Below, one piece after another: positions 1 through 64,000 of a stretch of 64,000 nucleotides of DNA. This DNA is from Phaeacidiphilus oryzae TH49 (GTDB lineage: Bacteria; Actinomycetota; Actinomycetes; Streptomycetales; Streptomycetaceae). The stretch is from contig NZ_JQMQ01000005.1 in NCBI RefSeq assembly GCF_000744815.1, positions 752,055 through 816,054 of the forward strand, read 5' to 3'. Under the pieces are notes generated by a model. The model was not told where the DNA came from and ran no database searches. It saw nothing but the letters and a program-made list of their open reading frames with translations. The translations under genes were made by a program, and so were the position numbers. Positions within the stretch are counted from its first letter, which is position 1. Each line of letters begins with the position of its first letter.

Positions 1-1340
1 AGGTACTTCAGCCCGGCGGCGTAGATGAGGAACGCGGTGTAGACCGTGGCCAGCAGCGCCACCACCAGTTCGCGGACGGGCGGGCGCCCAGCCTCGGCCG
101 CCGCCCCTGCCGCCCGCTCCGCCCCCGCCCGCTCCGCCCCCGCCTGGCCCGGCCTCCTCGGCCAGGCGATCAGCAGGGCGTACCCGGCCGCGAGGAGGAA
201 CGGGATCAGGGTCAGCGCGCTGGTCAGCTCCAGGGCGAAGTTGAAGGCGTCGTCCGAGAAGATCGTCACGATCAGCACCAGCTGGGACAGCGCGGTGGTC
301 ATCACCAGCGCCGGGACCGGCACGTCCGCCTCTGTCGACCGGCCCAGGAAGCGCGGCATGTCGCCGTCCTGGGCGGCCACGAAGAGCACCTCGGCGGCCA
401 TCAGTGTCCAGGCCAGATAGGCGCCCAGCACCGAGACGATCAGGCCGACGCTGACGAAGACCCGCCCCCAGGTGCCGACCGCGGCCTCCAGCACCCCGGC
501 CATCGAGGGCTGGCGCAGCCCGGCGATCTCGCCCATCGGCAGGAGGCCGTAGGAGACGATGGTGACCGAGGCGAAGATCGCGAAGACGCTGAGGAAGCCC
601 AGCACCGTCGCCCGCCCGACGTCCTCCCGCCGCTTGGCGTGCCGGGAGTAGACGCTCGCCCCCTCCACCCCGAGGAAGACGAAGACGGTGGCCAGCATGG
701 TGCCGCGGACCTGGTGGAAGAGGGAGCCGGCGTAGTCCGCGCCGCCGAAGTTCTCCGCGAAGACGTGCGGCTTGAGGTAGAAGAGCGCCAGCACGACGAA
801 GACGAGGATCGGGATCAGCTTGGCCACCGTGACGATCCGGTTGATCGCCGCGGCCTCCCGGACGCCCCGCCGGATCAGCAGGAAGAAGCCCCACAACCCG
901 AGGGTGGAGAGCCCCGCCGCCAGCAGGGTGTCGCCGTCGCCCAGGGACGGCCAGATCGCGCCCACCGTCGACATGATCAGCACCCAGTAGGTCACGTTGC
1001 CGACGCAGGCGCTGGCCCAGTAGCCGACGGCCGAGTAGAAGCCGGTGTACTCGCCGAACCCGGCCTTGGCGTAGGCGTAGACGCCGGCGTTCAGGTCCGG
1101 CCTGCGCACCGCCAGGGTCTGGAAGACGAAGGCCAGCATCAGCATGCCGACGCCGGCGATCGCCCAGGCGATCAGCGCCCCGCCGACCCCCGTCTCCTCG
1201 GCGAAGCGCCGCGGCAGGGAGAAGACCCCCGCGCCGACCATCGAGCCGACCACCATGCCGGCCATCGTCGGCATCGACAGCTTGGCCGCCGCCGGCTCCC
1301 CGTCGGCCGTCGCTGCGGCGGGTCGGTCTGCCTCGGTCAC
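1..1340 (-). CDS. Basic amino acid/polyamine antiporter, APC superfamily (3' end beyond the window)
   Basis: Translated from the GTG at 1340, which follows a strong GGAGGAG ribosome binding site. The product begins with a short hydrophilic leader and then a classic APC first helix with the motif VGSMVGAGVFSLPRRFAEE, followed by about ten more hydrophobic segments. The Gly-rich helix 1 and the conserved NAGVYAYAKAGFGEY stretch after helix 2 are typical of the arginine/ornithine and arginine/agmatine antiporter group (ArcD/AdiC, APA family), which exchange a cationic amino acid for its product across the membrane. The substrate itself is inferred from family only. Transcription runs leftward out of the window, so the C-terminus is missing; about 446 codons are present. 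A low-complexity Ala/Gly/Glu-Arg insert (AGAERAGAERAAGAAAEAG, around 90-165) lies between late helices and is likely a cytoplasmic loop. No arginine deiminase genes are visible nearby. Confidence 0.85.
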   Translation of the reverse strand, partial: MTEADRPAAATADGEPAAAKLSMPTMAGMVVGSMVGAGVFSLPRRFAEETGVGGALIAWAIAGVGMLMLAFVFQTLAVRRPDLNAGVYAYAKAGFGEYTGFYSAVGYWASACVGNVTYWVLIMSTVGAIWPSLGDGDTLLAAGLSTLGLWGFFLLIRRGVREAAAINRIVTVAKLIPILVFVVLALFYLKPHVFAENFGGADYAGSLFHQVRGTMLATVFVFLGVEGASVYSRHAKRREDVGRATVLGFLSVFAIFASVTIVSYGLLPMGEIAGLRQPSMAGVLEAAVGTWGRVFVSVGLIVSVLGAYLAWTLMAAEVLFVAAQDGDMPRFLGRSTEADVPVPALVMTTALSQLVLIVTIFSDDAFNFALELTSALTLIPFLLAAGYALLIAWPRRPGQAGAERAGAERAAGAAAEAGRPPVRELVVALLATVYTAFLIYAAGLKY

Positions 1341-1541
1341 CTGTTCCTCCTCCCGTGGTCGCGCCCGGTCGCGGCTCGCGGCCGGCGCACCACCATCTCC
1401 CCACGCTGCCCCGGCCCCCGGGCACAGCGCAGTCCACGCGCGGCCGTTGGAGGGCTGTGGGGTTCTGCGGCTTGGGCCGTACGGGTCATCGGACGGCGTG
1501 GAGCCGCCGCCCGGCGGCCGGCGGGACGGGATAGTCGGCGG

Positions 1542-3218
1542 ATGGGCAGTTCTCGATCGGGAGTCCCCCGCCGGCTGGTGCGTCGCCGCCCGGCCTGGAC
1601 GGCGCTGCTGGGCGCGGTGCTGGGCTACTGGCTGTCCTTCACCCCCTCGCTGCTGCCCCGGCCGTGGCTGCTGCAGGCGCTGGCGGCCGCCGTCACCGCG
1701 CTGATCGGCTACGCCCTGGGCGCCTTCGTGCAGTGGCTGGCCGGGCGGTGGGTGACGATCGATCCGCGGTTCCGCCGCTGGGCCTGGTGGGCGATGGCGG
1801 TGGGCGGCCCGGCGGCCGCGGTCTACATCACCGCCTGGAGCGTGCGCTGGCAGGGCGACCTGCGGCGGGCGGTCGGGATGGACCCGCGGCTGGTGTGGTG
1901 GCAGTGGGCGCTGGTGCCGGTGGTGACGCTGGTGCTGGCCGGGCTGCTGCTGCTCCTCGGCCGGTCGATCCGGCTCGGCACCCGGGCGCTGGGACGGCAG
2001 CTCGGCCGGCTGCGGTTCGTCTCACCCGCGGTGGCGCTCTGCGCGGCCGTCGTGGTGACCGCCGTCATCCTCGCCGGCAGCCTGCAGGGCTTTCTGGAGC
2101 GGGGACTGCTGGCCTCGGTCGAGCGCAGCGCGGAGCTCTCCAACGACCTGATCGCCCCGGACGTGCCGCAGCCCCAGCTGTCCACCGTCTCGGGCGGGCC
2201 GGGCTCGTTCGAGGACTGGTCCTCGCTCGGCGCCAACGGCCGGGACTTCGTCTCCCAGACGCCCGCCCGCGCCAGGATCGCGGACTTCTCCGGGCACCCG
2301 GCGATGGACCCGGTCCGGGTCTACGTGGGCCTGCGCTCGGCCCCGACGCTGGCCGACCGGGCCCGGCTGGCCGTCGCCGAGCTGGAGCGCACCGGCGCCT
2401 TCAAACGGCGGGTGCTGGCGGTGATGAACACCACCGGCAGCGGCTGGATCAACGAGAACATCGCCAGCCCGCTGGAGTACATGTACGGCGGGGACACCGC
2501 GCTGGTCGCGATCCAGTACTCCTATCTGCCCAGCTGGGTCTCCTTCCTGACGGAGGGTGAGGCCAGCTCGGCCGGGTACGCCCTGTTCTCCGCCGTCTAC
2601 CAGCACTGGCGCTCACTCCCCGCCGACTCCCGGCCGACCCTGCTGCTGGCCGGCGAGAGCCTCGGCTCGTACGCCACCGAGCAGTCCTTCCACGGCCGGC
2701 TGGACCAGCTGACCGCGAGCGCCGACGGGGCGCTGCTGGTCGGGCCCACCCCGGACAACCCGATCCACCACCACGTCACCGAGCGGCGCGATCCCGGCAG
2801 CCCCGCCTGGCTGCCGGTCTACCAGGACGGGCGCACCGTGCGCTTCGGCCAGACCGCCGCCGACCTGGACCGCCCCGGGGGCCAGGAATGGCGGCCACCC
2901 CGGGTGGCCTATCTGCAGAACGGCACCGACCCGGTCACCTGGTGGATCCCCGACCTCATCTGGAGACATCCGGACTGGCTGCGGGGCCGCCGGGCGCCGG
3001 ACGTCTCGCCGGACATGCAGTGGTACCCGCTGCTCACCTTCTGGCAGGTGACCTGCGATCTGGCGGCCGCCGACACCGTGCCGGACGGCCACGGCCACCG
3101 CTTCGGCCAACTCCCCGTCGAGGCCTGGGCCCGAATCGCCCCCCCGCCCGGCTGGACCGCCGCCGACTCCCGGCGCCTGGCCCACCTCCTCCGCGGTGAA
3201 CGGGAGGAGCAGGGCTGA
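1542..3218 (+). CDS. Membrane-anchored alpha/beta-hydrolase (Abhydrolase_9 family)
   Basis: A 558-residue protein of the actinobacterial alpha/beta-hydrolase family with an N-terminal membrane domain. Residues about 15-190 carry four or five hydrophobic segments (for example ALLGAVLGYWLSFTPSLLP), followed by a soluble domain. The nucleophile elbow is GESLGS, with Ser at about residue 373, preceded by the hydrophobic strand TLLLA. The family's natural substrate is not established; a lipid ester or peptide bond is possible. I chose the ATG at 1542 because the hydrophobic domain begins immediately after it and the upstream in-frame sequence back to 639 is antisense to the antiporter gene and low in complexity. 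The gene diverges from the antiporter with about 200 bp between them and appears to stand alone. Confidence 0.8.
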   Translation: MGSSRSGVPRRLVRRRPAWTALLGAVLGYWLSFTPSLLPRPWLLQALAAAVTALIGYALGAFVQWLAGRWVTIDPRFRRWAWWAMAVGGPAAAVYITAWSVRWQGDLRRAVGMDPRLVWWQWALVPVVTLVLAGLLLLLGRSIRLGTRALGRQLGRLRFVSPAVALCAAVVVTAVILAGSLQGFLERGLLASVERSAELSNDLIAPDVPQPQLSTVSGGPGSFEDWSSLGANGRDFVSQTPARARIADFSGHPAMDPVRVYVGLRSAPTLADRARLAVAELERTGAFKRRVLAVMNTTGSGWINENIASPLEYMYGGDTALVAIQYSYLPSWVSFLTEGEASSAGYALFSAVYQHWRSLPADSRPTLLLAGESLGSYATEQSFHGRLDQLTASADGALLVGPTPDNPIHHHVTERRDPGSPAWLPVYQDGRTVRFGQTAADLDRPGGQEWRPPRVAYLQNGTDPVTWWIPDLIWRHPDWLRGRRAPDVSPDMQWYPLLTFWQVTCDLAAADTVPDGHGHRFGQLPVEAWARIAPPPGWTAADSRRLAHLLRGEREEQG

Positions 3219-3287
3219 GACGGCGATCGCCTTCGGCCCCCCGGCGTCGGGTGAACGGTGACCTCTCGGAAGAGGCCCGAGCCCCGG

Positions 3288-3632
3288 CTAGGCCCCCTCG
3301 AGGGGCCCGGCGCTCCACGCCAGCAGACCCGCCTCGTCCTTGACCTCGCGGGCTACCGGTCGGCCCTCCAGCAGGGCCTTCAGATCGTTGAGGCTGTCCC
3401 GTTCGACCCACTCGCGGGCGATCCGGGCGACCGATTCCGGGAGGAGCGCGGTGCACTGACGGAGCGTCACCACGGTGAGCCGCAGCGCGGCCTCCGGGCC
3501 GTCCGCGGTCCACCGGATCCGGAACTGCTCCGAATCGGCGGACCCCGGGACCCAGTCGCAGACCACCCGCATGGTGCGCGCGGACGGCGACGTCGAAGAC
3601 GGCTTCGCAGCGTGCTTCCTCGGTTCGCGCAT
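3288..3632 (-). CDS. Hypothetical protein, 114 aa
   Basis: Begins at ATG 3632 behind a clear AAGGAGGAG site eight bases upstream. The product starts with a basic, Ser-rich leader (MREPRKHAAKPS) and continues into a mixed alpha/beta region containing RVVCDWVPGSADSEQFRIRWT and a helical C-terminal half (ESVARIAREWVERDSLNDLK). No signal peptide, membrane segment or metal-binding motif is visible, and I do not recognise a named family. It lies 38 bp downstream of the DUF574 methyltransferase gene on the same strand, so the two are probably co-transcribed. The strong ribosome binding site and the absence of an overlapping better candidate support it as real. Confidence 0.65.
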   Translation of the reverse strand: MREPRKHAAKPSSTSPSARTMRVVCDWVPGSADSEQFRIRWTADGPEAALRLTVVTLRQCTALLPESVARIAREWVERDSLNDLKALLEGRPVAREVKDEAGLLAWSAGPLEGA

Positions 3633-3670
3633 CAGCGCGCTCCTCCTTCTTCGCAAGAGCCCTGCCGGGG

Positions 3671-4510
3671 TCAGGGTTTGAAGGCGACCCCGGCGTACTG
3701 CGAGACCTCGGTGTCGGTGATGTCGCCGGTGCGCGCCCGCAGCGGCCCGACGTCCTCGGGGCGCCAGCGGTGCGGCACCTCGACCCCGGGGTCGACCAGA
3801 TCCAGTCCCTCGAAGAACTTCTCCACCTCGGCCCGGGACCGGGTGCGCAACGGGGTCCCGCCCTTGCGGTAGACCTCGGCCACCCCCGCCCAGCCCTCCG
3901 GGTCGAAGTCCGCGGTGGCGTGCGAGAGGGCGAGCGCCGACCCGGAGGGCAGCGCCGCCAGCAGGCGCCCGACGATCTCGTAGGGCCCCCACTCGTCCGG
4001 GACGAAGTGCATCAGGGCGTTGAGCGAGAGGACCACCGGACGGCTGAGGTCCAGGGTCCGCTCCAGCTCGGGGGAGGACAGGATCGCCTCCGGGTCGCGG
4101 ACGTTGCCGTCGATGTACGCGGTGGCCCCGCCGGGAGCGGCGTTGAGCAGCGCCCGGGAGTGGGCGAGGACGATCGGGTCGTTGTCCGCGTACACCACCC
4201 GGGCGTCCGGGGCCACGGACTGCGCCACCTCGTGGAGGTTGGGCGAGGTGGGGATGCCGGTGCCGATGTCCAGCCACTGCCGGATCCCCCGCTCGGCGAG
4301 GAACCGGGTGGCCCGCTGCATGAAGGCGCGGTTCACCCGGGCGGCGATCAGCACCCCGGGGAAGGCGGCCATCGCCTTGGCCACGGCCGCGCGGTCCACC
4401 GCGTAGTTGTCCTTGCCGCCCAGGTAGTAGTCGTACATCCGGGCGCTGTGCGGACGGTCCTGCTGGAGGTCGCGCGGCACTGAGGCCCCGCCCGGCCCGT
4501 CGGTCTGCAT
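3671..4510 (-). CDS. SAM-dependent methyltransferase, DUF574 (Methyltransf_19) family
   Basis: A 279-residue member of the DUF574 family, very common in Streptomyces and related actinomycetes. Signature pieces are the N-terminal ARMYDYYLGGKDNYAVDR, the SAM-binding motif I WLDIGTGIPTSPN near residue 80, the acidic strand VVYADNDPIVLAHSRALL (adenosine ribose contact), and a C-terminal PDEWGPYEIV/LALSHATADFDPE block. These mark a Rossmann-fold methyltransferase; the acceptor substrate is unknown for the family. The ATG at 4510 follows GGGGAG; a longer frame up to 4555 lacks a better site. The gene probably forms an operon with the 114-aa protein downstream. A diverged paralogue lies at 55136-55966. 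Confidence 0.9.
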   Translation of the reverse strand: MQTDGPGGASVPRDLQQDRPHSARMYDYYLGGKDNYAVDRAAVAKAMAAFPGVLIAARVNRAFMQRATRFLAERGIRQWLDIGTGIPTSPNLHEVAQSVAPDARVVYADNDPIVLAHSRALLNAAPGGATAYIDGNVRDPEAILSSPELERTLDLSRPVVLSLNALMHFVPDEWGPYEIVGRLLAALPSGSALALSHATADFDPEGWAGVAEVYRKGGTPLRTRSRAEVEKFFEGLDLVDPGVEVPHRWRPEDVGPLRARTGDITDTEVSQYAGVAFKP

Positions 4511-4603
4511 GACTGCTCCCCTTCGTCTGCTGCTCGGCCCCCGTGTGCCCCGCATGCTAGCGGCACCGCGGCCCGCCGAACCCCGGCCTGATGCCCCGTC
4601 AAC

Positions 4604-5110
4604 TCAGCTGGTGGCAGCGGCACTCAGGCTCGCCCAGACGCTCTTCCCGGGGCGGTCGGCGGACAGCGTCCAGCCCCAGGACTCGCTGAGCGAATCGATC
4701 AGGTGCAGTCCGCGGCCGGACTCGGCGAAGTAGTCGGGCTCCTTCAGCACCGGCGGCGCCGGGCTGGGGTCGGAGACCGAGCAGAGCAGCCGGCCGCGGC
4801 GCAGCCGCAGGTCGAGACGGATCGGCGGGGTCGCGGAGCAGCCCCCCGTGGTCCCCTCCGAGACCCCGCCGATCCCGTGCCGGAGCGCGTTCCCCAGCAG
4901 CTCGGACGCCACCAGCGCGCAGGAGTCGAAGACCTCCGCCGCGCCCCAGAGCCGCAGCGTCGTGCGGATCAGGCCGCGGGCGGCGCCCACGGTCTGCGGT
5001 CTGGGGGCCAGCGCCCAGCACGCGTGCTGCGGAGCCGCCGCGTCGCGGCAGACTCCGGGGGGTCCGGCGGCCGAGGCCGAGCCCTCCGCCGACACCGCAG
5101 AAGTTGTCAT
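4604..5110 (-). CDS. ATP-binding protein, anti-sigma regulatory (RsbW-like HATPase_c) type
   Basis: A 168-residue single-domain GHKL ATPase of the kind found in dozens of copies in streptomycetes. The N-box is seen in VASELLGNALRHG and the G-box region in ESGRGLHLIDSLSESWGW; a conserved ARGLIRTTLRLW helix lies upstream. Such proteins act as serine kinases/anti-sigma factors or partner-switch regulators. The ATG at 5110 (MTTSAVSAEG) was chosen because GGAGAG lies just upstream; an in-frame ATG at 5155 is an alternative with a more distant site. It is divergently transcribed from the DUF397 gene and XRE regulator, a recurring neighbourhood in actinomycetes (whiJ-like loci), and shares with them the 12-bp repeat array at 5202-5309. 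Confidence 0.85.
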   Translation of the reverse strand: MTTSAVSAEGSASAAGPPGVCRDAAAPQHACWALAPRPQTVGAARGLIRTTLRLWGAAEVFDSCALVASELLGNALRHGIGGVSEGTTGGCSATPPIRLDLRLRRGRLLCSVSDPSPAPPVLKEPDYFAESGRGLHLIDSLSESWGWTLSADRPGKSVWASLSAAATS

Positions 5111-5201
5111 CACGCTCTCCGAGCGGCCGCCGGAGCCGGGGCCGCAGGTTGTCATGATCAGATGCCCGCTCTCGCCCACTATCCCCGGCGGAGGCTGGCG
5201 C

Positions 5202-5309
5202 TGCAAGTACATCTGCACTTACATTCGCAAGCACCACGGTACGCACACCTGCAAGCGAGCGTGCAAGAACGCATGCAAGCACCGATGCATGAACAGGCGT
5301 ACGAACACC
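5202..5309. repeat. Array of nine 12-bp tandem repeats between divergent regulator genes
   Basis: Nine contiguous 12-bp units start at 5202, 5214, 5226, 5238, 5250, 5262, 5274, 5286 and 5298. The best-conserved part is TGCAAG at the start of each unit (exact in units 1, 5, 6 and 7; TGCACT, CGCAAG, GGTACG, TGCATG and CGTACG in the others), followed by a variable NACNCC-like tail. The array occupies the intergenic region between the anti-sigma ATPase start (5110) and the DUF397 start (5334). Its position and near helical-turn period suggest a cooperative operator, most simply for the XRE-DUF5753 regulator encoded at 5703. No protein reading frame through it is convincing. Confidence 0.8.
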
Positions 5310-5333
5310 GCGAGTTGGGCAAGGAGCGCGCAA

Positions 5334-5591
5334 TTGACCAGTGAGCACCAGACGGTCGCGAACGGCACGCGGGCGACCCGCATCGCAGGGGCGGCCTGGC
5401 GGAAGAGCCGGTACAGCAACCCGAACGGCAACTGCGTGGAGGTGGCCCTGCTGCCCGGCGGCGACGTCGCCATGCGCAACTCCCGCCATCCGGACGGCCC
5501 GGCCCTCGTCTACACCCGGGCCGAGATCGCCGCCTTCCTCGACGGCGCCAAGGACGGCGATTTCGACTCCCTTGTGGACCAAGCGAGTTGA
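5334..5591 (+). CDS. DUF397 domain protein
   Basis: An 85-residue small protein with the hallmark DUF397 sequence: AAWRKSRYSNPNGNCVEVA, then DVAMRNSRHPDGPALVYTRAEIAAFLDGAKDGDFD. DUF397 proteins are small acidic partners of XRE-DUF5753 regulators; the pair has been proposed to act like antitoxin/toxin or regulator/anti-regulator modules in development (whiJ, bldB neighbourhoods). The start is TTG 5334, chosen because AAGGAG lies at 5321-5326, seven bases upstream; an ATG at 5289 sits inside the repeat array with no ribosome binding site. The regulator gene follows after 111 bp, reversing the usual regulator-then-DUF397 order. Confidence 0.88.
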   Translation: MTSEHQTVANGTRATRIAGAAWRKSRYSNPNGNCVEVALLPGGDVAMRNSRHPDGPALVYTRAEIAAFLDGAKDGDFDSLVDQAS

Positions 5592-5702
5592 GTTTCTGTG
5601 AAGAAGCGGAGGGACCCGGCCGATGACGGCGGGTCGCCGCTTGTAAGGTGCATCCTTCTGCTGCGAGACTGAGTGCTCGTCCTGTCACTCTTGGGAGTCG
5701 TA

Positions 5703-6614
5703 ATGACCGCGGCCGCCAGGCCTCACAGCGAAGCGCTCCACGCTCCCGCCGCCGAGCAGCCGCGCGGCGGCCCCACCGTGCTGCGGATGGTGCTCGGCGG
5801 CCAACTCCGCAGGCTCCGCGAGAAGTCCGGGATCACCCGCGAGGCCGCGGGCGACGCCATCCGGGGTTCGCACGCCAAGATCAGCCGTCTCGAGCTCGGC
5901 CGGGTCGGCTTCAAGGAGCGCGACATCTCCGACCTCCTCACCCTCTACGGGGTGCTGGAGGCGGACGAGCGGGCGCGGTACTTCGAACTCGCCCGCCGCG
6001 CCAACGAGCCGGGCTGGTGGCAGCGGTACGGCGACGTCCTCACCAACTGGTTCGAGACGCTGATCGGCCTGGAGGAGGCCGCCTCCCTCATCCGCACCTA
6101 CGAGGTGCAGTTCATCCCCGGCCTGCTGCAGACCGAGTCCTACGCCCGCTCGGTGGTCCGGCTCGGCCACGCCCAGGCGACGGAGCGGCAGGTGGAGCGC
6201 CGGGTCGAGCTGCGGCTGACCCGGCAGAAGCTGCTCACCGCGCCGGACGCCCCTCGCCTGTGGGCGGTGATCGACGAGGCCGCGCTGCGCCGCCCGCTCG
6301 GCACCGCCGAGGAGATGCGCGAGCAGCTCGAGCACCTCCTGGAGGTGGCCGAGCTGCCGAACGTCACCCTCCAGGTGGCCCCGTTCGCGGTCGGCGGCCA
6401 CGCCGCCGCCGGCGGCCCGATCACCATCCTCCGGTTCCAGACCCACGACCTCCCCGACATCGTCTATCTGGAGCAGCTGACCAGCGCGCTCTACCTGGAC
6501 AAGGAGGACGACGTGGACGGCTATCTGACGGTCATGGACCGGCTCTGCGCGACCGCCCAGCAGCCCGCCGAGACCATCCGCTTCCTCAAGGAACTGATCA
6601 GCCAGAGCGGCTGA
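5703..6614 (+). CDS. XRE-family regulator with DUF5753 (Scr1-type) ligand domain
   Basis: A 303-residue regulator. Residues about 28-80 form an XRE helix-turn-helix (LGGQLRRLREKSGITREAAG, then GSHAKISRLELGRV). Residues about 110-300 match DUF5753, with WFETLIGLEEAASLIRTYE and FIPGLLQTESYARSVV as landmarks. ATG 5703 is preceded by TTGGGAG. This architecture is a streptomycete-specific regulator expanded to many paralogues, each usually linked to a DUF397 gene, as here. It likely binds DNA in its own neighbourhood; the 12-bp repeats upstream of the DUF397 gene are the obvious candidate target. It is followed by an unrelated chaplin gene with its own ribosome binding site. Confidence 0.9.
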   Translation: MTAAARPHSEALHAPAAEQPRGGPTVLRMVLGGQLRRLREKSGITREAAGDAIRGSHAKISRLELGRVGFKERDISDLLTLYGVLEADERARYFELARRANEPGWWQRYGDVLTNWFETLIGLEEAASLIRTYEVQFIPGLLQTESYARSVVRLGHAQATERQVERRVELRLTRQKLLTAPDAPRLWAVIDEAALRRPLGTAEEMREQLEHLLEVAELPNVTLQVAPFAVGGHAAAGGPITILRFQTHDLPDIVYLEQLTSALYLDKEDDVDGYLTVMDRLCATAQQPAETIRFLKELISQSG

Positions 6615-6744
6615 CCCGCATGGCGTCGGCGTCACCCGCCCGGTCCACCCGTCCCACGATCGGCCGCCCTCACCTCGCACGGGGGCGGCGCACGGGTTCG
6701 GATCGAGGGGTCAACGCACCACCCTCCCTCTAGGAGAGATGACC

Positions 6745-6981
6745 ATGCGCATCCGGACCCTCGTGGCCGCCGCCGCCGTCGCCGGCGTCACCGTCCTGGG
6801 CACCGCCACCGCCGCCAGCGCCGACTCCGGCGCCGTGGGCGGAGCCGCGGGCTCCCCCGGTGTCCTGTCGGGCAACAACCTCCAGCTGCCGATCCACATC
6901 CCGATCAACGCCTGTGGTGACTCGCTCGACATCATCGGCCTGCTCAACCCGGCCTTCGGCAACGTCTGCGCCAACGGCTGA
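6745..6981 (+). CDS. Short chaplin (secreted hydrophobic aerial-hypha coat protein)
   Basis: A 78-residue secreted protein: a Sec signal peptide (MRIRTLVAAAAVAGVTVLG...ASA) followed by a single chaplin domain, SPGVLSGNNLQLPIHIPIN then CGDSLDIIGLLNPAFGN with the paired Cys residues (NACGD and NVCANG) that form the conserved intramolecular disulfide. Short chaplins (ChpD-H type) assemble into amyloid-like fibrils that coat aerial hyphae and lower surface tension. Start: ATG 6745 sits eight bases after AGGAG (6732-6736); ATG 6739 is only two bases from it. A GC-rich hairpin just downstream likely terminates the transcript. Its presence is strong evidence for a sporulating streptomycete host. Confidence 0.92.
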   Translation: MRIRTLVAAAAVAGVTVLGTATAASADSGAVGGAAGSPGVLSGNNLQLPIHIPINACGDSLDIIGLLNPAFGNVCANG

Positions 6982-7001
6982 CCCGGCCTAGTCCGGCACC
7001 G

Positions 7002-7036
7002 CCGGCCCCGCCCCGCACCCCGCGGGGCGGGGCCGG
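7002..7036. terminator. GC-rich hairpin between convergent chaplin and TetR genes
   Basis: A perfect 15-bp inverted repeat, CCGGCCCCGCCCCGC at 7002-7016 and its complement at 7022-7036, around a 5-nt loop. It lies between the 3' ends of the chaplin gene (6981) and the TetR gene (7050), where a bidirectional intrinsic terminator is expected. There is no T-tract, which is usual in high-GC actinomycetes. Confidence 0.75.
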
Positions 7037-7049
7037 CCGCCGTCGTCCC

Positions 7050-7631
7050 TCAGGCCACGGCGCCGGCCACGGTGTCGCAGGCCAGGCGGGCGACGGAGCG
7101 GAGCTCGGCGTCGGTGGCACCGGCCCGGCTGAGCACCGCGAGGGCCTGGTTGACCGCGACCACGTATCCGGCCAGCTCGTCCAGCGCCCCCGGCGCGGCG
7201 GAGGCGCCGTCCAGCGCCGCGCGCACCCGCCGCCGCTGCTGGTCGAGCAGTCCGCGCACCCGCTCGCCGTTCTCCGCGGGCAGCGTCGCCGCCTGGGCGG
7301 CGGACTGGGCGATCAGGCAGCCGCCGGGCACCGCCGGATCGGCGAGCCGGGCCAGCACCGTGTCGAAGAAGGCCCGGACGGCCCGCACCGGGTCGCCGGA
7401 ATGCCCGTCGAGCGCCCGCTCGAACGCCGCCCCGTAGATCGCGGAGTAGCGGTCCAGGCACTTGCGGAAGAGGGCGTCCTTGTTGCCGAAGGCCCCGTAG
7501 AGCGAGCCCCGGCCGAGGCCGGTGGCGGAGCCCAGCGCGTCGAGCGAGGCGTCGGCGTAGCCGCGCTGCCAGAACACCCGCATCGCCTGGTCCAGCGCCG
7601 CCTCGGGGTCGAACTGCTTCCGGCCGGCCAT
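7050..7631 (-). CDS. TetR/AcrR-family repressor
   Basis: A 193-residue regulator. The N-terminal helix-turn-helix is recognisable as FDPEALDQAMRVFWQRGYADASLDALG followed by GLGRGSLYGAFGNKDALF; this particular form (start MAGRKQFD, FWQRGY, SLYGAFGNK) is typical of AcuR/NemR-like TetR proteins that often sense electrophiles or solvents. A Cys in the ligand domain (PGGCLIAQSA) is shared with several of those. ATG 7631 follows GGAGGT. It diverges from an alpha/beta hydrolase gene, and a perfect 20-bp inverted repeat sits between them, so it probably represses both itself and the hydrolase. Confidence 0.9.
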   Translation of the reverse strand: MAGRKQFDPEAALDQAMRVFWQRGYADASLDALGSATGLGRGSLYGAFGNKDALFRKCLDRYSAIYGAAFERALDGHSGDPVRAVRAFFDTVLARLADPAVPGGCLIAQSAAQAATLPAENGERVRGLLDQQRRRVRAALDGASAAPGALDELAGYVVAVNQALAVLSRAGATDAELRSVARLACDTVAGAVA

Positions 7632-7679
7632 CGCGGCCACCTCCGTTCCGGTACTCCGCCTGCCGGTGTGATCGTATCG

Positions 7680-7730
7680 CCATCCTGGACCGATCGGTCG
7701 GAACATCCTTGACCGATCGGTCCAGGATGG
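7680..7730. promoter_or_regulatory. Double palindromic operator for the TetR regulator
   Basis: The left arm CCATCCTGGACCGATCGGTC (7680-7699) is repeated as its exact reverse complement at 7711-7730 with an 11-bp spacer. Each arm itself contains the perfect 12-bp palindrome GACCGATCGGTC. The element fills the intergenic region between TetR (start 7631) and the hydrolase (start 7774), so two repressor dimers could bind side by side. Confidence 0.85.
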
Positions 7731-7773
7731 CTAGCGTGGCGCCGACCAGCCCGCTCCGGCCGAAAGGCGCCCC

Positions 7774-8745
7774 ATGGCCGCCCCCACTCCCCCGCTTCCG
7801 TCCGCTCCTCCGTCCGCGCCTCCCGGCCCTCCGCCGGCCGCGCCGGAGGGCTCCGGCTCGGCGTCCGGGGCACCGGAACTGCCCGCCGGCTTCGGCGAGA
7901 CCTTCACCAGCCGCTATGTGGACACCGGCGCACTGCGCCTCCACGCCGTCGTCGGCGGCCGGGGCCCCGCCCTGCTGCTGATCTGCGGCTGGCCGCAGAC
8001 CTGGTACGCCTGGCGGCTGCTGATGCCGGCACTGGCCGAGCACTTCAGCGTGGTCGCCGTCGATCCGCGCGGGGTCGGGCTCTCCGACAAACCCGCGACC
8101 GGCTACGACACCGGCACCCTCGCGGCCGACCTGGCTGCGCTGATGGACGCACTGGGCCATGCGCGGTTCTCCGTGGCCGGCCACGACGTCGGCATGTGGA
8201 CCGGCTACGCGCTGGCCGCGGACCACCGGGAGCGGGTGGAACGGCTCGCCCTGGCCGAGGCCCTGGTGGCCGGGATATCCCCCTCCCCGCCGCTGCTCGG
8301 CGACCACGAGGCCAACCGCCGGCTCTGGCACTTCGCCTTCAACCGGCTGGACGGACTCAACGAGGAACTGGTCCGCGGCCGGGAGCGGCTGTACTTCGGC
8401 CATCAGTTCGCCACGAAGGCCGCCCGCCCGCTGCCGGAGCACGCCGTCCGCCAGTACACCGACCCGATCGCCGCCGGCCCGGAGGCCCTCAGCGCCGCCT
8501 TCGGCTTCTACCGCGAGCTGGACCGCACCATGGCACAGAACCAGCGCCGCAAGGAGCGGCCGCTCACCATCCCCGTCCTCACCATCGCGGGCGCGGACTC
8601 CCTGGGCGGGGCGGTCGGCGGGGCCATGCGGCTCGCCGCGGAGGACGTCCGCGAGGTGATCCTCCCGCAGTGCGGCCACTACCCCGCCGAGGAGGCCCCG
8701 GAGGCGACCCTGGCCGCGCTGACGGCCTTCCTCACCGCGCGCTGA
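7774..8745 (+). CDS. Alpha/beta-fold hydrolase, epoxide hydrolase/dehalogenase-like
   Basis: A 323-residue alpha/beta hydrolase after a Pro/Ala-rich N-terminal tail of about 35 residues. The nucleophile elbow is GHDVGMWTGY with Asp at residue 138, the arrangement of epoxide hydrolases and haloacid/haloalkane dehalogenases rather than Ser esterases. The oxyanion region reads CGWPQTWYAWR, with Cys where most relatives have the His of HGxP. The C-terminal CGHYPAEEAPEA supplies the catalytic His. It probably opens an epoxide or removes a halogen from a small molecule in the cytoplasm. The gene diverges from TetR across the 7680-7730 operator. ATG 7774 has an AAAGG site; a shorter start is possible because the N-terminal tail is low complexity. 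Confidence 0.85.
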   Translation: MAAPTPPLPSAPPSAPPGPPPAAPEGSGSASGAPELPAGFGETFTSRYVDTGALRLHAVVGGRGPALLLICGWPQTWYAWRLLMPALAEHFSVVAVDPRGVGLSDKPATGYDTGTLAADLAALMDALGHARFSVAGHDVGMWTGYALAADHRERVERLALAEALVAGISPSPPLLGDHEANRRLWHFAFNRLDGLNEELVRGRERLYFGHQFATKAARPLPEHAVRQYTDPIAAGPEALSAAFGFYRELDRTMAQNQRRKERPLTIPVLTIAGADSLGGAVGGAMRLAAEDVREVILPQCGHYPAEEAPEATLAALTAFLTAR

Positions 8746-8787
8746 CGACCTTCCCCGCCGCACCGGGCGCAGCCCGACGACGCGCGG

Positions 8788-8830
8788 CCGCGGGGCCCGG
8801 GACGGCCGATCGCCGTCCCGGGCCCCGCGG
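8788..8830. terminator. Strong bidirectional terminator hairpin
   Basis: A perfect 19-bp inverted repeat (8788-8806 and 8812-8830) with a 5-nt loop, rich in GGGCCCGGG. It lies between the convergent hydrolase gene (ends 8745) and the small antitoxin-like gene (ends 8891). Confidence 0.85.
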
Positions 8831-8890
8831 TCTGCGCTCTGTGCGCCGCGCGCTGTGGTCTGCGCTCTGCGGTCTGCGCTCGACCGCCCC

Positions 8891-9082
8891 TTACTGCCCC
8901 TGGGGGTTGTCGCCCCCCTGGTTGCGGATCTGGTCCTCGACCTTCTCGCGACCGGAGTCGATCTGCTGGTCGTACTTGCCGCCGGTCTTGCCCTTGGCCA
9001 TGTCGGCGGCCTTGCCGACCCCTGAGGAAGCCTGGTCCTCGTGGCCGTGCAGCATGCTCTTGAGCTTGTCCATCACACTCAT
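8891..9082 (-). CDS. Small Rv0909/MT0933-type antitoxin-like protein
   Basis: A 63-residue hydrophilic helical protein (MSVMDKLKSMLHGHEDQAS, then VGKAADMAKGKTGGKYDQQI and a GREKVEDQIRNQ tail). This matches the small actinobacterial family annotated as antitoxin of a toxin-antitoxin system (PF14013), a label that comes from mycobacteria and is often unsupported elsewhere; the KAADMAKGKTGGKYDQQID pattern also resembles stress-induced CsbD-like proteins. ATG 9082 follows GGAGG. No toxin gene is adjacent, so I treat the antitoxin role as unproven. Confidence 0.8.
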   Translation of the reverse strand: MSVMDKLKSMLHGHEDQASSGVGKAADMAKGKTGGKYDQQIDSGREKVEDQIRNQGGDNPQGQ

Positions 9083-9238
9083 CGCTGGCCTCCAGTCGTG
9101 CTCGAGTGCTCGTCTCAGGGAAAGCCCCTCGGACCGCGTATGTCCCGATCTCCTACTCCGTATGAGGGTCGCCCCCGGAATGCGGGGCTCCCCGGCGGCG
9201 CGCAGGCTGGGAGCCGAAGCAAGACCGGAGGTGTTCCC

Positions 9239-9442
9239 GTGACCGTGCCCGACCCGCATCCCGCCGTCTGCCTGATCTGTGGGCTGCCGATCACCTGGGA
9301 GGAGAGCAAGGCGGAATCCCCACCGCCGGAGACCGACACCAGGCCCGGCGACCCGGGGCACCCCTTCCCCCACCACTCCCGGGTGGGCGTCTGCCCGAAC
9401 GGCCATGTCCGGCGGGAGCCGATCGCGCCGGAGATCGAGTAG
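9239..9442 (+). CDS. Small Cys-containing protein with zinc-ribbon-like spacing
   Basis: A 67-residue protein starting at GTG 9239, seven bases after GGAGG (9227-9231). It has a CLICGLPI motif near the N-terminus and VGVCPNGHVRRE near the C-terminus, a CxxC plus CxxGH arrangement that could bind one zinc. The middle is charged and Pro-rich. I do not know a function for it. It sits between the antitoxin-like gene (divergent) and the esterase gene (same strand, 143 bp further on). Confidence 0.65.
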   Translation: MTVPDPHPAVCLICGLPITWEESKAESPPPETDTRPGDPGHPFPHHSRVGVCPNGHVRREPIAPEIE

Positions 9443-9585
9443 CGGCCCGGCCGCCCTCGTCGAGTGCCTGAACCGCCTCCCCTCCGGGTGCGCGGCCGGC
9501 GGCCCGGTCCGGCTAACCTGCTCGGCGGATCCGGTGATCCGGTGACCCGGTGATCCGTTGGAACGAGTCGGACCGGGAGGCCGCC

Positions 9586-10560
9586 GTGCCCGTACATCCC
9601 TTCTACCAGGCGAGGTTCGCCGCGCTGCTGGAGCCGCGCGGCGACGGACGGCCCGATGACGCCCTGATCGAGGAGCGGACCCGGGAGCAGTCCCGGCGGC
9701 TGGCCGAGCGCGCCCGCTCCTGGGCGCCGGCCGGAGTCGAGATACGGGCCGCGGAGACCGCGGGCCCGCACGGCCCGGTCCCGCTGCGCACCTACCGCCC
9801 GGCGGCCGGCGCTCCGCTCGGCTCCGCCCTGGTCTGGGCGCACGGCGGGGGCTTCCGGGCCGGCGACCTCGACATGCCGGAGGCGCATGTGGTCTGCGCC
9901 GAACTCGCCCAGCGGGCGGGCGCGTTGGTGGTGTCCGTGGGCTACCGGCTGGCGGTGGACGGCGTCCGCCATCCGGTGCCCGTCGACGACGTCCACGCGG
10001 TCTGGACGGCTCTCTGCCGGGGCGAACTCCCCGCCGAGGCGGGGGCGGTGGACGTCGAACGGCTACCGGTCGCGCTCGGCGGGGCCAGCGCCGGAGCCGC
10101 GCTGGCCCTGGCCACCGCGCTGCGCGGGCGGGACGGCGGCCCCCGGCCGGCCGACGCGCTGCTGCTCGCCTATCCCTTCGCCCACTTCCCCAATCCGGCG
10201 CCGGACGAGGCGCTGGCCGCCGGAATGGCGGGCCTGCCGCTGCGGCTCGGGCCGGACCGGGTCGAGGACATGGTGCGCGGATACGTCGGGCGGACGACCG
10301 ACCTCCCGCCGGACGCCCTGCCCGGCGCCGCTCCGCTGCGCGGACTGCCGCCGACCAGGATCCTCGTCTCCGAGTACGACGACCTCCGCCCCTCCGGGGA
10401 ACTACTGGGGCGTCAACTCGCGGAGTGCGATGTGCCGGTGGCCTCGCTGCTCGCCGAGGGGATGGTGCACGGGCACCTCAACAACCTGCCGGACGAGCTG
10501 CCGGAGATCGGCAAGTCGCTGGAGTTCCTGGCCGAGGGGCTGCGCCTGGCCGGGCGCTGA
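9586..10560 (+). CDS. Alpha/beta hydrolase, hormone-sensitive-lipase (GDXG) family esterase
   Basis: A 324-residue esterase. Key sites are the oxyanion-hole motif AHGGGFRAGD, the nucleophile elbow LGGASAGAALA (family consensus GDSAGG), the acid region in VSEYDDLRPSG, and the terminal His in MVHGHLNNLP. The HGGG signature places it in the lipase/esterase family IV that hydrolyses short-chain esters. GTG 9586 follows CGGGAGG at good spacing; a GTG at 9550 is in frame but has no site. It converges on a TetR gene with 246 bp between them; that gap holds only GC-rich simple sequence and no gene I can support. Confidence 0.85.
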   Translation: MPVHPFYQARFAALLEPRGDGRPDDALIEERTREQSRRLAERARSWAPAGVEIRAAETAGPHGPVPLRTYRPAAGAPLGSALVWAHGGGFRAGDLDMPEAHVVCAELAQRAGALVVSVGYRLAVDGVRHPVPVDDVHAVWTALCRGELPAEAGAVDVERLPVALGGASAGAALALATALRGRDGGPRPADALLLAYPFAHFPNPAPDEALAAGMAGLPLRLGPDRVEDMVRGYVGRTTDLPPDALPGAAPLRGLPPTRILVSEYDDLRPSGELLGRQLAECDVPVASLLAEGMVHGHLNNLPDELPEIGKSLEFLAEGLRLAGR

Positions 10561-10806
10561 CGGCACCGAAGCGGGCCCGGAGGCGGGCCCGGAGGCCGGC
10601 CCGGCGGCGGGCGCGCCGACGGAGCCCGCCGGGCCGCGCCGAAGACCGCCGACCCCCGTGCGGCAGCGGCCGGCGCGGCCCGGCGGCGTTCCCCCGGGGG
10701 GTTCTCCCGGTGTCTCCCCGACGGACCGGGCGCGGACCGGAGTCCCTCCCGAACCGTGCGCGCACCCACGATACGAATTGCGAACACGCATGTACATAGT
10801 CTCGGA

Positions 10807-11529
10807 CTAACCGTCCAGCATGGCCGCCGCCAGTTCCATCACCTGGCCGCGCAGCGCCGGCAGCCGGTCGTACTCGCCGGCGTCCACGTGCGCGGTCACC
10901 AGGGCGCTGACCGCGCCGATCACCGCCCGCCCGATGAAGGCCGGCTCCAGGCCGCCCCGCCACCGCCGGCCGTAGGTGATCACGTCGGCGATCGCCACCG
11001 CGAAACGCTCCTGGACGGCGATCCGGCGGGAGACCGCCGCGTGCCCGGCGCCGTACACCTCGATCAGGAAGGTCCTGGCCAGGGCCGGGAAGCCGGCCAG
11101 GGTGTCGAGGTAGACGGCCAGCACCCGGTCGAGCCGGTCCAGCACCTCGTCCCCGGGCGGGCCCAGGGCCTCCTCGATGACCGCGATCAGCAGATCGGAG
11201 GCCTGGTCGAAGGCGGCGAGGAAGCACTCCTCCTTGTTGGCGAAGTGCTGGTAGAAGGTCTCCCGGGAGATGTGGACGCGCCGGAGGACATCGCCGACCG
11301 TGGTGTCGGCGTAGCCCTTCTCGGCCACCGTCTCGGCGATCCCCGCCAGCAGCCGGTCGCGCTGCGAACGGCGGACCTCGTCGCGGCTCAGGCGATGGCG
11401 CCCGCGGGGCAGCGGGGTCGGTGCGCTCGCCGGGACCGGGGCGCTCGATGCGCTCGATGCGCTCGATGGGCTCGGTGCGCTCGGACCGCTCGATTCGCTC
11501 GGTTCTGCTGGTGCCTTGTCGCGTTCCAC
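10807..11529 (-). CDS. TetR/AcrR-family regulator with Ser/Pro/Ala-rich N-terminal tail
   Basis: A 240-residue TetR protein. The helix-turn-helix starts near residue 52 (RDRLLAGIAETVAEKGYADT, then ISRETFYQHFANKEECFLAAF). The first 45 residues are low complexity because the DNA carries a run of 9-bp CTCGATGCG-type repeats (about 11446-11506), so the true start could be internal; ATG 11529 is the longest choice. The ligand domain is unremarkable. It lies 22 bp downstream of another TetR gene on the same strand, so both may be read from the promoter at about 12250. Confidence 0.85.
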   Translation of the reverse strand: MERDKAPAEPSESSGPSAPSPSSASSASSAPVPASAPTPLPRGRHRLSRDEVRRSQRDRLLAGIAETVAEKGYADTTVGDVLRRVHISRETFYQHFANKEECFLAAFDQASDLLIAVIEEALGPPGDEVLDRLDRVLAVYLDTLAGFPALARTFLIEVYGAGHAAVSRRIAVQERFAVAIADVITYGRRWRGGLEPAFIGRAVIGAVSALVTAHVDAGEYDRLPALRGQVMELAAAMLDG

Positions 11530-11551
11530 AAGCAGAATCTATGCCCGCCGG

Positions 11552-12196
11552 TCAGTTCGCCCGGCGCAGTCCCGTGATGAGGAGCCGGACCAGCCGCCGG
11601 GCGTCGTACTCGGGGTCGGCGTCCGCGCCGATGCAGAGGTTGCCGACGCCGTGCATCAGCTCCAGCGGCGCCATCCCCGGCTCGATCTCGCCGGCCTCGA
11701 CCGAGGCGTCCAGCAGCATGCCGCAGACCGGCACCAGGGTCTCGATGAAGTAGGCGTGGAGGGCCTCCTGGCCGGCGCCGTCCGAGCGGAGGACGCCGGC
11801 CAGTCCGTGCTTGGTGACCAGGAAGTCGACGAAGAGGTCGATCCACCGCTCCAGCGCGGCGAACGGGCCGACGCCCTCCGCGAGCAGCGCCGGGCCGGCT
11901 TCGGCGCAGGCCTCCACCTGGTGCCGGAAGACGGCGATGATCAGGTCCGCGCGGGTCGGGAAGTGCCGGTAGATGGTGCCCATGCCGACTCCCGCCTCGG
12001 CAGCGATCGCCCGGACCGGGGCGTCCACACCCGAGCGGACGAAGACCTTTGCGGCCGCGTCGAGCAGGGCCTCCTGGTTGCGCCGGGCGTCCGCGCGCTT
12101 GGGCCGGCCGGGGCGCGCCGCGTCCGCCGCCTCTGCCGCGCCGGTCGCGCTCGTCCGCGCCTCGCGGGCACCGCCGCGCTCGCCGCCGTCCTTCAC
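11552..12196 (-). CDS. TetR/AcrR-family regulator
   Basis: A 214-residue regulator with helix-turn-helix NQEALLDAAAKVFVRSGVDA followed by GVGMGTIYRHFPTRADLI, and a C-terminal domain containing the ALERWIDLFVDFLVTKHGLAG helix common in actinobacterial TetR proteins. The GTG at 12196 was chosen because it leaves a short, basic leader (GRPKRADARRNQ) before the helix-turn-helix; ribosome binding site support is weak (TGGGA). It diverges from the luciferase-like oxidoreductase at 12363, and a dyad centred on 12267 lies between them, so this protein probably represses that gene and itself. Confidence 0.85.
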   Translation of the reverse strand: MKDGGERGGAREARTSATGAAEAADAARPGRPKRADARRNQEALLDAAAKVFVRSGVDAPVRAIAAEAGVGMGTIYRHFPTRADLIIAVFRHQVEACAEAGPALLAEGVGPFAALERWIDLFVDFLVTKHGLAGVLRSDGAGQEALHAYFIETLVPVCGMLLDASVEAGEIEPGMAPLELMHGVGNLCIGADADPEYDARRLVRLLITGLRRAN

Positions 12197-12248
12197 CGCA
12201 TCGTCCCATCCACTCGACCGGCCCTCGCGAGCCTCGCGCTTGCAAAGT

Positions 12249-12285
12249 GGAACAACGCTCCGTATTGTTAACGGAGCATAGTTCC
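12249..12285. promoter_or_regulatory. Dyad operator between TetR and luciferase-like oxidoreductase
   Basis: Two nested inverted repeats share the same centre at 12267: inner arms GCTCCGT (12257-12263) and ACGGAGC (12271-12277), outer arms GGAAC (12249-12253) and GTTCC (12281-12285). The core is AT-rich (ATTGTTA), unlike the surroundings, as expected for a promoter/operator. Confidence 0.75.
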
Positions 12286-12362
12286 GTTTCCCATCATGCC
12301 AGAGCCGGCCGCCGACGGCCATCGCCGCGGCACGCCTCCGCGCAGGAAAGGACCGACGGCCC

Positions 12363-13238
12363 ATGACCACCCACGCCTCCCGGCCGAGCTTCGGCATCAT
12401 GACCGCCCCGCAGCAGGTCGCCTACCAGGACCTGCTGGACGTCTGGCGGGCGGCCGACGCGGTCCCGGAGATCGAGCACGCCTGGCTGTTCGACCATCTC
12501 ATGCCGATCGCCGGCGACCCGGAGGGACCCATTCTGGAGGGCTGGACACTGCTCTCCGCGCTCGCCGCTCAGACCCGGCGGCTGCGTCTCGGCCTGATGG
12601 TCACCAGCAACCGGTTCCGCCCGCCGGCGATGCTGGCCAAGATCGCCACCACCGTCGACATCGTGTCCGGCGGGCGGCTCGACTTCGGCATCGGCGTCGG
12701 CTCCCGCCCGGGCCACCCGCTGGCGCGGCGCGAGTACGCGGCGCACGGCCTCCCCTTCCACGACTCCGGGCGGGCGGTGGAGAGCCTCGCGGAGGCCTGC
12801 ACGGTGATCCGGCGGCTGTGGACCGAGGAGAAGCCGTTCGACTTCGAGGGGGCACAGGTCCGGCTCAGCGGGGCGTTCGGCAACCCGAAGCCGGTGCAGC
12901 GGCCGCATCCGCCGGTCCTGATCGGCGGCCGCTCCTCCTCGACCCTGCGGGTCGTCGCCGAGCACGCCGACCTGTGGAACATCCCCGGCGGCGACCTCGC
13001 GGACGCCGTCGCCCGCAGCGCGCTGCTTGACCGCTACTGCGCCGAGATCGGGCGCGACCCGGCCGGGATCACCCGCTCGATGGTGCTGCCCGTCGATCTC
13101 GAGCGACCCGACGCGGCCCGCGCCGAGATCCGCGAGGCGATCGCCGCCGGCTTCCCGCACATCGTCCTCCCACTGCCCGCCCCCTACCGGCCGGAGACCG
13201 TCCACCGCATGGCAGACGAGCTGATCAGAGCTCTGTAG
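12363..13238 (+). CDS. LLM-class (luciferase-like) F420/flavin-dependent oxidoreductase
   Basis: A 291-residue TIM-barrel oxidoreductase of the bacterial luciferase family. Landmarks are EHAWLFDHLMPI, RLRLGLMVTSNRFRPPAMLA, the VDIVSGGRLDFGIGVGSRPG segment that lines the cofactor phosphate site, and the NPKPVQRPHPPVLIGG motif. In actinomycetes most members of this group use coenzyme F420, others FMN; the substrate cannot be told from sequence. ATG 12363 follows AAAGGA at a somewhat long spacing. It is divergent from, and probably controlled by, the TetR gene at 11552-12196. Confidence 0.9.
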   Translation: MTTHASRPSFGIMTAPQQVAYQDLLDVWRAADAVPEIEHAWLFDHLMPIAGDPEGPILEGWTLLSALAAQTRRLRLGLMVTSNRFRPPAMLAKIATTVDIVSGGRLDFGIGVGSRPGHPLARREYAAHGLPFHDSGRAVESLAEACTVIRRLWTEEKPFDFEGAQVRLSGAFGNPKPVQRPHPPVLIGGRSSSTLRVVAEHADLWNIPGGDLADAVARSALLDRYCAEIGRDPAGITRSMVLPVDLERPDAARAEIREAIAAGFPHIVLPLPAPYRPETVHRMADELIRAL

Positions 13239-13349
13239 CCGAACGCGGGACGACGGCGCCTGGGGAGGGTGACGCCTGGTCGGGTGCCAGGCGGCGCAGG
13301 GCGAGAGCCGACCGGCCGGCGCCGAGAACAACCAGGGCCGCGCTGTGGG

Positions 13350-13980
13350 CACGCCCACAGGCCACGCGAGGTCCAAGCAGGGTCCGCGGCGCCGTCGGCC
13401 TCGCGGCCGGCCGAGGCGGCGGCGCAGGCCCACCGGAGACGGGCGGTGGCCGCCGCACGCCTTCGCCGTCGGACGGGGCTCAGGGGCCCACCGACCCCCA
13501 GGGCAGGCCAGGTCCAGACGTGGACCACAGCGCCGTCGCGCAGCCACCTGGCCTCACAGCCGGCCGAGGCGGAGGCCCACCGGACACGGGCGGTGGCACG
13601 CCGCACGCCTTCGCCGTCGAACGGAGCGCAGGCGCCCACCGACCCCCAGGGCAGGCCAAGACCAGACGGGGACCACCGCGCCGTCGCGCAGCCACCTGGC
13701 CTCACAGCCGGCCGAGGCGGAGGCCCACCGGAGACGGGCGACGGCACGCCGCAGGCCTCCGCTGGGGGACGGAGCGCAGGGGCCTACCGGTCCCGGGGGC
13801 GCGCCAGGTCCAGACGGGGACCACCGCGCCGTCGCGCAGCGACCGGGCCGAGGGGGAGGTCCACCGGAGACCGGTGGTGGCGAGTCGCGGGTCTTCCGGT
13901 GTCGGACACGACCGCGGGGGTCCGCCAGGCCACCGGACGCATGGAGACCAGGCGAGAGTCGCGGCGCCGTTGCGCGGTGG
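13350..13980. repeat. Noncoding tandem repeat, period 148 bp
   Basis: The 772 bp between the convergent oxidoreductase (13238) and HutD (14011) genes contain no supportable gene. They hold about four imperfect copies of a unit that begins CGCCGTCGCGCAGCC: anchors at 13531, 13679 and 13827 are exactly 148 bp apart, a shorter copy (about 141 bp) begins at 13390, and a decayed copy begins near 13965. Because 148 is not a multiple of three, the same unit is read in a different frame in each copy, so the long open frames across this stretch on both strands are artefacts of GC content. Function unknown. Confidence 0.85.
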
Positions 13981-14010
13981 CCGGGTCTCGGCGGTCCGGC
14001 CGCGGCAGGG

Positions 14011-14601
14011 CTACGGGGTGGGGTGCCGGGTGGTGGTGACGGTGATGACGGCGGCGGTGCCGTGGACGTGGGTGCGGGCGGCGGCGGAGGCGGCCGGGTG
14101 GTGGATCGCGTCATGGCGGCGAAGCCGGAGGGCTGCGGCCGGGAGGGTCGCGGTGCCGGACAGGACCACCAGAAGCCGCTCCTCGCCCGCCTCGGCGGCC
14201 GGCTCGACGGCCCGGTCCCGGACGATCTCGACCCGGCCGGCCGCCCGGCCCCGCCCGGTCATCAGGTTCAGCGCCGTCACCGGCCCGCCGAGGAGCCGGC
14301 ACTCGGTCGCGGCGTCGCCGGGGAAGGCGAAGGGCCGGAACGGCCTTTCCAGGCCGTGCCGTTCGCCGTCCACGGTCAGCTCGATCCCCGCGTCGCCCTC
14401 GACGACCGTGAGGATCCGGTCGACGTCGGGGAAGGCCGAGAACGGGCCGTCCTCGGCGATCTCGGCGAGGCTGACCCGCCAGTCGAAGCCGTCCGCCCCG
14501 GCCGAGGCCGGCGCCGACGCGACCTCCCTGGTCGCCCCGCCGCCGTTGCGCCAGGGGACGGCCGGCCGCCCGGCCGCCCGCAGCACCCGAAGATCCGTCA
14601 T
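14011..14601 (-). CDS. hutD: HutD family protein
   Basis: A 196-residue protein matching HutD (PF05962), a bicupin-like fold associated with histidine utilization genes in many bacteria. The diagnostic N-terminal segment VPWRNGGGATREV is present, as is the FDWRVSLAEIAEDGPFSAFPDVDR block. HutD is thought to act as a modulator of histidine/urocanate catabolism rather than as one of its enzymes; no other hut genes are in the window, so this copy is isolated. The ATG at 14601 has only a weak ribosome binding site. The upstream MOSC gene is divergent. Confidence 0.88.
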   Translation of the reverse strand: MTDLRVLRAAGRPAVPWRNGGGATREVASAPASAGADGFDWRVSLAEIAEDGPFSAFPDVDRILTVVEGDAGIELTVDGERHGLERPFRPFAFPGDAATECRLLGGPVTALNLMTGRGRAAGRVEIVRDRAVEPAAEAGEERLLVVLSGTATLPAAALRLRRHDAIHHPAASAAARTHVHGTAAVITVTTTRHPTP

Positions 14602-14678
14602 GGCCCGATGATCACATGCCGGCCGCCCCGGCGGAAAACCCGGTGAGGCGACCGTCCCCGGCCGCTTATCCTCGGCCC

Positions 14679-15353
14679 ATGCCAGCCTTCCCGGAACCCC
14701 GCCTCCTCTCCGTCAACGTCGGCCGCCCGCGCCCCAATCCGTGGAAGACCGCCGGGTACACCTGGTTCGACAAGCAGCCGGCCGACGGGCCGGTCGGCGT
14801 CTCCGCCCCCGGCCCGAAGGGCACCGGCGAGGTCGGGCTCGCCGGTGACGCCGTCGGCGACGTCAAGCACCACGGCGGCACCGACCAGGCCGTCTACGCC
14901 TACGCCAGGGAGGACCTGGACGACTGGCAGCTGCGGCTGGAGCGGCCGATCGCCGCCGGCGGCTTCGGCGAGAACCTCACCACCGCCGGAGTCGACGTCA
15001 ACGGCGCCCTGATCGGCGAGCGCTGGCGGATCGGCCGGGACGTGCTGCTGGAGGTCAGCTGCCCGCGGATCCCCTGCGGGACGTTTCAGGGCTGGATGGA
15101 GGAGCCGGGCTGGATCAAGCGGTTCACCCTGGCCGCCCTGCCGGGGGCCTACCTGCGGGTGGTCGAGCCGGGCGAGATACGCGGCGGCGACCGCGTGGTG
15201 GTCGAGTACCGGCCGAGCGGCCACGAGGTCAGCGTCGCCACCGCCTTCCGCGCCCTCACCACGGCTCCGGAGCTGCTGCCCGGCCTCCTCGACGCCCCCG
15301 CCCTCCCCGCCGAGCTCCGCGAACGCGCGCGCAAGCGGCTGCCGTTCGACTGA
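14679..15353 (+). CDS. MOSC domain protein (YiiM-like)
   Basis: A 224-residue MOSC protein. The family's molybdenum-cofactor sulfurase C-terminal fold is recognised from SVNVGRPRPNPWKTAGYTW, VKHHGGTDQAVYAYAREDLD, GGFGENLTT and the conserved Cys in SCPRIPCGTF, which in related proteins carries sulfur. Such proteins deliver or accept sulfur for the molybdenum cofactor or detoxify N-hydroxylated bases (YiiM). ATG 14679 starts at MPAFPEPRL; an upstream in-frame ATG at 14616 overlaps the HutD promoter. It appears monocistronic. Confidence 0.88.
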   Translation: MPAFPEPRLLSVNVGRPRPNPWKTAGYTWFDKQPADGPVGVSAPGPKGTGEVGLAGDAVGDVKHHGGTDQAVYAYAREDLDDWQLRLERPIAAGGFGENLTTAGVDVNGALIGERWRIGRDVLLEVSCPRIPCGTFQGWMEEPGWIKRFTLAALPGAYLRVVEPGEIRGGDRVVVEYRPSGHEVSVATAFRALTTAPELLPGLLDAPALPAELRERARKRLPFD

Positions 15354-15471
15354 CGACCGCCCACCGCGGGCTCGACGATGTCCGCCCGCTCGCCTGAACA
15401 TGCGGAACGCCCGATTGCCCGGGTAGCGTTCTGCCCGACTCGGCGCCGGCTTCGTCGAAGGAGCATCCGAC

Positions 15472-16074
15472 ATGGAATTCCTCGTCACGATGACCACCAC
15501 CGTCCCGGCGGGGACCCCGGAAGCGGAGGTCGACGACGTCCGCGCCCGCGAGGCCGCGAACTCCGCCCGACTGGCCGAGGAGGGCAGCCTGCTGCGGCTG
15601 TGGCGTCCCCCGCTGCAGCCCGGCGAGTGGCGCAGCCTCGGCCTGTTCGAGGCCCCGGACGCGAAGTGGCTGGAGGAGACGCTGGCCGGCATGCCGCTCC
15701 GGATCTGGCGGAGCGACGAGGTCACCCCGCTCGCCCCGCATCCCAACGATCCGGGCCCGGCCGCCTCCGACGGCGGTGCGGACTCCCCCGAGTTCTTCGT
15801 CCTCTTCGTCGTCGATCCCGCGAAGGGCGGTCCCGCCGACGCCTTCAAGGAGGCCACCGCGGCCGAGGCGGTCCGCACCCGCGAGCTGGCCGCGGAGGGG
15901 CATCTGGCCCGCCTCTGGCGCCTTCCCGGGGACGGAAGGGCGCTCGGCCTCTGGCGGGCCGGGTCCCCCGAGGAGATGCGGGACATCCTCGGCACCCTGC
16001 CCCTCACCCCCTGGCTCACCACCGAGACGACGCCGCTCACCGCGCATCCCAGCGACCCGGCGAGCCGGCCCTGA
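15472..16074 (+). CDS. Tandem muconolactone-delta-isomerase-like protein
   Basis: A 200-residue protein built of two similar halves. Both halves carry the muconolactone isomerase (CatC) pattern: EFLVTMTTTVPAGTP with RLAEEGSLLRLWRPP in the first, and EFFVLFVVDPAKG with ELAAEGHLARLWRLP in the second. Each half ends with a PLRIWRSDEVTPLAPHP or PLTPWLTTETTPLTAHP tail. CatC normally is a single-domain decamer that isomerises muconolactone in the catechol branch of the beta-ketoadipate pathway; this is a fused dimer, and no cat or pca genes are adjacent, so its real substrate is open. ATG 15472 follows AAGGAG at nine bases. Confidence 0.85.
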   Translation: MEFLVTMTTTVPAGTPEAEVDDVRAREAANSARLAEEGSLLRLWRPPLQPGEWRSLGLFEAPDAKWLEETLAGMPLRIWRSDEVTPLAPHPNDPGPAASDGGADSPEFFVLFVVDPAKGGPADAFKEATAAEAVRTRELAAEGHLARLWRLPGDGRALGLWRAGSPEEMRDILGTLPLTPWLTTETTPLTAHPSDPASRP

Positions 16075-16121
16075 CGTCCTGCCCCGGAGGTTCCGGGCTC
16101 CCGAGCTCTTGGTTCCGATAA

Positions 16122-16157
16122 GAACAATCGTTCCTAAGGTGGTGTACGTTTGTTCCT
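16122..16157. promoter_or_regulatory. Candidate TetR operator overlapping the start of the regulator gene
   Basis: The element GAACAATCGTTC (16122-16133) forms a GAAC-N4-GTTC dyad, and the half-site GTTTGTTCC (16148-16156) recurs directly before the ATG at 16158. This low-GC stretch between 16110 and 16157 is the only promoter-like sequence upstream of the TetR/epoxide hydrolase pair. Confidence 0.55.
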
Positions 16158-16757
16158 ATGGCGACCGCAGAGCAGCGACACGAACGTCGGCCCCGCCGGC
16201 ACGACCCGGAGCGGCGCGCGCGGATCCTGGACGCCGCGCTCGACGCCCTGGTCTCGGACGGGGCCGCCGGCCTGACCCATCGGAAGGTGGCCGCGCGGGC
16301 GGACGTGCCGCTGGGCTCGGTCACCTACCATTTCGCGAGCCTGGCCGACCTCCAGGCACAGGCCTTCGCCCGCTATGTGGAGCAGCGGACGGCGGAGTTC
16401 GCGGCACTCTTCACGGGAGTGCGCGAGCGGGCGGAGCTCGTCGAGGTCCTGGTGGAGCTCGTGCAGGGAGGACCCGCCCGCAGCCGCAGCGCGGTACTCG
16501 GCTTCGAGCTCCACCTGGCCGCCCTGCGTGACCCCGCCCTCCGCGCCCTCACCGCGCGGTGGACCGCCGACAGCCGGGCCGTGCTGGCCCGCTTCACCGA
16601 TCCGGAGACCGCGGGGCAACTCGACGCGCTGCTGGAGGGCCTGATCATGCATCAGCTGCTGGCGACCGAACCGTCCTCCCGCGCGTCCACCCGAGCGGCG
16701 ATCACCAAGGCACTGTGTACGACCGAACCCACTGGAGGCCGCGATGCCGAGCAGTAG
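16158..16757 (+). CDS. TetR-family regulator of the epoxide hydrolase operon
   Basis: A 199-residue TetR protein: ERRARILDAALDALVSDGAAG, then RADVPLGSVTYHFASLADLQ for the helix-turn-helix, in the form typical of the actinobacterial group with a SVTYHF recognition helix. Its 3' end overlaps the epoxide hydrolase start by 14 bp (16744-16757), indicating translational coupling and co-regulation. The dyads just upstream are its probable autoregulatory site. Confidence 0.88.
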   Translation: MATAEQRHERRPRRHDPERRARILDAALDALVSDGAAGLTHRKVAARADVPLGSVTYHFASLADLQAQAFARYVEQRTAEFAALFTGVRERAELVEVLVELVQGGPARSRSAVLGFELHLAALRDPALRALTARWTADSRAVLARFTDPETAGQLDALLEGLIMHQLLATEPSSRASTRAAITKALCTTEPTGGRDAEQ

Positions 16758-17964
16758 CAGCCGCAGCGGCGAGGGCAGCAGCCGAGCCGCCCGTCCGCTG
16801 ATCGCCGTCCCCGCCGTCCCCGGCGCCCCCGCCGTCTCTGACGCCGAACTCGCCGATCTGCGCGAGCGGTTGAGACGTACCCGGTGGGCCGCGCGCTGGC
16901 CGCTGGACGGCTGGGCGGCCGGCACCGATCCGGAGGAGCTCCGCCGCCTGGTCGCGTACTGGGCGGACGGCTACGACTGGCGGGCCCGCGAGGCCGAGCT
17001 CGGCGCCCTCCCGGCACACCTCGCCGATCTGGACGGCACTCCCCTCCACTACCTCCGCTACGACGGCGAGCACCCGGACGCACTGCCCCTGGTCCTCACC
17101 CACGGCTGGCCCAGCACGGTCCTCGAACTCACCGCGCTGGCCGAGCGGTTGGCCGCCCCCAGCCGCTACGGCGGCGAGGCGGCGGACGCCTTCACCGTCA
17201 TCGTCCCGGCCCTCCCCGGCTTTCCGTTCTCCCCGCAGCGCCCGGCGCTCACCGCCGCCGAGCAGACCCACGACCTGTGGCACCGCCTGATGCACGACGT
17301 CCTGGGCTTCGAGCGGTATGCCGCCCACGGCGGCGACCTGGGCGCCGGCATCACCTCCCGGCTCGCCGAGGCCCACCCGGAGTCCCTGGTCGGCATCCAC
17401 CTGCTGGCGGTGGCCGCCCCGGCCTCGTACCAGGCGTCCGAACTCACCGCCGAGGAGCGGGAGTACCTGGACTCGCTGACCGCCTGGCAGCAGCAGGAGG
17501 GCGGCTACCAGCACCAGCAGAGCACCCGCCCGCTCACCCTCGCCCAGGGCCTCTCCGACTCCCCCGCCGGGCTGCTCGCCTGGCTGGTCGAGAAGTACCG
17601 GGCCTGGAGCGACTGCGGCGGCGACCTCTCCACCCGCTTCACCGACGACTTCCTCCTCACCCAGGCCTCGCTGTACTGGTTCACCAACAGCATCTCCACC
17701 TCCTTCCGGCCCTACTACGAGTACGCCCAGGGCCTGACCCACCGGGTGGCCCGGGTGGAGGTTCCGACCGCCGTCGCGGTCTTCCCCGCCGACATCAGCC
17801 GCCCCCCGCGCTCCTGGGCCGAGCGCACCTACGAGGTCGCCCGGTACACCCGGATGCCCCGTGGCGGCCACTTCGCCGCCCACGAGGAGCCGGCCCTGCT
17901 GGCCGAGGACATCACCGCCTTCTACCGCCCGTACCGTCGCCCCCCCGGCCTCAGCCCGCGGTGA
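16744..17964 (+). CDS. Epoxide hydrolase, EHN-domain family
   Basis: A 406-residue epoxide hydrolase of the microsomal type. The N-terminal EHN domain is seen in DAELADLRERLRRTRW and GWAAGTDPEELRRLV. The catalytic core has the oxyanion motif THGWPST, the nucleophile HGGDLGAG with Asp at residue 198, lid tyrosines in the SLYWFTNSISTSFRPYYEY segment, and the catalytic His in GGHFAAHEEP. It would hydrolyse epoxides to vicinal diols in the cytoplasm. It is coupled to the upstream TetR gene by a 14-bp overlap. Its 3' end overlaps the convergent SDR gene by 14 bp. Confidence 0.92.
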   Translation: MPSSSSRSGEGSSRAARPLIAVPAVPGAPAVSDAELADLRERLRRTRWAARWPLDGWAAGTDPEELRRLVAYWADGYDWRAREAELGALPAHLADLDGTPLHYLRYDGEHPDALPLVLTHGWPSTVLELTALAERLAAPSRYGGEAADAFTVIVPALPGFPFSPQRPALTAAEQTHDLWHRLMHDVLGFERYAAHGGDLGAGITSRLAEAHPESLVGIHLLAVAAPASYQASELTAEEREYLDSLTAWQQQEGGYQHQQSTRPLTLAQGLSDSPAGLLAWLVEKYRAWSDCGGDLSTRFTDDFLLTQASLYWFTNSISTSFRPYYEYAQGLTHRVARVEVPTAVAVFPADISRPPRSWAERTYEVARYTRMPRGGHFAAHEEPALLAEDITAFYRPYRRPPGLSPR

Positions 17965-18700
17965 ACCCGCCGTCGGCGGCCAGGACGGCGCCGGTCACGA
18001 AGGAGGAGCGCGGCGAGGCGAGGAAGCAGAGGACCTCGGCGATCTCCCGGGGGCCGGCCACCCGGCCGAGCGGATGGGCGTCGCCGAAGGAGGTCAGATA
18101 CGCGCGGCTGTCCGGGCGGAAGGTGTCCAGGAAGTCCGTCTCGATCACGCCCGCCGCGACCAGGTTCGCCCGGATGCCGAGCGGGCCGCCCTCCAGCGCC
18201 AGCACCTTGGTCAGCTGGGCCAGTGCCCCCTTGGAGGCGCTGTAGGCGGCGCCCTGCGGCAGGCCGACGGTGCCCGCATAGGAGCCGGTGGAGACGATGG
18301 CGCCGCCGCCTCGGGCGGCCATGACCCGGAAGCACTCGCGGGCGAGGAGGAAGGCGCCGCGGGCGTTGACCGCCAGCAGCTCGTCCCAGTCCTCGGCGGT
18401 GGTCTCGGTGACCGGCTTGTTGAGGGTCCGGCCGGCGTTGTTGACCAGGATGTCCAGCCGGCCGAAGGCCTCCAGGGCGGCGCCCACCGCACGGACCGCG
18501 GTCTCCTCCAGGGCCACGTCCCCGGTGAGCGTCACCACGCCCGGCGTCTCCTCGGCGAGGGCCGCGAGTTCGGGTCCGCGCAGGTCGACGGCGAGCACCC
18601 GGGCGCCACGCGCGGTGAGCAGCGCGGTCGTCTCCCGGCCGACGCCGCGCGCGGCCCCGGTGACGAGGGCGGTCATTCCGGCGAATTCGTTGGTGGTCAT
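17951..18700 (-). CDS. Short-chain dehydrogenase/reductase (SDR)
   Basis: A 249-residue classical SDR. The NAD(P) motif is TGAARGVGRETTALL, the acidic residue after strand 2 (LAVDLRGPE) favours NAD(H), NNAG is present, and the catalytic Ser-Tyr-Lys reads STGSYAG with YSASKGAL. The C-terminal FVTGAVLAADGGFTAG is standard. Substrate unknown. It begins inside the stop of the upstream MFS gene (ATGA at 18697-18700), so the exporter and the dehydrogenase form an operon and are probably used together. Confidence 0.92.
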   Translation of the reverse strand: MTTNEFAGMTALVTGAARGVGRETTALLTARGARVLAVDLRGPELAALAEETPGVVTLTGDVALEETAVRAVGAALEAFGRLDILVNNAGRTLNKPVTETTAEDWDELLAVNARGAFLLARECFRVMAARGGGAIVSTGSYAGTVGLPQGAAYSASKGALAQLTKVLALEGGPLGIRANLVAAGVIETDFLDTFRPDSRAYLTSFGDAHPLGRVAGPREIAEVLCFLASPRSSFVTGAVLAADGGFTAG

Positions 18701-20148
18701 GCGGTCTCCCGGTTCAGGTCGGGGCGGTGGCGGAGGAGGGTCGCCGCGGCCAGTCCGGCCAGCACGACGGCGACGATGACGGCGGTCGCGGAGGCGTATC
18801 CGGCCGGCGCCCCGCCCGCCGGCCCCGCCCCCGCCGGCTGCCCGGACTCGACCACGGCGGTGACCACGGCGAGCACCACGGCGCCGCCGATCTGCATGGA
18901 CGTGTTGAGGAGGGCGCCCGCGAGGCCCTGGTCCCGGTCCGGCACCCCGGCCACCGCGCTCAGGTTCAGCGCCGGGAAGACGGCCGCCGTGCCGAGCCCG
19001 TTGAGCACCATCACCGGCAGGACGACGCCGGTGAAGGAGGCCCCGGGCCCGATCCGGAAGAAGAGCGCGTACGACAGCGCCAGCAGCAGCATCCCGACAG
19101 CGATCATCCGGTGGGCGCCGAACCGCGCGGCCAGCCGCCCGGCGAAGGGCGCCAGGCCGCCGTTGACGAGTCCGAGCGGGACGAACGCCCCGGCGGTCCG
19201 CAGCGGCGACCAGTGGAGCACGTTCTGCAGACAGAGGGTGGCGATGAAGGCGAACGCGGTGTAGCCGCCCCACATCGCGAAGATGGTGAGGCTGGTCCCC
19301 GCGGTCCTCCGCCGCGCCAGGAAGGGCAGCGGCACCAGCGGCCGGCGCGTCCCGGACTCGATCCGCAGGAAGAGGGCCAGCAGCAGCACCGCAGCCGCGA
19401 ACAGCACCAGGGTGCCGGCGGACCCCCAGCCCTCCTCGGGCGCCCGCGTGATGGCGTACACCAGGAGGACCAGGCCGCCGGTGGCGGTCAGCGCGCCGGG
19501 GACGTCGACCCGGGCCCGCTCCCCGGCCGGCGGGTCCGCGGGCAGCAGCCGGAGCCCGGCGAGCAGGGCCAGCACGGCGATCGGCGCCGGCAGGACCAGC
19601 ACCAGCCGCCAGGAGAGCTCGGTGAGCACCCCGCCCAGCACCAGCCCGCCGACGAAGCCGCAGGCGCCCGCGGTGGCGTACCAGCCCAGGGCGCGGCCGC
19701 GCCGCGGCCCCTCAGGCCAGCCCGTGGTGATCAGTGAGAGGGCGGCGGGAGCAAGGAAGCCCGCCGCCACGCCCTTCACCAGGCGGGCCGCGATCAGCAG
19801 CCCGCCGTTCGGGGCCAGCGCGCCGAAGAGGCTCACCACGGCGAACACCGCCACCGCCGCCAGAAAGGCCCGGCGGCGGCCGAAGAGGTCCGCCACCCGC
19901 CCGCCGAGCAGCAGGAACCCGCCGTAGCCGAGGGCGTAGGCGGAGACGATCCACTGCAGCGCGCCGGAGCCCATGCCGAGGTCGCGCTGGATGGCGGGCA
20001 GGGCGACGTTGACGTCGGAGAGGTCGACGGCGTCCATGAAGTGGGCGGCGCACAGCACCAGGAGTGCGGCTGCGCCGGGGTCGGTTGTGCCGGGGTCGGT
20101 TGTGCCAGGGTCGGTTGTGCCAGGGTCGGCTTTGCGTGTCGTCCGCAT
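18697..20148 (-). CDS. MFS drug/proton antiporter, EmrB/QacA (DHA2) type
   Basis: A 483-residue transporter with about 13-14 hydrophobic segments. The DHA2 signature is seen in HFMDAVDLSDVNVALPAIQ, LQWIVSAYALGYGGFLLLGG and the RVADLFGRRRAF motif A. The start at ATG 20148 places a low-complexity TDPGT repeat at the N-terminus: the DNA has about four copies of a 15-bp unit at 20074-20130. Expected role is proton-driven export of a hydrophobic compound or metabolite. It is co-transcribed with the SDR and diverges from the MmyB-type regulator at 20276, with a perfect dyad in between. Confidence 0.9.
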   Translation of the reverse strand: MRTTRKADPGTTDPGTTDPGTTDPGAAALLVLCAAHFMDAVDLSDVNVALPAIQRDLGMGSGALQWIVSAYALGYGGFLLLGGRVADLFGRRRAFLAAVAVFAVVSLFGALAPNGGLLIAARLVKGVAAGFLAPAALSLITTGWPEGPRRGRALGWYATAGACGFVGGLVLGGVLTELSWRLVLVLPAPIAVLALLAGLRLLPADPPAGERARVDVPGALTATGGLVLLVYAITRAPEEGWGSAGTLVLFAAAVLLLALFLRIESGTRRPLVPLPFLARRRTAGTSLTIFAMWGGYTAFAFIATLCLQNVLHWSPLRTAGAFVPLGLVNGGLAPFAGRLAARFGAHRMIAVGMLLLALSYALFFRIGPGASFTGVVLPVMVLNGLGTAAVFPALNLSAVAGVPDRDQGLAGALLNTSMQIGGAVVLAVVTAVVESGQPAGAGPAGGAPAGYASATAVIVAVVLAGLAAATLLRHRPDLNRETA

Positions 20149-20219
20149 GTGAGTCCCAGGGGTCGGTCGGTTCCGGCACCGAGTCTGGGCGGCTCGTCCC
20201 GCGGCGGCCAGGACGCGTG

Positions 20220-20246
20220 CAGCCTGGGTGCGGCACACCCAGGCTG
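20220..20246. promoter_or_regulatory. Dyad operator between MFS/SDR operon and MmyB-type regulator
   Basis: A perfect 11-bp inverted repeat, CAGCCTGGGTG at 20220-20230 and CACCCAGGCTG at 20236-20246, separated by CGGCA, lies in the divergent promoter region. It is most simply the binding site of the regulator encoded at 20276. Confidence 0.75.
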
Positions 20247-20275
20247 CCCCGCGGACCGGCCCTTACGCTGGACGT

Positions 20276-21124
20276 ATGGACGGCAACCACCTGGGAGAGT
20301 TCCTCCGCGCCCGCCGGGCCCGGCTGCGGCCCGAGGACGTGGGGATGACCGGCTACGGGGTGCGCCGGGTCAGCGGGCTGCGCCGCGAGGAGGTGGCCGT
20401 CCTGGCCGGCGTCAACGCCGACTACTACACCCGGCTGGAACAGGGCCGGGAGCGCCGCCCGTCAGCCCAGGTGCTGGACGCCCTGGGCCGCGCGCTGCGG
20501 CTGGACGCCGACGCCCGGGCGCACCTCCACCGGCTGGCCGGTACCGCCCCGGAGCCGGCCCCGCCGCTGTACACCGCCGAGCGGGTCAGCCCCGAGCTGC
20601 GGCAGCTGATGGACGGCTACGCCGGCACCCCGGCCTTCGTGATGAACAGGACCCTGGACCTCCTGGCCGCCAACGCGCTGGCCGAGGCGCTCTACTCGGC
20701 CTTCACCCCGGCCGACAACCTGGCCCGGATGACCTTCCTCGACCCGGCGGGCCGGCGGTTCTACCAGGACTGGGATCGGGCCGCCCAGTCCGCCGTCGCC
20801 AACCTCCGCGAGGCCGCCGGCTTCGACCCCGACCATCCACGGCTGCGCGAACTGGTCACCGCCCTCAGCGAGGGCAGTTCCCACTTCGCGCGCCTCTGGC
20901 GGGCCCACGACGTCCGCGGCAAGACCCGGGACGCCAAGCACCTCGTCCACCCCGACGTCGGCCCCCTCACCCTCACCTACCAGTCCTTCGACGTCCGCGA
21001 GGCCCCCGGCCAGCAACTGGTCATCTACCACGCGGAACCCGCCACCCCCAGCGCCGAGGCCCTGAAGCTCCTCGGCTCCCTCCACGCCAGTCGGCACCCG
21101 AGCCGACCGGCTGCCGGCGGCTAG
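20276..21124 (+). CDS. XRE-family regulator with MmyB-like ligand domain
   Basis: A 282-residue regulator. The N-terminus is an XRE helix-turn-helix in the form common to this group (LGEFLRARRARLRPEDVG, RVSGLRREEVAVLAGVNADYYTRLEQGRERRPS). The C-terminal half matches the MmyB-like PAS-type domain (VMNRTLDLLAANALAEALY, TYQSFDVREAPGQQLVIYHAEP), which in a Streptosporangium homologue binds a fatty acid. Such genes are typically divergent from an SDR or MFS gene that they control, exactly as here. ATG 20276 is about 30 bp after the 20220-20246 dyad. Confidence 0.92.
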   Translation: MDGNHLGEFLRARRARLRPEDVGMTGYGVRRVSGLRREEVAVLAGVNADYYTRLEQGRERRPSAQVLDALGRALRLDADARAHLHRLAGTAPEPAPPLYTAERVSPELRQLMDGYAGTPAFVMNRTLDLLAANALAEALYSAFTPADNLARMTFLDPAGRRFYQDWDRAAQSAVANLREAAGFDPDHPRLRELVTALSEGSSHFARLWRAHDVRGKTRDAKHLVHPDVGPLTLTYQSFDVREAPGQQLVIYHAEPATPSAEALKLLGSLHASRHPSRPAAGG

Positions 21125-21138
21125 GCCGCCGCCCCGGG

Positions 21139-22125
21139 TCATTCGGTCAGGAGGCGCTCCGCCACGGCCGAGTCGGTGACCAGCGAGGTGATCAGGCCCG
21201 AGCGGAGGACGGCACCGATGGCGCGGGCCTTGCGGACCCCGCCGGCCACCGCGAGCACCTCGGGGACCGCGCGCAGATCCTCGGCGCCGATGGCGACGCA
21301 GCGGTCGGTCAACTCCTGTGCGGTGAGCGAGCCCTGGGCGTCGAAGAGGAGTCCGGCCATCTCGCCGACGACGCCCTCGTCGGCCAGCCGCTCCCGCTCC
21401 TCCGAGCTGAGCGAGTCGTAGACCGTGGAGACCCCGGGCCCCCAGGCGCCGATCGACACCACCGCCACCCGCACCTGCGGATACTCGGCGAAGACCCTGG
21501 CCACGCCCGGCTGGGCGCGCAGGGTGGCCGCCGTCCCGGGGTCGGGGAGCACCAGCGGCGCGTAGATGGGCAGCGCGGAGCCGCCGGAGATCCGGGCGGC
21601 CCGGCGTACCGACTCGACCGAGCCGGCCTGGCCGGGCGGCACACCGGGGGTGCCGGTGCCGTTCGGGCCGCCGTCGTAGACGCCGGTGAGCTGGACGACC
21701 GTGCAGTGCGGGAGGGTGGTGAGGGCGTCGGCGGTGGCGTTCACCGCGTTGCCCCAGGCGAGGCCCAGCACCCCGTCCTCCTCGACGAGTTCGCCGATCA
21801 GGCGGGCCGCCGAGCCGCCCAGGCCGACCGGGTCGGGCAGACCCTCCTCCTCGTGGGCGGTGACCACCACCGCGTGGTGCAGCCCGTAGCGGGCGCGCAG
21901 CGCGTCGGAGCGCTCGGCGTCCAGCTCGTCCGGGGTGCGGATCTCTATCCGGACCAGTCCGGTCTCCAGCGCGCGGTCGAGGACCCGCGCCACCCGGAAC
22001 CGGCTGACCCCGAACTCCTCGGCTATCTGCACCTTGGAGCGGCCCTGCAGGTAGAAGCGCCGCGCCATGGCCGCCGCCTGGATCAGCTCGCCCGGCCCCA
22101 TGCCGCCGGTTCCGACCGCCGCCAC
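21139..22125 (-). CDS. SorC/DeoR-type sugar-binding transcriptional regulator
   Basis: A 328-residue SorC-family regulator. The N-terminal helix-turn-helix is MARRFYLQGRSKVQIAEEFG followed by VSRFRVARVLDRALETGLVRI. The sugar-binding domain has LGLAWGNAVNATADAL, TVVQLTGVYDGG and the terminal GGVRKARAIGAVLRSGLI block that forms the sugar-phosphate pocket. GTG 22125 was chosen because GGGGAGG lies just upstream; ATG 22101 and GTG 22194 are alternatives. It is divergent from a polyol-type ABC importer operon and very likely controls it through the palindromes at 22244-22283, with a polyol or sugar phosphate as inducer. Confidence 0.9.
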   Translation of the reverse strand: MAAVGTGGMGPGELIQAAAMARRFYLQGRSKVQIAEEFGVSRFRVARVLDRALETGLVRIEIRTPDELDAERSDALRARYGLHHAVVVTAHEEEGLPDPVGLGGSAARLIGELVEEDGVLGLAWGNAVNATADALTTLPHCTVVQLTGVYDGGPNGTGTPGVPPGQAGSVESVRRAARISGGSALPIYAPLVLPDPGTAATLRAQPGVARVFAEYPQVRVAVVSIGAWGPGVSTVYDSLSSEERERLADEGVVGEMAGLLFDAQGSLTAQELTDRCVAIGAEDLRAVPEVLAVAGGVRKARAIGAVLRSGLITSLVTDSAVAERLLTE

Positions 22126-22243
22126 CGTTCCCCACCTCCCCTGCCGCGACCGCTTCGGGACCGATTCGCCGCGGGGGGAGACCGAAACCTCCACGAAAGC
22201 AGCTGACGGGTGACCTTGACGGCCGGATCTGACAGTACTTCAA

Positions 22244-22283
22244 TGAGCGTCGCTCAGATGATACTTGCCGCGCTCAGATGAGC
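22244..22283. promoter_or_regulatory. Paired palindromes, probable SorC operators
   Basis: TGAGCGTCGCTCA (22244-22256) and GCTCAGATGAGC (22272-22283) are both perfect palindromes with GCTCA half-sites, and the 11-mer CGCTCAGATGA occurs at 22251 and again at 22271, exactly 20 bp apart. They lie between the SorC gene and the importer operon, so they can control both directions. Confidence 0.75.
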
Positions 22284-22350
22284 ACCATACGCCGATGGCA
22301 AGCAGGACAGGAAGACCCAGCAGGACGAGCAGGCACGGGAGCCCAGAGAG

Positions 22351-23739
22351 ATGCCGATACCCAGAGCCGCCGGACGCCCCCACCGCCGGGCCGCGACCAC
22401 CACCGGCGCCGCCGCACTGACCGCCGTGCTCGCCCTCACGGCCAGTGGCTGTGCCGGCGCCGGCGAGGTCGGCAGCGCGTCCGGCGGGACCACCGTGACC
22501 GTCGCGATCGTCGCCAACCCGCAGATGCAGGACGTCGAGACGCTCACCTCGGAGTTCACCAGGACCCATCCGGGGATCCACATCGACTACGTCACCCTGC
22601 CGGAGAACGAGGCCCGGCAGAAGATCACCGAGTCGGTGGCCACCGGCAGTGGCGAGTTCGACGTCGTCATGATCAGCAACTACGAGACCCCGATGTGGGC
22701 CAAGAACGGCTGGCTGGTGGACCTCCAGCCGTATGCGAACAACACCGCCGGCTACGACCCGGCGGACTTCATCGGCCCGATCCGGCAGTCGCTCTCCTAC
22801 CGGGGCGACCTCTACTCGGTGCCGTTCTACGGCGAGTCGTCGTTCCTGATGTACCGCAAGGACCTCTTCGCCGCCCACCACCTGACCATGCCGGCCCACC
22901 CCACCTGGCAGCAGGTCGCGCACTTCGCCGACGTGCTGAACGACCCCGGGCACAACATGGCCGGCATCTGCCTCCGCGGCGACCCCGGCTGGGGCGAGAA
23001 CCTGGCGCCGCTCGACACCGTCATCAACACCTTCGGCGGCACCTGGTACGACAAGGACTGGAACGCGAAGCTCGACTCACCCGCCACCGAGAAGGCGGTC
23101 TCCTTCTACACCGACCTGGTCCACCGGGACGGCGAGCCCAGCGCGGCCACCTCGGGCTTCACCGAATGCGGCACCGACATGGGCCAGGGCACCGCCGCGA
23201 TGTGGTACGACGCCACCTCCGCGGCCGGCACGCTGGAGGACCCGACGTCCTCCAAGGTCGCCGGAAAGGTCGGCTACGCGCCGGCGCCGGTGGTCGACAC
23301 GCCCTCCTCCGGCTGGCTGTACTCCTGGTCGCTCGCCCTGCCCAAGACCTCCCAGCACAAGGACGCGGCCTGGCAGTTCGTCTCCTGGGCCACCTCGAAG
23401 GAGTACATCAGACTGGTCGGCTCGAAGCTCGGCTGGTCCCGGGTGCCGCCCGGCAGCCGGGAGTCCACCTACGCCATCCCGCAGTACCGGAAGGCGGCCG
23501 CCGCGTTCGCCCAGCCCACCCTGGACTCGATCAGCACCGCACGGCCGCAGCAGCCAGGCGTCCAGCCGGTTCCGTACACCGGCGTGCAGTTCCTGGACAT
23601 CCCGGAGTTCGAGGACCTGGGCACCCGGGTGAGCCAGCAGATCTCCGCCGCCGTCGCCGGACAGGAGTCGGTCCCCTCGGCACTGTCCCAGGCCCAGTCC
23701 TACGCCGAGACGGTCGGCCGCACCTACCGCAAGCAGTGA
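22351..23739 (+). CDS. ABC importer substrate-binding lipoprotein (polyol/sugar type)
   Basis: A 462-residue extracellular solute-binding protein, family 1. It has a signal peptide ending in the lipobox LTASGC, so it is a membrane-anchored lipoprotein. The mature part begins VTVAIVANPQMQDVETLTSEF, typical of sorbitol/mannitol-binding proteins (SmoE/MtlE type), and includes the WYDATSAAGTLEDPTSSKVAGK and YSWSLALPKTSQHKDAAW segments of that group. ATG 22351 follows GGGAG. It heads an operon with two permeases and a polyol dehydrogenase, consistent with uptake of a sugar alcohol followed by cytoplasmic oxidation. Confidence 0.9.
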   Translation: MPIPRAAGRPHRRAATTTGAAALTAVLALTASGCAGAGEVGSASGGTTVTVAIVANPQMQDVETLTSEFTRTHPGIHIDYVTLPENEARQKITESVATGSGEFDVVMISNYETPMWAKNGWLVDLQPYANNTAGYDPADFIGPIRQSLSYRGDLYSVPFYGESSFLMYRKDLFAAHHLTMPAHPTWQQVAHFADVLNDPGHNMAGICLRGDPGWGENLAPLDTVINTFGGTWYDKDWNAKLDSPATEKAVSFYTDLVHRDGEPSAATSGFTECGTDMGQGTAAMWYDATSAAGTLEDPTSSKVAGKVGYAPAPVVDTPSSGWLYSWSLALPKTSQHKDAAWQFVSWATSKEYIRLVGSKLGWSRVPPGSRESTYAIPQYRKAAAAFAQPTLDSISTARPQQPGVQPVPYTGVQFLDIPEFEDLGTRVSQQISAAVAGQESVPSALSQAQSYAETVGRTYRKQ

Positions 23740-23794
23740 TCTGACCAACCGTCGAAGACACCTCATCTCACGAGAGTTGGGAGGCACCCACGCC

Positions 23795-24754
23795 ATGGCC
23801 GCCCTCGCCCCGACCGCCTCCGCGCCGGAGCTCAGCCGCCCCGCGGGCGGCCGGCGAAGCCCGCGCGCCGAGGCCAGAAGCCGCCGGATACCGCTGAGCC
23901 CGGCTCTGGTCTTCATGCTGATCGTCACCCAGATCCCCTTCCTGCTGACGATCGTCTTCTCCTTCGAGTCCTGGAACCTGGTCCGCCCCGGATCGCGGCA
24001 CTGGGTCGGGTTCTCCAACTACGCGGACGTCTTCACCGACAGCGAGTTCCGCGACTCGCTCTTCACCGAGATCGAGATGACCGCGCTCGCGGTGGCGATC
24101 TCGATGGTGCTCGGCATCGGCCTCGCGGTGCTCCTGGACCGCAAGTTCCCCGGCCGCGGGGTGGTCAGGACCCTGCTGATCGCGCCGTTCCTGATCATGC
24201 CGACGGTCGCCGGGCTGCTCTGGAAGACCACGATGTTCGACCCGACCTACGGCATCGTCAACTGGCTGCTCCACCTGGTCGGCGCCGGCCCGGTCGACTT
24301 CACCAGCCAGTTCCCGCTCTCCTCGGTGGTCGCCGTGCTGGTCTGGCAGTGGACGCCGTTCATGATGCTGATCGTGCTGGCCGGGCTGCAGAGCCAGTCC
24401 GCCGACGTGCTGGAGGCCGCCCGGGTGGACGGCGCCGGGGCCTGGACCACCTTCCGGGCGATCACCGTCCCGCATCTGCGCCCCTACATCGAGCTGGGCG
24501 TGCTCCTCGGGGCGATCTACCTGGTCAACACCTTCGACGTGATCTACATGATGACCCAGGGCGGGCCCGGCACGGCCACCACCAACCTGCCGTACTACCT
24601 CTACCAGCGGGCCTTCCTCGGCTTCGACGTCGGCCAGGCCTCGGCGCTCGGGGTGGTCACCGTCATCGGCACGCTGATCGTCGCCTCGGTCGCGCTGCGG
24701 ATGCTCTTCACCGTCTTCTCCGCCGCCAACGACACCACCGGGAGGCGTTCCTGA
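23795..24754 (+). CDS. ABC importer permease 1 (MalF/SmoF type)
   Basis: A 319-residue inner-membrane permease with six hydrophobic segments and the conserved EAA loop LEAARVDGAGAWTTFRAITVPHLRP that contacts the ATPase. The late segment NTFDVIYMMTQGGPGTATTNLPYYLYQRAF is characteristic of sugar permeases. ATG 23795 is used; the GGGAGG upstream is rather far (13 bases), so TTG 23777 is a possible alternative. Its TGA overlaps the next ATG by one base (24754), so translation is coupled. Confidence 0.92.
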   Translation: MAALAPTASAPELSRPAGGRRSPRAEARSRRIPLSPALVFMLIVTQIPFLLTIVFSFESWNLVRPGSRHWVGFSNYADVFTDSEFRDSLFTEIEMTALAVAISMVLGIGLAVLLDRKFPGRGVVRTLLIAPFLIMPTVAGLLWKTTMFDPTYGIVNWLLHLVGAGPVDFTSQFPLSSVVAVLVWQWTPFMMLIVLAGLQSQSADVLEAARVDGAGAWTTFRAITVPHLRPYIELGVLLGAIYLVNTFDVIYMMTQGGPGTATTNLPYYLYQRAFLGFDVGQASALGVVTVIGTLIVASVALRMLFTVFSAANDTTGRRS

Positions 24755-25641
24755 TGGCCGCTCAACTCACCGCCCCCGCACGACCGGCGGCACCGGCCGC
24801 GGCACCGCCGCGCCGCCGGGGCGCGGTCCGGCGCAGGATCGGCCGCACAGCCTGGGCGGCCGGAGCCTGGATCTGCGGGATCGTCTTCTTCTTCCCGGTG
24901 CTGTGGATGGCGCTCACCGCGTTCAAGTACGAGGCGGACGCCTACACCACCACCCCGCACCTGATCTTCACCCCCACCCTCAGCCAGTTCCGTGCCGTGT
25001 TCTCCGCCGGGATCGGCCCCTACCTCGGCAACTCGGCGATCGCCACCGCGGTCTCCACGCTGCTGGTGCTGGCCCTCGGCGTGCCGGCGGCGTACGCGCT
25101 GTCCATCCGCTCGGTGGCGAAGTGGCGGGACGCCATGTTCTTCTTCATCTCGACGAAGATGCTGCCGGCGGTGGCCGCGATCATCCCGATCTACCTGGCC
25201 GTCCGCGACCTCGGGGCACTGGACAGCGTCTGGACGCTGGTCGTCCTCTACACCGCGATGAACCTGCCGATCGCGGTCTGGATGCTGCGCTCGTTCTTCC
25301 TGGAGGTGCCGGTCGAGGTGCTGGAGGCGGCCCGGGTGGACGGGGTCTCGCGGCGGGAGGAGATCACCCGCGTGCTGCTGCCGATCTCCGCGCCCGGGAT
25401 CGCCGCCACCGCGCTGATCTGCGTGCTGTTCTCCTGGAACGAGTTCTTCTTCGCCCTCAACCTGACCTCCTTCCGGGCCGCGACCATGCCGGTCTTCCTG
25501 GTCGGCCTGATGACCAGCGAGGGCCTGTACTGGGCGAAGCTGGCCGCCGCGGCGACGCTGGCCTGCCTCCCGGTGCTGCTGGCCGGGTGGATCGCGCAGA
25601 AGCAGCTGGTCCGCGGGCTCTCCATGGGCGCGGTGAAGTAA
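24754..25641 (+). CDS. ABC importer permease 2 (MalG/SmoG type)
   Basis: A 295-residue permease with six hydrophobic segments after a basic Pro/Ala-rich leader. The EAA loop reads LEAARVDGVSRREEITRVLLPISAP, and the family hallmark FFFISTKMLPAVAAIIPIYL and SWNEFFFALNLTS segments are those of mannitol/sorbitol permeases. It pairs with the permease just upstream. No ATPase gene is in the operon; in streptomycetes such carbohydrate importers usually share the multitasking ATPase MsiK encoded elsewhere, which I infer here. Confidence 0.92.
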   Translation: MAAQLTAPARPAAPAAAPPRRRGAVRRRIGRTAWAAGAWICGIVFFFPVLWMALTAFKYEADAYTTTPHLIFTPTLSQFRAVFSAGIGPYLGNSAIATAVSTLLVLALGVPAAYALSIRSVAKWRDAMFFFISTKMLPAVAAIIPIYLAVRDLGALDSVWTLVVLYTAMNLPIAVWMLRSFFLEVPVEVLEAARVDGVSRREEITRVLLPISAPGIAATALICVLFSWNEFFFALNLTSFRAATMPVFLVGLMTSEGLYWAKLAAAATLACLPVLLAGWIAQKQLVRGLSMGAVK

Positions 25642-25741
25642 CCGCGCCGGGGCCGGGGAGGCGCAGGGGCATCGATCTCCTGTCACCGGTCACCGAATCG
25701 ACCTACGACGAGCAAACCCCCACCGTTTGGAGCAAGATTTC

Positions 25742-26755
25742 ATGCGCGCTGTGGTCATCGACAAGCCCGGCCGGGTCCGCGTCACCGAGGTCCCGGACCC
25801 GACGCCGGCGGCCGGGCAGGTGGTGGTCGAGGTCGCCGCCTGCGGGGTGTGCGGCACCGACCTCCACATCCTGGACGGCGAGTTCCCGCCCTCCCCGTAC
25901 CCGCTGATCCCCGGGCACGAGTTCGCGGGCACCATCGCCGCCTCCGACGACCCCGCGCTGCCGGTGGGCATCCGGGTCGCCGTCGACCCGTCGCTGTACT
26001 GCGGCAGGTGCGAGTACTGCCGCATCGGGCGGGGCAACCTCTGCGCCGACTGGAACGCCGTCGGCGACACCGTCGACGGCGCCTTCGCCCAGTACGTCGC
26101 CGTCCCGGCAACCAACGTCCACCGACTCCCGGACTCCGTACCGGACTTCCGCACCGCCGCGATGATCGAGCCGCTCTCCTGCGCGGTGCACGGCGTGGAC
26201 CTCCTCGGTCCGGTGCTGGGCAAGCGGGTGCTGGTCATCGGCTCCGGGACGATGGGCCTGCTGATCGCCCAGCTCCTGGGCCGGGCCGGCGCCTCCGAGG
26301 TGGCGGTGGTCGACCGGGCCGGCGAGCGGCTGACCATCGCGCAGGCGCTCGGCTTCACCTCCACCGCCACCTCGGTCGGCGAACTCGCGGGCGGGGCAAG
26401 GGGGTTCGACATCGCGGTGGATGCCACCGGCGCGCCGGCGGCGATCGCCTCCGGGCTGGACGCCCTGCGTCGCGGCGGCACCCTGCTGGTCTTCGGGGTC
26501 GCCGACGCGGAGGCCGTCGTCCCGGTCTCCCCGTTCCGGATCTACAACGACGAGATCCGGATCCTGGGCTCGATGGCGGTGCTGAACAGCTACGCGCCGG
26601 CCGTCGACCTGATCGCGGCAGGTGCGGTGGACGTCGCCCCGCTGCTCGGCGACGCCTACCCGCTGGACGGCTACACCGAGGCGGTCGACGCCGTCCGCAC
26701 CGGCGCCACCGGCGCGGGCCCGAAGATCCACGTACTGCCGAACGCGGAGGCGTAG
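25742..26755 (+). CDS. Zinc-dependent polyol (sorbitol-type) dehydrogenase
   Basis: A 337-residue medium-chain zinc alcohol dehydrogenase. The catalytic zinc ligands are in CGVCGTDLH and the GHEFAG motif; the structural zinc site is the four-Cys block CGRCEYCRIGRGNLC. The Rossmann motif is VLVIGSGTMGLLIAQ with an acidic residue after strand 2 (VAVVDRAGER), favouring NAD. It is the last gene of the importer operon, 100 bp after permease 2, so it most likely oxidises the imported polyol to a ketose. ATG 25742 has GGAG ten bases upstream. Confidence 0.9.
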   Translation: MRAVVIDKPGRVRVTEVPDPTPAAGQVVVEVAACGVCGTDLHILDGEFPPSPYPLIPGHEFAGTIAASDDPALPVGIRVAVDPSLYCGRCEYCRIGRGNLCADWNAVGDTVDGAFAQYVAVPATNVHRLPDSVPDFRTAAMIEPLSCAVHGVDLLGPVLGKRVLVIGSGTMGLLIAQLLGRAGASEVAVVDRAGERLTIAQALGFTSTATSVGELAGGARGFDIAVDATGAPAAIASGLDALRRGGTLLVFGVADAEAVVPVSPFRIYNDEIRILGSMAVLNSYAPAVDLIAAGAVDVAPLLGDAYPLDGYTEAVDAVRTGATGAGPKIHVLPNAEA

Positions 26756-26860
26756 GCGCCGGCTTCGGCGGGCGGCAGACCGGCCGCCGGTTCGGTCCGC
26801 GTGGGCCGCGGCGGCGGCCGGCGGCGGGGCACCCACCGCGGGCCAAGGGCCGCGCGCGGC

Positions 26861-28063
26861 TTAGCCGGGGAGACGGGACTCGATGGCGTCGGCCGCCCGG
26901 GGGGCGCCGCCCGCCTTGCATATCTCCTCCCGCATCGCTTCCAGCCGGCCGTGGAGGGCGGCGGTGTCGTCGCCGTGCAGCAGGCCGCCCACCGCCTCCC
27001 GCAGCCGCTCGGCGGTGGCCTCGGCGGGCGCCAGCACGCGGCCCAGGCCGAGCTCCGCGATCCGGTCCGCGGTGGTCCGCTGCTCGGGAGTGTGCGGGAC
27101 GGCCACCATCGGGACGGCGGCGGCCAGCGACTCCATCGCCGAGTTCATCCCGGCGGCGGTGACGAAGACGTCCGCGTGGGCGAGGACGAGGGGCTGCGGC
27201 ACCTCCTGACGGGCCGTCACCCCCGGCGGCAGCGGTCCCAGCGCCGCCGGCTCGATCCCGTCGCCGACCGACATCAGGACCCGGCAGGGCAGCTCTGCGA
27301 AGGCCCGGACGCAGGTGCGGAAGAAGTCCGGGCGGCTGATGATCGTGCCGAGGGAGACATAGACCAGCGGACGACCCGGCGGCCCCCAGCCGCCGCCGGC
27401 CGGCTCGGCCCCGGGCAGCCGGGTCGGGCCGACGAAGGCGTACCGGTCGTCGAAGGTCTCGTTGCGCACGTGGAAGGCCCTGGGCTGGTACACCAGGTTG
27501 GACTCGGCCGGACGGTAGAAGTCGCGCAGCGCGAACGGCGGTACCCCGTGCCTCGCCTGGACGTCGGCGAGGAGTGCGTCGAACTCCGGCTTCCACGGGC
27601 TGCCGGCGAACATCTGGTCGGCGAACGCGCCGAAGTCGTAGCCCTCGCTGGCGGCGTGGGCACTCCAGGACTGGACGCGGGGGATCCCCCACTTGGCGGC
27701 GAGCATCGGCCCCGCCCAGGCGAGCCAGTCGCTGACGATCACGTCCGGGCGGTCGTCCCGGTAGCCGGCCTCGATCTGCGGCAGCACCTGCGCGAGCTGC
27801 TTGAGCATCCCGAGGGCGGCGCGGGCGGCGGCGTCCATCCCGTCGATGACCAGGGGCTCGGCGGCGGGCTCGGCCGCGGAATCGGCCGCGGGCTCGCAGC
27901 GGTACGGCACGATCTCCGCGCCGGTGGGGCGGATCCGCTCGGCCATCGAGGCGTCGGCCGGATAGCTGACCCGGTGCCCCCGGGCCATCAGCTCCCGGGC
28001 GACAGGCAGCGTCGGATTGAGATGCCCGGCCTCGGCCAGGCTGACGAAGGCGATATGAGCCAT
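26861..28063 (-). CDS. MGT-family (macrolide-type) GT-B glycosyltransferase
   Basis: A 400-residue GT1-type glycosyltransferase. The N-terminal domain begins HIAFVSLAEAGHLNPTLPVARELMARGHRVSY, with the catalytic His in GHLNP. The C-terminal nucleotide-sugar site shows PLVYVSLGTI, FVTAAGMNSAMESLAAAVPMVAVP and the HTPEQRTTADRIAELGLGRVL motif, the form found in macrolide-inactivating and natural-product glycosyltransferases. It may glucosylate a xenobiotic macrolide or an endogenous metabolite. ATG 28063 is assumed; ATG 28087 would add eight residues. The TetR gene at 28139 is divergent and probably controls it, an arrangement expected for an inducible resistance determinant. Confidence 0.9.
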   Translation of the reverse strand: MAHIAFVSLAEAGHLNPTLPVARELMARGHRVSYPADASMAERIRPTGAEIVPYRCEPAADSAAEPAAEPLVIDGMDAAARAALGMLKQLAQVLPQIEAGYRDDRPDVIVSDWLAWAGPMLAAKWGIPRVQSWSAHAASEGYDFGAFADQMFAGSPWKPEFDALLADVQARHGVPPFALRDFYRPAESNLVYQPRAFHVRNETFDDRYAFVGPTRLPGAEPAGGGWGPPGRPLVYVSLGTIISRPDFFRTCVRAFAELPCRVLMSVGDGIEPAALGPLPPGVTARQEVPQPLVLAHADVFVTAAGMNSAMESLAAAVPMVAVPHTPEQRTTADRIAELGLGRVLAPAEATAERLREAVGGLLHGDDTAALHGRLEAMREEICKAGGAPRAADAIESRLPG

Positions 28064-28138
28064 GCCCCTACCGTCAACCGGAGACATGGATTTGTCAAAC
28101 GTCTGATTGATTGAATCGCTCGCCCATATGACACAATC

Positions 28139-28879
28139 ATGGCCATGGACACTCCGGACGCCCCCCGTAAGCGCAGGTCACCGGCCCCAGGCGAGCGCCA
28201 GCGGGACGCCGAGCGGACCCGGGAGCGGATTCTGGACGCAGCGGTGGAGATCTTCTCCGCCAAGGGCCCGGCCGGTGCCCGGGTCGCCGAGATCGCCCGG
28301 CGCGCGGGCGTGAACCAGCAGCTCATCTCGTACTACTTCGACGGCAAGGACGGCCTCTACCGCGAGATCGGCCGCCGCTGGCGGGCCTACGAGGCGCAGG
28401 CCATCCCGGATGACCTGGACCTCGGCGAGCAGGTCCGGCGCGGTGTGCGGGCCAGTGTGGACCCCCGGTTCGGCGGCCGCCTGCTGGCCTGGGAAGGCCT
28501 CACCGACAGCGAGGGCGAGGGCGAGGGCGAAGCCGGCCCCGACGCCGAGGAGCGCGACGCCCGGCTCCGCCACGAGGTGGAGCGGATCCGCGAGCGGCAG
28601 CGCGCCGGCGAGGTCGACGACCGCATCGACCCCGCCGCGCTGCTGCTGATCACGATCAGCGCCGGCAACGCCCTCGCCGTCTACCCGCAGCTGGCCCGCG
28701 CGCTCTTCGGCGCGGCGGCCGACTCACCCGAGGTCGTCGACCGCTACGCCGAGGAACTCGCCTCGGCCGTGGGGCGGCTCGCCGAAGCCGGTCGGCGCGG
28801 CGGCACCACCTCGGACGACACGCCGGGCCGTCATGGGCCCGGCGCCCCGGTCGATCCGCCGCCACCGGCACCGCGGTGA
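28139..28879 (+). CDS. TetR-family regulator divergent from the glycosyltransferase
   Basis: A 246-residue TetR protein. The helix-turn-helix is RTRERILDAAVEIFSAKGPAGA then GVNQQLISYYFDGKDGLYREI, the QQLISYYF recognition helix being typical of a large actinobacterial subgroup. A charged linker contains a GEGEGEGE run from a GAGGGC hexamer-like repeat at about 28510-28535. There is no ribosome binding site before ATG 28139 (or 28145), so the mRNA may be leaderless. The AT-rich intergenic region 28064-28138, with TTTGTCAAA and GATTGATTGAATC dyads, is the likely operator. Confidence 0.88.
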   Translation: MAMDTPDAPRKRRSPAPGERQRDAERTRERILDAAVEIFSAKGPAGARVAEIARRAGVNQQLISYYFDGKDGLYREIGRRWRAYEAQAIPDDLDLGEQVRRGVRASVDPRFGGRLLAWEGLTDSEGEGEGEAGPDAEERDARLRHEVERIRERQRAGEVDDRIDPAALLLITISAGNALAVYPQLARALFGAAADSPEVVDRYAEELASAVGRLAEAGRRGGTTSDDTPGRHGPGAPVDPPPPAPR

Positions 28880-28882
28880 CGC

Positions 28883-29245
28883 CTAGTCATGCAGGCCCGC
28901 CCGGTCGGAGCAGACCGGCCAGGCGCCCGGGCCCTGGGCGTCCAGCACCCGTTCGGCGACGGCGATCTGCTGCCCCTTGCTGGCCAGGTCGGCGCGGGGG
29001 GCGTAGCGGTGGCCGCCGTAGGCGCGCCAGGTGGAGGAGGTGAACTGGAGCCCACCGTAGTAGCCGTTACCGCTGTTGACGTGCCAGCGGTTGGAGGACT
29101 CGCAGGCCGCGACGCGCTCCCAGACGGCGGTCGGTGCGGCGGATGTGCGAGCGGCGGCGTTCGGCACCAGGAATGCGATCGAGATTCCGGCGAAGGCGAA
29201 TGCGGTGGAGACGACGAAGCGTTCGGTATTACTGCACACACTCAT
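28883..29245 (-). CDS. Secreted resuscitation-promoting-factor-like (Rpf) transglycosylase
   Basis: A 120-residue secreted protein: a signal sequence (FVVSTAFAFAGISIAFLVPN, cleavage after AAA) followed by an Rpf domain, VWERVAACESSNRWHVNSGN and YYGGLQFTSSTWRAYGG. The catalytic Glu is in ACESS. Rpf proteins cleave peptidoglycan glycan strands and promote spore germination and exit from dormancy. No LysM or other wall-binding domain is present, so this is a minimal form. ATG 29245 follows the riboswitch directly (18 nt), and the same riboswitch is known to control rpf genes in Streptomyces. Its 3' end is 3 bp from the convergent TetR gene. Confidence 0.92.
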   Translation of the reverse strand: MSVCSNTERFVVSTAFAFAGISIAFLVPNAAARTSAAPTAVWERVAACESSNRWHVNSGNGYYGGLQFTSSTWRAYGGHRYAPRADLASKGQQIAVAERVLDAQGPGAWPVCSDRAGLHD

Positions 29246-29263
29246 GTGCACGTTTCCCGTGTC

Positions 29264-29422
29264 ACGCCTACGAGGTGAGCTGTCGGGTTCGGAGCCTGTA
29301 CGGCCCCGGCCGCGCGCCCGCGGCTTCACCCCTAGCCGCGACCTTGCGCGGCAGCGATGGTTCCCCCGCTCCCGACCGACTCTTCGATGCTCACGGCGCG
29401 CGCGGTGGTCGGGATTCGGCGT
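29264..29422 (-). ncRNA. c-di-AMP riboswitch (ydaO/yuaA type) upstream of the Rpf gene
   Basis: Read on the minus strand, this 159-nt leader contains the conserved actinobacterial ydaO elements in order: AATCCCGACC, GGGAGCGGGGGAACC, GGGGTGAAGCCGCGG, then CCGAACCCGACAGCTCACC and CTCGTAGGCG. The ends pair through ACGCC (rc of 29418-29422) and GGCGT (rc of 29264-29268), which is P1. The class binds cyclic di-AMP and generally turns wall-hydrolase genes off when the ligand is high. Placement immediately before the Rpf start fits the known Streptomyces rpfA arrangement. Confidence 0.88.
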
Positions 29423-29470
29423 TCCCGCGGCGCAGGCCCACGGCTGCGGGCCCATTCGAACGCTAATCAT

Positions 29471-30196
29471 GCTTTTAACATCAACTCAATTATGCTCCGC
29501 CGCATGGGTGTTGTCGCTGTGGTGCTTACGGGGGATTCCGCACCCGAACCCACCGGTCCACGTTTAAATCCGGGAATCGGGCGAGGCCGGCGTGTCGGAC
29601 CGGAATTCGGCGCGGCCGGCCGTCGTTTGGAATGCGGCCTTCGCAGGTGTCAACTCCCCACAAAGCGCGCCGAATTCGGAGGCCGGCACAGCGCAGGCAC
29701 CGTGCCCGTCGGCGGGTTGGCGTACGTTTCGCTCAAGACCACCGTCCGGGCCCTTCCGTCACGCCGACGGGTGCCTCGGGCACGCGGCGACACGCGGGGC
29801 CGGGCCGGCCGCGTCCCGTGGTCCCGGAACGGGCGGGCTTCAGCGAGCGCCTCACCGACCACGTCCGTCACCCGCCCGCCGCCGAAGCTGACGCTCCGAC
29901 AGGCCGGGCTCCGGGGCTACCGGCTACCGGCTACCGGCTACCGGCTACCGGCTACCGGATCAAAGGTCCCCGGGCTTGGGGGGCGAGCCGGGGCAGCCTC
30001 GCCGGATCGGACCCGCCCCGGCCAGCCGCCGCCGCATCCGGCTGGCGATTCCGCCCCGACCTCCCCGCCTCCCCCAGCACTCACCCCGCTCTCCCGTCCG
30101 TCCGGCCCGAGGCCCGCGCCCGCGCCCCACACCGACACGCAGGCCAGCCGCCGCGCCCGCAATGGCGTCGGCGCGGGGTGACCCCGGGTCCAGCGG
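29471..30196. other. Long intergenic region without a supportable gene
   Basis: About 725 bp lie between the Rpf leader and the SDR gene. The first 110 bp (to about 29580) are markedly AT-richer than the surroundings and probably contain the Rpf promoter on the minus strand (around TAATTGAGTTGATG). The remainder is GC-rich with open frames on both strands that lack ribosome binding sites and any recognisable domain. A perfect array of six GGCTACC heptamers lies at 29915-29956. Confidence 0.7.
29915..29956. repeat. Six tandem GGCTACC heptamers
   Basis: Six exact 7-bp copies in a row inside the noncoding stretch downstream of the SDR gene. The period is not a multiple of three and no gene crosses it; likely slippage-generated simple sequence. 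Confidence 0.9.
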
Positions 30197-30940
30197 TCAG
30201 CCGAAATGCGCCCCGCCGTTGGCGTGGAGGACCTGGCCGGTGATGAAGCCGGCGTCGGGGCCCAGCAGGAAGGCCGCGGTGCCGGCCAGTTCCTCGGCCT
30301 CGCCGGCCCGGCCGAGGAGGGTGGTCTCGGCGAACGCCCGGTTCTCGGACTCGTCGGCCGCACCCAGCATCGGGGTCGCGGTCGGGCCGGGGGCGATCGC
30401 GTTGACGCGGATCCGGTCCGCGGCCAACTCCCGCGCCAGCGCCCGGATCAGGCTCACCACGGCGCCCTTGGATGCGGCGTAGGCGGTGCCGCCCAGGAGC
30501 CCGCCGCCGCGGAACGCGGCCAGACTCGCCAGGGCGACGATCGAACCGGCCCGCGCCGACCGCAGATCGGGCAGCACCGCCTGCACGGCGTGCACCACAC
30601 CTCCGACGTTCACCGCGAAGGCGGACCGCAACTGCTCGTCCGTCACGGTGTCGATCCCGCCGCGCGGGGCGATCCCCGCCGAAGCCACCAGCCCGGTGAA
30701 CGGGCCGACGCGGTCCCGGAGCCCGTCCACGGCGGCCGCCATGCGCGCGCCGTCCGAGACGTCCGCGCCCGCACCGGCGTGCGCGCCCGGCTCGCCCGGC
30801 AGCTCGGCGGCCACCGCCCGGGCCGCCTCGGCGTCCAGGTCGAGGACGCCCACCCGGGCGCCGTCCGCCGCGGCCCGGTGGGCGCAGGCCCGGCCTATCC
30901 CCGAGGCGCCGCCGGTGATCAGCACCACCGGCCGGGTCAT
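30197..30940 (-). CDS. Short-chain dehydrogenase/reductase coupled to MHS transporter
   Basis: A 247-residue classical SDR: cofactor motif TGGASGIGRACAHRA, acidic residue in VGVLDLDAEA favouring NAD(H), catalytic Ser in VALASLAAF and Tyr-Lys in YAASKGAV, and the C-terminal FITGQVLHANGGAHFG. ATG 30940 overlaps the stop of the upstream transporter gene (ATGA, 30937-30940). The transporter-dehydrogenase coupling suggests import of an organic acid or hydroxylated compound followed by its oxidation. Substrate unknown. Confidence 0.9.
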   Translation of the reverse strand: MTRPVVLITGGASGIGRACAHRAAADGARVGVLDLDAEAARAVAAELPGEPGAHAGAGADVSDGARMAAAVDGLRDRVGPFTGLVASAGIAPRGGIDTVTDEQLRSAFAVNVGGVVHAVQAVLPDLRSARAGSIVALASLAAFRGGGLLGGTAYAASKGAVVSLIRALARELAADRIRVNAIAPGPTATPMLGAADESENRAFAETTLLGRAGEAEELAGTAAFLLGPDAGFITGQVLHANGGAHFG

Positions 30941-32313
30941 GCGGACGCCCCAGCCGCTCCAGCCGCCCCGGCCGCCCGGGCCTCGGCGCCGTCGGCGGTC
31001 TCCGCGCCGACCTCGCCCGGGCCGAAGCTGTCGTCCTTGGTCTCCCGCAGCAGCGCCACGCAGCCGAAGGCGACCAGCGCGATCCCCATCATCCAGAGCG
31101 AGGTCGGCCACGAACTCCCGGTCATCGACTGCCACTTGGTGGCCAGCAGCGGGCTCACCCCGCCGCCGACGATCCCGCTCGCGCTGTACGCGAAGGAGGC
31201 GCCGGAGAACCGGTACCGGGTGGCGAAGAGCTCCGGCAGGTAGGCGCCCATCGGCCCGTACAGGAAGGCGAAGCAGAGCAGGCCGACGCAGAGCGCGACG
31301 ATCACCAGCGCCGTCTGGCGGGTGTTCAGCAGCCAGAACATCGGGAACGCCCACACCGCGGCGGCGAGCGTCGCGCCCAGGCAGACCTTCCGCCGCCCGA
31401 TCCGGTCCGACCGCACCGCGAAGTACGGGGTCGCCGCGCCCATCACCGCGGCGGCCAGGATCGTGCCGATCAGCATCATGTTCTTGTTCAGCCCGAGCAC
31501 CGAAGTCCCGTACGACAGCGCGTAGGTGGTGACGGTGTAGAAGACGGTGTGCGCCAGGATGAACGCGAGGGTGGCCAGCGCGAGCACCTTCGGCTGGCGC
31601 CGGAGCAGTTCGAGGAACGGCACCTTGCCGCGCTCCTCGCGCTCCGCGGCGGCGCGCTCCTGGGCGGCGCGGAAGACGGGGGTCTCGGCGATCCGCATCC
31701 GGATGAAGAAACCGATCGCGACCAGCACCGCCGAGATCAGGAACGGCACCCGCCAGCCCCAGCTCTGGAACGAGCCGGCCGACAGCGTCTCACCGAGCAC
31801 CAGGAAGAGCCCGCTGGAGAGGATGAAGCCGACGGCCGGTCCGATCTGCGGGAACGCGGAGTACAGGCCGCGCTTGCCCTTGGGCGCGTACTCGGTGGCC
31901 AGCAAGACGGCCCCGCCCCACTCGCCGCCGAGGCCGAGCCCCTGGATCAGCCGGGCGACCACCAGCAGCAGCGGCGAAGCGACCCCGATGCTGGCGTAGG
32001 AGGGGATGAGGCCGACCGCGAAGGTCGCGAGCCCCATCATCAGCAGGCTTGCCACCAGGGTCTTCTTCCGGCCCACCCGGTCGCCGAAGTGCCCCAGCAG
32101 GATCGCGCCGATGGGCCGCGCGATGAAGCCCACCCCGAAGGTCGCGAACGAGGCCAGCGTCCCGGCCGTGGACGAGAACGACGGGAAGAAGACCTTCCCG
32201 AAGACCAGCGCAGCCGCGGTCCCGTACATGTAGAAGTCGTAGAACTCGATCGCCGTCCCGACGAAGCTCGCGACCGCGACTCTCCCCCGCGAGACCTGCT
32301 CCTCCACCGTCAC
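30937..32313 (-). CDS. MFS transporter, metabolite:H+ symporter (MHS/ShiA-ProP) family
   Basis: A 458-residue transporter with 12 hydrophobic segments. MHS signatures are FVGTAIEFYDFYMYGTAAAL in helix 1, FGVGFIARPIGAILLGHFGDRVGRK (motif A) and GLGLGGEWGGAVLLATEY in helix 5. Family members import shikimate, alpha-ketoglutarate, citrate, proline/betaine or aromatic acids with protons. GTG 32313 follows GAGAGGACGAGG. It forms an operon with the SDR and ends in an Ala-rich cytoplasmic tail. Confidence 0.92.
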   Translation of the reverse strand: MTVEEQVSRGRVAVASFVGTAIEFYDFYMYGTAAALVFGKVFFPSFSSTAGTLASFATFGVGFIARPIGAILLGHFGDRVGRKKTLVASLLMMGLATFAVGLIPSYASIGVASPLLLVVARLIQGLGLGGEWGGAVLLATEYAPKGKRGLYSAFPQIGPAVGFILSSGLFLVLGETLSAGSFQSWGWRVPFLISAVLVAIGFFIRMRIAETPVFRAAQERAAAEREERGKVPFLELLRRQPKVLALATLAFILAHTVFYTVTTYALSYGTSVLGLNKNMMLIGTILAAAVMGAATPYFAVRSDRIGRRKVCLGATLAAAVWAFPMFWLLNTRQTALVIVALCVGLLCFAFLYGPMGAYLPELFATRYRFSGASFAYSASGIVGGGVSPLLATKWQSMTGSSWPTSLWMMGIALVAFGCVALLRETKDDSFGPGEVGAETADGAEARAAGAAGAAGASA

Positions 32314-32422
32314 CCTCGTCCTCTCCTCAACATCACACCCTCGTGACCGCCAAGGATCCGACCATTACCCATCACCGCTGGTCAACCACCATCCACACAG
32401 TGAGACCACCGCTGCCCCACGC

Positions 32423-32745
32423 TCACGTCGCCCCTCCCCCGACCACCACCTCCACGGCCCGCCCCTCGGGATCCCGCAGCACATGCCGCCCGGCCTCCAG
32501 CCCGGCCACCGGCCCGGCGCTCGAGAACCCGATCCGCAGCCGCCCGGTGGGCGCGCACCCCACGGCGGGATACAGCTCCAGGACCGCACCGCCCCCAGGG
32601 TCGCGGCGTAGTGCTCGGGCCCGCTGCCGTGCTGCTCGCGGTGGAGGTCGAGGCCGAGCCGGGCGTAGAAGTCCCTGCACTCCGGCAGTCGACTGGTGTA
32701 GATCACCACGAGGGTGAGGTGCGGACTGAGCTGATGTTCGGTCAT
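32423..32745 (-). pseudogene. VOC/glyoxalase-family protein broken by a one-base frameshift
   Basis: The N-terminal part (ATG 32745; MTEHQLSPHLTLVVIYTSRL, then ECRDFYARLGLDLHREQHG and HYAATLG) is in one frame. The C-terminal part (AVLELYPAVGCAPTGRLR, then GFSSAGPVAGLE and LRDPEGRAVEVV) is in the next frame and ends at 32423. Adding one base to the CCCCC run at 32592-32596 joins them into a normal 107-residue VOC protein whose junction reads AATLGGGAVLELYP. VOC proteins include glyoxalase I and fosfomycin or bleomycin resistance proteins. Either the gene is inactive or the assembly lost one base. Confidence 0.75.
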
Positions 32746-32823
32746 GGTCGGTTCCCTTCGGGAGCATTCGCGGGGCGGGGAAAATCGCTCGGCTGTGCGG
32801 CGGGGGTTCCGGTAGCTTGCCAG

Positions 32824-32894
32824 TGCCGCGAAGCGAGGTCCGGGGTTACTCCCTTTCACTGGAAACCATCCCCGGGCACTGGGCACTCGCAGCG
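32824..32894 (+). ncRNA. Putative Y RNA 1 (short, simple-stem form)
   Basis: A 71-nt element that folds with the same outer design as its two neighbours. The 5' strand TGCCGCGA (32824-32831) pairs with TCGCAGCG (32887-32894) with one mismatch; an inner helix CCGGGG (32840-32845) pairs with CCCCGG (32870-32875). The shared cores are GCGAAGCG on the 5' side and GGCACTCGC on the 3' side, in the same places as in the copies at 32925 and 33129. The apical loop has no tRNA-like arms. Assignment rests on the shared cores and on the downstream Ro60/TROVE gene. Confidence 0.55.
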
Positions 32895-32924
32895 TCCCAG
32901 CAGAGGCGACAACTGGATACGGGT

Positions 32925-33061
32925 GATCGGCGAAGCGCAGTGCGGAGTTCCTTCGACTTGAGATCGAGTGGTCGCAGGTTCGAGTCCTGCCCGGCGCCTC
33001 GGCGTCGGTAGCTCAGTGGATAGAGCGCTAACGGCCTTCGCGCGCCTGGCACTCGCCGGTC
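32925..33061 (+). ncRNA. Putative Y RNA 2 with a circularly permuted tRNA-like module (YrlA-like)
   Basis: The ends pair perfectly: GATCGGCGA (32925-32933) with TCGCCGGTC (33053-33061), counting one wobble. The conserved cores GCGAAGCG and GGCACTCGC flank an internal loop as in animal and bacterial Ro-binding Y RNAs. Inside, in order: an anticodon-like hairpin (stem TTCGA/TCGAG, 7-nt loop CTTGAGA, 32952-32968), a perfect T arm (GCAGG-TTCGAGT-CCTGC, 32974-32990), an acceptor-like 8-bp stem CCGGCGCC/GGCGTCGG closed by TC (32991-33008), then TA and a D arm GCTC-AGTGGATA-GAGC (33011-33026). A normal tRNA would have the D arm first and open acceptor ends, so this is not a tRNA gene. tRNA-mimicking Y RNAs next to Ro60 genes are established in bacteria. 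Confidence 0.75.
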
Positions 33062-33128
33062 TCCCGTGTCCAGTCGCCGCCACTGCACCGGTCACCGGTC
33101 GTCTCGCGGTCCGGCGGGACTGCGGCGC

Positions 33129-33230
33129 CGCCGCGAAGCGCAGTGCGGGCCTACTTCTGGTCACCACAGGTTCGACTCCTGGAGCGGGGCTGATCCCCCG
33201 CGAAGGCTCGCACGACAGGTACTCGCGGCG
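33129..33230 (+). ncRNA. Putative Y RNA 3 with T-arm-like domain
   Basis: A 102-nt element. Outer helix CGCCGCGA (33129-33136) with TCGCGGCG (33223-33230), 8 bp; then an internal loop; then a fully paired 10-bp helix GTGCGGGCCT (33143-33152) with AGGCTCGCAC (33204-33213). Inside are a T-arm-like hairpin (CAGG-TTCGACT-CCTG, 33167-33181) and a GCGGGG/CCCCGC hairpin (33184-33201) equivalent to the closed acceptor stem of the neighbouring RNA. No D arm is visible, so it is a reduced version. The 5' core is identical to that of Y RNA 2 over 16 bases (GCGAAGCGCAGTGCGG). Confidence 0.68.
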
Positions 33231-33302
33231 TCCGCGGCGCAGTCCCACGCGGCGCAGTCCCACGCAAGCCCCCCACCCCGACCGCACGGAGGAGAGACCG
33301 CC

Positions 33303-34907
33303 ATGTCCAAGTTCGCCCGCTCCCCGACCACCGCCGCCCCGCGCGGCCCGGTGACCACCACCGGCACCGCGGCCACCTTCGAGGGCGGACCGGCCCACAG
33401 CCGGGACGCCAAGAGCGACCTGTTCCTCCTCGCCGCGGTGAACATGGTCGGTGAGAGCGGCTTCTACGAGTCCGCCGGCGACCGCGACGACCGGTTCCGC
33501 GCGCTCGTCCACACCGTCACCCGGCAGGACCCGGACTGGGTCGCCCGCTTCGTGCCCTACCTGCGCGGCGAGATGAACATGCGGTCGGCCGCCGTCGTGG
33601 TCGCGGCCGAGTCCGCCCTCGCCCGCCGCGGCGGCACCGACCGCGAGGCCACCGTCCCGGTGCGGAGGATGGTCGCCGACGCCCTGCTGCGGGCGGACGA
33701 GCCCGCCGAGTTCCTCGCCTACTGGCGGCAGCGCACCGGGAAGGTCACCCTCCCCGGCGGCGTGCAGCGCGGCCTGGCCGACGCCGTCCAGCGCCTCTAC
33801 ACCGAGAAGGCCGCACTGAAGTACGACGGCGGGGCCTCCGCGTGGCGGATGGCGGACGTCGTCGCGCTGGCCAAGCCGCACCCCCGGGAGCCGTGGCAGG
33901 CGGACCTGTTCGACTACCTCGCCGACCGCAGGTGGCGGCGCGACACCGTGCGGGTCACCGACCGCCTGCCCGTCCTCAGTGCCTACCGCGCGGCCCTGGC
34001 ACTGCCGGAGGCCGAGCGCAGGGCGTACTTCCTGGCCGACCCCGGCCGGCTCGCCGAGGCGGGGATGACCTGGGAGCAGCTGTCCGGCCTCGGACCGATG
34101 GACGCGGACGCGTGGACCGCCGTGATCCCCTCGATGGGGCTGATGGCGCTCACCCGCAACCTCCGCAACCTCGACGAGGCGGGCGTCGGCGACGAGGTCG
34201 CGGCGGGGGTGGGCGCGCGGCTCGCGGACCCGGAGGAGGTGCGGCGCTCGCGGCAGCTCCCGTACCGGTTCCTGTCCGCCTACCGTGCTGCGCCGTCGCT
34301 GCGCTGGGGCCACCCGCTGGAGCGGGCACTGGCCGCGTCGACGGCGAACATCCCGGCACTGCCGGGACGGACGCTGGTGCTCGTCGACACCTCCGGCTCG
34401 ATGGGGCAGCGGGTGTCCGCGCGGTCGGCGGTGCGGCACGTGGACGTCGGCGCGCTCTTCGGGGTGGCGCTGGCGGCCCGCGGCTGCGAGGTGGACCTGG
34501 TCGGATTCGCGACCGACAGCTTCACCCACCCGCTGGACAAGGCTGGTTCGGTGCTGCGGCAGACCGAGGCGTTCTGCGCCCGGATCGGCGAGGTCGGGCA
34601 CGGCACCCGGATCATCGAGGCCCTGCGGTCCGCCTACCGCGGGCAGGACCGGGTGGTGGTGATCTCCGACATGCAGACCTTCGCGCCGGCGGCCTCCGCC
34701 GGGCCGACGGCGTCGACGGTGTCGACGGCGCTCCCGCCGCAGGTGCCGCTGTTCGGCGTGAACACCGCCGGGTGCGCGGCGTCGGCGATCGACACCGCCA
34801 CGCCGAACCGCTACGAGATCGCCGGTTTCAGCGACAAGCTGTTCACCATGGTGGCCCTCCTCACCCGCGGCCGGGACGCCGGCTGGCCGTGGGAGCAGGC
34901 TGACTGA
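33303..34907 (+). CDS. Ro60-like TROVE domain protein (Rsr)
   Basis: A 534-residue Ro60 orthologue. Residues about 35-350 form the TROVE HEAT-repeat ring (AKSDLFLLAAVNMVGESGFYE, RDDRFRALVHTVTRQDPDWVA, LPYRFLSAYRAA) and residues about 355-530 a von Willebrand A domain with a complete MIDAS: LVLVDTSGSMGQ (Asp 362), the Thr-containing loop GFATDSF, and ISDMQTF. Ro60 rings bind the 3' ends of misfolded RNAs in the central cavity and Y RNAs on the outer surface; in Deinococcus and Salmonella the complex tethers the exonuclease PNPase or accompanies the RtcBA repair system. ATG 33303 follows GGAGGAG (33289-33295). Three candidate Y RNAs lie directly upstream on the same strand; no rtcB or nuclease gene is adjacent. 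Confidence 0.93.
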   Translation: MSKFARSPTTAAPRGPVTTTGTAATFEGGPAHSRDAKSDLFLLAAVNMVGESGFYESAGDRDDRFRALVHTVTRQDPDWVARFVPYLRGEMNMRSAAVVVAAESALARRGGTDREATVPVRRMVADALLRADEPAEFLAYWRQRTGKVTLPGGVQRGLADAVQRLYTEKAALKYDGGASAWRMADVVALAKPHPREPWQADLFDYLADRRWRRDTVRVTDRLPVLSAYRAALALPEAERRAYFLADPGRLAEAGMTWEQLSGLGPMDADAWTAVIPSMGLMALTRNLRNLDEAGVGDEVAAGVGARLADPEEVRRSRQLPYRFLSAYRAAPSLRWGHPLERALAASTANIPALPGRTLVLVDTSGSMGQRVSARSAVRHVDVGALFGVALAARGCEVDLVGFATDSFTHPLDKAGSVLRQTEAFCARIGEVGHGTRIIEALRSAYRGQDRVVVISDMQTFAPAASAGPTASTVSTALPPQVPLFGVNTAGCAASAIDTATPNRYEIAGFSDKLFTMVALLTRGRDAGWPWEQAD

Positions 34908-35075
34908 GCGGCAGCCCGGCGGCGGACGAGGCAGGGTTGCCCGCCGCCGGGACGGTGCCGCGGACGCCGGCCTGGTCTCGTCGACGGCCAGCGGGCGACA
35001 CACCGTGCGCAACGCGCCGGGGCGGCCGGAGGCACGGCCCTCCACCGAAGGCGACACGTTTCTTCACTCGGTGGG

Positions 35076-35165
35076 GGGTCACCCCGGGTTGGGTCACTCC
35101 GGGACGGGTCACTCCGGGGCGGGTCACTCCGGGGCGGGTCACTCCCGGGTGGATCACTCCGAGGT
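35076..35165. repeat. Six tandem 15-bp repeats at the 3' end of the chaplin gene
   Basis: Six copies of GGGTCACTCCGGGGC or close variants run from 35076 to 35165 and cover the last codons and stop of the chaplin gene plus about 78 bp beyond. The 246 bp between the TROVE stop (34907) and this gene otherwise hold no gene. They could act as a terminator region or be simple slippage repeats. Confidence 0.88.
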
Positions 35166-35654
35166 GCGTCGGCCACGGCGCAGCAACATGGCACCGCCCG
35201 CCAGCAGTACGGCGCCGAGTCCGCTCATCGCCGCCAGTTGCGCCGGGCCGGCGCCGGTCTCGGCGAGCTGCGGGCCGTCCGGGGCGGCCAGCGGCGGCGG
35301 CGCCTCGTGCCGCACGGTGGGGGTGGCGGCGCGGACCGGCTCGGGCGGCGGGGCCAGGTGGTGGACGGGCGCGCTCCGCGGGGTCGTCGGCACCGGCGCG
35401 GCGGGCGCGGACGAGACGTTGGCGCACTTGTTGCCGAAGGCGGGGTTGAGCGCCCCGACCCCGTTGGCGCTGTTGCCGCAGACGTCGACCGGCACCTCCA
35501 CCGGGGCCTGCACGCTGTTGCCGGACAGCAGCCCTGGACTGCCCGAACTCGAGCCTCCCGCGCTCGAGTCGGCGTACGCGGTCCCCGCCGCGGCGAGCGC
35601 CGCGCTGGAGGCCCCGGCGAGCAGGGCGACGGTGGACAGGCGACTGCGGGTCAT
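35154..35654 (-). CDS. Sortase-anchored chaplin with a single chaplin domain
   Basis: A 166-residue surface protein. Signal peptide MTRSRLSTVALLAGASSAAL...AYA; one chaplin domain (SPGLLSGNSVQAPVEVPVDV, CGNSANGVGALNPAFGNKCAN) with both Cys; a Pro/Ala-rich wall-spanning linker of about 55 residues; and a sortase signal LAETG followed by a hydrophobic helix and the tail RRGRRTSE. LAxTG is the motif used by the streptomycete class E sortase. Classical long chaplins (ChpA-C) carry two chaplin domains, so this is an intermediate form. ATG 35654 follows GAGGAGA. Confidence 0.92.
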   Translation of the reverse strand: MTRSRLSTVALLAGASSAALAAAGTAYADSSAGGSSSGSPGLLSGNSVQAPVEVPVDVCGNSANGVGALNPAFGNKCANVSSAPAAPVPTTPRSAPVHHLAPPPEPVRAATPTVRHEAPPPLAAPDGPQLAETGAGPAQLAAMSGLGAVLLAGGAMLLRRGRRTSE

Positions 35655-35852
35655 CTCGGTCTCCTCGACTTGGGGGTGTCCGACGCCCGGGATATCGACC
35701 GAAGGGGTTACGTGTCACGGTTTCTGCACATACCTCACCCGACTGGCCCAACGATCCGCCCGCCTGCCGCAGGCGGGTGCCGAGGACATGCGCGCCCCCT
35801 TCAGCGCGGTGAGGCTGGGCAGCGACCCAGGCAACGGATCCTAGGAGCTCAC

Positions 35853-36038
35853 GTGATCGCCTTCATCCTCCTGCTCATCCTCGTCGCGGTGGCGCTCGGC
35901 ATCGTCGGCGCCGTGGTCAAGGGCCTGCTGTGGCTTCTGATCATCGGCGTCGTGGTGTTCCTGATCGCCCTCGTGGTCGGCGGAATGCGGATGGGCCGGG
36001 CCGGCGGCCGCCGCGCGGAGCGCCGCGCGCGGCGCTGA
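35853..36038 (+). CDS. Small two-helix membrane protein
   Basis: A 61-residue protein starting at GTG 35853, six bases after AGGAG. It is almost entirely hydrophobic for the first 45 residues (IAFILLLILVAVALGIVGAV and LLWLLIIGVVVFLIALVVGG, probably two membrane segments) and ends in a strongly basic tail (RAGGRRAERRARR). It resembles the small hydrophobic proteins seen widely in streptomycetes, whose role is not known. It lies between the chaplin (divergent) and the WblA-like gene. Confidence 0.8.
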   Translation: MIAFILLLILVAVALGIVGAVVKGLLWLLIIGVVVFLIALVVGGMRMGRAGGRRAERRARR

Positions 36039-36241
36039 GCACGGCGCTGAGCGAGCAGACCGCGACTTTTAGCACCAATAGCCATCACCCGCGCGTAGAT
36101 TTACGGAAATCACCGTAACGCGTGACTTTGGGTTAGGAGTTGACCCATGGCGCACACGGGCCTCCGGCATATGCGGTTACGTTGACCGGGAAGTCAGTGC
36201 AACGGAACCACGGCACGGCCGCGACCCGAGGAGGCAGCACG

Positions 36242-36913
36242 GTGAATGCGGAGGCGACGCAATGGACTGATCAGGCGTCCTGCGCCTACCTGGATCCGGA
36301 GGAGCTGTTCGTGGAGGGCGCGGCCCAGAACCGCGCCAAGACGGTCTGCCTGGCCTGCCCCGTGCGGACCGAATGCCTCGCCTACGCGCTCGACCACCGC
36401 ATCGAGTTCGGCGTGTGGGGCGGGGCGACCGAACGGGAGCGCCGCGCGATCCTCCGCCGGCGGCCGGCCGTCAGCTCGTGGCGACAACTGCTGGAGGCCG
36501 CGCGGTCGGACTGGGCGCACTGCGGCGACGACGACGCGTCGGACGTGACAGCCGCCCCGACGTCCGTCCCCGCGCCGGCCGACCCGAGCGTGCCGGCCGC
36601 CCGCAGCGCACCGGGCACGCGAGCAACCGCCCGCACCGCGCAGACCGCCCAGCGCGACCAGCCCGCGCAGGCCGCCCAGCCAACCCAGCCCGCGCCGAAC
36701 GCCCCGATCGCTCCCGGGCACGCCGGCGCTCACAGTCCCGGCAGCGAGTCCTGGGGGATCTCGCCGGAGCGACGGGCCGCCTCCCACTCCCTGCACTCCG
36801 GGCCCAGCCGCAGCGCCCGCGCCTCGGGGGCGCGCAACGGCCGCCCGCAGCCCCTGCACCGAACCGTCCGCGGCGGCTCCTGCGGCACCTCGGTCCGAAA
36901 CAGCGGGGCCTGA
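36242..36913 (+). CDS. wblA: WhiB-family iron-sulfur regulator, WblA/WhiB4-like, with long C-terminal extension
   Basis: A 223-residue protein whose first 90 residues are a WhiB domain: QASCAYLDPEELFVEGAAQN, then TVCLACPVRTECLAYALDH (four Cys for a [4Fe-4S] cluster) and EFGVWGGATERERRAIL (the GVWGG turn), followed by a basic DNA-binding RRRPAVSSWRQLLEAAR. The DPEELFVEGAAQNRAK and EFGVWGG form is that of WblA/WhiB4, regulators of sporulation, antibiotic production and redox. GTG 36242 follows GAGGAGG. About 120 extra residues of Ala/Pro/Thr/Gln-rich sequence follow the domain, and the last 60 are antisense to the DUF6011 gene. An inverted repeat TTACGG-N6-CCGTAA at 36101-36118 lies in the AT-rich promoter. 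Confidence 0.85.
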   Translation: MNAEATQWTDQASCAYLDPEELFVEGAAQNRAKTVCLACPVRTECLAYALDHRIEFGVWGGATERERRAILRRRPAVSSWRQLLEAARSDWAHCGDDDASDVTAAPTSVPAPADPSVPAARSAPGTRATARTAQTAQRDQPAQAAQPTQPAPNAPIAPGHAGAHSPGSESWGISPERRAASHSLHSGPSRSARASGARNGRPQPLHRTVRGGSCGTSVRNSGA

Positions 36914-36939
36914 GCAGCGGCGGCGGCAAGCGGGTCCAC
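36730..36939 (-). CDS. DUF6011-type zinc-ribbon protein antisense to the wblA 3' end
   Basis: A 69-residue protein ending at 36730 with a recognisable zinc-ribbon block, VRCRGCGRPLRAPEARALRLGPEC, the pattern of DUF6011 proteins (CxxCG-P-L-S-A-LGP-C). GTG 36939 is the likely start but has no clear ribosome binding site, so translation may be leaderless. It overlaps the last 184 bp of the WblA-like gene on the opposite strand. Function unknown; similar proteins are small and stand-alone in streptomycetes and their phages. Confidence 0.6.
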   Translation of the reverse strand: MDPLAAAAAQAPLFRTEVPQEPPRTVRCRGCGRPLRAPEARALRLGPECREWEAARRSGEIPQDSLPGL

Positions 36940-37120
36940 ACCCGCGATGGTAGCCGTGCCGGCCCGATGAGCGCCGTCGCCCCCGTCCGACGGCCCGCTC
37001 GGGATCTCCCGAGAGAATCCCCCGAAAAAATCTGGCCGAGGATGTCGAGAAGCCGCGTCCGGCTCCGTCCCAGGGGTGAGCGCGGCCACAATGGCCGCAT
37101 CCGCACGGAGGAGCATCCCG

Positions 37121-37525
37121 ATGGCCAAGTACCTGCTGCTGAAGCACTACCGAGGCGACAAGCCGGCGAACTGCGCGCCGATGGACCAGTGGACGCCCGA
37201 GGAGATCTCGAACCACATCCGTTACATGCAGGACTTCGCCGCGGCGCTGGAGAAGACCGGTGAGTTCGTCGACGCCCAGGCGCTCGCCCCCGAGGGCACC
37301 TGGGTGCGGTACGACGGCGAGGGCCGTCCGCCGGTCACCGACGGGCCGTTCGCCGAGACCAAGGACCTGATCGCCGGCTGGATGGTGATCGACGTCGACA
37401 GCTACCAGCGCGCCCTGGAGCTGGCCGGCGAGCTGTCCGCCGCGCCCGGTCCCGGCGGGAAGCCGATCCACGAGTGGCTGGAGCTCCGCCCGTTCATGTC
37501 CGAGCCGCCCACCGTCACGGAGTGA
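37121..37525 (+). CDS. DGPF/YCII-like domain protein
   Basis: A 134-residue ferredoxin-like-fold protein with the DGPF hallmark VTDGPFAETKDLIAGWMVIDVD and the N-terminal AKYLLLKHYRG. Proteins of this family are encoded next to ECF42-type sigma factors, as here (the sigma factor gene starts 8 bp after this stop). Their biochemical role is unproven; they are thought to act in the same stress or secondary-metabolism pathway as the sigma factor. ATG 37121 follows GGAGGAG. Confidence 0.92.
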   Translation: MAKYLLLKHYRGDKPANCAPMDQWTPEEISNHIRYMQDFAAALEKTGEFVDAQALAPEGTWVRYDGEGRPPVTDGPFAETKDLIAGWMVIDVDSYQRALELAGELSAAPGPGGKPIHEWLELRPFMSEPPTVTE

Positions 37526-37533
37526 CCTCGTCG

Positions 37534-38679
37534 ATGGACGAGGCCCTGCTCCGGAGCCTCACGCCGAGCGTCCTCGGGATCCTCGTCCGCCGCGGAGCCG
37601 ACTTCGCGGCGGCCGAGGACGCCGTCCAGGACGCCCTGCTGGAGGCCGTCCGGGCGTGGCCCGAGGACCCCCCGAGGGATCCGAAGGGCTGGCTGGTCAC
37701 GGTGGCCTGGCGGCGGTTCCTCGACGCGACCCGGTCGGACGCCGCCCGCCGCCGGCGGGAGGACCTCGTCGAGGAGGAGCCGCCGCCCGGGCCCGCGCCG
37801 GACGCCGACGACACCCTCCAGCTCTACTTCCTGTGCGCCCACCCCGCGCTGTCGCCGTCCTCCGCGGTGGCCCTCACGCTGCGCGCGGTGGGCGGATTGA
37901 CCACCCGTCAGATCGCCCGGGCGTACCTGGTGCCGGAGGCGACCATGGCGCAGCGGATCAGCCGGGCCAAGCGCACCGTCTCCGAGGTGCGCCTGGACCG
38001 GCCGGGCCACGTGGCCACCGTGCTGCGCGTCCTCTACCTGGTCTTCAACGAGGGCTACTCCGGCGACGTCGACCTCGCCGCCGAGGCGATCCGGCTCACC
38101 CGGCAGCTCGCCGCCGTCATCGACCACCCCGAGGTGGCCGGACTGCTCGCCCTGATGCTCCTCCACCACGCCCGGCGGGCCGCGCGTACCGGAGCCGACG
38201 GCGAGCTGGTGCCGCTCGCCGAGCAGGACCGCGGCCGGTGGGACACCGCGGCCATCGCCGAGGGCGTCCGCATCCTCCAGGCGGCCCTCGCCCGCGACCG
38301 GCTCGGCGAGTTCCAGGCCCAGGCCGCCATCGCGGCGCTGCACGCGGACGCCCCCACCGCCGAGGAGACCGACTGGGTTCAGATCGTCGAGTGGTACGAC
38401 GAGCTGGCCGGCCTGACGGACAGTCCGATCGTGCGGCTCAACCGGGCGGTGGCGGTCGGCGAGGCCGACGGCCCGCGGGCCGGGCTGGCCGCCCTCGCCG
38501 AGCTGGACGAGTCGCTGCCGCGGTACGCGGCGGTGGCCGCCTACCTCCACGAGCGGGACGGCGATCCGGCGGCCGCCGCCCGGCTCTACGCCGAGGCCGC
38601 GGGCAAGGCGCAGAACCTCGCCGAACGCGACCACCTCACCCGGCAGGCCGCCCGGCTCAACGCTCGGGGCCGCGACTGA
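37534..38679 (+). CDS. ECF sigma factor, ECF42 type, with C-terminal helical (TPR-like/DUF6596) domain
   Basis: A 381-residue sigma factor. Region 2 is seen in FAAAEDAVQDALLEAVRAWP with WLVTVAWRRFLDATRSD, and region 4 in TLRAVGGLTTRQIARAYLVPEATMAQRISRAKR. The remaining 230 residues are the helical extension typical of this group (VFNEGYSGDVDLAAEAIRL, RLNRAVAVGEADGPRAGL), which replaces an anti-sigma factor as the regulator of activity. ATG 37534 is used, with GGAG 11 bases upstream; GTG 37522 would overlap the DGPF stop by four bases. The DGPF gene upstream is in the same operon. Confidence 0.92.
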   Translation: MDEALLRSLTPSVLGILVRRGADFAAAEDAVQDALLEAVRAWPEDPPRDPKGWLVTVAWRRFLDATRSDAARRRREDLVEEEPPPGPAPDADDTLQLYFLCAHPALSPSSAVALTLRAVGGLTTRQIARAYLVPEATMAQRISRAKRTVSEVRLDRPGHVATVLRVLYLVFNEGYSGDVDLAAEAIRLTRQLAAVIDHPEVAGLLALMLLHHARRAARTGADGELVPLAEQDRGRWDTAAIAEGVRILQAALARDRLGEFQAQAAIAALHADAPTAEETDWVQIVEWYDELAGLTDSPIVRLNRAVAVGEADGPRAGLAALAELDESLPRYAAVAAYLHERDGDPAAAARLYAEAAGKAQNLAERDHLTRQAARLNARGRD

Positions 38680-38847
38680 CGACCAGCGGGACCGAACGGG
38701 GACGAGATCCGGTACGACGAACTGCTGATGCGCGTACGACGCCCTCCTCGTCCTCGGCGTCCGCCTCCCCGCCCTCCTCCCCGCCCTCGGCGACCGATCG
38801 GGCCGCGGGGCCGTACCGGGCCGGGCGGACGGCTGCTTCAATGCGGT

Positions 38848-39186
38848 ATGAGCATCTTCGTGCGGGCGCGGTTCGAGGTCGGGGCCGAGCGGCGGCGGGA
38901 GTTCGAGGAGCTGGTACGCGCCCTGCGGAAGCAGGCCGCGGACGAGCCGGGGACGTCGACCTTCCGGTTCTTCAGCGCCGGGCCGGGCAGCTACCTGGTG
39001 CTGGAGGAGTACACCGATCCGCAGGCGGCCGCCGCCCACAACGAGCGGGCGGCCGCGCTGCTGGCCGGGGTGACCCGCTGCGCCGAGCTCCTCGGCATCG
39101 AGCTGTACGGCGACATCGGCCCCGAGCTGGGCGAATGGGCCCGCACCCAGCCGCGGGCGACGACCTACCCGGAGCTGCCGCTCTGA
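38848..39186 (+). CDS. Antibiotic biosynthesis monooxygenase (ABM) domain protein
   Basis: A 112-residue dimeric alpha+beta-barrel protein: SIFVRARFEVGAERRREFEELV, then GTSTFRFFSAGPGSYLVLEEYTDPQAAAAHN, the standard ABM layout. Members are cofactor-free quinol monooxygenases or heme-degrading enzymes; this one lacks distinctive residues for either. ATG 38848 has no strong ribosome binding site. It converges on the phosphonate operon with 18 bp between stops. Confidence 0.85.
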   Translation: MSIFVRARFEVGAERRREFEELVRALRKQAADEPGTSTFRFFSAGPGSYLVLEEYTDPQAAAAHNERAAALLAGVTRCAELLGIELYGDIGPELGEWARTQPRATTYPELPL

Positions 39187-39204
39187 TCCCCGGCCGCGTC
39201 CCCC

Positions 39205-40269
39205 TCAGCTGCCGGTGGCCTGCTGCCAGGCGTCGACGTACTTCTGCAGGTCGGCGTCGACCTCGGTCCAGTCCGGGGTGAAGACCTCCACCCCGGTCAT
39301 GATCTGCTTGAGCCTGGCGGCGTTGGCGTCGTTCGGGCGGACGTCGGTGCGCGCCGGGAAGCCGCCCGCGATCGAGCCGGCCTCCTGCTGGACCTGGTCG
39401 CTGAGGAGGAAGTCGAGGAACTTCTCGGCGTTCGCCTTGTGCGGCGCGTTCCTCACCAACCCGGCCGCGTACGGGAGGGCGAAGGTGGAGGGCCTGCCGT
39501 CGGCGCCGGCCAAGAAGAAGATCCCCTGGTGCGGCATGGTCGCCATGTCCGCGTAGTTCATCTGCACGTCGCCGTTGGCGACCAGCAGCTCGCCCTTGTC
39601 CACCTTGGGCGCGAGCTGACCCGTGGACGACGACGGGCCGACGTTGTTCGCCTGCAGCCTGCCGAGGAAGTCGGTGGCCGGCTTGAGGCCGCCGAAGTCG
39701 TGGATCGCCTTGATCAGCACGGCGGTGCCGTCCCCCGCCACGCCCGGGGTGGAGTACTGGAGCTTGTTCCTGTACTTCGCCGAGAGGAGGTCCTGCCAGG
39801 TCTTCGGCGGCGCACTGAGCTGCTGCTTGTTGTAGATGAAGCAGAGGTAGTTGTCGATCACGGCGTTCCAGGTGCCGTCCGCGGCCTTGTCCGCGGTCGC
39901 CACCCGCTCCGCCCCGGCCGGGTGGTAGGCGGCGAGGAGGCCCCGCTGGTCGGCCTGCTGGATAAACGGCGGCAGGGTCACCACCACGTCCGCCTGGGTG
40001 TTGGATCTCTCGCGCAGCAGCCGCTGCACGACCTCGCCGGAGCCGCCCTCCACGTAGTTCACCCTGATCCCGGTCCGGGCGGTGAAGTCCTTGAACACCT
40101 TGTCGTAGAAGCCGGTGCCGTCATCGGACTTGAGGCCGTCGGCGCTGTAGACGGTGATCTCCTTGGCGTCGCTGCCGGCGGAGGCGGCGGCGCCCGCGCA
40201 GGCGGAGAGCGAGGTGGCGAGAGCGAGGGCTCCGGCGGCAGCGGCCACCGGCTTGAGGAAGCGGGACAC
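39205..40269 (-). CDS. phnS: Phosphonate-type (2-AEP) ABC importer substrate-binding lipoprotein
   Basis: A 354-residue periplasmic-type binding protein with signal peptide and lipobox LATSLSAC. The mature protein begins KEITVYSADGLKSDDGTGFYDKVFKDF, the class of iron/thiamine/2-aminoethylphosphonate binders; GYFPARTDVR- and PGVAGDGTAVLIKAIHDFG-like segments match the PhnS group. The assignment to phosphonate rather than iron rests on the operon: two permeases, an ATPase, a phosphonatase-like hydrolase and a phosphonate-operon FAD oxidoreductase. GTG 40269 follows AGGAG. It is the last gene of the operon. Confidence 0.85.
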   Translation of the reverse strand: MSRFLKPVAAAAGALALATSLSACAGAAASAGSDAKEITVYSADGLKSDDGTGFYDKVFKDFTARTGIRVNYVEGGSGEVVQRLLRERSNTQADVVVTLPPFIQQADQRGLLAAYHPAGAERVATADKAADGTWNAVIDNYLCFIYNKQQLSAPPKTWQDLLSAKYRNKLQYSTPGVAGDGTAVLIKAIHDFGGLKPATDFLGRLQANNVGPSSSTGQLAPKVDKGELLVANGDVQMNYADMATMPHQGIFFLAGADGRPSTFALPYAAGLVRNAPHKANAEKFLDFLLSDQVQQEAGSIAGGFPARTDVRPNDANAARLKQIMTGVEVFTPDWTEVDADLQKYVDAWQQATGS

Positions 40270-40310
40270 GGAAGTCTCCTGAGGGAGGGGAGGGAGGACG
40301 AGGGGACGGT

Positions 40311-41117
40311 TCAGCGGTAGGCGGCCCGGGTGCGCAGGCGCGCGGTGCCGAGGAGGACCACCAGGGTGCTGGCCATCAGGACCACGGCGAGCGCGGCGCC
40401 GGTGAAGAGGGCGCCCCGGTCGGTGGTGGCGAAGATGCGGACCGGCAGCGGCAGCCAGTCCGGCGGGTAGAGCATCATCGTGGCGCTGAGCTCCCCCATC
40501 GACAGGGCGAAGCACAGTCCGAGTGCCGCACTGAACGCGGGCAGCAGCAGTGGCAGGGTGATCCGCCACAGCACCCGCGCTGGGCGCGCGCCGAGCCCCG
40601 CGGCGGACTGCTCGAGCGCGGGGTCGAGGCGGACCAGTGCGGCCGAGACGGACTGGTAGCCGAAGGCGCTGACCAGCACGGTGTGGGCGAGGATGACGAT
40701 CGTGCCGGTGCCGTTGAGGAGCAGCGGCGGGCGGCTGAACGCGACCAGCAGGGACAGGCCGACGACCACCGAGGGCACCGCGACCGGCAGCATGAACAGC
40801 CCGTCCAGCAGCCGGCGGGCCCGCCGCCCCAGGCGCCGGCCGGCGAGCGCCGCCCACCCGCCGGCCAGGAGGGCGACGAGTCCGGCGACGGCGGCCGTGA
40901 CCAGGCTGGTGACCAGCGCGTCCACGGACTCGCCCGAGCCGAGGTCGGCATAGTGGGCGGTGGTGAACGCGGAGGGCAGCACCCCGCTCCAGCGTCCGGC
41001 GAAGGAGGCGGCCAGGACGACCGCGGAGGGGAGGACGAAGAGCGGCAGGGCGAGCACCGCGAAGAGGGCCCACAGAGCCCATCGGGCGGCCCGGCTACCC
41101 ACCAGCATGACCGGCAC
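40311..41117 (-). CDS. phnV: Phosphonate-type ABC importer permease (PhnV-like)
   Basis: A 268-residue permease with six hydrophobic segments (for example WALFAVLALPLFVLPSAVVL). The EAA loop lies in LEQSAAGLGARPARVLWRITLPLLLP. Its start overlaps the 3' end of the other permease by 23 bp, so translation is coupled. Membership of the phosphonate transporter is inferred from context and from its pairing with the PhnU-like permease. Confidence 0.85.
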   Translation of the reverse strand: MPVMLVGSRAARWALWALFAVLALPLFVLPSAVVLAASFAGRWSGVLPSAFTTAHYADLGSGESVDALVTSLVTAAVAGLVALLAGGWAALAGRRLGRRARRLLDGLFMLPVAVPSVVVGLSLLVAFSRPPLLLNGTGTIVILAHTVLVSAFGYQSVSAALVRLDPALEQSAAGLGARPARVLWRITLPLLLPAFSAALGLCFALSMGELSATMMLYPPDWLPLPVRIFATTDRGALFTGAALAVVLMASTLVVLLGTARLRTRAAYR

Positions 41118-42051
41118 CCCCGATGCCTCCGGCGCTCTTGGCGCTCTTGGCGCTCTTGGCGCCCTTGGCGGAGGCCGGGACGCAGGCCCGGTACACCCCG
41201 TAGAGGGCGACCGACAGCACCACGTTGACCACCGCGACCACGCAGGCCGCCGGGTAGTCGGACTCCAGGATGGCCCGGCTGTAGACCAGCATCGGCAGGG
41301 TGACCACGTCCTTCGCCCCGGTGAAGAGGACGATGCCGAACTCGTTGAGGCACATCACCAGCACCAGGCTGCCGCCGGCCGCCAGCGAGGGCAGCGCCTC
41401 GGGGAGGATCACCCGCCGGACGATCCGCCAGGGCCGGGCGCCGAGCGAGCAGGCCGCCTCGATCTGCGCGGTCTCCACCTGCGAGAAGGCGCCGAGCAGC
41501 GGGCGCATCACGAACGGCGTGAAGTAGGTGATCTCGGCGAGGAGCACCCCCCAGGGGGTGGTGAGGAAGTCGAACGGCGACTGCCGGCTGTGGGTCAGGT
41601 CCTGCCAGGCGCCGTTGGCCATCCCCGCCGTGCCGTAGACGAAGACCAGGGCCAGGGTGATCAGGAAGGACGGGAAGGCGACGAACACGTCGATGAACCG
41701 GCCGAACAGCCGCGCCCCGGGGAACGGCACGAAGGCGATCACCAGGGCGAGGAGGAAGCCCAGCAGCAGGCAGCCAGCGGTGGAGCCGAGGGCGATCTCC
41801 ACCGTGGTCACCAGCGCCCGGCGGAAGGCGGTCGAGCCCAGCGTCTGCCGCCAGGTGTCCAGCGAGGCGCCGCCGCCGTCCGAGGTCGGCGAGTCCGAGG
41901 TGAAGGACTGCTGGACGACCAGGGCCAGCGGGTAGAGGAAGGCCACCCCGAGGGCGGCGACCGGCGGCAGCGCCCACACCAGGGCGGGCACCGGGCGCGG
42001 TCGGCGCGGGAACGGGCGCGCCTCGGGGAGCGCCGGGGCGGAGGCGGTCAT
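41095..42051 (-). CDS. phnU: Phosphonate-type ABC importer permease (PhnU-like)
   Basis: A 318-residue permease with six hydrophobic segments and the EAA loop IEAACSLGARPWRIVRRVILPEALP. The sequence SFLITLALVFVYGTAGMANG and SPFDFLTTPWGVLLAEITYFTPF is typical of PhnU-type permeases. ATG 42051 overlaps the ATPase stop (ATGA). The C-terminal tail contains a run of AKSAKSAKSA encoded by 9-bp repeats (about 41133-41170), probably a harmless expansion in a cytoplasmic tail. Confidence 0.87.
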   Translation of the reverse strand: MTASAPALPEARPFPRRPRPVPALVWALPPVAALGVAFLYPLALVVQQSFTSDSPTSDGGGASLDTWRQTLGSTAFRRALVTTVEIALGSTAGCLLLGFLLALVIAFVPFPGARLFGRFIDVFVAFPSFLITLALVFVYGTAGMANGAWQDLTHSRQSPFDFLTTPWGVLLAEITYFTPFVMRPLLGAFSQVETAQIEAACSLGARPWRIVRRVILPEALPSLAAGGSLVLVMCLNEFGIVLFTGAKDVVTLPMLVYSRAILESDYPAACVVAVVNVVLSVALYGVYRACVPASAKGAKSAKSAKSAGGIGGAGHAGG

Positions 42052-43217
42052 GACGCCCCCTCGGCCGGCAGCAGCACCCCGTCCTCGGGGTCGAAGCCGA
42101 GGGCGAGCTCCTCCCCGGCGGCGGGCGGCACCCGCAGTCCGGACAGTTCGGCGGCGACCCGCGGGCCGGCGTCGAGGTCGACCTGGACGCGGTGGGTGGA
42201 GCCGAGCCACTGGACGTCGGAGACCCTGCCGCGGAGGAGGTTGGGGCCGCCCTCCGTGGCCGGGCGCAACTGGTGCGGGCGGACGCAGAGAAGGGCGGGG
42301 GACCCGGCCGGGAAGCCGTCCTGCGCGGTGATCCGCAGCTCGACGGCGCCGGTCCTGTGCGTCGCGGCCCCGAGGACCACTCGGTCGGGCTCCTGACCGG
42401 CCGTCACCGGCAACAGGTTGGCGCGGCCGACGAAGGAGGCGGTGAAGGCGTCGGCGGGCCGGCGGTAGAGCCGCTCGGGGGTGCCGCAGTCGACCAGCCT
42501 GGCGTCCCGCAGCACCGCGATCCGGTCGGCCAGGGTCAGCGCCTCGATCTGGTCGTGGGTCACATAGAGGATGCTGACCTCCGGCAACTCCCGGTGCAGC
42601 CGGGCCAGTTCGGCGAGCATCCCGGCCCGCAGTCCGGCGTCCAGGGCGGAGAGCGGCTCGTCGAGGAGGAGCACCTCGGGGCGGATCGCCAGTGCCCGGG
42701 CGAGGGCGACGCGCTGTTGCTGGCCGCCGGAGAGCTCGCGCGGGTAGCGCCGGGCGTAGCCGGCCATCCCGGTCATCTCCAGCGCCTCGGCCACCCGGCC
42801 CGGGACCTGGGCGCGCGGCGTCCGGTGCGCCTTCAGACCGAAGGCGACGTTCTGCTCGACCCGCAGGTGCGGGAAGAGGGCGTACTGCTGGACCACCATG
42901 CCGATTCCCCGGCGGTGCGGCGGCAGTCCGGTGACGTCCCGTCCGCCGATGCCGACGCGGCCGCGCACGGGAGCGGTGAAGCCGGCGACCGTGCGCAGGG
43001 CGGTGGTCTTGCCGGAGCCGCTCGGTCCGAGAAGGGCGACGACCTCTCCGGCGGCGACGTCGAGGGTGAATCCGTTCAGGACCACCTGGTCCCGGTAGGC
43101 GACGGTGACGTCCTCGAAGCTGATCCCCGGGCGGCGGGCGGCCGGCGCGGGCCCCGCGTCCGGCGCGGCTCCCGCGTCCGGCGCGGCGACGGCCGCCGTG
43201 GTTGCGGAGCCGTTCAT
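42048..43217 (-). CDS. phnT: Phosphonate-type ABC importer ATPase (PhnT-like)
   Basis: A 389-residue ATPase. Walker A is GPSGSGKT, the Q-loop is VVQQYALFPHL, the signature is LSGGQQQRVALARAL, Walker B is LLLDEPLSALD, and the H-loop is VTHDQ. A C-terminal TOBE domain follows (NLLRGRVSDVQWLGSTHRVQ). A Pro/Ala-rich leader of about 30 residues precedes the domain. ATG 43217 overlaps the upstream hydrolase stop by four bases. It powers import through the two permeases downstream. Confidence 0.92.
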   Translation of the reverse strand: MNGSATTAAVAAPDAGAAPDAGPAPAARRPGISFEDVTVAYRDQVVLNGFTLDVAAGEVVALLGPSGSGKTTALRTVAGFTAPVRGRVGIGGRDVTGLPPHRRGIGMVVQQYALFPHLRVEQNVAFGLKAHRTPRAQVPGRVAEALEMTGMAGYARRYPRELSGGQQQRVALARALAIRPEVLLLDEPLSALDAGLRAGMLAELARLHRELPEVSILYVTHDQIEALTLADRIAVLRDARLVDCGTPERLYRRPADAFTASFVGRANLLPVTAGQEPDRVVLGAATHRTGAVELRITAQDGFPAGSPALLCVRPHQLRPATEGGPNLLRGRVSDVQWLGSTHRVQVDLDAGPRVAAELSGLRVPPAAGEELALGFDPEDGVLLPAEGAS

Positions 43218-43936
43218 CGGGGGCGGCCCCCTTCGGCCGTCAGCGCGGGGAGTTCGGCGACCGACGCCAGCACGTGGGTGGCGCCGGCCGCACGGAGCCG
43301 GTCCTCGCCGTGGGCGCCGGTGAGGACGCCGGCGACCACCGAGGCCCCGGCCCGGCGGCCGCTGAGGACGTCGTAGGCGGTGTCGCCGACCACGGCCATC
43401 TCCCGGACGTCGTCCGTCCCGGTGCGCAGCAGGGCGGTCAGCGCCAGGTCGGGGTAGGGGCGGCCGCGGCCGGCCTCGGCCGGGCAGAGGGTGAGGTCCG
43501 CGAGGTCCCGCCAGCCGAGGGCGTCCAGGATGCGGTCCTGGGTGGTCCGGGAGAAACCGGTGGTGAGCACCGTCCGCACGCCCGCCTCGCGGAGGGCGGT
43601 CACCGCCTCCGCGGCGCCCGGGACGGGTTTGCACAGCCCCTGCGCGATCAGGTCGTGGTAGGCCGATTCGAAGGCCCGGTTGGCCTCCTGGGCACGCTCC
43701 TCGTCCCCGAAGAGGTGCCGGAAGACGGAGATCTTGCTCTCTCCCATGGTGGCGCGGACGTGGTCGAGCATCCGGGCCTGCTCGGGGCCGCCGTCCGGGA
43801 CGCCGAGCCGGGCGGCGGCCCGGAAGGCCTCCTCGACCAGGCCGCCGTCGGCGACGGTGGTCCCGGCCATGTCCAGGACGACCAGGCGGATGGCGGGCGC
43901 GGGGCCGCTGTCCGCCGGCTGACTGCCGTTCCTCAT
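43214..43936 (-). CDS. Phosphonatase-like HAD hydrolase (TIGR03351-type)
   Basis: A 240-residue HAD-superfamily hydrolase. Motif I is LVVLDMAGTTVADGG, the DMAGTT form characteristic of phosphonoacetaldehyde hydrolase relatives found in phosphonate operons; motif II is VLTTGFSRTTQD and motif III/IV lies in GRGRPYPDLAL and VVGDTAYDVLSGRRAGA. True PhnX uses a Lys in its cap to form a Schiff base; which cap Lys would serve here is not clear (candidates in ATMGESKISVFRHLF), so activity on phosphonoacetaldehyde is likely but unproven. ATG 43936 follows AGGAG. Confidence 0.88.
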   Translation of the reverse strand: MRNGSQPADSGPAPAIRLVVLDMAGTTVADGGLVEEAFRAAARLGVPDGGPEQARMLDHVRATMGESKISVFRHLFGDEERAQEANRAFESAYHDLIAQGLCKPVPGAAEAVTALREAGVRTVLTTGFSRTTQDRILDALGWRDLADLTLCPAEAGRGRPYPDLALTALLRTGTDDVREMAVVGDTAYDVLSGRRAGASVVAGVLTGAHGEDRLRAAGATHVLASVAELPALTAEGGRPR

Positions 43937-43968
43937 GCTTTCTCCTGTGTCGGGCTGCGGGTTGCGGG

Positions 43969-45090
43969 TCACAGGCCGAGTTGGTCGGCGGTGGTCTCGG
44001 CGATCGCCGGGGAGCAGGTCATTCCGCGGCCGCCGGGGCCGGTGACCAGCCACACGCCGTCGGCGACCCGCCGTCGGAGCACCACCTCCCCCGGGTCGAG
44101 GCACTGCGCGTACACACCCGCCCAGCGCCTCCTGATCGGCGGCAGCGGCCGGCCGAGGAGGCTCTCCACCACCTCGGTGAGGTACGCGTAGGGCTCCTCG
44201 ACGACGTCGAAGGCGAACGGGGTCTCGTACTCGTGGGTGTCGCCGATGGTCAGCCCGCCGTCCTCGCGCTGGACCGCGAGCAGCTGCATCCGGTGCTCGC
44301 CGGCCACCGGGTGCTGGGGCTGGCCGGCGTTCAGCGCGTCCAGTCCCGGGCCGGCGAAGCCCGGGTAGTAGCGGAGGCTGTCGCCGTCGGCGATCGCGGT
44401 GGTGAGCTCCTCGCCGAGCGGGGCTGTCTGCATCATCTGCAGCCGGACCCGGCGCAGCGGCAGCGTCGCGTCGAGTTCGCGGACCAGGCCGCCGAGGGTG
44501 GCGCCGGTGCAGAGCAGCACGGCGTCCCCGCGGTGGGTGTCGCCGTGGTCGTCGCGGACGGCGGCGGGGCCGACCACCTCGCGGGCCTCGCGGCCGGGCA
44601 GGAAGCTGTACCTGCCGGTGGCCAGCAGCCTGGTGCGCAGCGCTCGTTGGGCTTTGCGGGGTTCCACGGCGGCGTCCCGCTCGCACCACAGGGCGCCGAG
44701 GAATCCGCCGCGCAGGGCGGGGTTGACGGCGAGGGCCTCGGCGCGGTCGAGGAGCTTGAAGCCTCGGGCGGCCGCGTCCGGGCGGGCGGCGGCCTCGGCG
44801 GCGACCGCCCGCTCGGCCTCCGTGCGCAGCACGGTGAGCGAGCCACTGGGGCGGAAGCCGAGACCGGGGACCTCGGCGCCGATCCGCTCCCACAGCTCGC
44901 GGGCCCGCAGGGCGGTGTCCAGCTCTGGTCCGGCGGCGCGGCCGCTGACCCAGACCAGGCCGAAGTTGCGCACCGACGCGCCGCGCGCCTCCTCCTCCCG
45001 CTCCAGGTGGACCACCTCGTGGCCGCGTTCGACGGCGTGCCAGGCGTGCATGGTGCCCAGGGCCCCGGCTCCTACGACGATCACTCTCAT
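43969..45090 (-). CDS. FAD-dependent oxidoreductase of phosphonate operons (TIGR03364/HpnW-like)
   Basis: A 373-residue DAO-fold flavoenzyme. The FAD-binding motif is VIVVGAGALGTMHAWHAVERGHEVVHLERE, followed by RGASVRNFGLVWVSGR, and the C-terminal VWLVTGPGGRGMTCSPAIAE. This sequence form is the FAD oxidoreductase family repeatedly found beside AEP transporters; members are reported to oxidise AEP-like amino-phosphonates. With the HAD hydrolase it could convert an aminoethylphosphonate to phosphonoacetaldehyde and then to acetaldehyde and phosphate. ATG 45090 follows GGAGAG. It is the first gene of the leftward operon. Confidence 0.9.
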   Translation of the reverse strand: MRVIVVGAGALGTMHAWHAVERGHEVVHLEREEEARGASVRNFGLVWVSGRAAGPELDTALRARELWERIGAEVPGLGFRPSGSLTVLRTEAERAVAAEAAARPDAAARGFKLLDRAEALAVNPALRGGFLGALWCERDAAVEPRKAQRALRTRLLATGRYSFLPGREAREVVGPAAVRDDHGDTHRGDAVLLCTGATLGGLVRELDATLPLRRVRLQMMQTAPLGEELTTAIADGDSLRYYPGFAGPGLDALNAGQPQHPVAGEHRMQLLAVQREDGGLTIGDTHEYETPFAFDVVEEPYAYLTEVVESLLGRPLPPIRRRWAGVYAQCLDPGEVVLRRRVADGVWLVTGPGGRGMTCSPAIAETTADQLGL

Positions 45091-45166
45091 GGCCGCCACT
45101 CTCCGGCGGCCGGTTGCCGGGCGGCCGATCCGCGGAGGAACGCGCGGTGAACAGGCGAGGAAACAT

Positions 45167-45176
45167 GGACTAGACC
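45167..45176. promoter_or_regulatory. GntR/HutC-type operator core upstream of the phosphonate operon
   Basis: GGACTAGACC is a near-perfect GG-N-CTAG-N-CC dyad like the GTCTAGAC cores bound by HutC-subfamily GntR regulators, and lies about 77 bp upstream of the FAD oxidoreductase start. The rest of this 262-bp gap (45091-45352) contains GC-rich GGGCGAC/GGGCGTC simple repeats at about 45245-45330. Confidence 0.55.
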
Positions 45177-45352
45177 CGTTACCTTTCCGTGATCCTGTCT
45201 CTTCGGTTCGTCGGCTCGTCCGACCGTCAGATCATCCGGTGGTCCCGTCGGGCGACGGGCGACGGGCGACGGGCGACGGGCGTCGGGCGTGGGCGTCGGG
45301 CGTCGGGCGTCCGCCGTCGGCCGTCCGCCTGTGACGGGGCGTCAGCCCTTCC

Positions 45353-46147
45353 TCAGCCGCCGGGGCGCAGTTCGGTGGTGAAGCTGAAGCGGTCGCCGCG
45401 GTAGAGCAGCCGGACCCGCTCCAGCGGGCGGCCGTCCCGGTCCCGGCTGGAGCGGTTCAGCAGCAGCATCGGCAGTCCCGGCGGGGTGCCGATGAGGAGC
45501 GCCTCACGCGGGGTGGCCAGGACGGTCTCGATCCGCTCGGTCGCCCCGCCGAAGTCGATGCCGAGCCGCTCGCGGAGGTGGGCGTAGAAGGAGGAGTCGG
45601 GGTCGAAGTCCTGGTCGAGCCGGGGTGCACGGGCGACCGGGAGATAGGTGCTCTCCAGGCCGATCCGCTCGTCGTCGGCGGTGAGCACCCGCTCCAGATG
45701 CCAGACCGGCTCACCGCTCGGCACCTCCAGGGCGGCGGCGAGGGCGGCGTCCGCCGGGAACCGCTCCAGCGCGACCAGCCGCCTTCCGGGCACCCGCCCC
45801 TGGCGGCGCACCCCCTCGGTGTAACTGACCAGCGAGAGCGGCTGTTCGAGCTTGGGTCCGGCGACGACGGTCCGCCGGCCCCGGCGCTGGAGCCGCCCCT
45901 CCAGCACCAGCTCGCGCAGGGCGAGCCGGAGGGTCTCCCGGGCCACCCCGTAGCGGGCGGCCAGATCGCGCTCGGCGGGCAGCGAGCCGCCCTCCCCCAG
46001 CTCGTCGACCAGGTCGAGCAGCCGCCCCTTGACCGCGTAGTACTTGGGCAGTCTGCCGTGCTCGGGAATGCCCGAGCGCACCGGGCCGCGCACCGCCTCC
46101 GACGGCGGGGAGGCGGTCCGACGCGATGATCCGGTGCCGTTGTCCAC
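45353..46147 (-). CDS. GntR/UTRA (HutC-subfamily) transcriptional regulator
   Basis: A regulator of about 264 residues. The winged helix is GRLPKYYAVKGRLLDLVDEL, SLPAERDLAARYGVARETLRLALRELVLEGRLQRRGRRTVV, followed by a UTRA ligand domain (SLVSYTEGVRRQG, VWHLERVLTADDERIGLESTYLP, LERVRLLYRGDRFSFTTEL). GntR/UTRA proteins (PhnR type) commonly control AEP gene clusters with the phosphonate as effector. The start is uncertain: GTG 46147 is used, GTG 46156 is also in frame. It lies between the phosphonate operon and the divergent HD-domain gene. Confidence 0.87.
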   Translation of the reverse strand: MDNGTGSSRRTASPPSEAVRGPVRSGIPEHGRLPKYYAVKGRLLDLVDELGEGGSLPAERDLAARYGVARETLRLALRELVLEGRLQRRGRRTVVAGPKLEQPLSLVSYTEGVRRQGRVPGRRLVALERFPADAALAAALEVPSGEPVWHLERVLTADDERIGLESTYLPVARAPRLDQDFDPDSSFYAHLRERLGIDFGGATERIETVLATPREALLIGTPPGLPMLLLNRSSRDRDGRPLERVRLLYRGDRFSFTTELRPGG

Positions 46148-46334
46148 CCGGCCCACGGTAGCCGCCCCCGGCCGGTGCTCCGGCACCCCGGACGGCCCAG
46201 GCCAGGGCGGTCCACCCGCAGTCCACCCGGCGTTCATCCCGGGGCGCTGGACTCCCCGCATCCCACCGCCGATGACCTCCGACGCTCACGACCACCGCTG
46301 TCCCCCTTTCCCTCCCGATGGGAGCCTCTCCGAC

Positions 46335-46934
46335 GTGTACCCCGACGACCCTGAACCCCTCTGCGACATCGAGCAGTTGATGGACCTCCTGGACGCCTGC
46401 CGCGGCGCCTGGGACACTCCTGACCGCTCGGGCGACCCCGTGGACCTCCACGACCACGGGCTGCAGACGGCGAACCTCCTGCTGCTCCGCCATCCCCACG
46501 ACGTGGCACTGCAGGTCGCCGGCCTGGTGCACGACCTCGGCCACCTGCTGCGGCCCGGGGACGACGCCGGCCACGCCCAGCACGCCGCCACCGCCGTCCG
46601 GCCCCTCCTCGGCGAGCGGGTGGCCCGCCTGGTGGAGCTGCACGTGCCGGCGAAGCGCTACCTTGCCGCGGTACGCCCTCGGCGCGCGCTCTCCCGGCAG
46701 AGCGCGTTCACCCTCCTCGCCCAGGGCGGGCCGATGTCCGAGGCCGAGCGCGCGGACTTCCGCGCCGACCCGCTGGCGGCCGCCGCGCTCGCGCTCCGCC
46801 GCGCGGACGACGCCGCCAAGGTGGTCGGCCTGGACTGCGGTTCGCTGGCTGCCTGGCGGCCCCGGATCACCGCTGTCGCCGCGATGGCCGCGGCTGGCGC
46901 CACCGCCACGGCCGAACCCCCACCCCGAGTGTGA
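46335..46934 (+). CDS. PhnZ-like HD-domain phosphonate oxygenase
   Basis: A 199-residue HD-domain protein (ATG 46272, without a ribosome binding site, would add 21 residues). Metal ligands are visible in VDLHDHGLQTANLL, VAGLVHDLGHLL, the His of DDAGHAQHA and VELHVPAKRYLAAV. This is the layout of the HD proteins of phosphonate-degradation operons; PhnZ uses a mixed-valence diiron site to cleave 1-hydroxy-2-aminoethylphosphonate to glycine and phosphate. PhnZ normally works with the hydroxylase PhnY, which is not seen here. GTG 46335 has GGGAG ten bases upstream. Divergent from the GntR gene. Confidence 0.8.
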   Translation: MYPDDPEPLCDIEQLMDLLDACRGAWDTPDRSGDPVDLHDHGLQTANLLLLRHPHDVALQVAGLVHDLGHLLRPGDDAGHAQHAATAVRPLLGERVARLVELHVPAKRYLAAVRPRRALSRQSAFTLLAQGGPMSEAERADFRADPLAAAALALRRADDAAKVVGLDCGSLAAWRPRITAVAAMAAAGATATAEPPPRV

Positions 46935-47199
46935 CAGCGGACGGCGACGGGCGGTCCCGCCACCGGAGCGGCTTGTGGATATCCGGGACGGGTCAGCATC
47001 GCCGTCCGTCCCGCGAGTGAATTCGTGTGGGTACGAAGGGAATCGACGGAAACCGGTGATGGAATGCCGGGCATGGCTGTCGACGAGGTAACGGACGAGG
47101 ACACCGAGGGCGTGGGGCCGCCGGGCGGCGCGGGCCCCCGGGTGACGCGGGTCCGGCAGGCGGCGCGGGCCCCCGGGCGACGCGGGCCCGCCGCCCGGT

Positions 47200-48270
47200 A
47201 TGGCCCCGCGAGTGCTGGCGGTGTTGCAGCGCAGGCTGCTCCTGCTGATGGTGGGGGCCTATCTGCTGGCCGCCGTGCTGCCGGGGCCCGGCAGTGCCGT
47301 CCGGGCGTGGCATCTGACGCCGATCCTCCTCGGCGCGGTGGTCTTCAATGCCGGCCTGACGGCGCGGCTCGGCCGGCTGCCGAGGCTGCTCGCCCGGCCC
47401 GGCACACTGCTCTGCGGCGTGGCCGCGAACGCGCTGCTGCCGGCCGCGCTGCTGGCCTCCACCGGCTGGGTGCTGGCCGGCTGGCACAACCACCGCGAGG
47501 GCCAGAGCATCCTGCTCGGGCTCGCCGTGGTCGGCGCGATGCCGGTGGCCGCCGGCGCCACCGTCTTCGTCCAGAGCGGGGAGGGCGACGACACGCTGGC
47601 CCTCGGCATGGTCCTGGGCTCCACACTGCTGAGTCCGCTCACCATCCCACTGGCGCTGACCCTGGCCGGCTGGGCGACGGACGCCGCGTCGGCCGACCGG
47701 CTCCGGGTGATGGCCGCGGAGTTGGGACCGTGGTTCGCCCTCCCCGCGGTCGCCGTGCCGTGCTCGCTCGGGCTCACCGCCAACGCCGTGCTCCACCGGG
47801 TCCGGCGACGACGGCGGCGCACGGGCGCCGGGCGCGGCGGGCGCGGCGAACGCTCGGCAGCGCTGCTGCCCTGGGTGAAGCTGTCCAACCTGGCGGTCGT
47901 GCTGACCCTCAGCTACTCCAACGCCTGTGGTGCGATGGGGATGGTGACGGACCATCCGGACCCCGACTACCTGGCCCTCGCGGTGGCCGCCGCGGGGCTG
48001 ATGTGCCTGAGCACCTTCCTGCTGGGCTGGTGGCTGGCCCGCCGGCTGGGCCTGTCGCGCGCCGACGCCATCGCCGTGACGTACGCCTCCGGTATGAGCA
48101 ACACCAGTGCCGGCGCCGTGGTCGCAGCGACCAGGCTGCCCGCGCAGCCGATGGTGCTGGTGCCGATTCTGGCCTTCAGCCTGCTGCAAAAGCTCGCCGC
48201 GGGAGCGGTGGCCGGTGTGCTGCCGAGGTGCGGTCGGCGAAGGCCGGTGGCGGCGGCCGAACCGGGGTGA
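47200..48270 (+). CDS. BASS-family (bile acid:sodium symporter-like) membrane transporter
   Basis: A 356-residue membrane protein with about nine or ten hydrophobic segments. Two inverted repeats typical of the family are apparent, each ending in a crossover helix with small residues: GLAVVGAMPVAAGATVFVQS in the first and VTYASGMSNTSAGAVVAATRLP in the second. A basic cytoplasmic loop (HRVRRRRRRTGAGRGGRG) lies between them. The family carries organic anions with sodium; the substrate is unknown. ATG 47200 has weak ribosome binding site support. The 265 bp upstream hold no gene I can support, only GGCGCGGGCCCCCGGG repeats at 47127-47190. Confidence 0.8.
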   Translation: MAPRVLAVLQRRLLLLMVGAYLLAAVLPGPGSAVRAWHLTPILLGAVVFNAGLTARLGRLPRLLARPGTLLCGVAANALLPAALLASTGWVLAGWHNHREGQSILLGLAVVGAMPVAAGATVFVQSGEGDDTLALGMVLGSTLLSPLTIPLALTLAGWATDAASADRLRVMAAELGPWFALPAVAVPCSLGLTANAVLHRVRRRRRRTGAGRGGRGERSAALLPWVKLSNLAVVLTLSYSNACGAMGMVTDHPDPDYLALAVAAAGLMCLSTFLLGWWLARRLGLSRADAIAVTYASGMSNTSAGAVVAATRLPAQPMVLVPILAFSLLQKLAAGAVAGVLPRCGRRRPVAAAEPG

Positions 48271-48352
48271 GGGGCGGGGCGGGTGGCCGAGGTTAGGGGC
48301 GAGACAGGTGGCCGAGGTGAGGGGCGGCCCGGCCCGGGCACCGTGGCTGCGC

Positions 48353-49782
48353 TCAGTTCTGAGCCGGCGTCAGCTCCGCTTCCTCGGCGGGCGTCCGGTG
48401 TCCGCGACGACCTCGACCGGTACCGCGCCGTCCGAGGGGCAGCAGTACCGGCGTCACCAGCATCACGGCGCCCGCCAGACCGACTGCCGCGGACGGGCCG
48501 ATCACCGAGGCGAGTCCGCCCCACAGCCCGGTCAGCAGGGCGGTGGACAGCTTGCTGGTGACGGACCAGGAAGAGAGGACGCGCGCGACCCGGTCATGGG
48601 GGAGCAGTCTCAGGCGATGGGTGGCGAGCAGTGGGTTGTAGACGCCGCAGCAGAAGATCAGGCCGCACTCCACGGCCATCACCACAAGCAGCCCGCCGAG
48701 CCCTGGCCTCAGAGCGACCAGGCCGATCACCCAGAAGCACCGCGCCACCGCGAAGACCAGCAGCATCCGACGCTCCCCGTACCGGGTGGCGAGCGGCCGC
48801 GCCAGCCGCGAGCCCACCAGCCCACCGAGGCACGGGACGGCGAAGGCGAGCCCGAACTCCCAGGGCGGGAAGCCGAGTCGGCCGAGCATCAGCACGGACA
48901 GCAGTGGCTCGCCCACCATGATCAGGCCGTTCACCAGCACGCTGTGGAAGAAGAAGGGACGCAGCTCCGGCTCGTCGAGGATGAACCGCCAGCCGGCCAG
49001 CAGCTCACGCCCCCGGGCCCGGGCCCGGGCGCGGGCGCGGGCGCGGGCGCCGCCGCCGGGGCTGCGGCTCCGGTGGGCGCCGCCGCGGGCCGTGCCTCCT
49101 CGCCGCCGATCGCGCGGATCCCCAGCGCGGAGAGGAGGTAGCTGACGGCGTCGGCGACGATCGTCGCCACCGGGCCGAGGAGTCCCATCGCGGCTCCGCC
49201 CAGCGGCGGGCCGAGCACGGTCGTGATCCAGGTGGTGGACTCGAAGCGGCTGTTCGCGGTGAGCAGGTCCGCCGGCGCGACCAGCGACTTGAGCGCCGCG
49301 CCGCCGGCCGCCCGGAAGGTGGTCTCCGCGGCCCCGACCACCGTCGAGACAACCAGCAACTGCACGAACCCGAGCCGCCCCAGCGCGTACGCCAGCGGCA
49401 CGGTGAGCAGCACCCCGAAACGGAGGAGGTCCGCCGCCACCATCACCAGCCGCTTCCGCCGGTACTCGACCCACGGACCGAGCGGCACCGCGAGTACCGC
49501 CCCGGCCGCCGTGCCGGCCGCGGACAGCGCCGCCACCTCGCCGGGGCCGGCGTGCAGCACCAGGACGGCGACCATCGGGAAGGCGCTGAAGGCAAGCCCG
49601 GAGCCGACCGCGCTGACCGTGTACGCGCCCCAGAGCCATGCGAACGGCCGCCCGAGCGGACGCGCGCCGCGGCGCTCTCCACGGCTCCCGGCCACGGGCG
49701 CACCGCGCTCCCCCGCGCCGCTCTCGCCGCCCGCGCCGCCCGCGCCGCGGCTACGGCTGCTGCTCCCGCTGCCGTCGTCCAT
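48353..49782 (-). pseudogene. MFS transporter split by a one-base frameshift
   Basis: The N-terminal half (ATG 49782; FAWLWGAYTVSAVGSGLAFS, the VEYRRKRLVMVAADLLRFG motif A region, six hydrophobic segments) is in one frame, and the C-terminal half (RELLAGWRFILDEPELRPFF, GEPLLSVLMLGRLGFPPWEF, six more segments) is in another. They meet in a GGGCGC/GGGCCC repeat tract at 49010-49060. Adding one base to the CCCCC run at 49010-49014 restores a single 476-residue MFS protein. The family (MFS_3-like, with FVQLLVVSTVVGAAETTFRAAG) usually exports drugs or siderophores. Either a decayed gene or an assembly error. Confidence 0.75.
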
Positions 49783-49892
49783 CCGCGTGGTCCCCGCTCG
49801 CTCGCGCCACCCCAGTGAGTGGCCCCGTACCTGGCCGCAGGACATCCAAGCCGACCCAAAGCCGCAGTTCAAACAAACGAATGCAGTGATCG

Positions 49893-49911
49893 GCACAACC
49901 ATCGGTTGTGC
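49893..49911. terminator. Short hairpin downstream of the MazG-like gene
   Basis: GCACAACC (49893-49900) and GGTTGTGC (49904-49911) form a perfect 8-bp inverted repeat with a 3-nt spacer in the intergenic region between the MazG-like stop (49962) and the MFS start (49782), both read leftward. It can be a terminator for the former or an operator for the latter. Confidence 0.5.
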
Positions 49912-49961
49912 GTCGGCGGGGCCGGAAGGCGGACGCCAGGTCGGTCAGGGCGACAGGTCGG

Positions 49962-50303
49962 TCAGGGCGAGGACGAGCCGCGGGCCGCGTCCGCCCGCTC
50001 GGCGATCCGGCGGAGCTTCCCGGCGAAGTGCCCGGCCGGATCGTCGGCGAAGGAGTGCAGCGCCACCATCGCGGTGACGATCACGTCGCATAGCTCGTCG
50101 GCCACGTCCTCGCGCTCATGCGTCCGGCCCTTGCGGGGGTTCTGGCCGATCAGGCCGATGTAGGCGGCCATCGCCTCCCCGGCCTCCTCGCCCAGCTTCA
50201 TCAGGCGCATCGCGGTCTCCTGCGGCCCGCCGCCGTTCTCCGCGTCCAGCCAGTCCACCAGCCCGCGCACGGTGCTCCAGGGCTCGGCGGCCGCCCCGCT
50301 CAC
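49962..50303 (-). CDS. MazG-like nucleotide pyrophosphohydrolase
   Basis: A 113-residue helical protein with the MazG/dUTPase-like fold: RLMKLGEEAGEAMAAYIGL supplies the first EExxE metal-binding helix and DVADELCDVIVTAMVALHSF the second ExxD helix. Such enzymes hydrolyse non-canonical or excess NTPs to NMP and pyrophosphate. GTG 50303 overlaps the upstream GatB/YqeY-domain gene stop by four bases (50300-50303), so the two are co-translated. Confidence 0.88.
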   Translation of the reverse strand: MSGAAAEPWSTVRGLVDWLDAENGGGPQETAMRLMKLGEEAGEAMAAYIGLIGQNPRKGRTHEREDVADELCDVIVTAMVALHSFADDPAGHFAGKLRRIAERADAARGSSSP

Positions 50304-50704
50304 CCCAGCACGGCGGCCAGCACCGCCGCCTCGGCGCGCAGCAGCGCCGCCCGCTCCGCCGCGCCCGCCACCCCGGTGACCGCCGCCAGCTCTGCCGCCG
50401 CGGCCTCCCGCTCGTCCACCTCGGCCCGGACGATCCCGACGACCTGATCCTCCGTCAGCTCACGTCGGGCGACCTCGGCCGCCCCGGCTCCGACCGGCGC
50501 GGCCTCGATCGCCCCAGCCCGCGAACCGGGACCGTCCGGGAGCGCGACAGCCTCGGCGTTGGCCACCGCCGCGAGGGCGGAGCGCAGGGCGCCGGCCGCG
50601 ATCCGGTCGCGCGCCTTGAGCGCCGTGGTCAGCGCGGCTCGCAGGCGGGCCGGTACGGGGTGCTGGTCAGGGGAGGCCGGTTGCAGCGCGGCGCCGTTCG
50701 ACAT
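50300..50704 (-). CDS. GatB/YqeY domain protein
   Basis: A 134-residue helical protein: LRAALTTALKARDRIAAGALRSALAAVANAEAVA with ELTEDQVVGIVRAEVDEREAAAAEL, the sequence form of YqeY-like proteins, which share the tRNA-binding tail domain of GatB amidotransferases. The cellular role is not firmly known. ATG 50704 has a weak ribosome binding site. Coupled to the MazG-like gene. Confidence 0.85.
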   Translation of the reverse strand: MSNGAALQPASPDQHPVPARLRAALTTALKARDRIAAGALRSALAAVANAEAVALPDGPGSRAGAIEAAPVGAGAAEVARRELTEDQVVGIVRAEVDEREAAAAELAAVTGVAGAAERAALLRAEAAVLAAVLG

Positions 50705-50821
50705 GGGCGGCAATCTAGGCCCACCCCGACGCCCGGGACCAGCGAATTCCCCGGCCGCACGCCCCCGCCGTCCGGCGCACTCCCCCTGGCCGGTCGGCCC
50801 CGCCCCGGGCAGTCTGGCGGC

Positions 50822-51181
50822 ATGAGCATCGATGACTTCGGCGGCGGACCGGACAGCTCGGACGTTCTGGTGGTGACCACCAACGACGTGCCGGGCCGAC
50901 CGGTGCAACGGGTGATCGGCGAGGTCTTCGGCCTCACCGTGCGCTCCCGCAATCTCGGCAGCCAGATCGGCGCGGGCCTCAAGTCGGTCTTCGGCGGCGA
51001 GCTGAAGGGGCTGACCCGGACCCTCGCCGAGTCCCGCGAGCAGGCGGTCGAGCGCCTGGTCGAGCAGGCGCGGGCGCGCGGCGCGAACGCGGTCCTGATG
51101 ATGCGGTACGAGGTCACCTCCGCCGAGGACATCGGCACCGAGGTCTGCGCCTACGGCACCGCCGTCGTCCTCGCCGGCTGA
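50822..51181 (+). CDS. YbjQ/DUF74 (putative heavy-metal-binding) family protein
   Basis: A 119-residue protein with the YbjQ pattern: VLVVTTNDVPGRPVQRVIGEVFGLTVRSRNL and QARARGANAVLMMRYEVTSA. The fold is a pentameric beta-sheet protein; the metal-binding label for the family is weakly supported and no Cys or His cluster is present here. ATG 50822 has only a weak site. It diverges from the GatB/YqeY gene. Confidence 0.88.
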   Translation: MSIDDFGGGPDSSDVLVVTTNDVPGRPVQRVIGEVFGLTVRSRNLGSQIGAGLKSVFGGELKGLTRTLAESREQAVERLVEQARARGANAVLMMRYEVTSAEDIGTEVCAYGTAVVLAG

Positions 51182-51427
51182 TCCCCGGCCCCGGCCCGAG
51201 CGGCGATCAGCTGCGGAAACCCCCACGACGCCCGCACGCCTCCCGTACGCGCCCGCACGCCTCCCGTACGCGCCCATACGCCTCCCGCACGACATCGGTA
51301 CCGCGCCCGCGCGTCGCCGGTTCTCGGCCCCTGCGGCGCCCCTGCGGCGTCGGAGCGGTTCTGCGCCGTTTGTGAGCTTGTGCGCCGCCCCCGGGAGCGC
51401 TCGCGCCAACCCGCCCCCGCACGGGCA
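51182..51427. other. Noncoding stretch with short direct repeats
   Basis: No gene is supported between the YbjQ stop and the MFS promoter. CGCACGCCTCCCGTACGCGCC-like direct repeats (about 20 bp, three copies, 51233-51292) are present; open frames here on the minus strand are low complexity. Confidence 0.7.
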
Positions 51428-51494
51428 TTGACCGGACCGCTCCGCCGCCGCTACTTTGCGCCCACTTCCTACGCACGAGCGTTCGCTCTGCGAA
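51428..51494 (+). promoter_or_regulatory. Promoter with overlapping palindromes upstream of the MFS/IclR operon
   Basis: TTGACC (51428-51433) and TACTTT (51452-51457) with an 18-bp spacer make a plausible vegetative promoter. Immediately downstream, GAGCGTTCGCTC (51477-51488) and TTCGCTCTGCGAA (51482-51494) are overlapping perfect palindromes, in the position of a repressor site between the start of transcription and the ATG at 51515. The IclR protein of the operon is the obvious candidate binder. Confidence 0.6.
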
Positions 51495-51514
51495 CAGATC
51501 ATGATGGGGGCACC

Positions 51515-53188
51515 ATGTCCGAGGCATCAGGCGTCCCAGGCCAGCGGACCGAGAGCAGCAGAACGAACAGCGCGGCAACCGGCGGGGCCCCAGGCGCCCG
51601 CCTGGCGGTCGGCACGCTGATCGCCGGCTGCCTGGCCGTATGCCTGGCACAGATCGGAATCGCCATCCCGGCCACGCTCAACGGCCTCTTCCAGTCTGAC
51701 CTCCACCCCATCGGCTCCCAGCTCACCTGGATCTCCGACGCGTTCCTGCTGCCGGTGTCCGTGCTGGAGCTCACCTTCGGCGTGCTGGGCGACCTCTTCG
51801 GCCGCAAGCGGCTGCTGGTCGGCGGGGCACTGCTGATGGTGGCCGGCGAGGTGGTGGCCGCCGCCGCGCCGGGGGTGCACGTCCTGTGGGTCGGTCAGGC
51901 CCTGGCCGGGCTCGGCGCCGCCGCGCTCTTCCCGACCTCTCTCGCGATGCTCGCGGCCGGCACCCACACCCACGCGGCCCGCGCCCGGGTGATCGCACTG
52001 TGGGCGGCACTGCTCTCCACCGGCGGATTCCTCGCCCCGCTGCTCGGCGGGATCACCGGCAACTACGGCTCCTGGCGCTGGTCGTTCATCGTCGTGGCGA
52101 TCATCGCCGCGCTGAGCACCGTGGTGAGCGCCCTCCTGGCGCGCGACTCCCGGGCGCCGCAGGGGCGTTCGCTGGACCCGGCCGGCCAGGTGACGATCGG
52201 CCTCTCCCTCTTCGCCCTCCTCTTCGCGGTGATCCAGGGACCCACCGACGGCTGGGGCTCCGGCCCGGTGGTGATCGGTTTCGTCCTCTTCGCGGTGTTC
52301 ATGGCCCTCTTCGTCCTCGCCGAACTGCGGGCCCGCAACCCGCTGCTGCGGCTCGACCTGTTCCGCAACCGGGCCTTCGCCACCGCCTCCGTGGTGGCCG
52401 TGGTCGGCATGTTCGCCTTCCTCGGTACCGCGTACGACACCAGCATCCGGATGGGCCCGATCCAGCATCAGTCCACGCTGCGCACAGCGGTGGCGTTCCT
52501 TCTCCTCAACGGACTGACGATCTTCCTCACCCCGCTGACCTCGCAGCTGATGGCCCGGCTGGCACCGCGCTGGGTCCTGGGCCTGGGCTTCGCGCTGATG
52601 GCGGCCGGCGACTTCATCGCCGCCGGGATGCCGGTCGGCGACCGCACCCTCACCTCGCTGATCCTGCCGCTCGGCCTGGTCGGTGTCGGCTTCAGCTTCG
52701 CGGTCTCCTCGATCACCGCGACCGCCGTCAACACCGTGCCGGTTCCGCTGGCCGGCATGGCCTCCGCGACCACCAGCCTCCTCCGCGACTTCGGCTTCAC
52801 CCTCGGCCCCGCGGTGGTCGGCGCGATCGCGCTGAGCAACGCGGCCTCCCGGTTCGGCCACGCCCTCGGCGGCTCCGCGCTGCCCGCCCAGGTCAAGGCG
52901 GCGGCCGGACAGGTCGCGGCGGAGGGCGGTCCGCTCGCCGTCAACTCCGTTCCCCCCAACACCCCTCCGGGTCAGGCGGCGCCGCTGGCGGTGGACGCCC
53001 TGGGCCACGGCTACGCGCTGGGATACGTGGTCTGCGGCTGCGCGGCACTGCTCTCCTGCCTGCTGACGGTGGCCGCGCTGCGCGGGCACGCCGGCCAGGA
53101 GACCGCTGAGGAGGAGGCCGAGGAGGCCGTGGAAGCCGCGGAGGCGAGCACCGGGGCCTCAGGCGCAGCCCCTACCCTTGGCGCATGA
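51515..53188 (+). CDS. MFS drug transporter, DHA2 (EmrB/QacA) family
   Basis: A 557-residue transporter with 14 hydrophobic segments. Family features are QLTWISDAFLLPVSVLELTFGVLGDLFGRKRLL (helices 2-3 with motif A), LGAAALFPTSLAMLAAGT (motif C region) and GSWRWSFIVVAII. A large periplasmic loop before the last helix (about residues 455-500) contains GGPLAVNSVPPNTPPGQA, common in this group, and the C-terminus is a Glu/Ala-rich tail. It likely exports a toxic organic compound. ATG 51515 follows GGGGG; its stop overlaps the IclR start (ATGA), so exporter and regulator are co-translated. Confidence 0.92.
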   Translation: MSEASGVPGQRTESSRTNSAATGGAPGARLAVGTLIAGCLAVCLAQIGIAIPATLNGLFQSDLHPIGSQLTWISDAFLLPVSVLELTFGVLGDLFGRKRLLVGGALLMVAGEVVAAAAPGVHVLWVGQALAGLGAAALFPTSLAMLAAGTHTHAARARVIALWAALLSTGGFLAPLLGGITGNYGSWRWSFIVVAIIAALSTVVSALLARDSRAPQGRSLDPAGQVTIGLSLFALLFAVIQGPTDGWGSGPVVIGFVLFAVFMALFVLAELRARNPLLRLDLFRNRAFATASVVAVVGMFAFLGTAYDTSIRMGPIQHQSTLRTAVAFLLLNGLTIFLTPLTSQLMARLAPRWVLGLGFALMAAGDFIAAGMPVGDRTLTSLILPLGLVGVGFSFAVSSITATAVNTVPVPLAGMASATTSLLRDFGFTLGPAVVGAIALSNAASRFGHALGGSALPAQVKAAAGQVAAEGGPLAVNSVPPNTPPGQAAPLAVDALGHGYALGYVVCGCAALLSCLLTVAALRGHAGQETAEEEAEEAVEAAEASTGASGAAPTLGA

Positions 53189-54012
53189 CAGAGCAGCAGC
53201 CCGAGCAGCACGGCGACCAGCCGCGCGCGGCGCACTTCGTCCAGTCACTGGCCCGGGGGCTCGCGGTGATCCGCGCCTTCGACGCCGACCACGCGGAGTT
53301 GACGCTCAGTGAGGTGGCCAAGGAGTGCGGGCTGCCGCGCGCGGCGGCCCGCCGCTTCCTGCTGACCCTGGCCGACCTGGGGTACGTGCGGACGGACGGC
53401 TCGCGGTTCCGGCTCACCCCCCGAGTGCTCGAACTGGGCTTCGCCTTCCTCTCCAGCGTCCCGCTGCCGGAGATCGCGGAGCCGCATTTGGAACGGCTGG
53501 TGGCGGAGGTGCACGAGTCGGCGTCGATGTCGGTGCTCGACGGCGGGCACATCGTGTATGTGGCGCGGGTGCCGACCCGGCGGATCATGACCGTCAACAT
53601 CACGGTGGGCACCCGCTTTCCGGCACATGTCACCGCCATGGGCCGGGTGCTGCTGGCGCATCTGCCGGCGGCGGAGCGGGAGCGGCGGCTGACGGCGCTG
53701 CTGGCCGAGCCGCGGGACCGGCACGGGGAGCCGCCTCCGACCCCGCACACCATCTCCGACCCGGACGAGCTGCGGGCCGAGCTGGAGCGGGTGCGGGCGC
53801 AGGGGTACGCGGTGGTGGACCAGGAGTTGGAGGAGGGGCTGCGGTCGATCGCGGCGCCGGTCCGGGATTCCGCGGGCGCGGTGGCGGCGGCGGTCAACGT
53901 CCCCGTCCACGCGAGCCGCACCGGCGCGGAGGAGCTGCGCGAGACCATCCTCCCCCACCTCCTCGACTGCGTCGCCCGCATCCAGTCCGACCTCCACGCC
54001 ACCCGCCGGTGA
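53185..54012 (+). CDS. IclR-family transcriptional regulator (PcaR/PobR-like)
   Basis: A 275-residue regulator. N-terminal winged helix: LARGLAVIRAFDADHAELTLSEVAKECGLPRAAARRFLLTL with LGYVRTDGSRFRLTPRVLELG. C-terminal effector domain: ESASMSVLDGGHIVYVARVPTRRIMTVNITVGTRFPA and the ELEEGLRSIAAPVRD segment. PcaR/PobR relatives control protocatechuate or hydroxybenzoate catabolism, and similar proteins control export of aromatic acids. It overlaps the MFS stop by four bases; it likely regulates the exporter, possibly through the palindromes at 51477-51494. Confidence 0.92.
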   Translation: MTEQQPEQHGDQPRAAHFVQSLARGLAVIRAFDADHAELTLSEVAKECGLPRAAARRFLLTLADLGYVRTDGSRFRLTPRVLELGFAFLSSVPLPEIAEPHLERLVAEVHESASMSVLDGGHIVYVARVPTRRIMTVNITVGTRFPAHVTAMGRVLLAHLPAAERERRLTALLAEPRDRHGEPPPTPHTISDPDELRAELERVRAQGYAVVDQELEEGLRSIAAPVRDSAGAVAAAVNVPVHASRTGAEELRETILPHLLDCVARIQSDLHATRR

Positions 54013-54198
54013 CGCGGCCTACGGGCTGCGGCGGCTGACAGGCTGAGGCCGCAGACGGGCTGAGGCGACAGAAGCGGCGACGCCGACGGCGCCCCGTCGT
54101 TGCCCAGCCAGAACGTGGCGCCTAGCCTGGGCACTTACTCGCGAGCCGCCGGCACGGCGGCCGCGGGGACCGGGAAACCCCTACGCAAGGAGGCGTAA

Positions 54199-55023
54199 AT
54201 GAAGATCGGGGTCTCGACCTTCGTGACGGACCGGGGCATCGCACCCACCGCCCTCGCCCGCGCACTGGAGGCCCGGAACTTCGACTCCCTCTTCATCGCC
54301 GAGCACACCCACATCCCGGCCTCCCGCGAGACCCCCTACCCCGGGGGCGGCGACCTCCCCGAGGTCTACTACCGCACCCTGGACCCCTTCGTCACCCTTG
54401 CCGCCGCGGCCGCCGTCACCGACCGCCTCCTCCTCGGCACCGGCATCGCCCTGCTCTCGCAGCGCGATCCGATCATCACCGCCAAGGAGGTCGCCTCCCT
54501 CGACCACGTCTCGCGCGGCCGGGCGATCCTCGGCGTCGGCGTCGGCTGGAACCGCGAGGAGATGCGCAACCACGGCACCGAGCCCGGCACCCGTGGCCGT
54601 CTGGTGGACGAACGACTGCTGGCCATCCGCGAGTTGTGGACGGAGGAGAAGGCCGAGTTCCACGGCGACTTCGTCGACTTCGACCCGGTCTACTCCTGGC
54701 CCAAGCCGGTGCAGCGGCCGCATCCGCCGATCTACGTCGGCGGCGGAGAGGGCGCCTTCCCGCGGATCGCCAGGTTCGGCGACTCCTGGCTGGCCAACAG
54801 CGTGCCGGCGGACCGCCTGGGCGAGCAGATGGACCGGCTCAACGACCTGGCCAACCGCGAGGTCCCGGTCACCGTCTTCGCCGCCCCGCGCGGCGGCGGG
54901 GGTCTGGAGCGGTACGCGGAGCTCGGCGTGGACCGGGTGCTCCTCTACCTGCCGACCCGCCCCGAGGCGGAGACCCTCGAGTACCTGGACCGCCTCGCCG
55001 CCGACGCGGCCCCGTTCCGCTGA
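54199..55023 (+). CDS. LLM-class F420-dependent oxidoreductase (TIGR03619 type)
   Basis: A 274-residue luciferase-like TIM-barrel enzyme. Landmarks are FDSLFIAEHTHIPASRETPYPGGG, the cofactor segment LDHVSRGRAILGVGVGWNREEMRNHG, and WPKPVQRPHPPIYVGG. The EHTHIP and GVGWNREEM features are those of the actinobacterial TIGR03619 group, predicted to use coenzyme F420. Substrate unknown. ATG 54199 follows AAGGAGG at a good distance. It stands alone between the IclR gene and the second DUF574 methyltransferase. Confidence 0.93.
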   Translation: MKIGVSTFVTDRGIAPTALARALEARNFDSLFIAEHTHIPASRETPYPGGGDLPEVYYRTLDPFVTLAAAAAVTDRLLLGTGIALLSQRDPIITAKEVASLDHVSRGRAILGVGVGWNREEMRNHGTEPGTRGRLVDERLLAIRELWTEEKAEFHGDFVDFDPVYSWPKPVQRPHPPIYVGGGEGAFPRIARFGDSWLANSVPADRLGEQMDRLNDLANREVPVTVFAAPRGGGGLERYAELGVDRVLLYLPTRPEAETLEYLDRLAADAAPFR

Positions 55024-55135
55024 GCTCCGGTTCCAGTCCCAGCACCAGCTCCGATTCCATCTCCGACTCCAGCTCCTGGCGGCCGAGTCCCAGCAGCCCC
55101 ACCGGCGCCGAGCCGTCGACCGTAGGATCGCCGCC

Positions 55136-55966
55136 ATGACCACGGAGTGGATCAGCAGCACCGGCCGGATATCCCTGACCGGCCCACGGGACCTCCACGC
55201 GGACCGGCCCCAGCCGGCCCGGATGTACGACTACTACCTCGACGGCGAGACCAACTTCGCCGCGGACCGGGAGGCCGCCGACCGGGTGCTGAGCGTCTTC
55301 CCGGCGGCCCGCGACTTCGCCCGGGAGAACCGCGGCTTTCTCCGCCGCGCCGTCACCACCCTCGCCGAGGCCGGCGCCGACCAGTTCCTGGACATCGGCT
55401 CGGGCATCCCGACCAGTCCCAACACCCATGAACTGGCCCAGTCCGCCGCGCCCGCCGCGCACATCGTCTACGCCGACCACGATCCGCTGGTCCTCGCGCA
55501 CGCCCGCGACCTGATGTCCAGCACCCCGCAGGGACGCGTGGACTACATCCGGGCGGACCTCCGCGCCCCCGAGACCGTCCTCACCCACCCCTGCCTGGTG
55601 GGCGGCGATCGCGCGCTGGACCTGTCCCGCCCCGTCGTCCTCCTTCTCGTCGCGGTCCTCCACTTCTTCGAGGACTCCGCCGAACCGTACGCCCTAGTAA
55701 GGAAGTTGACGGATGCCCTGCCGTCCGGCAGCCATCTGGTCCTCTCCCACATCACCGCCGATCTGGATCCGGAGGGGATCGCCGGGGCGGGCGAGGTCTA
55801 CCAGGCATCCAAGATCCCCGGGCAGGCCCGCGGCCTGGCCGAGGTCTCCCGGTTCGCCGAGGGCTGGGAGCTGCTGGAGCCGGGCGTGGTCCCGGTCGAC
55901 CGCTGGCGCGCAGCCGGCGCCGGGCGGCCCGTCTCCTGCTACGGCCTGGTCGCCCGCAAGCCCTGA
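55136..55966 (+). CDS. SAM-dependent methyltransferase, DUF574 family (second copy)
   Basis: A 276-residue paralogue of the protein at 3671-4510. It has ARMYDYYLDGETNFAADREA, the SAM motif FLDIGSGIPTSPNTHELAQ, the acidic strand IVYADHDPLVLAHARDLM, and the LVLSHITADLDPEG block. The two copies differ clearly (for example YYLDGETNF against YYLGGKDNY), so they are old paralogues rather than a recent duplication. ATG 55136 follows AGGAT. Upstream (55031-55085) is an in-frame-looking but meaningless CCAGCTCCGATTC-type simple repeat. Confidence 0.9.
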   Translation: MTTEWISSTGRISLTGPRDLHADRPQPARMYDYYLDGETNFAADREAADRVLSVFPAARDFARENRGFLRRAVTTLAEAGADQFLDIGSGIPTSPNTHELAQSAAPAAHIVYADHDPLVLAHARDLMSSTPQGRVDYIRADLRAPETVLTHPCLVGGDRALDLSRPVVLLLVAVLHFFEDSAEPYALVRKLTDALPSGSHLVLSHITADLDPEGIAGAGEVYQASKIPGQARGLAEVSRFAEGWELLEPGVVPVDRWRAAGAGRPVSCYGLVARKP

Positions 55967-56121
55967 GCGCTGGGCGCTGAGCGTTGATCCCTGGACGCCG
56001 GCCGCCGGCTGTCCGGGGCCCTGGCTATGAGAACCCTCTGACGCCGGGCCCGGGCCCGGCCCGCCCCCGCCCGCTGTGCGAGGGTTGATTCACGACCGGT
56101 GATGTCGTGGGGGGTTCGGAG

Positions 56122-57144
56122 ATGCGCGCGCACGGATCGAGACAGGCATGGCCGCGACGGGCGGCGACCACCACCGCCGCGGCCCTGCTGGCCGTCGCGG
56201 GGCTGGCCGCCTGCGGCGGCGGCAGCGGAGGCGGAGGCGGCTCGGGCGGCGGCGGGGCGGGCGGCAGCGGCGGCGCCGCCACCCAGGGCCAGGCGGACTC
56301 CCGCGGCACCGTCGCCTCCGCACCCCCCGCCTCGCCGACCTACACCCGGCGCGCCCCCGCCGACGGCGTGCCGCAGCCCCGCCACGTGGTGGTGGTCGTC
56401 GAGGAGAACCGGGCCTACCAGCAGATCATCGGCAGTCCGGAAGCGCCCTATCTCAACTCCCTGGCCCGGCAGGGCGCCCAGTTCACCGCCTTCGACGCCG
56501 AGACCCACCCCAGCCAGCCCAACTACCTGGCCCTCTTCTCCGGCTCACCGCAGGGCGTGACCGGCGACGCATGCCCGTCCCACGCCTTCTCCGCGGCCAA
56601 CCTCGGCTCCGAGCTGATCGCCGCCGGCGAGGGCTTCACCGGCTACGCGGAGAGCCTGCCCGGCGTCGGCTCCACCTCCTGCGACACCGGCGACTACGCC
56701 CGCCGGCACGTCCCCTGGGCGGACTTCTCCAACCTGCCGGCCTCGGCCGACCAGCCGTTCAGCGCCTTCCCCCGGACGGCGTCCGGCTGGGCGGCGCTGC
56801 CCGCCGTCTCCTTCGTCATCCCGAACGTCCAGCACGACATGCACGACGGCTCGATCGCGCAGGGCGACACCTGGCTCAAGGAGAACCTCGGCGGCTACGC
56901 GGACTGGGCCCGCTCCCACGACAGCCTGCTGGTCGTCACCTGGGACGAGGACGACACGGACAGCCCGAACAGCAACCGCATCCCCACCTTCGTGGTCGGC
57001 GGCGGCATCCGCCCCGGCGCCTACAGCACGCATCTGAACCACTACAGCCTGCTGCGCACCCTCGAGGACGCCTACGGCCTGGCCCCCACCGGGGCCGCCG
57101 CGAACACCGCCCCGATCCGCGGCATCTGGACGCGTTCGAATTGA
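56122..57144 (+). CDS. Secreted phosphoesterase lipoprotein (phospholipase C/acid phosphatase-like, PF04185)
   Basis: A 340-residue lipoprotein: signal peptide with lipobox LAVAGLAAC, then a Gly/Ser-rich flexible linker of about 25 residues, then a phosphoesterase domain. The domain starts HVVVVVEENRAYQQIIGSPEAPYLNSLA (the conserved EENRxYxxI metal-site segment), continues THPSQPNYLALFSG (nucleophile region) and FVIPNVQHDMHDGSIAQGD, and ends with LLVVTWDEDDTDSPNSNRIP (acidic metal ligands). This is the AcpA/PLC-like fold, probably a secreted phosphatase or phosphodiesterase that releases phosphate from organic substrates. ATG 56122 is used with GGGGGG upstream. Confidence 0.9.
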   Translation: MRAHGSRQAWPRRAATTTAAALLAVAGLAACGGGSGGGGGSGGGGAGGSGGAATQGQADSRGTVASAPPASPTYTRRAPADGVPQPRHVVVVVEENRAYQQIIGSPEAPYLNSLARQGAQFTAFDAETHPSQPNYLALFSGSPQGVTGDACPSHAFSAANLGSELIAAGEGFTGYAESLPGVGSTSCDTGDYARRHVPWADFSNLPASADQPFSAFPRTASGWAALPAVSFVIPNVQHDMHDGSIAQGDTWLKENLGGYADWARSHDSLLVVTWDEDDTDSPNSNRIPTFVVGGGIRPGAYSTHLNHYSLLRTLEDAYGLAPTGAAANTAPIRGIWTRSN

Positions 57145-57260
57145 CACCGCCTCAGAAGACGGGCCCGCCGGCCCCACCCGTCCGGGCCACTCCGCTCGCC
57201 GTGCCGTAACCTACCCACCACAGTGGGCGGGACGGCACGAGCGGCACACGGGAGCGAACG

Positions 57261-58496
57261 GTGGCACCAGGGACCGACCGGTCGCGTCGCGTCCAGCCGC
57301 CGCCCCGCCTGCCCCGCCACGGCGGCCCGGCCACCCGCCGGCTGCAGGCGCCGGCCCGCCGGCTCCTCCGCGTCCTGCTGCCGGCCGCCCTGGTCCTGGT
57401 CGGCATCATGGCGGACGTCTTCACCCCACCCGACTTCAGCGGAGCCCCGCTGTACTCGGCCGCGCCGATGGCAGCCGCCGCGCTCCTCTCCTTCCGCGGC
57501 ACGGTCTTCATCGGCCTGGCCGCGATCGCGGCGGACACCGGCCAGCTGGCCGCCCTCGGCTACCTGTCCACACCGGGCAACTTCACCGAGCCCGCCACCA
57601 TCGCCACCGTCACGGCGGTGGCCCTGATCACCAACGTGATGCTGCGCCGCAGCGACCGCAAGGCCCGGTCGGCCCGGACGGTGGCCGCGGCGGTGCAGCG
57701 GGCGGTGCTGCCGCACCCGCCCTCCCGGCTGGACGGCCTGCTGCTGGCCGCGCGCTACCAGGCCGCCTTCGCCGACACCCTGATCGGCGGCGACCTCTAC
57801 GCCGCCCAGCAGACCCCGTACGGCGTCCGGCTGCTGGTGGGGGACGTCCGGGGCAAGGGACTTGACGCCGTCGAGGCGGTGACCGTGGTGATCGGCGCGT
57901 TCCGGGAGGCCGCGGACGAGGAGCCGACCCTGAAGGGACTCGCCGACCGGCTGGAGCGGGCGCTGCTGCGCGAGGGACGCCGCCGGGCCGGACTGGACCA
58001 GGTGGAGGGGTTCACCACCGCCCTCCTGGCCGAGATCGCCCCGGCCGACCCCGAGCGCGGCGCCGACGCGCCGCGCGCCCTCCGCCTGGTGAACTGCGGC
58101 CATCCGGCCCCGATGCTGCTCACCCCCGGCACCCCGGACTCCCCCGGCACCGCGCGAGTGCTGGAGCCGAGCTCCCACGCGCTTCCGCTGGGCACCTCGC
58201 TGGACGCGGACGGGCCGGTCGAGGACTGCTGGGATCTCCCGGCCGACGCCACCCTGCTGCTCTTCACCGACGGGGTGACCGAGGCCAGGGACGAGCTCGG
58301 CGTGTTCTACGACTCGGCCGAGCGCCTGCCCCAGCTGCCGTTCACCAGCCCCGGCCAACTCCTGGACGCCCTGATCGAGGACGTCACCCGCCACACCGGC
58401 GGCACCATCACCGACGACATGGCCCTCCTCGCCCTCACCCGCCCGACCCCGACGCTGCCGGCCCGACCGGACGCGGCGCGGGCTGCGGCCGGGTGA
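57261..58496 (+). CDS. Membrane-anchored PP2C (SpoIIE) serine phosphatase
   Basis: A 411-residue protein. Residues about 35-130 contain three to four hydrophobic segments (LLPAALVLVGIMADVFTPP, ALITNVMLRRS), and residues about 145-400 form a SpoIIE/PP2C domain: TVAAAVQRAVLPHPP, then GGDLYAAQQTPYGVRLLVGDVRGKGLDAVEAV with two metal-binding Asp, LRLVNCGHPAPMLLTP, LLLFTDGVTEARDELGVFY, and DDMALLALTR. Such phosphatases dephosphorylate anti-anti-sigma factors in partner-switch networks, the counterparts of the RsbW-like ATPase encoded at 4604-5110. GTG 57261 follows GGGAG. Confidence 0.92.
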   Translation: MAPGTDRSRRVQPPPRLPRHGGPATRRLQAPARRLLRVLLPAALVLVGIMADVFTPPDFSGAPLYSAAPMAAAALLSFRGTVFIGLAAIAADTGQLAALGYLSTPGNFTEPATIATVTAVALITNVMLRRSDRKARSARTVAAAVQRAVLPHPPSRLDGLLLAARYQAAFADTLIGGDLYAAQQTPYGVRLLVGDVRGKGLDAVEAVTVVIGAFREAADEEPTLKGLADRLERALLREGRRRAGLDQVEGFTTALLAEIAPADPERGADAPRALRLVNCGHPAPMLLTPGTPDSPGTARVLEPSSHALPLGTSLDADGPVEDCWDLPADATLLLFTDGVTEARDELGVFYDSAERLPQLPFTSPGQLLDALIEDVTRHTGGTITDDMALLALTRPTPTLPARPDAARAAAG

Positions 58497-58570
58497 GGGG
58501 CGGGGGCGCGAGCGGCGGCGGCCTCGCCCCCGGTCCGCGCTCACGGTTCACCGGGCATTACGGTGGGACA

Positions 58571-58624
58571 CGAAGACCTCCGCGCGGTGAAGACTCGACA
58601 CCTCCACCACACCGGAGGTCTTCG
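58571..58624. repeat. 12-bp inverted repeat, terminator or remnant of a mobile element
   Basis: CGAAGACCTCCG (58571-58582) and CGGAGGTCTTCG (58613-58624) are perfect inverted copies 30 bp apart, between the convergent phosphatase (58496) and hypothetical (58673) genes. The 9-mer GGGCATTAC occurs on both sides (about 58553 and 58662). The stem could simply terminate both transcripts, or the arrangement could be what is left of a small mobile element. Confidence 0.5.
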
Positions 58625-58672
58625 CCTTCACTCAAGACCACCCAGCGTCAACAACGCTCGTGGGCATTACAG

Positions 58673-58966
58673 CTAGTCTCCCAGGAACCACAGATAGCGG
58701 TGCGATCCGCCCTCCACGGTCCGGCAGAGGTCCGCGATCTCCGCCGCGGCCTCCTCGCCCAGCAGTTCCCGGATGGTCCGGCTACCGACCTCCCCGCGGA
58801 CCCTGACCGCCTGCCGCGCGTTGAACATCGTGTCCGCGTACGGCAGCAGGCCGCCCAGGTGCGGGTACGCGTCCTCGTCGACCTGCTGGAGCGCCCCCCA
58901 GTCGAGCCGGCACTCCGCGCGCTGGACGATGTCGCCGCGTTCCCCGCGAACCTGAACCGTGATCAT
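58673..58966 (-). CDS. Hypothetical protein, 97 aa
   Basis: ATG 58966. A mixed alpha/beta protein beginning MITVQVRGERGDIVQRAECRL and containing LLPYADTMFNARQAVRVRGE with an acidic C-terminal part ending SHRYLWFLGD. I do not recognise a family. Proteins ending in ...HRYLWFLGD are found as small orphans near Rhs or toxin genes in streptomycetes, so an accessory or immunity-like role is possible but is only inferred from position (third gene downstream of the Rhs toxin on the same strand). Confidence 0.65.
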   Translation of the reverse strand: MITVQVRGERGDIVQRAECRLDWGALQQVDEDAYPHLGGLLPYADTMFNARQAVRVRGEVGSRTIRELLGEEAAAEIADLCRTVEGGSHRYLWFLGD

Positions 58967-58986
58967 GCGCGGACGTCCTCAGTTCC

Positions 58987-59124
58987 TCATCGTCCGTGCG
59001 ATCCCTTCGGATTGCGCGCAGCCTCGAGGGCGCGCTGCTCGCGAACCCGCCTCTGCATCCGCCCGACGGCCAGCACCGTCGACGTCACCACACACGCGAT
59101 CAGGAACAGCCTCTCCGCGCTCAC
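58987..59124 (-). CDS. Small single-pass membrane protein, 45 aa
   Basis: Starts at GTG 59124, six bases after GGGAGGGG. The first 20 residues are hydrophobic (SAERLFLIACVVTSTVLAVG) and the rest is basic (RMQRRVREQRALEAARN), a single-pass topology. The strong ribosome binding site and its place between two same-strand genes support it as real despite its size. No family recognised. It may belong to the toxin gene cluster. Confidence 0.55.
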   Translation of the reverse strand: MSAERLFLIACVVTSTVLAVGRMQRRVREQRALEAARNPKGSHGR

Positions 59125-59146
59125 GAACGCCCCTCCCGAGGACTCG

Positions 59147-59575
59147 TCAGTTCCGATTCCGCTCCAGGACCTGGACGAGGCCGTCCAGTGACTCCCGCGC
59201 GGCGACCCGGTCCTCCTCGCTGACCCAGCTCGCCTCCCACCAGCCCCCGCCGTGGGAGACGGCCGCGCGCACCGCACGTACCGCGACCGCGCCCAGGCCC
59301 GCCGCGGAGCCGGCAGCCAGCCCCGCACCGGCCAGGGCGTCGTCGCCCGCCCAGGGGAGCGCTTCTCCTCCCGGCAGGGCCCCCGCCACGACGGCCGCCG
59401 CGGCCAGGACCTCCTCGGGCACGATCTCCCGCATGATCGCCTCAGGCCGCTGGTCCGCGATGGTCAGGACGTCCACCACCCGGGTCCTGCGGTCTCCTTC
59501 GGGAAGCTCCGCCAGGAGGTCGAGGAAATCCATGGCGCTGTCACTACCGATCGGAGAAACTCCCCAAGTTCCCAT
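59147..59575 (-). CDS. DUF4259-like protein, candidate immunity protein
   Basis: A 142-residue protein starting at ATG 59575 behind AGGAG. The opening MGTWGVSPIGSDSAMDFLDLLAE matches the DUF4259 hallmark (MGTWG-x-P-x-x-x-D-x-A-x-DF), followed by a helical region. DUF4259 proteins are small cytoplasmic proteins of unknown role that occur next to toxins and elsewhere. Here it lies 63 bp downstream of the Rhs toxin stop, exactly where the immunity gene of a polymorphic toxin should be, so it is the best candidate for neutralising the GIY-YIG tip; that role is inference. Confidence 0.8.
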   Translation of the reverse strand: MGTWGVSPIGSDSAMDFLDLLAELPEGDRRTRVVDVLTIADQRPEAIMREIVPEEVLAAAAVVAGALPGGEALPWAGDDALAGAGLAAGSAAGLGAVAVRAVRAAVSHGGGWWEASWVSEEDRVAARESLDGLVQVLERNRN

Positions 59576-59638
59576 GTCTCCTGCTGCTCCGTTCCTAGAC
59601 TCACCCATACGCTAGGCCCTGCCGAGGTCCTGGGACCT

Positions 59639-62600
59639 CTATGGCCAGGAGATGCCCAAGCCACTGACGTCGATCTCGGGATCGCGGCGGTTCAGCAGCG
59701 TCGCCCCGAAGTCCTTCCAGCCTTCCATTACCGTCTGCTCCACCCGCCGGGCGGTAACAGAGGTCACTCCCCTGGGCAGCGTCATCCAGGTGACGTTGGC
59801 GATGTCGGACTCGCCGAACCCGGCCGCGGTGAGCGCATGGCCCGGCTTTATCGAAGCCGCGACCCGGCCGCGGATGCTCGTGGTGGACATCCCCACGTAC
59901 TTGGACCCGTTGTTCATGTGGATCGTGTACACGCCCGGACTGTCCGGTACACCGAACGTCGCGGCCGGGCAGTTGTGCACCAGGACCGACGTGGCTCCGG
60001 CCGCGACGTAGAAGTCGTGAACCGCCGGGACGGTGAGGTCCCACATGTCGCCGTCGGAGACCTTCGGGGCGTCGCCGCCCACGACGATGACGAGCGAGCC
60101 GTCGGGGCTGGTGAGCAGGTCTCCGGGGCGCAGGTGGGAGGCCTCGACCCAGCTGTGCCTGGTCCGGTCGAAGAACAGGTGGTGGGCAGTGGTGTGGATC
60201 ACCGTGCCGCCGCCTGCCGAGGCCGTACGGACGGTCAGGTCGTACAGGTCGGTGTCATGGTGGACCAGTACGTGGGACAGGGGCGTGCTCTCGGTCCTGC
60301 CGGTCCGCGTATCGGTGGCCACGACCCTGTCGCCCGGCTTCAACTGGCTGATCGCCACCCGCTTGCCGCCGGTGAGCAGGACCGGCGTGTCGGCGGTGAA
60401 GCTCTCGCCGCCGCAGCCGACCCCCTGCGCCTCGCTCTCCGCGACCTGCTCGCCCTCGTTCTCCGCCGCGGCGCTCGCCGCCTGCTCGCGCTCTGCCGCG
60501 GCCCGGGCCTCCGCCGCGCGCTGCTCCGCGGCCTTCGCCTCCTCCGCCGCCTTGGCTTGCGCCTTCGCCTCGTTCGCCGCCGCCGTGGTGGTGTCCGCCG
60601 CTGCCGCGTCGCCCGCCTTGGTGGCGGTCTTGGCGGCCTCGCCGGCGTCGACCGCGTCCTTCACGTCGTTCGCGGCGTGGTCGATGTTCTTGGCCGCCTC
60701 CACGGCCTCGATGCCCTCGTCCGCGTACTTCGCGCCCTTGATGGCGTAGCGGGCGCCCAGCGCCGCGTCGCCGACCACCGGGATCGCTCCGGCGAAGGAG
60801 AGGCCCGCGTCCAGGTAGTCGCCGTCGGCCGCGTACCAGGCGCCGTTGGCCACGTCCGCGACCGCGCCGACGACCGGGACCATGCCCACCGCGTCGAGGG
60901 CGGCGTGTCCGAGGTCGGAGAGCCAGCCGTGGCCGTCCAGCTCGATGTTGGAGAGCGGGTTGCCGGCGCCGAAGGCGTACGGGTTGCCGCTGTACGGGTC
61001 GGAGACCAGGCCCATGTCGGAGAGGGCGCCGTTGTACATGTCCCGGGAGAGGAAGCGGTTCAGCCCCGGGTCGTAGGTGCGGAAGCCCATGTTGTAGTCG
61101 CCGGTGTTGCCGTCCACGGCCTGGGCGTTGAACCGGTACTCGTTGTACGGACCGGAGGCCGAGGTGCTGGAGCCGGGCTTGTCGGCCCCGGTGTCCTGGG
61201 CCGAGCTGTCGGCGCCGTAGGCGGTGTAGCCGTAGGTCGACTTGGTGTCGCCGTTGGCGTCGGTGACCGCCTGGACGTCGGAGTGGGAGTCGTAGCTGTA
61301 GTAGGTCGGCTCCTCGGTGCCGTCCGACTTGTGGACCACCTGGGCGATCCGCTCACCCCAGGGCGAGTAGTCGTAGGACTTGGTGACCTTGCCACCCACC
61401 TGCTCGTCGACGACCGCGCTGGACATCGCCAGGTAGTCGTAGACCGTGGTCTGCGCCGAGGTCCCGCCGGCGTTGTCCGTCTCGGAGACCTTGCGGTCGA
61501 ACGGGTCGTAGGTGAAGTCGGTGGTGGTGAAGGCCGATCCGGACTTCTTCTGCTCCGAGGCGATGTGGTCGAACCCGTCGTAGCTGTACCGCTCGACCAC
61601 GCTGCCCGCGGTGCTGACGGTGTCCATCCGGCCGAAGGGGTCGTAGTCGTACGCCGAGGTGATCCCGGCGACCACGGTGGACTGCAGCCGGTTGCGGTCG
61701 TAGTTCGAGGTCGTCGTCGTGCCGTGGACGGTCTGCGAGACGACGTTGCCGTTCTGGTCGTAGGTGTAGGACTCGTTGCCGCTGTTGTCGGAGTTGGTCA
61801 CCGACTGGACCTGGTCCTGCGGCGTGTAGGCGGTGTCCTTGGTGTCCGTCAGGTACGCCGAGTGGTTGTCGGCGTTCTGGGTGGTGGAGGCGTCCTCGGT
61901 CTGGTTGCCGTTGGGGTCGTAGGTGTAGGTGTGCTCGGCGACCTTGGTGCTGCCGTCGGACTTGGTCTCCAGCTGGTGCTGGAGCGAACCGTCCAGGAAG
62001 TAGCTGGAGTCGACCACGTTCCCGTTCGGCTTGGTCTCGGTGGCGACCTGGCCGGAGGGGGTCCAGGTGAAGGAGGTGGTCTTCGGCGACGGGTCGCTGC
62101 CGGACTCCTTGTTCACCACCTGGGTGAGGAGGTTGCGCACGTCGTACTGGAAGGAGTCGACCTCCTGGTCGTGGGTGCGCGAGGTGGTGTTGCCGTCCGC
62201 GTCGTAGTTGAACGAGGTGGTGTGGACGGCGCTGCCGGACTTGTTCTCCTTGAGCGTCGTCAGCTGGCCGGCCTGGTCGTAGCTGGCCGCGTAGTCGTCG
62301 ACCCGGGCGTTCGGCGAGTTGTCGGCCAGGTCGGTGAGCTGGCCGTCGGGGTCGTAGGAGTAGGTGAAGGAGACGGGCTTGGGCTGGGTGTCACCGGAGT
62401 TGTCGCGGACCAGCTTCACCGCGTCCGCGGTCACCGCGCCGCCGGAGTTCTCGGCGAGCGAGATGCTCTGGCCGGTGCCGTCCTGGGTGAAGGCGTAGGA
62501 GCCCAGGGAGACCCAGGTGCCGGTGTTCTTGGTCTGGTCGACGGTGACCTTGCTGCTGCCGCTGCTCCCGGTGACGGTGTAGGAGGCGCCGGTGGCGGCG

Positions 62601-64000
62601 CCGCTGACGCTCGGGTAGTCGACGAAGACCTGGTAGGTGCCGTCCTCGGGGATGTTCAGGTTCCAGGTGAAGCTGTCGGAGCCGGAACCGGCCGAGTGGG
62701 TCAGGTAGTCGTAGCCCTGGTAGCCGGTGCCGCTGCCGGAGGAGGCCCAACTGCCGGTCGCCGAGACGTTCTGCGCGTCGGAGTCGTCGACCAGGGCGAC
62801 CTGGAGGCCGACCGGGACGCCGTTGTCGGTGCGGGTCTCGATCTTGCCGTCGGGGTAGTAGCCCCAGCCCTGGGTGCGCGAGGAGGAGCCGCCGGCCGAG
62901 GTGATGGTCCGGGCGGTCTGCTGGCCGTCGGCGTTGTAGTCGTACGAGGTGGTGATGGACCACGGGTCGGTGGTCGCCTTGGTCCAGCCGTTGTCCCAGT
63001 AGCTGAAGGTGGTGTCGTTGCGGACCGACTGGCCCTGCGAGGGCGGGGCGCTGACCTTGCTCATCCGGCCGGCCGCGTCGTAGGAGTAGTCGGTCTCCGG
63101 CGCGGTCTTGTAGGTCGGGTCGTTCGGGTTGTACGCCCCGAACACCTTGGAGGTGCGGTTGTCCGCGTCGTACTGGGTGGTCGTGGTGTACGCGCCGGCG
63201 ACGCCCGAGGCGACACCCCGCGGGGTGATCACCGAGGTCTCGTTGCCGACCTGGTCGTAGGTGTACTCCGTGGTGTCGTACGCGATGGTGCCGTTGGACG
63301 ACGAGTGGGGGTTCTGGACCTTGGTGGTCTGCCCGTTCTGGTCGTAGGAGTAGAGGGTTGCGTTGCCGTTCTCGTCGGTGGTCGAGGTCTGCAGGCCGTC
63401 CACGTCGTACGAGGTGGACTTGTAGTGGCCGGCCGCGTCGGTGACCTTCACGGCACGGTGGTCCAGGTCGTACTCGTACTTGCTGGTGTAGCCGCTGGTG
63501 TTGTACTTCAGCGGGTCGATGACCTCGGAGACGTTGCCCACGTCGTCGTACTGGGTCGTGGTGACGTGGTTGTTCGGGTCGGTGACCGTGGTCGGCTCGC
63601 CGTCCGCGTCGTAGCCGTAGTTCGTGGTGTACGAGCCGGCGGCGGCCCCGGGGACGTTGCCGTTTGGAGCGGTGGAGCTCGACTCGTCGCCCACGTTGTC
63701 GTAGGCGTAGGTCGCGGTCCGGATCGGCGAGGTCGAGGTGTCCTGGGGCAGGGTCGTCGAGGTGTTCTCGTCGTTCGCGTCGTAGACCGCGGTGGTCACC
63801 GCGCCGTTCGGGGCGGTGGACCTGGTGACGTTGTCGTTGGCGTCGTAGGTGGGCGCCGGGGTGGTGATGTACACCCCGCTCGCCTGGTCCTTGGGCACCT
63901 TGCTGGTGGTCGGGCGGCCGAACACGTCGTAGCCGTAGCTGGAGGTGTGGTTCAGCGCGTCGGTGACCGAGACGACGTTGCCGCGGATGTCGTAGGCGGT
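59639..64000 (-). CDS. Rhs/YD-repeat polymorphic toxin with HINT release domain and GIY-YIG nuclease tip (5' end beyond the window)
   Basis: At least 1453 codons, open past the right edge, so the N-terminal secretion part is missing. In order toward the C-terminus: many YD repeats (YDANDNVTRSTAP, YDADGEPTTVTDPN and others); a golvesin/Xly-CBD-like insert at about 62400-62790 (DGTYQVFVDYPSVSG, TGTWVSLGSYAF); the Rhs core (RFLSRDMYNGA, YAFGAGNPLSNIELDGHG); a hydrophobic pre-toxin stretch; an Ala/Lys/Glu coiled segment (AEEAKAAEQRAAEARAAAE); a HINT domain with its Cys in GCGGESFTADTPVLL, HTTAHHLFF and the cleavage end VHNC; and a 105-residue tip with PGVYTIHMNNGSKYVGMSTTSIRG, ARRVEQTVMEGW and LLNRRDPEID, the GIY-YIG pattern. 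The tip would be freed by autoproteolysis and act as a nuclease toxin. Rare codons such as ATA appear in the tip. Confidence 0.9.
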   Translation of the reverse strand, partial: TAYDIRGNVVSVTDALNHTSSYGYDVFGRPTTSKVPKDQASGVYITTPAPTYDANDNVTRSTAPNGAVTTAVYDANDENTSTTLPQDTSTSPIRTATYAYDNVGDESSSTAPNGNVPGAAAGSYTTNYGYDADGEPTTVTDPNNHVTTTQYDDVGNVSEVIDPLKYNTSGYTSKYEYDLDHRAVKVTDAAGHYKSTSYDVDGLQTSTTDENGNATLYSYDQNGQTTKVQNPHSSSNGTIAYDTTEYTYDQVGNETSVITPRGVASGVAGAYTTTTQYDADNRTSKVFGAYNPNDPTYKTAPETDYSYDAAGRMSKVSAPPSQGQSVRNDTTFSYWDNGWTKATTDPWSITTSYDYNADGQQTARTITSAGGSSSRTQGWGYYPDGKIETRTDNGVPVGLQVALVDDSDAQNVSATGSWASSGSGTGYQGYDYLTHSAGSGSDSFTWNLNIPEDGTYQVFVDYPSVSGAATGASYTVTGSSGSSKVTVDQTKNTGTWVSLGSYAFTQDGTGQSISLAENSGGAVTADAVKLVRDNSGDTQPKPVSFTYSYDPDGQLTDLADNSPNARVDDYAASYDQAGQLTTLKENKSGSAVHTTSFNYDADGNTTSRTHDQEVDSFQYDVRNLLTQVVNKESGSDPSPKTTSFTWTPSGQVATETKPNGNVVDSSYFLDGSLQHQLETKSDGSTKVAEHTYTYDPNGNQTEDASTTQNADNHSAYLTDTKDTAYTPQDQVQSVTNSDNSGNESYTYDQNGNVVSQTVHGTTTTSNYDRNRLQSTVVAGITSAYDYDPFGRMDTVSTAGSVVERYSYDGFDHIASEQKKSGSAFTTTDFTYDPFDRKVSETDNAGGTSAQTTVYDYLAMSSAVVDEQVGGKVTKSYDYSPWGERIAQVVHKSDGTEEPTYYSYDSHSDVQAVTDANGDTKSTYGYTAYGADSSAQDTGADKPGSSTSASGPYNEYRFNAQAVDGNTGDYNMGFRTYDPGLNRFLSRDMYNGALSDMGLVSDPYSGNPYAFGAGNPLSNIELDGHGWLSDLGHAALDAVGMVPVVGAVADVANGAWYAADGDYLDAGLSFAGAIPVVGDAALGARYAIKGAKYADEGIEAVEAAKNIDHAANDVKDAVDAGEAAKTATKAGDAAAADTTTAAANEAKAQAKAAEEAKAAEQRAAEARAAAEREQAASAAAENEGEQVAESEAQGVGCGGESFTADTPVLLTGGKRVAISQLKPGDRVVATDTRTGRTESTPLSHVLVHHDTDLYDLTVRTASAGGGTVIHTTAHHLFFDRTRHSWVEASHLRPGDLLTSPDGSLVIVVGGDAPKVSDGDMWDLTVPAVHDFYVAAGATSVLVHNCPAATFGVPDSPGVYTIHMNNGSKYVGMSTTSIRGRVAASIKPGHALTAAGFGESDIANVTWMTLPRGVTSVTARRVEQTVMEGWKDFGATLLNRRDPEIDVSGLGISWP

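Follow-up and report, generated by a model that had tools for sequence, protein, structure and literature searches.

Many species reportedly carry several Y RNAs, at least one of them with a tRNA-like domain, as Chen is said to have described in 2014. Mimicry of tRNA is already known from bacterial Y RNAs (PMC8394870), and the Y RNA of Deinococcus is described as tethering Rsr to PNPase and acting as a gate (PMC4726728, PMC8394870). In Salmonella, more than one Y RNA is placed beside rsr, in the operon named rsr-yrlBA-rtcBA (PMC7790460), and yrlA is listed as predicted in some mycobacteria (PMC9569102). The Ro-binding site of vertebrate Y RNAs is reported to contain a single bulged cytidine (PMC4726728, PMC4030889), which one of these sources says persists in bacterial Y RNAs (PMC4030889); a review describes the bacterial RNAs as not homologous with the vertebrate clades (PMC4726728).

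We analyzed an array of three elements in the window, that is, the whole stretch of 64,000 nucleotides from Phaeacidiphilus oryzae TH49. The array is a variant of the known bacterial Y RNAs with tRNA mimicry. The bounds of its elements were taken from two covariance models, R1 for the mimic type and R2 for the plain type, and the features discussed below are as follows.

32813–32818, + strand: -10-like box (TAGCTT), lying 10 nt ahead of the Y1 stem
32823–32895, + strand: Y1, candidate plain Y RNA, a variable hairpin on a Ro-type basal stem (R2 covariance model)
32910–32923, + strand: 5' strand of the extended Y2 helix (clade pairing test)
32925–33061, + strand: Y2, candidate YrlA-like RNA with a complete, circularly permuted tRNA elbow (Rfam YrlA, R1, ARAGORN)
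33063–33076, + strand: 3' strand of the extended Y2 helix (clade pairing test)
33095–33114, + strand: G+C-rich hairpin in the spacer between Y2 and Y3, a possible processing signal (by eye)
33128–33231, + strand: Y3, candidate reduced mimic with a Ro-type stem, a T arm and an acceptor-like stem (R1, R2)
33303–34907, + strand: Ro60/Rsr gene (TROVE and vWA), 534 aa (Pfam, AlphaFold model, PDB matches)

Materials and Methods

The non-redundant sample of 110 TROVE upstream regions consisted of the window, 30 genome-contig loci, and 79 family-search loci; the latter were the best matches plus 60 hand-picked among the matches listed and are not a random sample. Elements were located with a scanner that combined a motif with a stem. 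The scanner was rewritten twice because its earlier versions missed visible elements, and the third version was used for the reported counts.

Because the Rfam YrlA model also scored tandem tRNA genes, we built covariance models of our own. R1 was trained on 27 elements, Y2 of the window included, chosen among the 40 mimic-type elements listed (non-redundant, from 99), and R2 on 23 of 33 plain elements with the window left out; long or odd elements were omitted from both training sets by choice. The first plain-type alignment (A7) was discarded. Its consensus structure lacked the basal stem because MAFFT had shifted the two core types by two columns. In the realignment (A8), the clade rows were trimmed, and the window and locus L005 were dropped; L037 was already absent from A7.

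In the mimicry test, the arms of 119 candidates, 7 of which were not parsed, were un-permuted, a neutral anticodon arm was grafted, and ARAGORN was run. The isotype that ARAGORN returns in this test is meaningless, because it comes from the grafted arm.

Results and Discussion

Structure of the Three Elements

Each element carried the 5' core GCGAAGCG and the 3' core GG(C/T)ACTCGC, joined by a closing helix, and the cores lay where an earlier note on this DNA had placed them. The closing helices that it described were also recovered, with 9 of 9 pairs in Y2, 8 consecutive pairs in Y3, and 8 of 9 pairs with one mismatch in Y1. A conserved Ro-type stem joined the 5' and 3' ends. The tRNA-like domain was complete in Y2, where a T arm, an acceptor stem closed by a loop, and a D arm followed one another in this order; it was partial in Y3, in which no D arm was seen, and absent from Y1. 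The proposed series of a simple stem, a full mimic, and a reduced mimic holds for Y1, Y2, and Y3. The spacer hairpin was better formed in several relatives, as judged by eye from their upstream sequences, and was not called an intrinsic terminator by the terminator scan.

In the 7.8 Mb genome, the best place found with R2 was Y1 (50.5 bits, E 4.7e-8) and the second was Y3 (43.2 bits, E 2.8e-6), the third place reaching 29.4 bits only. This third place seems by eye to be coding sequence. With R1, Y2 ranked first (113.5 bits, Y2 itself being in the training set), and Y3, which is outside that set, ranked second with 44.8 bits; places three to eight all lay on or beside tRNA genes. The Rfam YrlA model (RF02553) gave Y2 41.3 bits over 32967–33029, short of the cut-off of 69, so that Y2 is not assigned to RF02553 as curated. 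A covariance-model search, which the earlier note had suggested, thus recovered all three elements at the top with our own models and left Y2 below the cut-off with Rfam YrlA. Single-sequence folding gave stabilities little above those of shuffles (z -1.15 for Y1, -0.35 for Y2, and -2.15 for Y3). The genome ranking by R1 and R2, the YrlA match, and the kept pairing support the claimed Y RNA identity, and Y1, Y2, and Y3 look like bacterial Y RNAs in the broad sense, candidate genes upstream of Ro60 on the strength of their sequences.

As in YrlA, the array adjoins Ro60, and the T arm, acceptor stem, and D arm occur in the same permuted order; across 14 loci, the YrlA model gave 15 matches, of which 7 aligned over the whole model including the Ro-type stem. 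None of the 15 reached the cut-off of 69 (best relative, 47.7 bits), and an annotation relying on this cut-off would omit such Y RNA genes. Unlike YrlA, the array here has three members, one of them plain and one without a D arm, and Y2 carries an extended outer helix. It shares with the yrlBA pair of Salmonella the presence of more than one Y RNA beside the Ro60 gene, but yrlBA is part of an RNA repair operon; seven window ORFs tested near the array encode a transporter, a chaplin, a TetR regulator, and four products without a Pfam match.

The likeness to animal Y RNAs that had been pointed out is limited. A Ro-type stem with a CGAA-like core is common to both. The vertebrate stem, however, has its single bulged cytidine, whereas the consensus Ro-type helix of the mimic type is predicted to be continuous over 9 pairs without one; the array also differs in carrying a tRNA mimic. 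The Rfam YrlA consensus helix likewise has no bulged cytosine, and since the bulge is absent there too, it may not define the YrlA group.

Covariation in the Paired Strands

In the mimic type (27 elements of the wider family), 31 pairs were formed in 96.2% of the cells, and 170 two-sided cells were counted, the mean of the shuffles being 54.4. On each of five measures, the observed value exceeded all 500 shuffles, and when the structure was slid by 1–3 columns, only 37–48% of the cells were paired. The plain type (23 elements, window excluded) had 16 pairs formed in 90.2% of the cells and 57 two-sided cells versus 14.3 in shuffles, and pairing in its slid controls was far lower than observed. 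The slid controls count for more, because relatedness inflates the shuffle results. In both types, many two-sided changes in relatives keep the pairing, which bears out the covariation that had been suspected from the three copies of the window.

The nearest clade was also considered separately. The outer helix of Y1 gave no significant covariation there (58 of 72 cells paired, 402 of 2000 permutations as high), and covariation of this plain-type helix does appear across the wider set. In nine clade sequences, the outer helix of Y2 comprised about 23 pairs in total. Its inner part was paired in 80 of 81 cells and its extension in 115 of 126, 10 of them two-sided, with 1 of 2000 permutations reaching the observed value on each measure; in L005, the sequence of the extension was quite different and the pairing was kept. 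No such extension was present around Y3 in the clade (57 of 135 cells paired, 656 of 2000 permutations as high).

These results bear on the idea that the locus is a decayed tRNA gene cluster whose tRNA-like arms are functionless relics of tandem tRNA genes. Tandem tRNA junctions share the T-acceptor-D order, and both R1 and the YrlA model match them; one such junction in the window's genome scored 42.5 bits with the latter, slightly above Y2. ARAGORN, in contrast, called zero tRNA genes in the window, Y1 has no tRNA part, and common Ro-type stems, strong covariation, and TROVE linkage are not expected of relics. The covariation largely refutes the relic reading, which we regard as very improbable. 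As the origin of the permuted mimic, a tandem tRNA junction is possible.

In the control genomes, 13 of 14 gave some match to the YrlA model at E ≤ 10, none of them over the cut-off. In a tRNA-tRNA junction, the arms follow the same T-acceptor-D order, which is why tandem tRNA genes match this model; such matches are a warning on false positives of the YrlA model. The tandem tRNA-Ala and tRNA-Asn genes of the window's genome (L130 and L132) are examples that score with it.

Arrays in Related Bacteria

At least one element was found by the scanner in 108 of the 110 regions, compared with 14 of 1100 shuffled sequences and, for the opposite strand, 0 of 110. The corresponding values had been 107 of 110, 6 of 550, and 4 of 110 with version 1, and 106 of 110, 6 of 550, and 0 of 110 with version 2. 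Two regions had no element, 5 had one, 40 had two, 61 had three, and 2 had four, so that at least two elements were present in 103 and the three-member array is the commonest form within this set. At least one full or partial mimic occurred in 105 regions and at least one plain element in 94, the letter classes of the scanner (plain, mimic, partial) being rough motif calls. The arrangement had been put forward as unusual; this view was not upheld, since mixed arrays are common among the related bacteria examined and 63 of the 110 regions had three or more elements.

Among 394 family genomes, a TROVE gene (query P0001) was detected in 234 and an R2 match at E ≤ 1e-6 in 214. Both were present in 210 genomes, the R2 RNA only in 4, and neither in 156, and 24 of the 234 TROVE genomes had no R2 match at this threshold; a Fisher test on this co-occurrence ignores relatedness. 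The nine clade relatives (L002–L007, L035, L037, and L039) have Rsr proteins that are 72–77% identical. In line with the comparison that the earlier note had called for, elements of this kind were present upstream of TROVE in all of these relatives, with three elements in six of the nine (L002, L003, L004, L006, L007, and L037). Two elements were present in L005 and in L039 (Y1 deleted in the latter), and one in L035. As judged by eye, the third element was a full mimic with T and D arms in L002, L003, L006, L007, and L035, was altered in L004 and L037, and had no D arm in the window and L039. The motif calls of the scanner also gave T and D arms in the first five of these.

At L143, a Y RNA element (2219–2290) lies beside an apparent TROVE remnant of 53 aa at 40%, and the family-genome search gave no TROVE match in that genome. 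Y RNA copies also occur beside second TROVE genes, in L141, L142, and L144.

Transcription Signals

In 67 of 108 loci, the motif TANNNT preceded the first element at exactly -11; for the second element, this was so in 5 of 103 loci, and for the third in 0 of 63. An earlier count with scanner version 2 had given 30 of 106 loci, with a shuffle maximum of 5. The window's own TAGCTT box is at -10. The presence of a box at the first element and its absence from the later ones agree with a single start for the entire array, and in L035 and L039, the box now adjoins the remaining element of the contracted array. Neither a complete sigma-70 consensus promoter nor an intrinsic terminator was found at 32500–33400.

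The same signals can be read in another way, namely that the elements are not free RNAs but a structured leader at the 5' end of the Ro60 mRNA, through which Rsr, by binding it, would repress its own synthesis. The array and the gene are on the same strand, with 71 nt between the end of Y3 and the Ro60 start codon, the -10-like box precedes the first element only, and the scan gives no intrinsic terminator between array and gene. A leader is harder to reconcile with the plain element at L140 (2329–2400), which lies about 2.2 Mb from the TROVE match of the same genome. By eye, this copy is preceded by its own TANNNT box and followed by a T run, and no TROVE match was found in a 6 kb stretch that contains it. 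The element left beside the TROVE remnant at L143 also speaks against a leader, as do the Y RNAs described in the literature, which function as separate RNAs. The stand-alone copy at L140, together with the copies at L141, L142, and L144, argues for free-standing RNA genes. We therefore consider the leader quite unlikely to be the explanation of the array; a leader role and a free-RNA role could coexist.

tRNA Mimicry and the Class of the Mimics

Once un-permuted, 106 of the 112 parsed elements were called tRNA by ARAGORN, Y2 of the window included, compared with 0 of 112 shuffled controls and 5 of 119 elements in native order. A leucine-type D arm was found in an element of 20 of the 110 loci (L017, L019, L024, L046, L051, L054, L058, L060, and 12 more), most of these elements having a long variable arm as seen by eye. 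A class I mimic stands in the same array in 18 of the 20 loci. In close relatives, the slot taken by the leucine-type element holds a class I mimic. When the class label was mapped onto a tree of 28 Rsr proteins, 8 of them leucine-type, it required 5 changes (gains or losses) versus a shuffled mean of 7.2, and at least 3 changes were forced by well supported branches. Because this is an Rsr tree and not a species tree, the pattern of class labels may also reflect exchange between strains.

Such mimics could serve as decoys for tRNA-acting enzymes, such as anticodon nucleases or tRNA modifiers, instead of docking sites for an RNA-degrading enzyme. The decoy idea, which has been raised for YrlA (PMC7790460), would agree with mimics that read as tRNA once un-permuted and with a last slot that switches between class I and leucine-like forms. 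The mimics nevertheless have no tRNA anticodon loop, so that an anticodon nuclease would have to recognize the elbow alone, and in Deinococcus the PNPase tether is experimentally supported in the literature. On this evidence, we judge a decoy function to be rather unlikely.

The Ro60 Protein and the RNA Core

The gene claimed to lie 3' of the elements was borne out as Ro60/TROVE. Its product contains a TROVE domain (49 bits versus a Pfam cut-off of 23), and an AlphaFold model made with 28 aligned sequences as input had a mean pLDDT of 88.5. Every one of the top 13 PDB matches of the model was Ro60, Rsr, or TROVE, including 2nvo (Deinococcus Rsr) and 1yvp (Ro-RNA complex). By its TROVE domain over the curated cut-off and its predicted Ro60 fold, the product of 33303–34907 is Ro60/Rsr. 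No second TROVE-family or self match to this protein was found in the genome at E ≤ 0.001.

The loci read outside the window's clade have cores resembling GGTGCG and ATCTCG. When 52 Rsr proteins were placed on a tree, those of the GCGAAGCG core type formed one clade with support of 100/100, and the window was drawn as its first branch, with fork support of 89/86. In a 28-row profile, human H187 fell on the histidine of the motif L[VT]H[AP]xP. All 10 proteins of the window's clade read ALAKP at this place, two residues shorter, so that the H187-equivalent histidine is missing in the clade, window Rsr included. Outside the clade, 44 loci were inspected; 5 gave no motif, and all of the 39 readable ones keep the H. 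Since the core change and the histidine loss amount to a single event, their association is a lead and not a proof. In humans, a CGAA-like Y RNA core occurs together with a Ro60 that retains the histidine, so the core alone does not demand its loss. H187 is reported to be essential for Y RNA contact (PMC4030889).

Proposed Mechanism

The array combines YrlA-type homology, conserved pairing, Ro60 linkage, and, in relatives, a box before the first element only. We consider it probable that the locus consists of three Y RNA genes before their Rsr partner, with transcription, processing, docking, and gating as proposed here. Counted against this explanation are the Rfam score below the cut-off and slightly below that of a tandem tRNA junction, the unremarkable folding, the lack of a consensus promoter and terminator, the missing H187 equivalent, the predicted helix without a bulged cytidine, and the 24 TROVE genomes that lack an R2 match at E ≤ 1e-6.

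RNA polymerase would start just before Y1 and read through the array, and the transcript would then be cut into separate RNAs, the helix of about 23 pairs around Y2 possibly being a double-stranded processing site of the RNase III type. Y1, Y2, and Y3 would all bind the outside of the Rsr ring via their common stem. By analogy with the tether of Deinococcus, the permuted tRNA elbow of Y2 may be a docking surface for a second protein. Y1, which has no docking module, might be a plain gate or a stabilizer in competition for this site on Rsr; Y3 could be an intermediate form. The ratio of Y1, Y2, and Y3 would then set the amount of Rsr that is tethered. With plain, reduced, and full mimics behind one box, the locus is a compact natural experiment on one Ro60 ring with several Y RNAs, in bacteria that have relatives in laboratory use.

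A broader reading, which we offer as tentative and on the whole doubtful when taken in all its parts together, is that the arrays of Streptomycetaceae are exchangeable tRNA-shaped adapters on one Rsr ring combined with a clade-specific recognition pair of RNA core and protein. One adapter would be plain and one would be a class I mimic, and a further slot would have switched several times between the class I and the leucine-like class II form. Every adapter would recruit, or act as a decoy for, a tRNA-binding partner of its own. The RNA core of the clade and the RNA-contact segment of its protein would have changed together into a self-consistent pair. The co-change of the core and the H187 segment, together with the class I/II changes, makes the purpose of the tRNA mimic directly testable.

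A limited literature search found no published description of the regular three-member arrays, of the class II mimics, of the covarying extended Y2 helix, of the co-change of the RNA core and the H187 segment in the window's clade, or of the recurrent switching between class I mimics and leucine-like class II mimics in Streptomyces relatives, and the novelty of each is uncertain.

Other Features of the Window

Three further features were recorded in the window. A chaplin-domain protein (PF03777) is encoded just downstream of the TROVE gene, at 35157–35654 on the - strand, and a tandem repeat of about 17 nt (GGTCACTCCGGG-like) was seen by eye at about 35073–35160, also downstream of this gene. 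A c-di-AMP (ydaO) riboswitch lies at 29250–29423 on the - strand and scored 49.8 bits versus the Rfam cut-off of 38.
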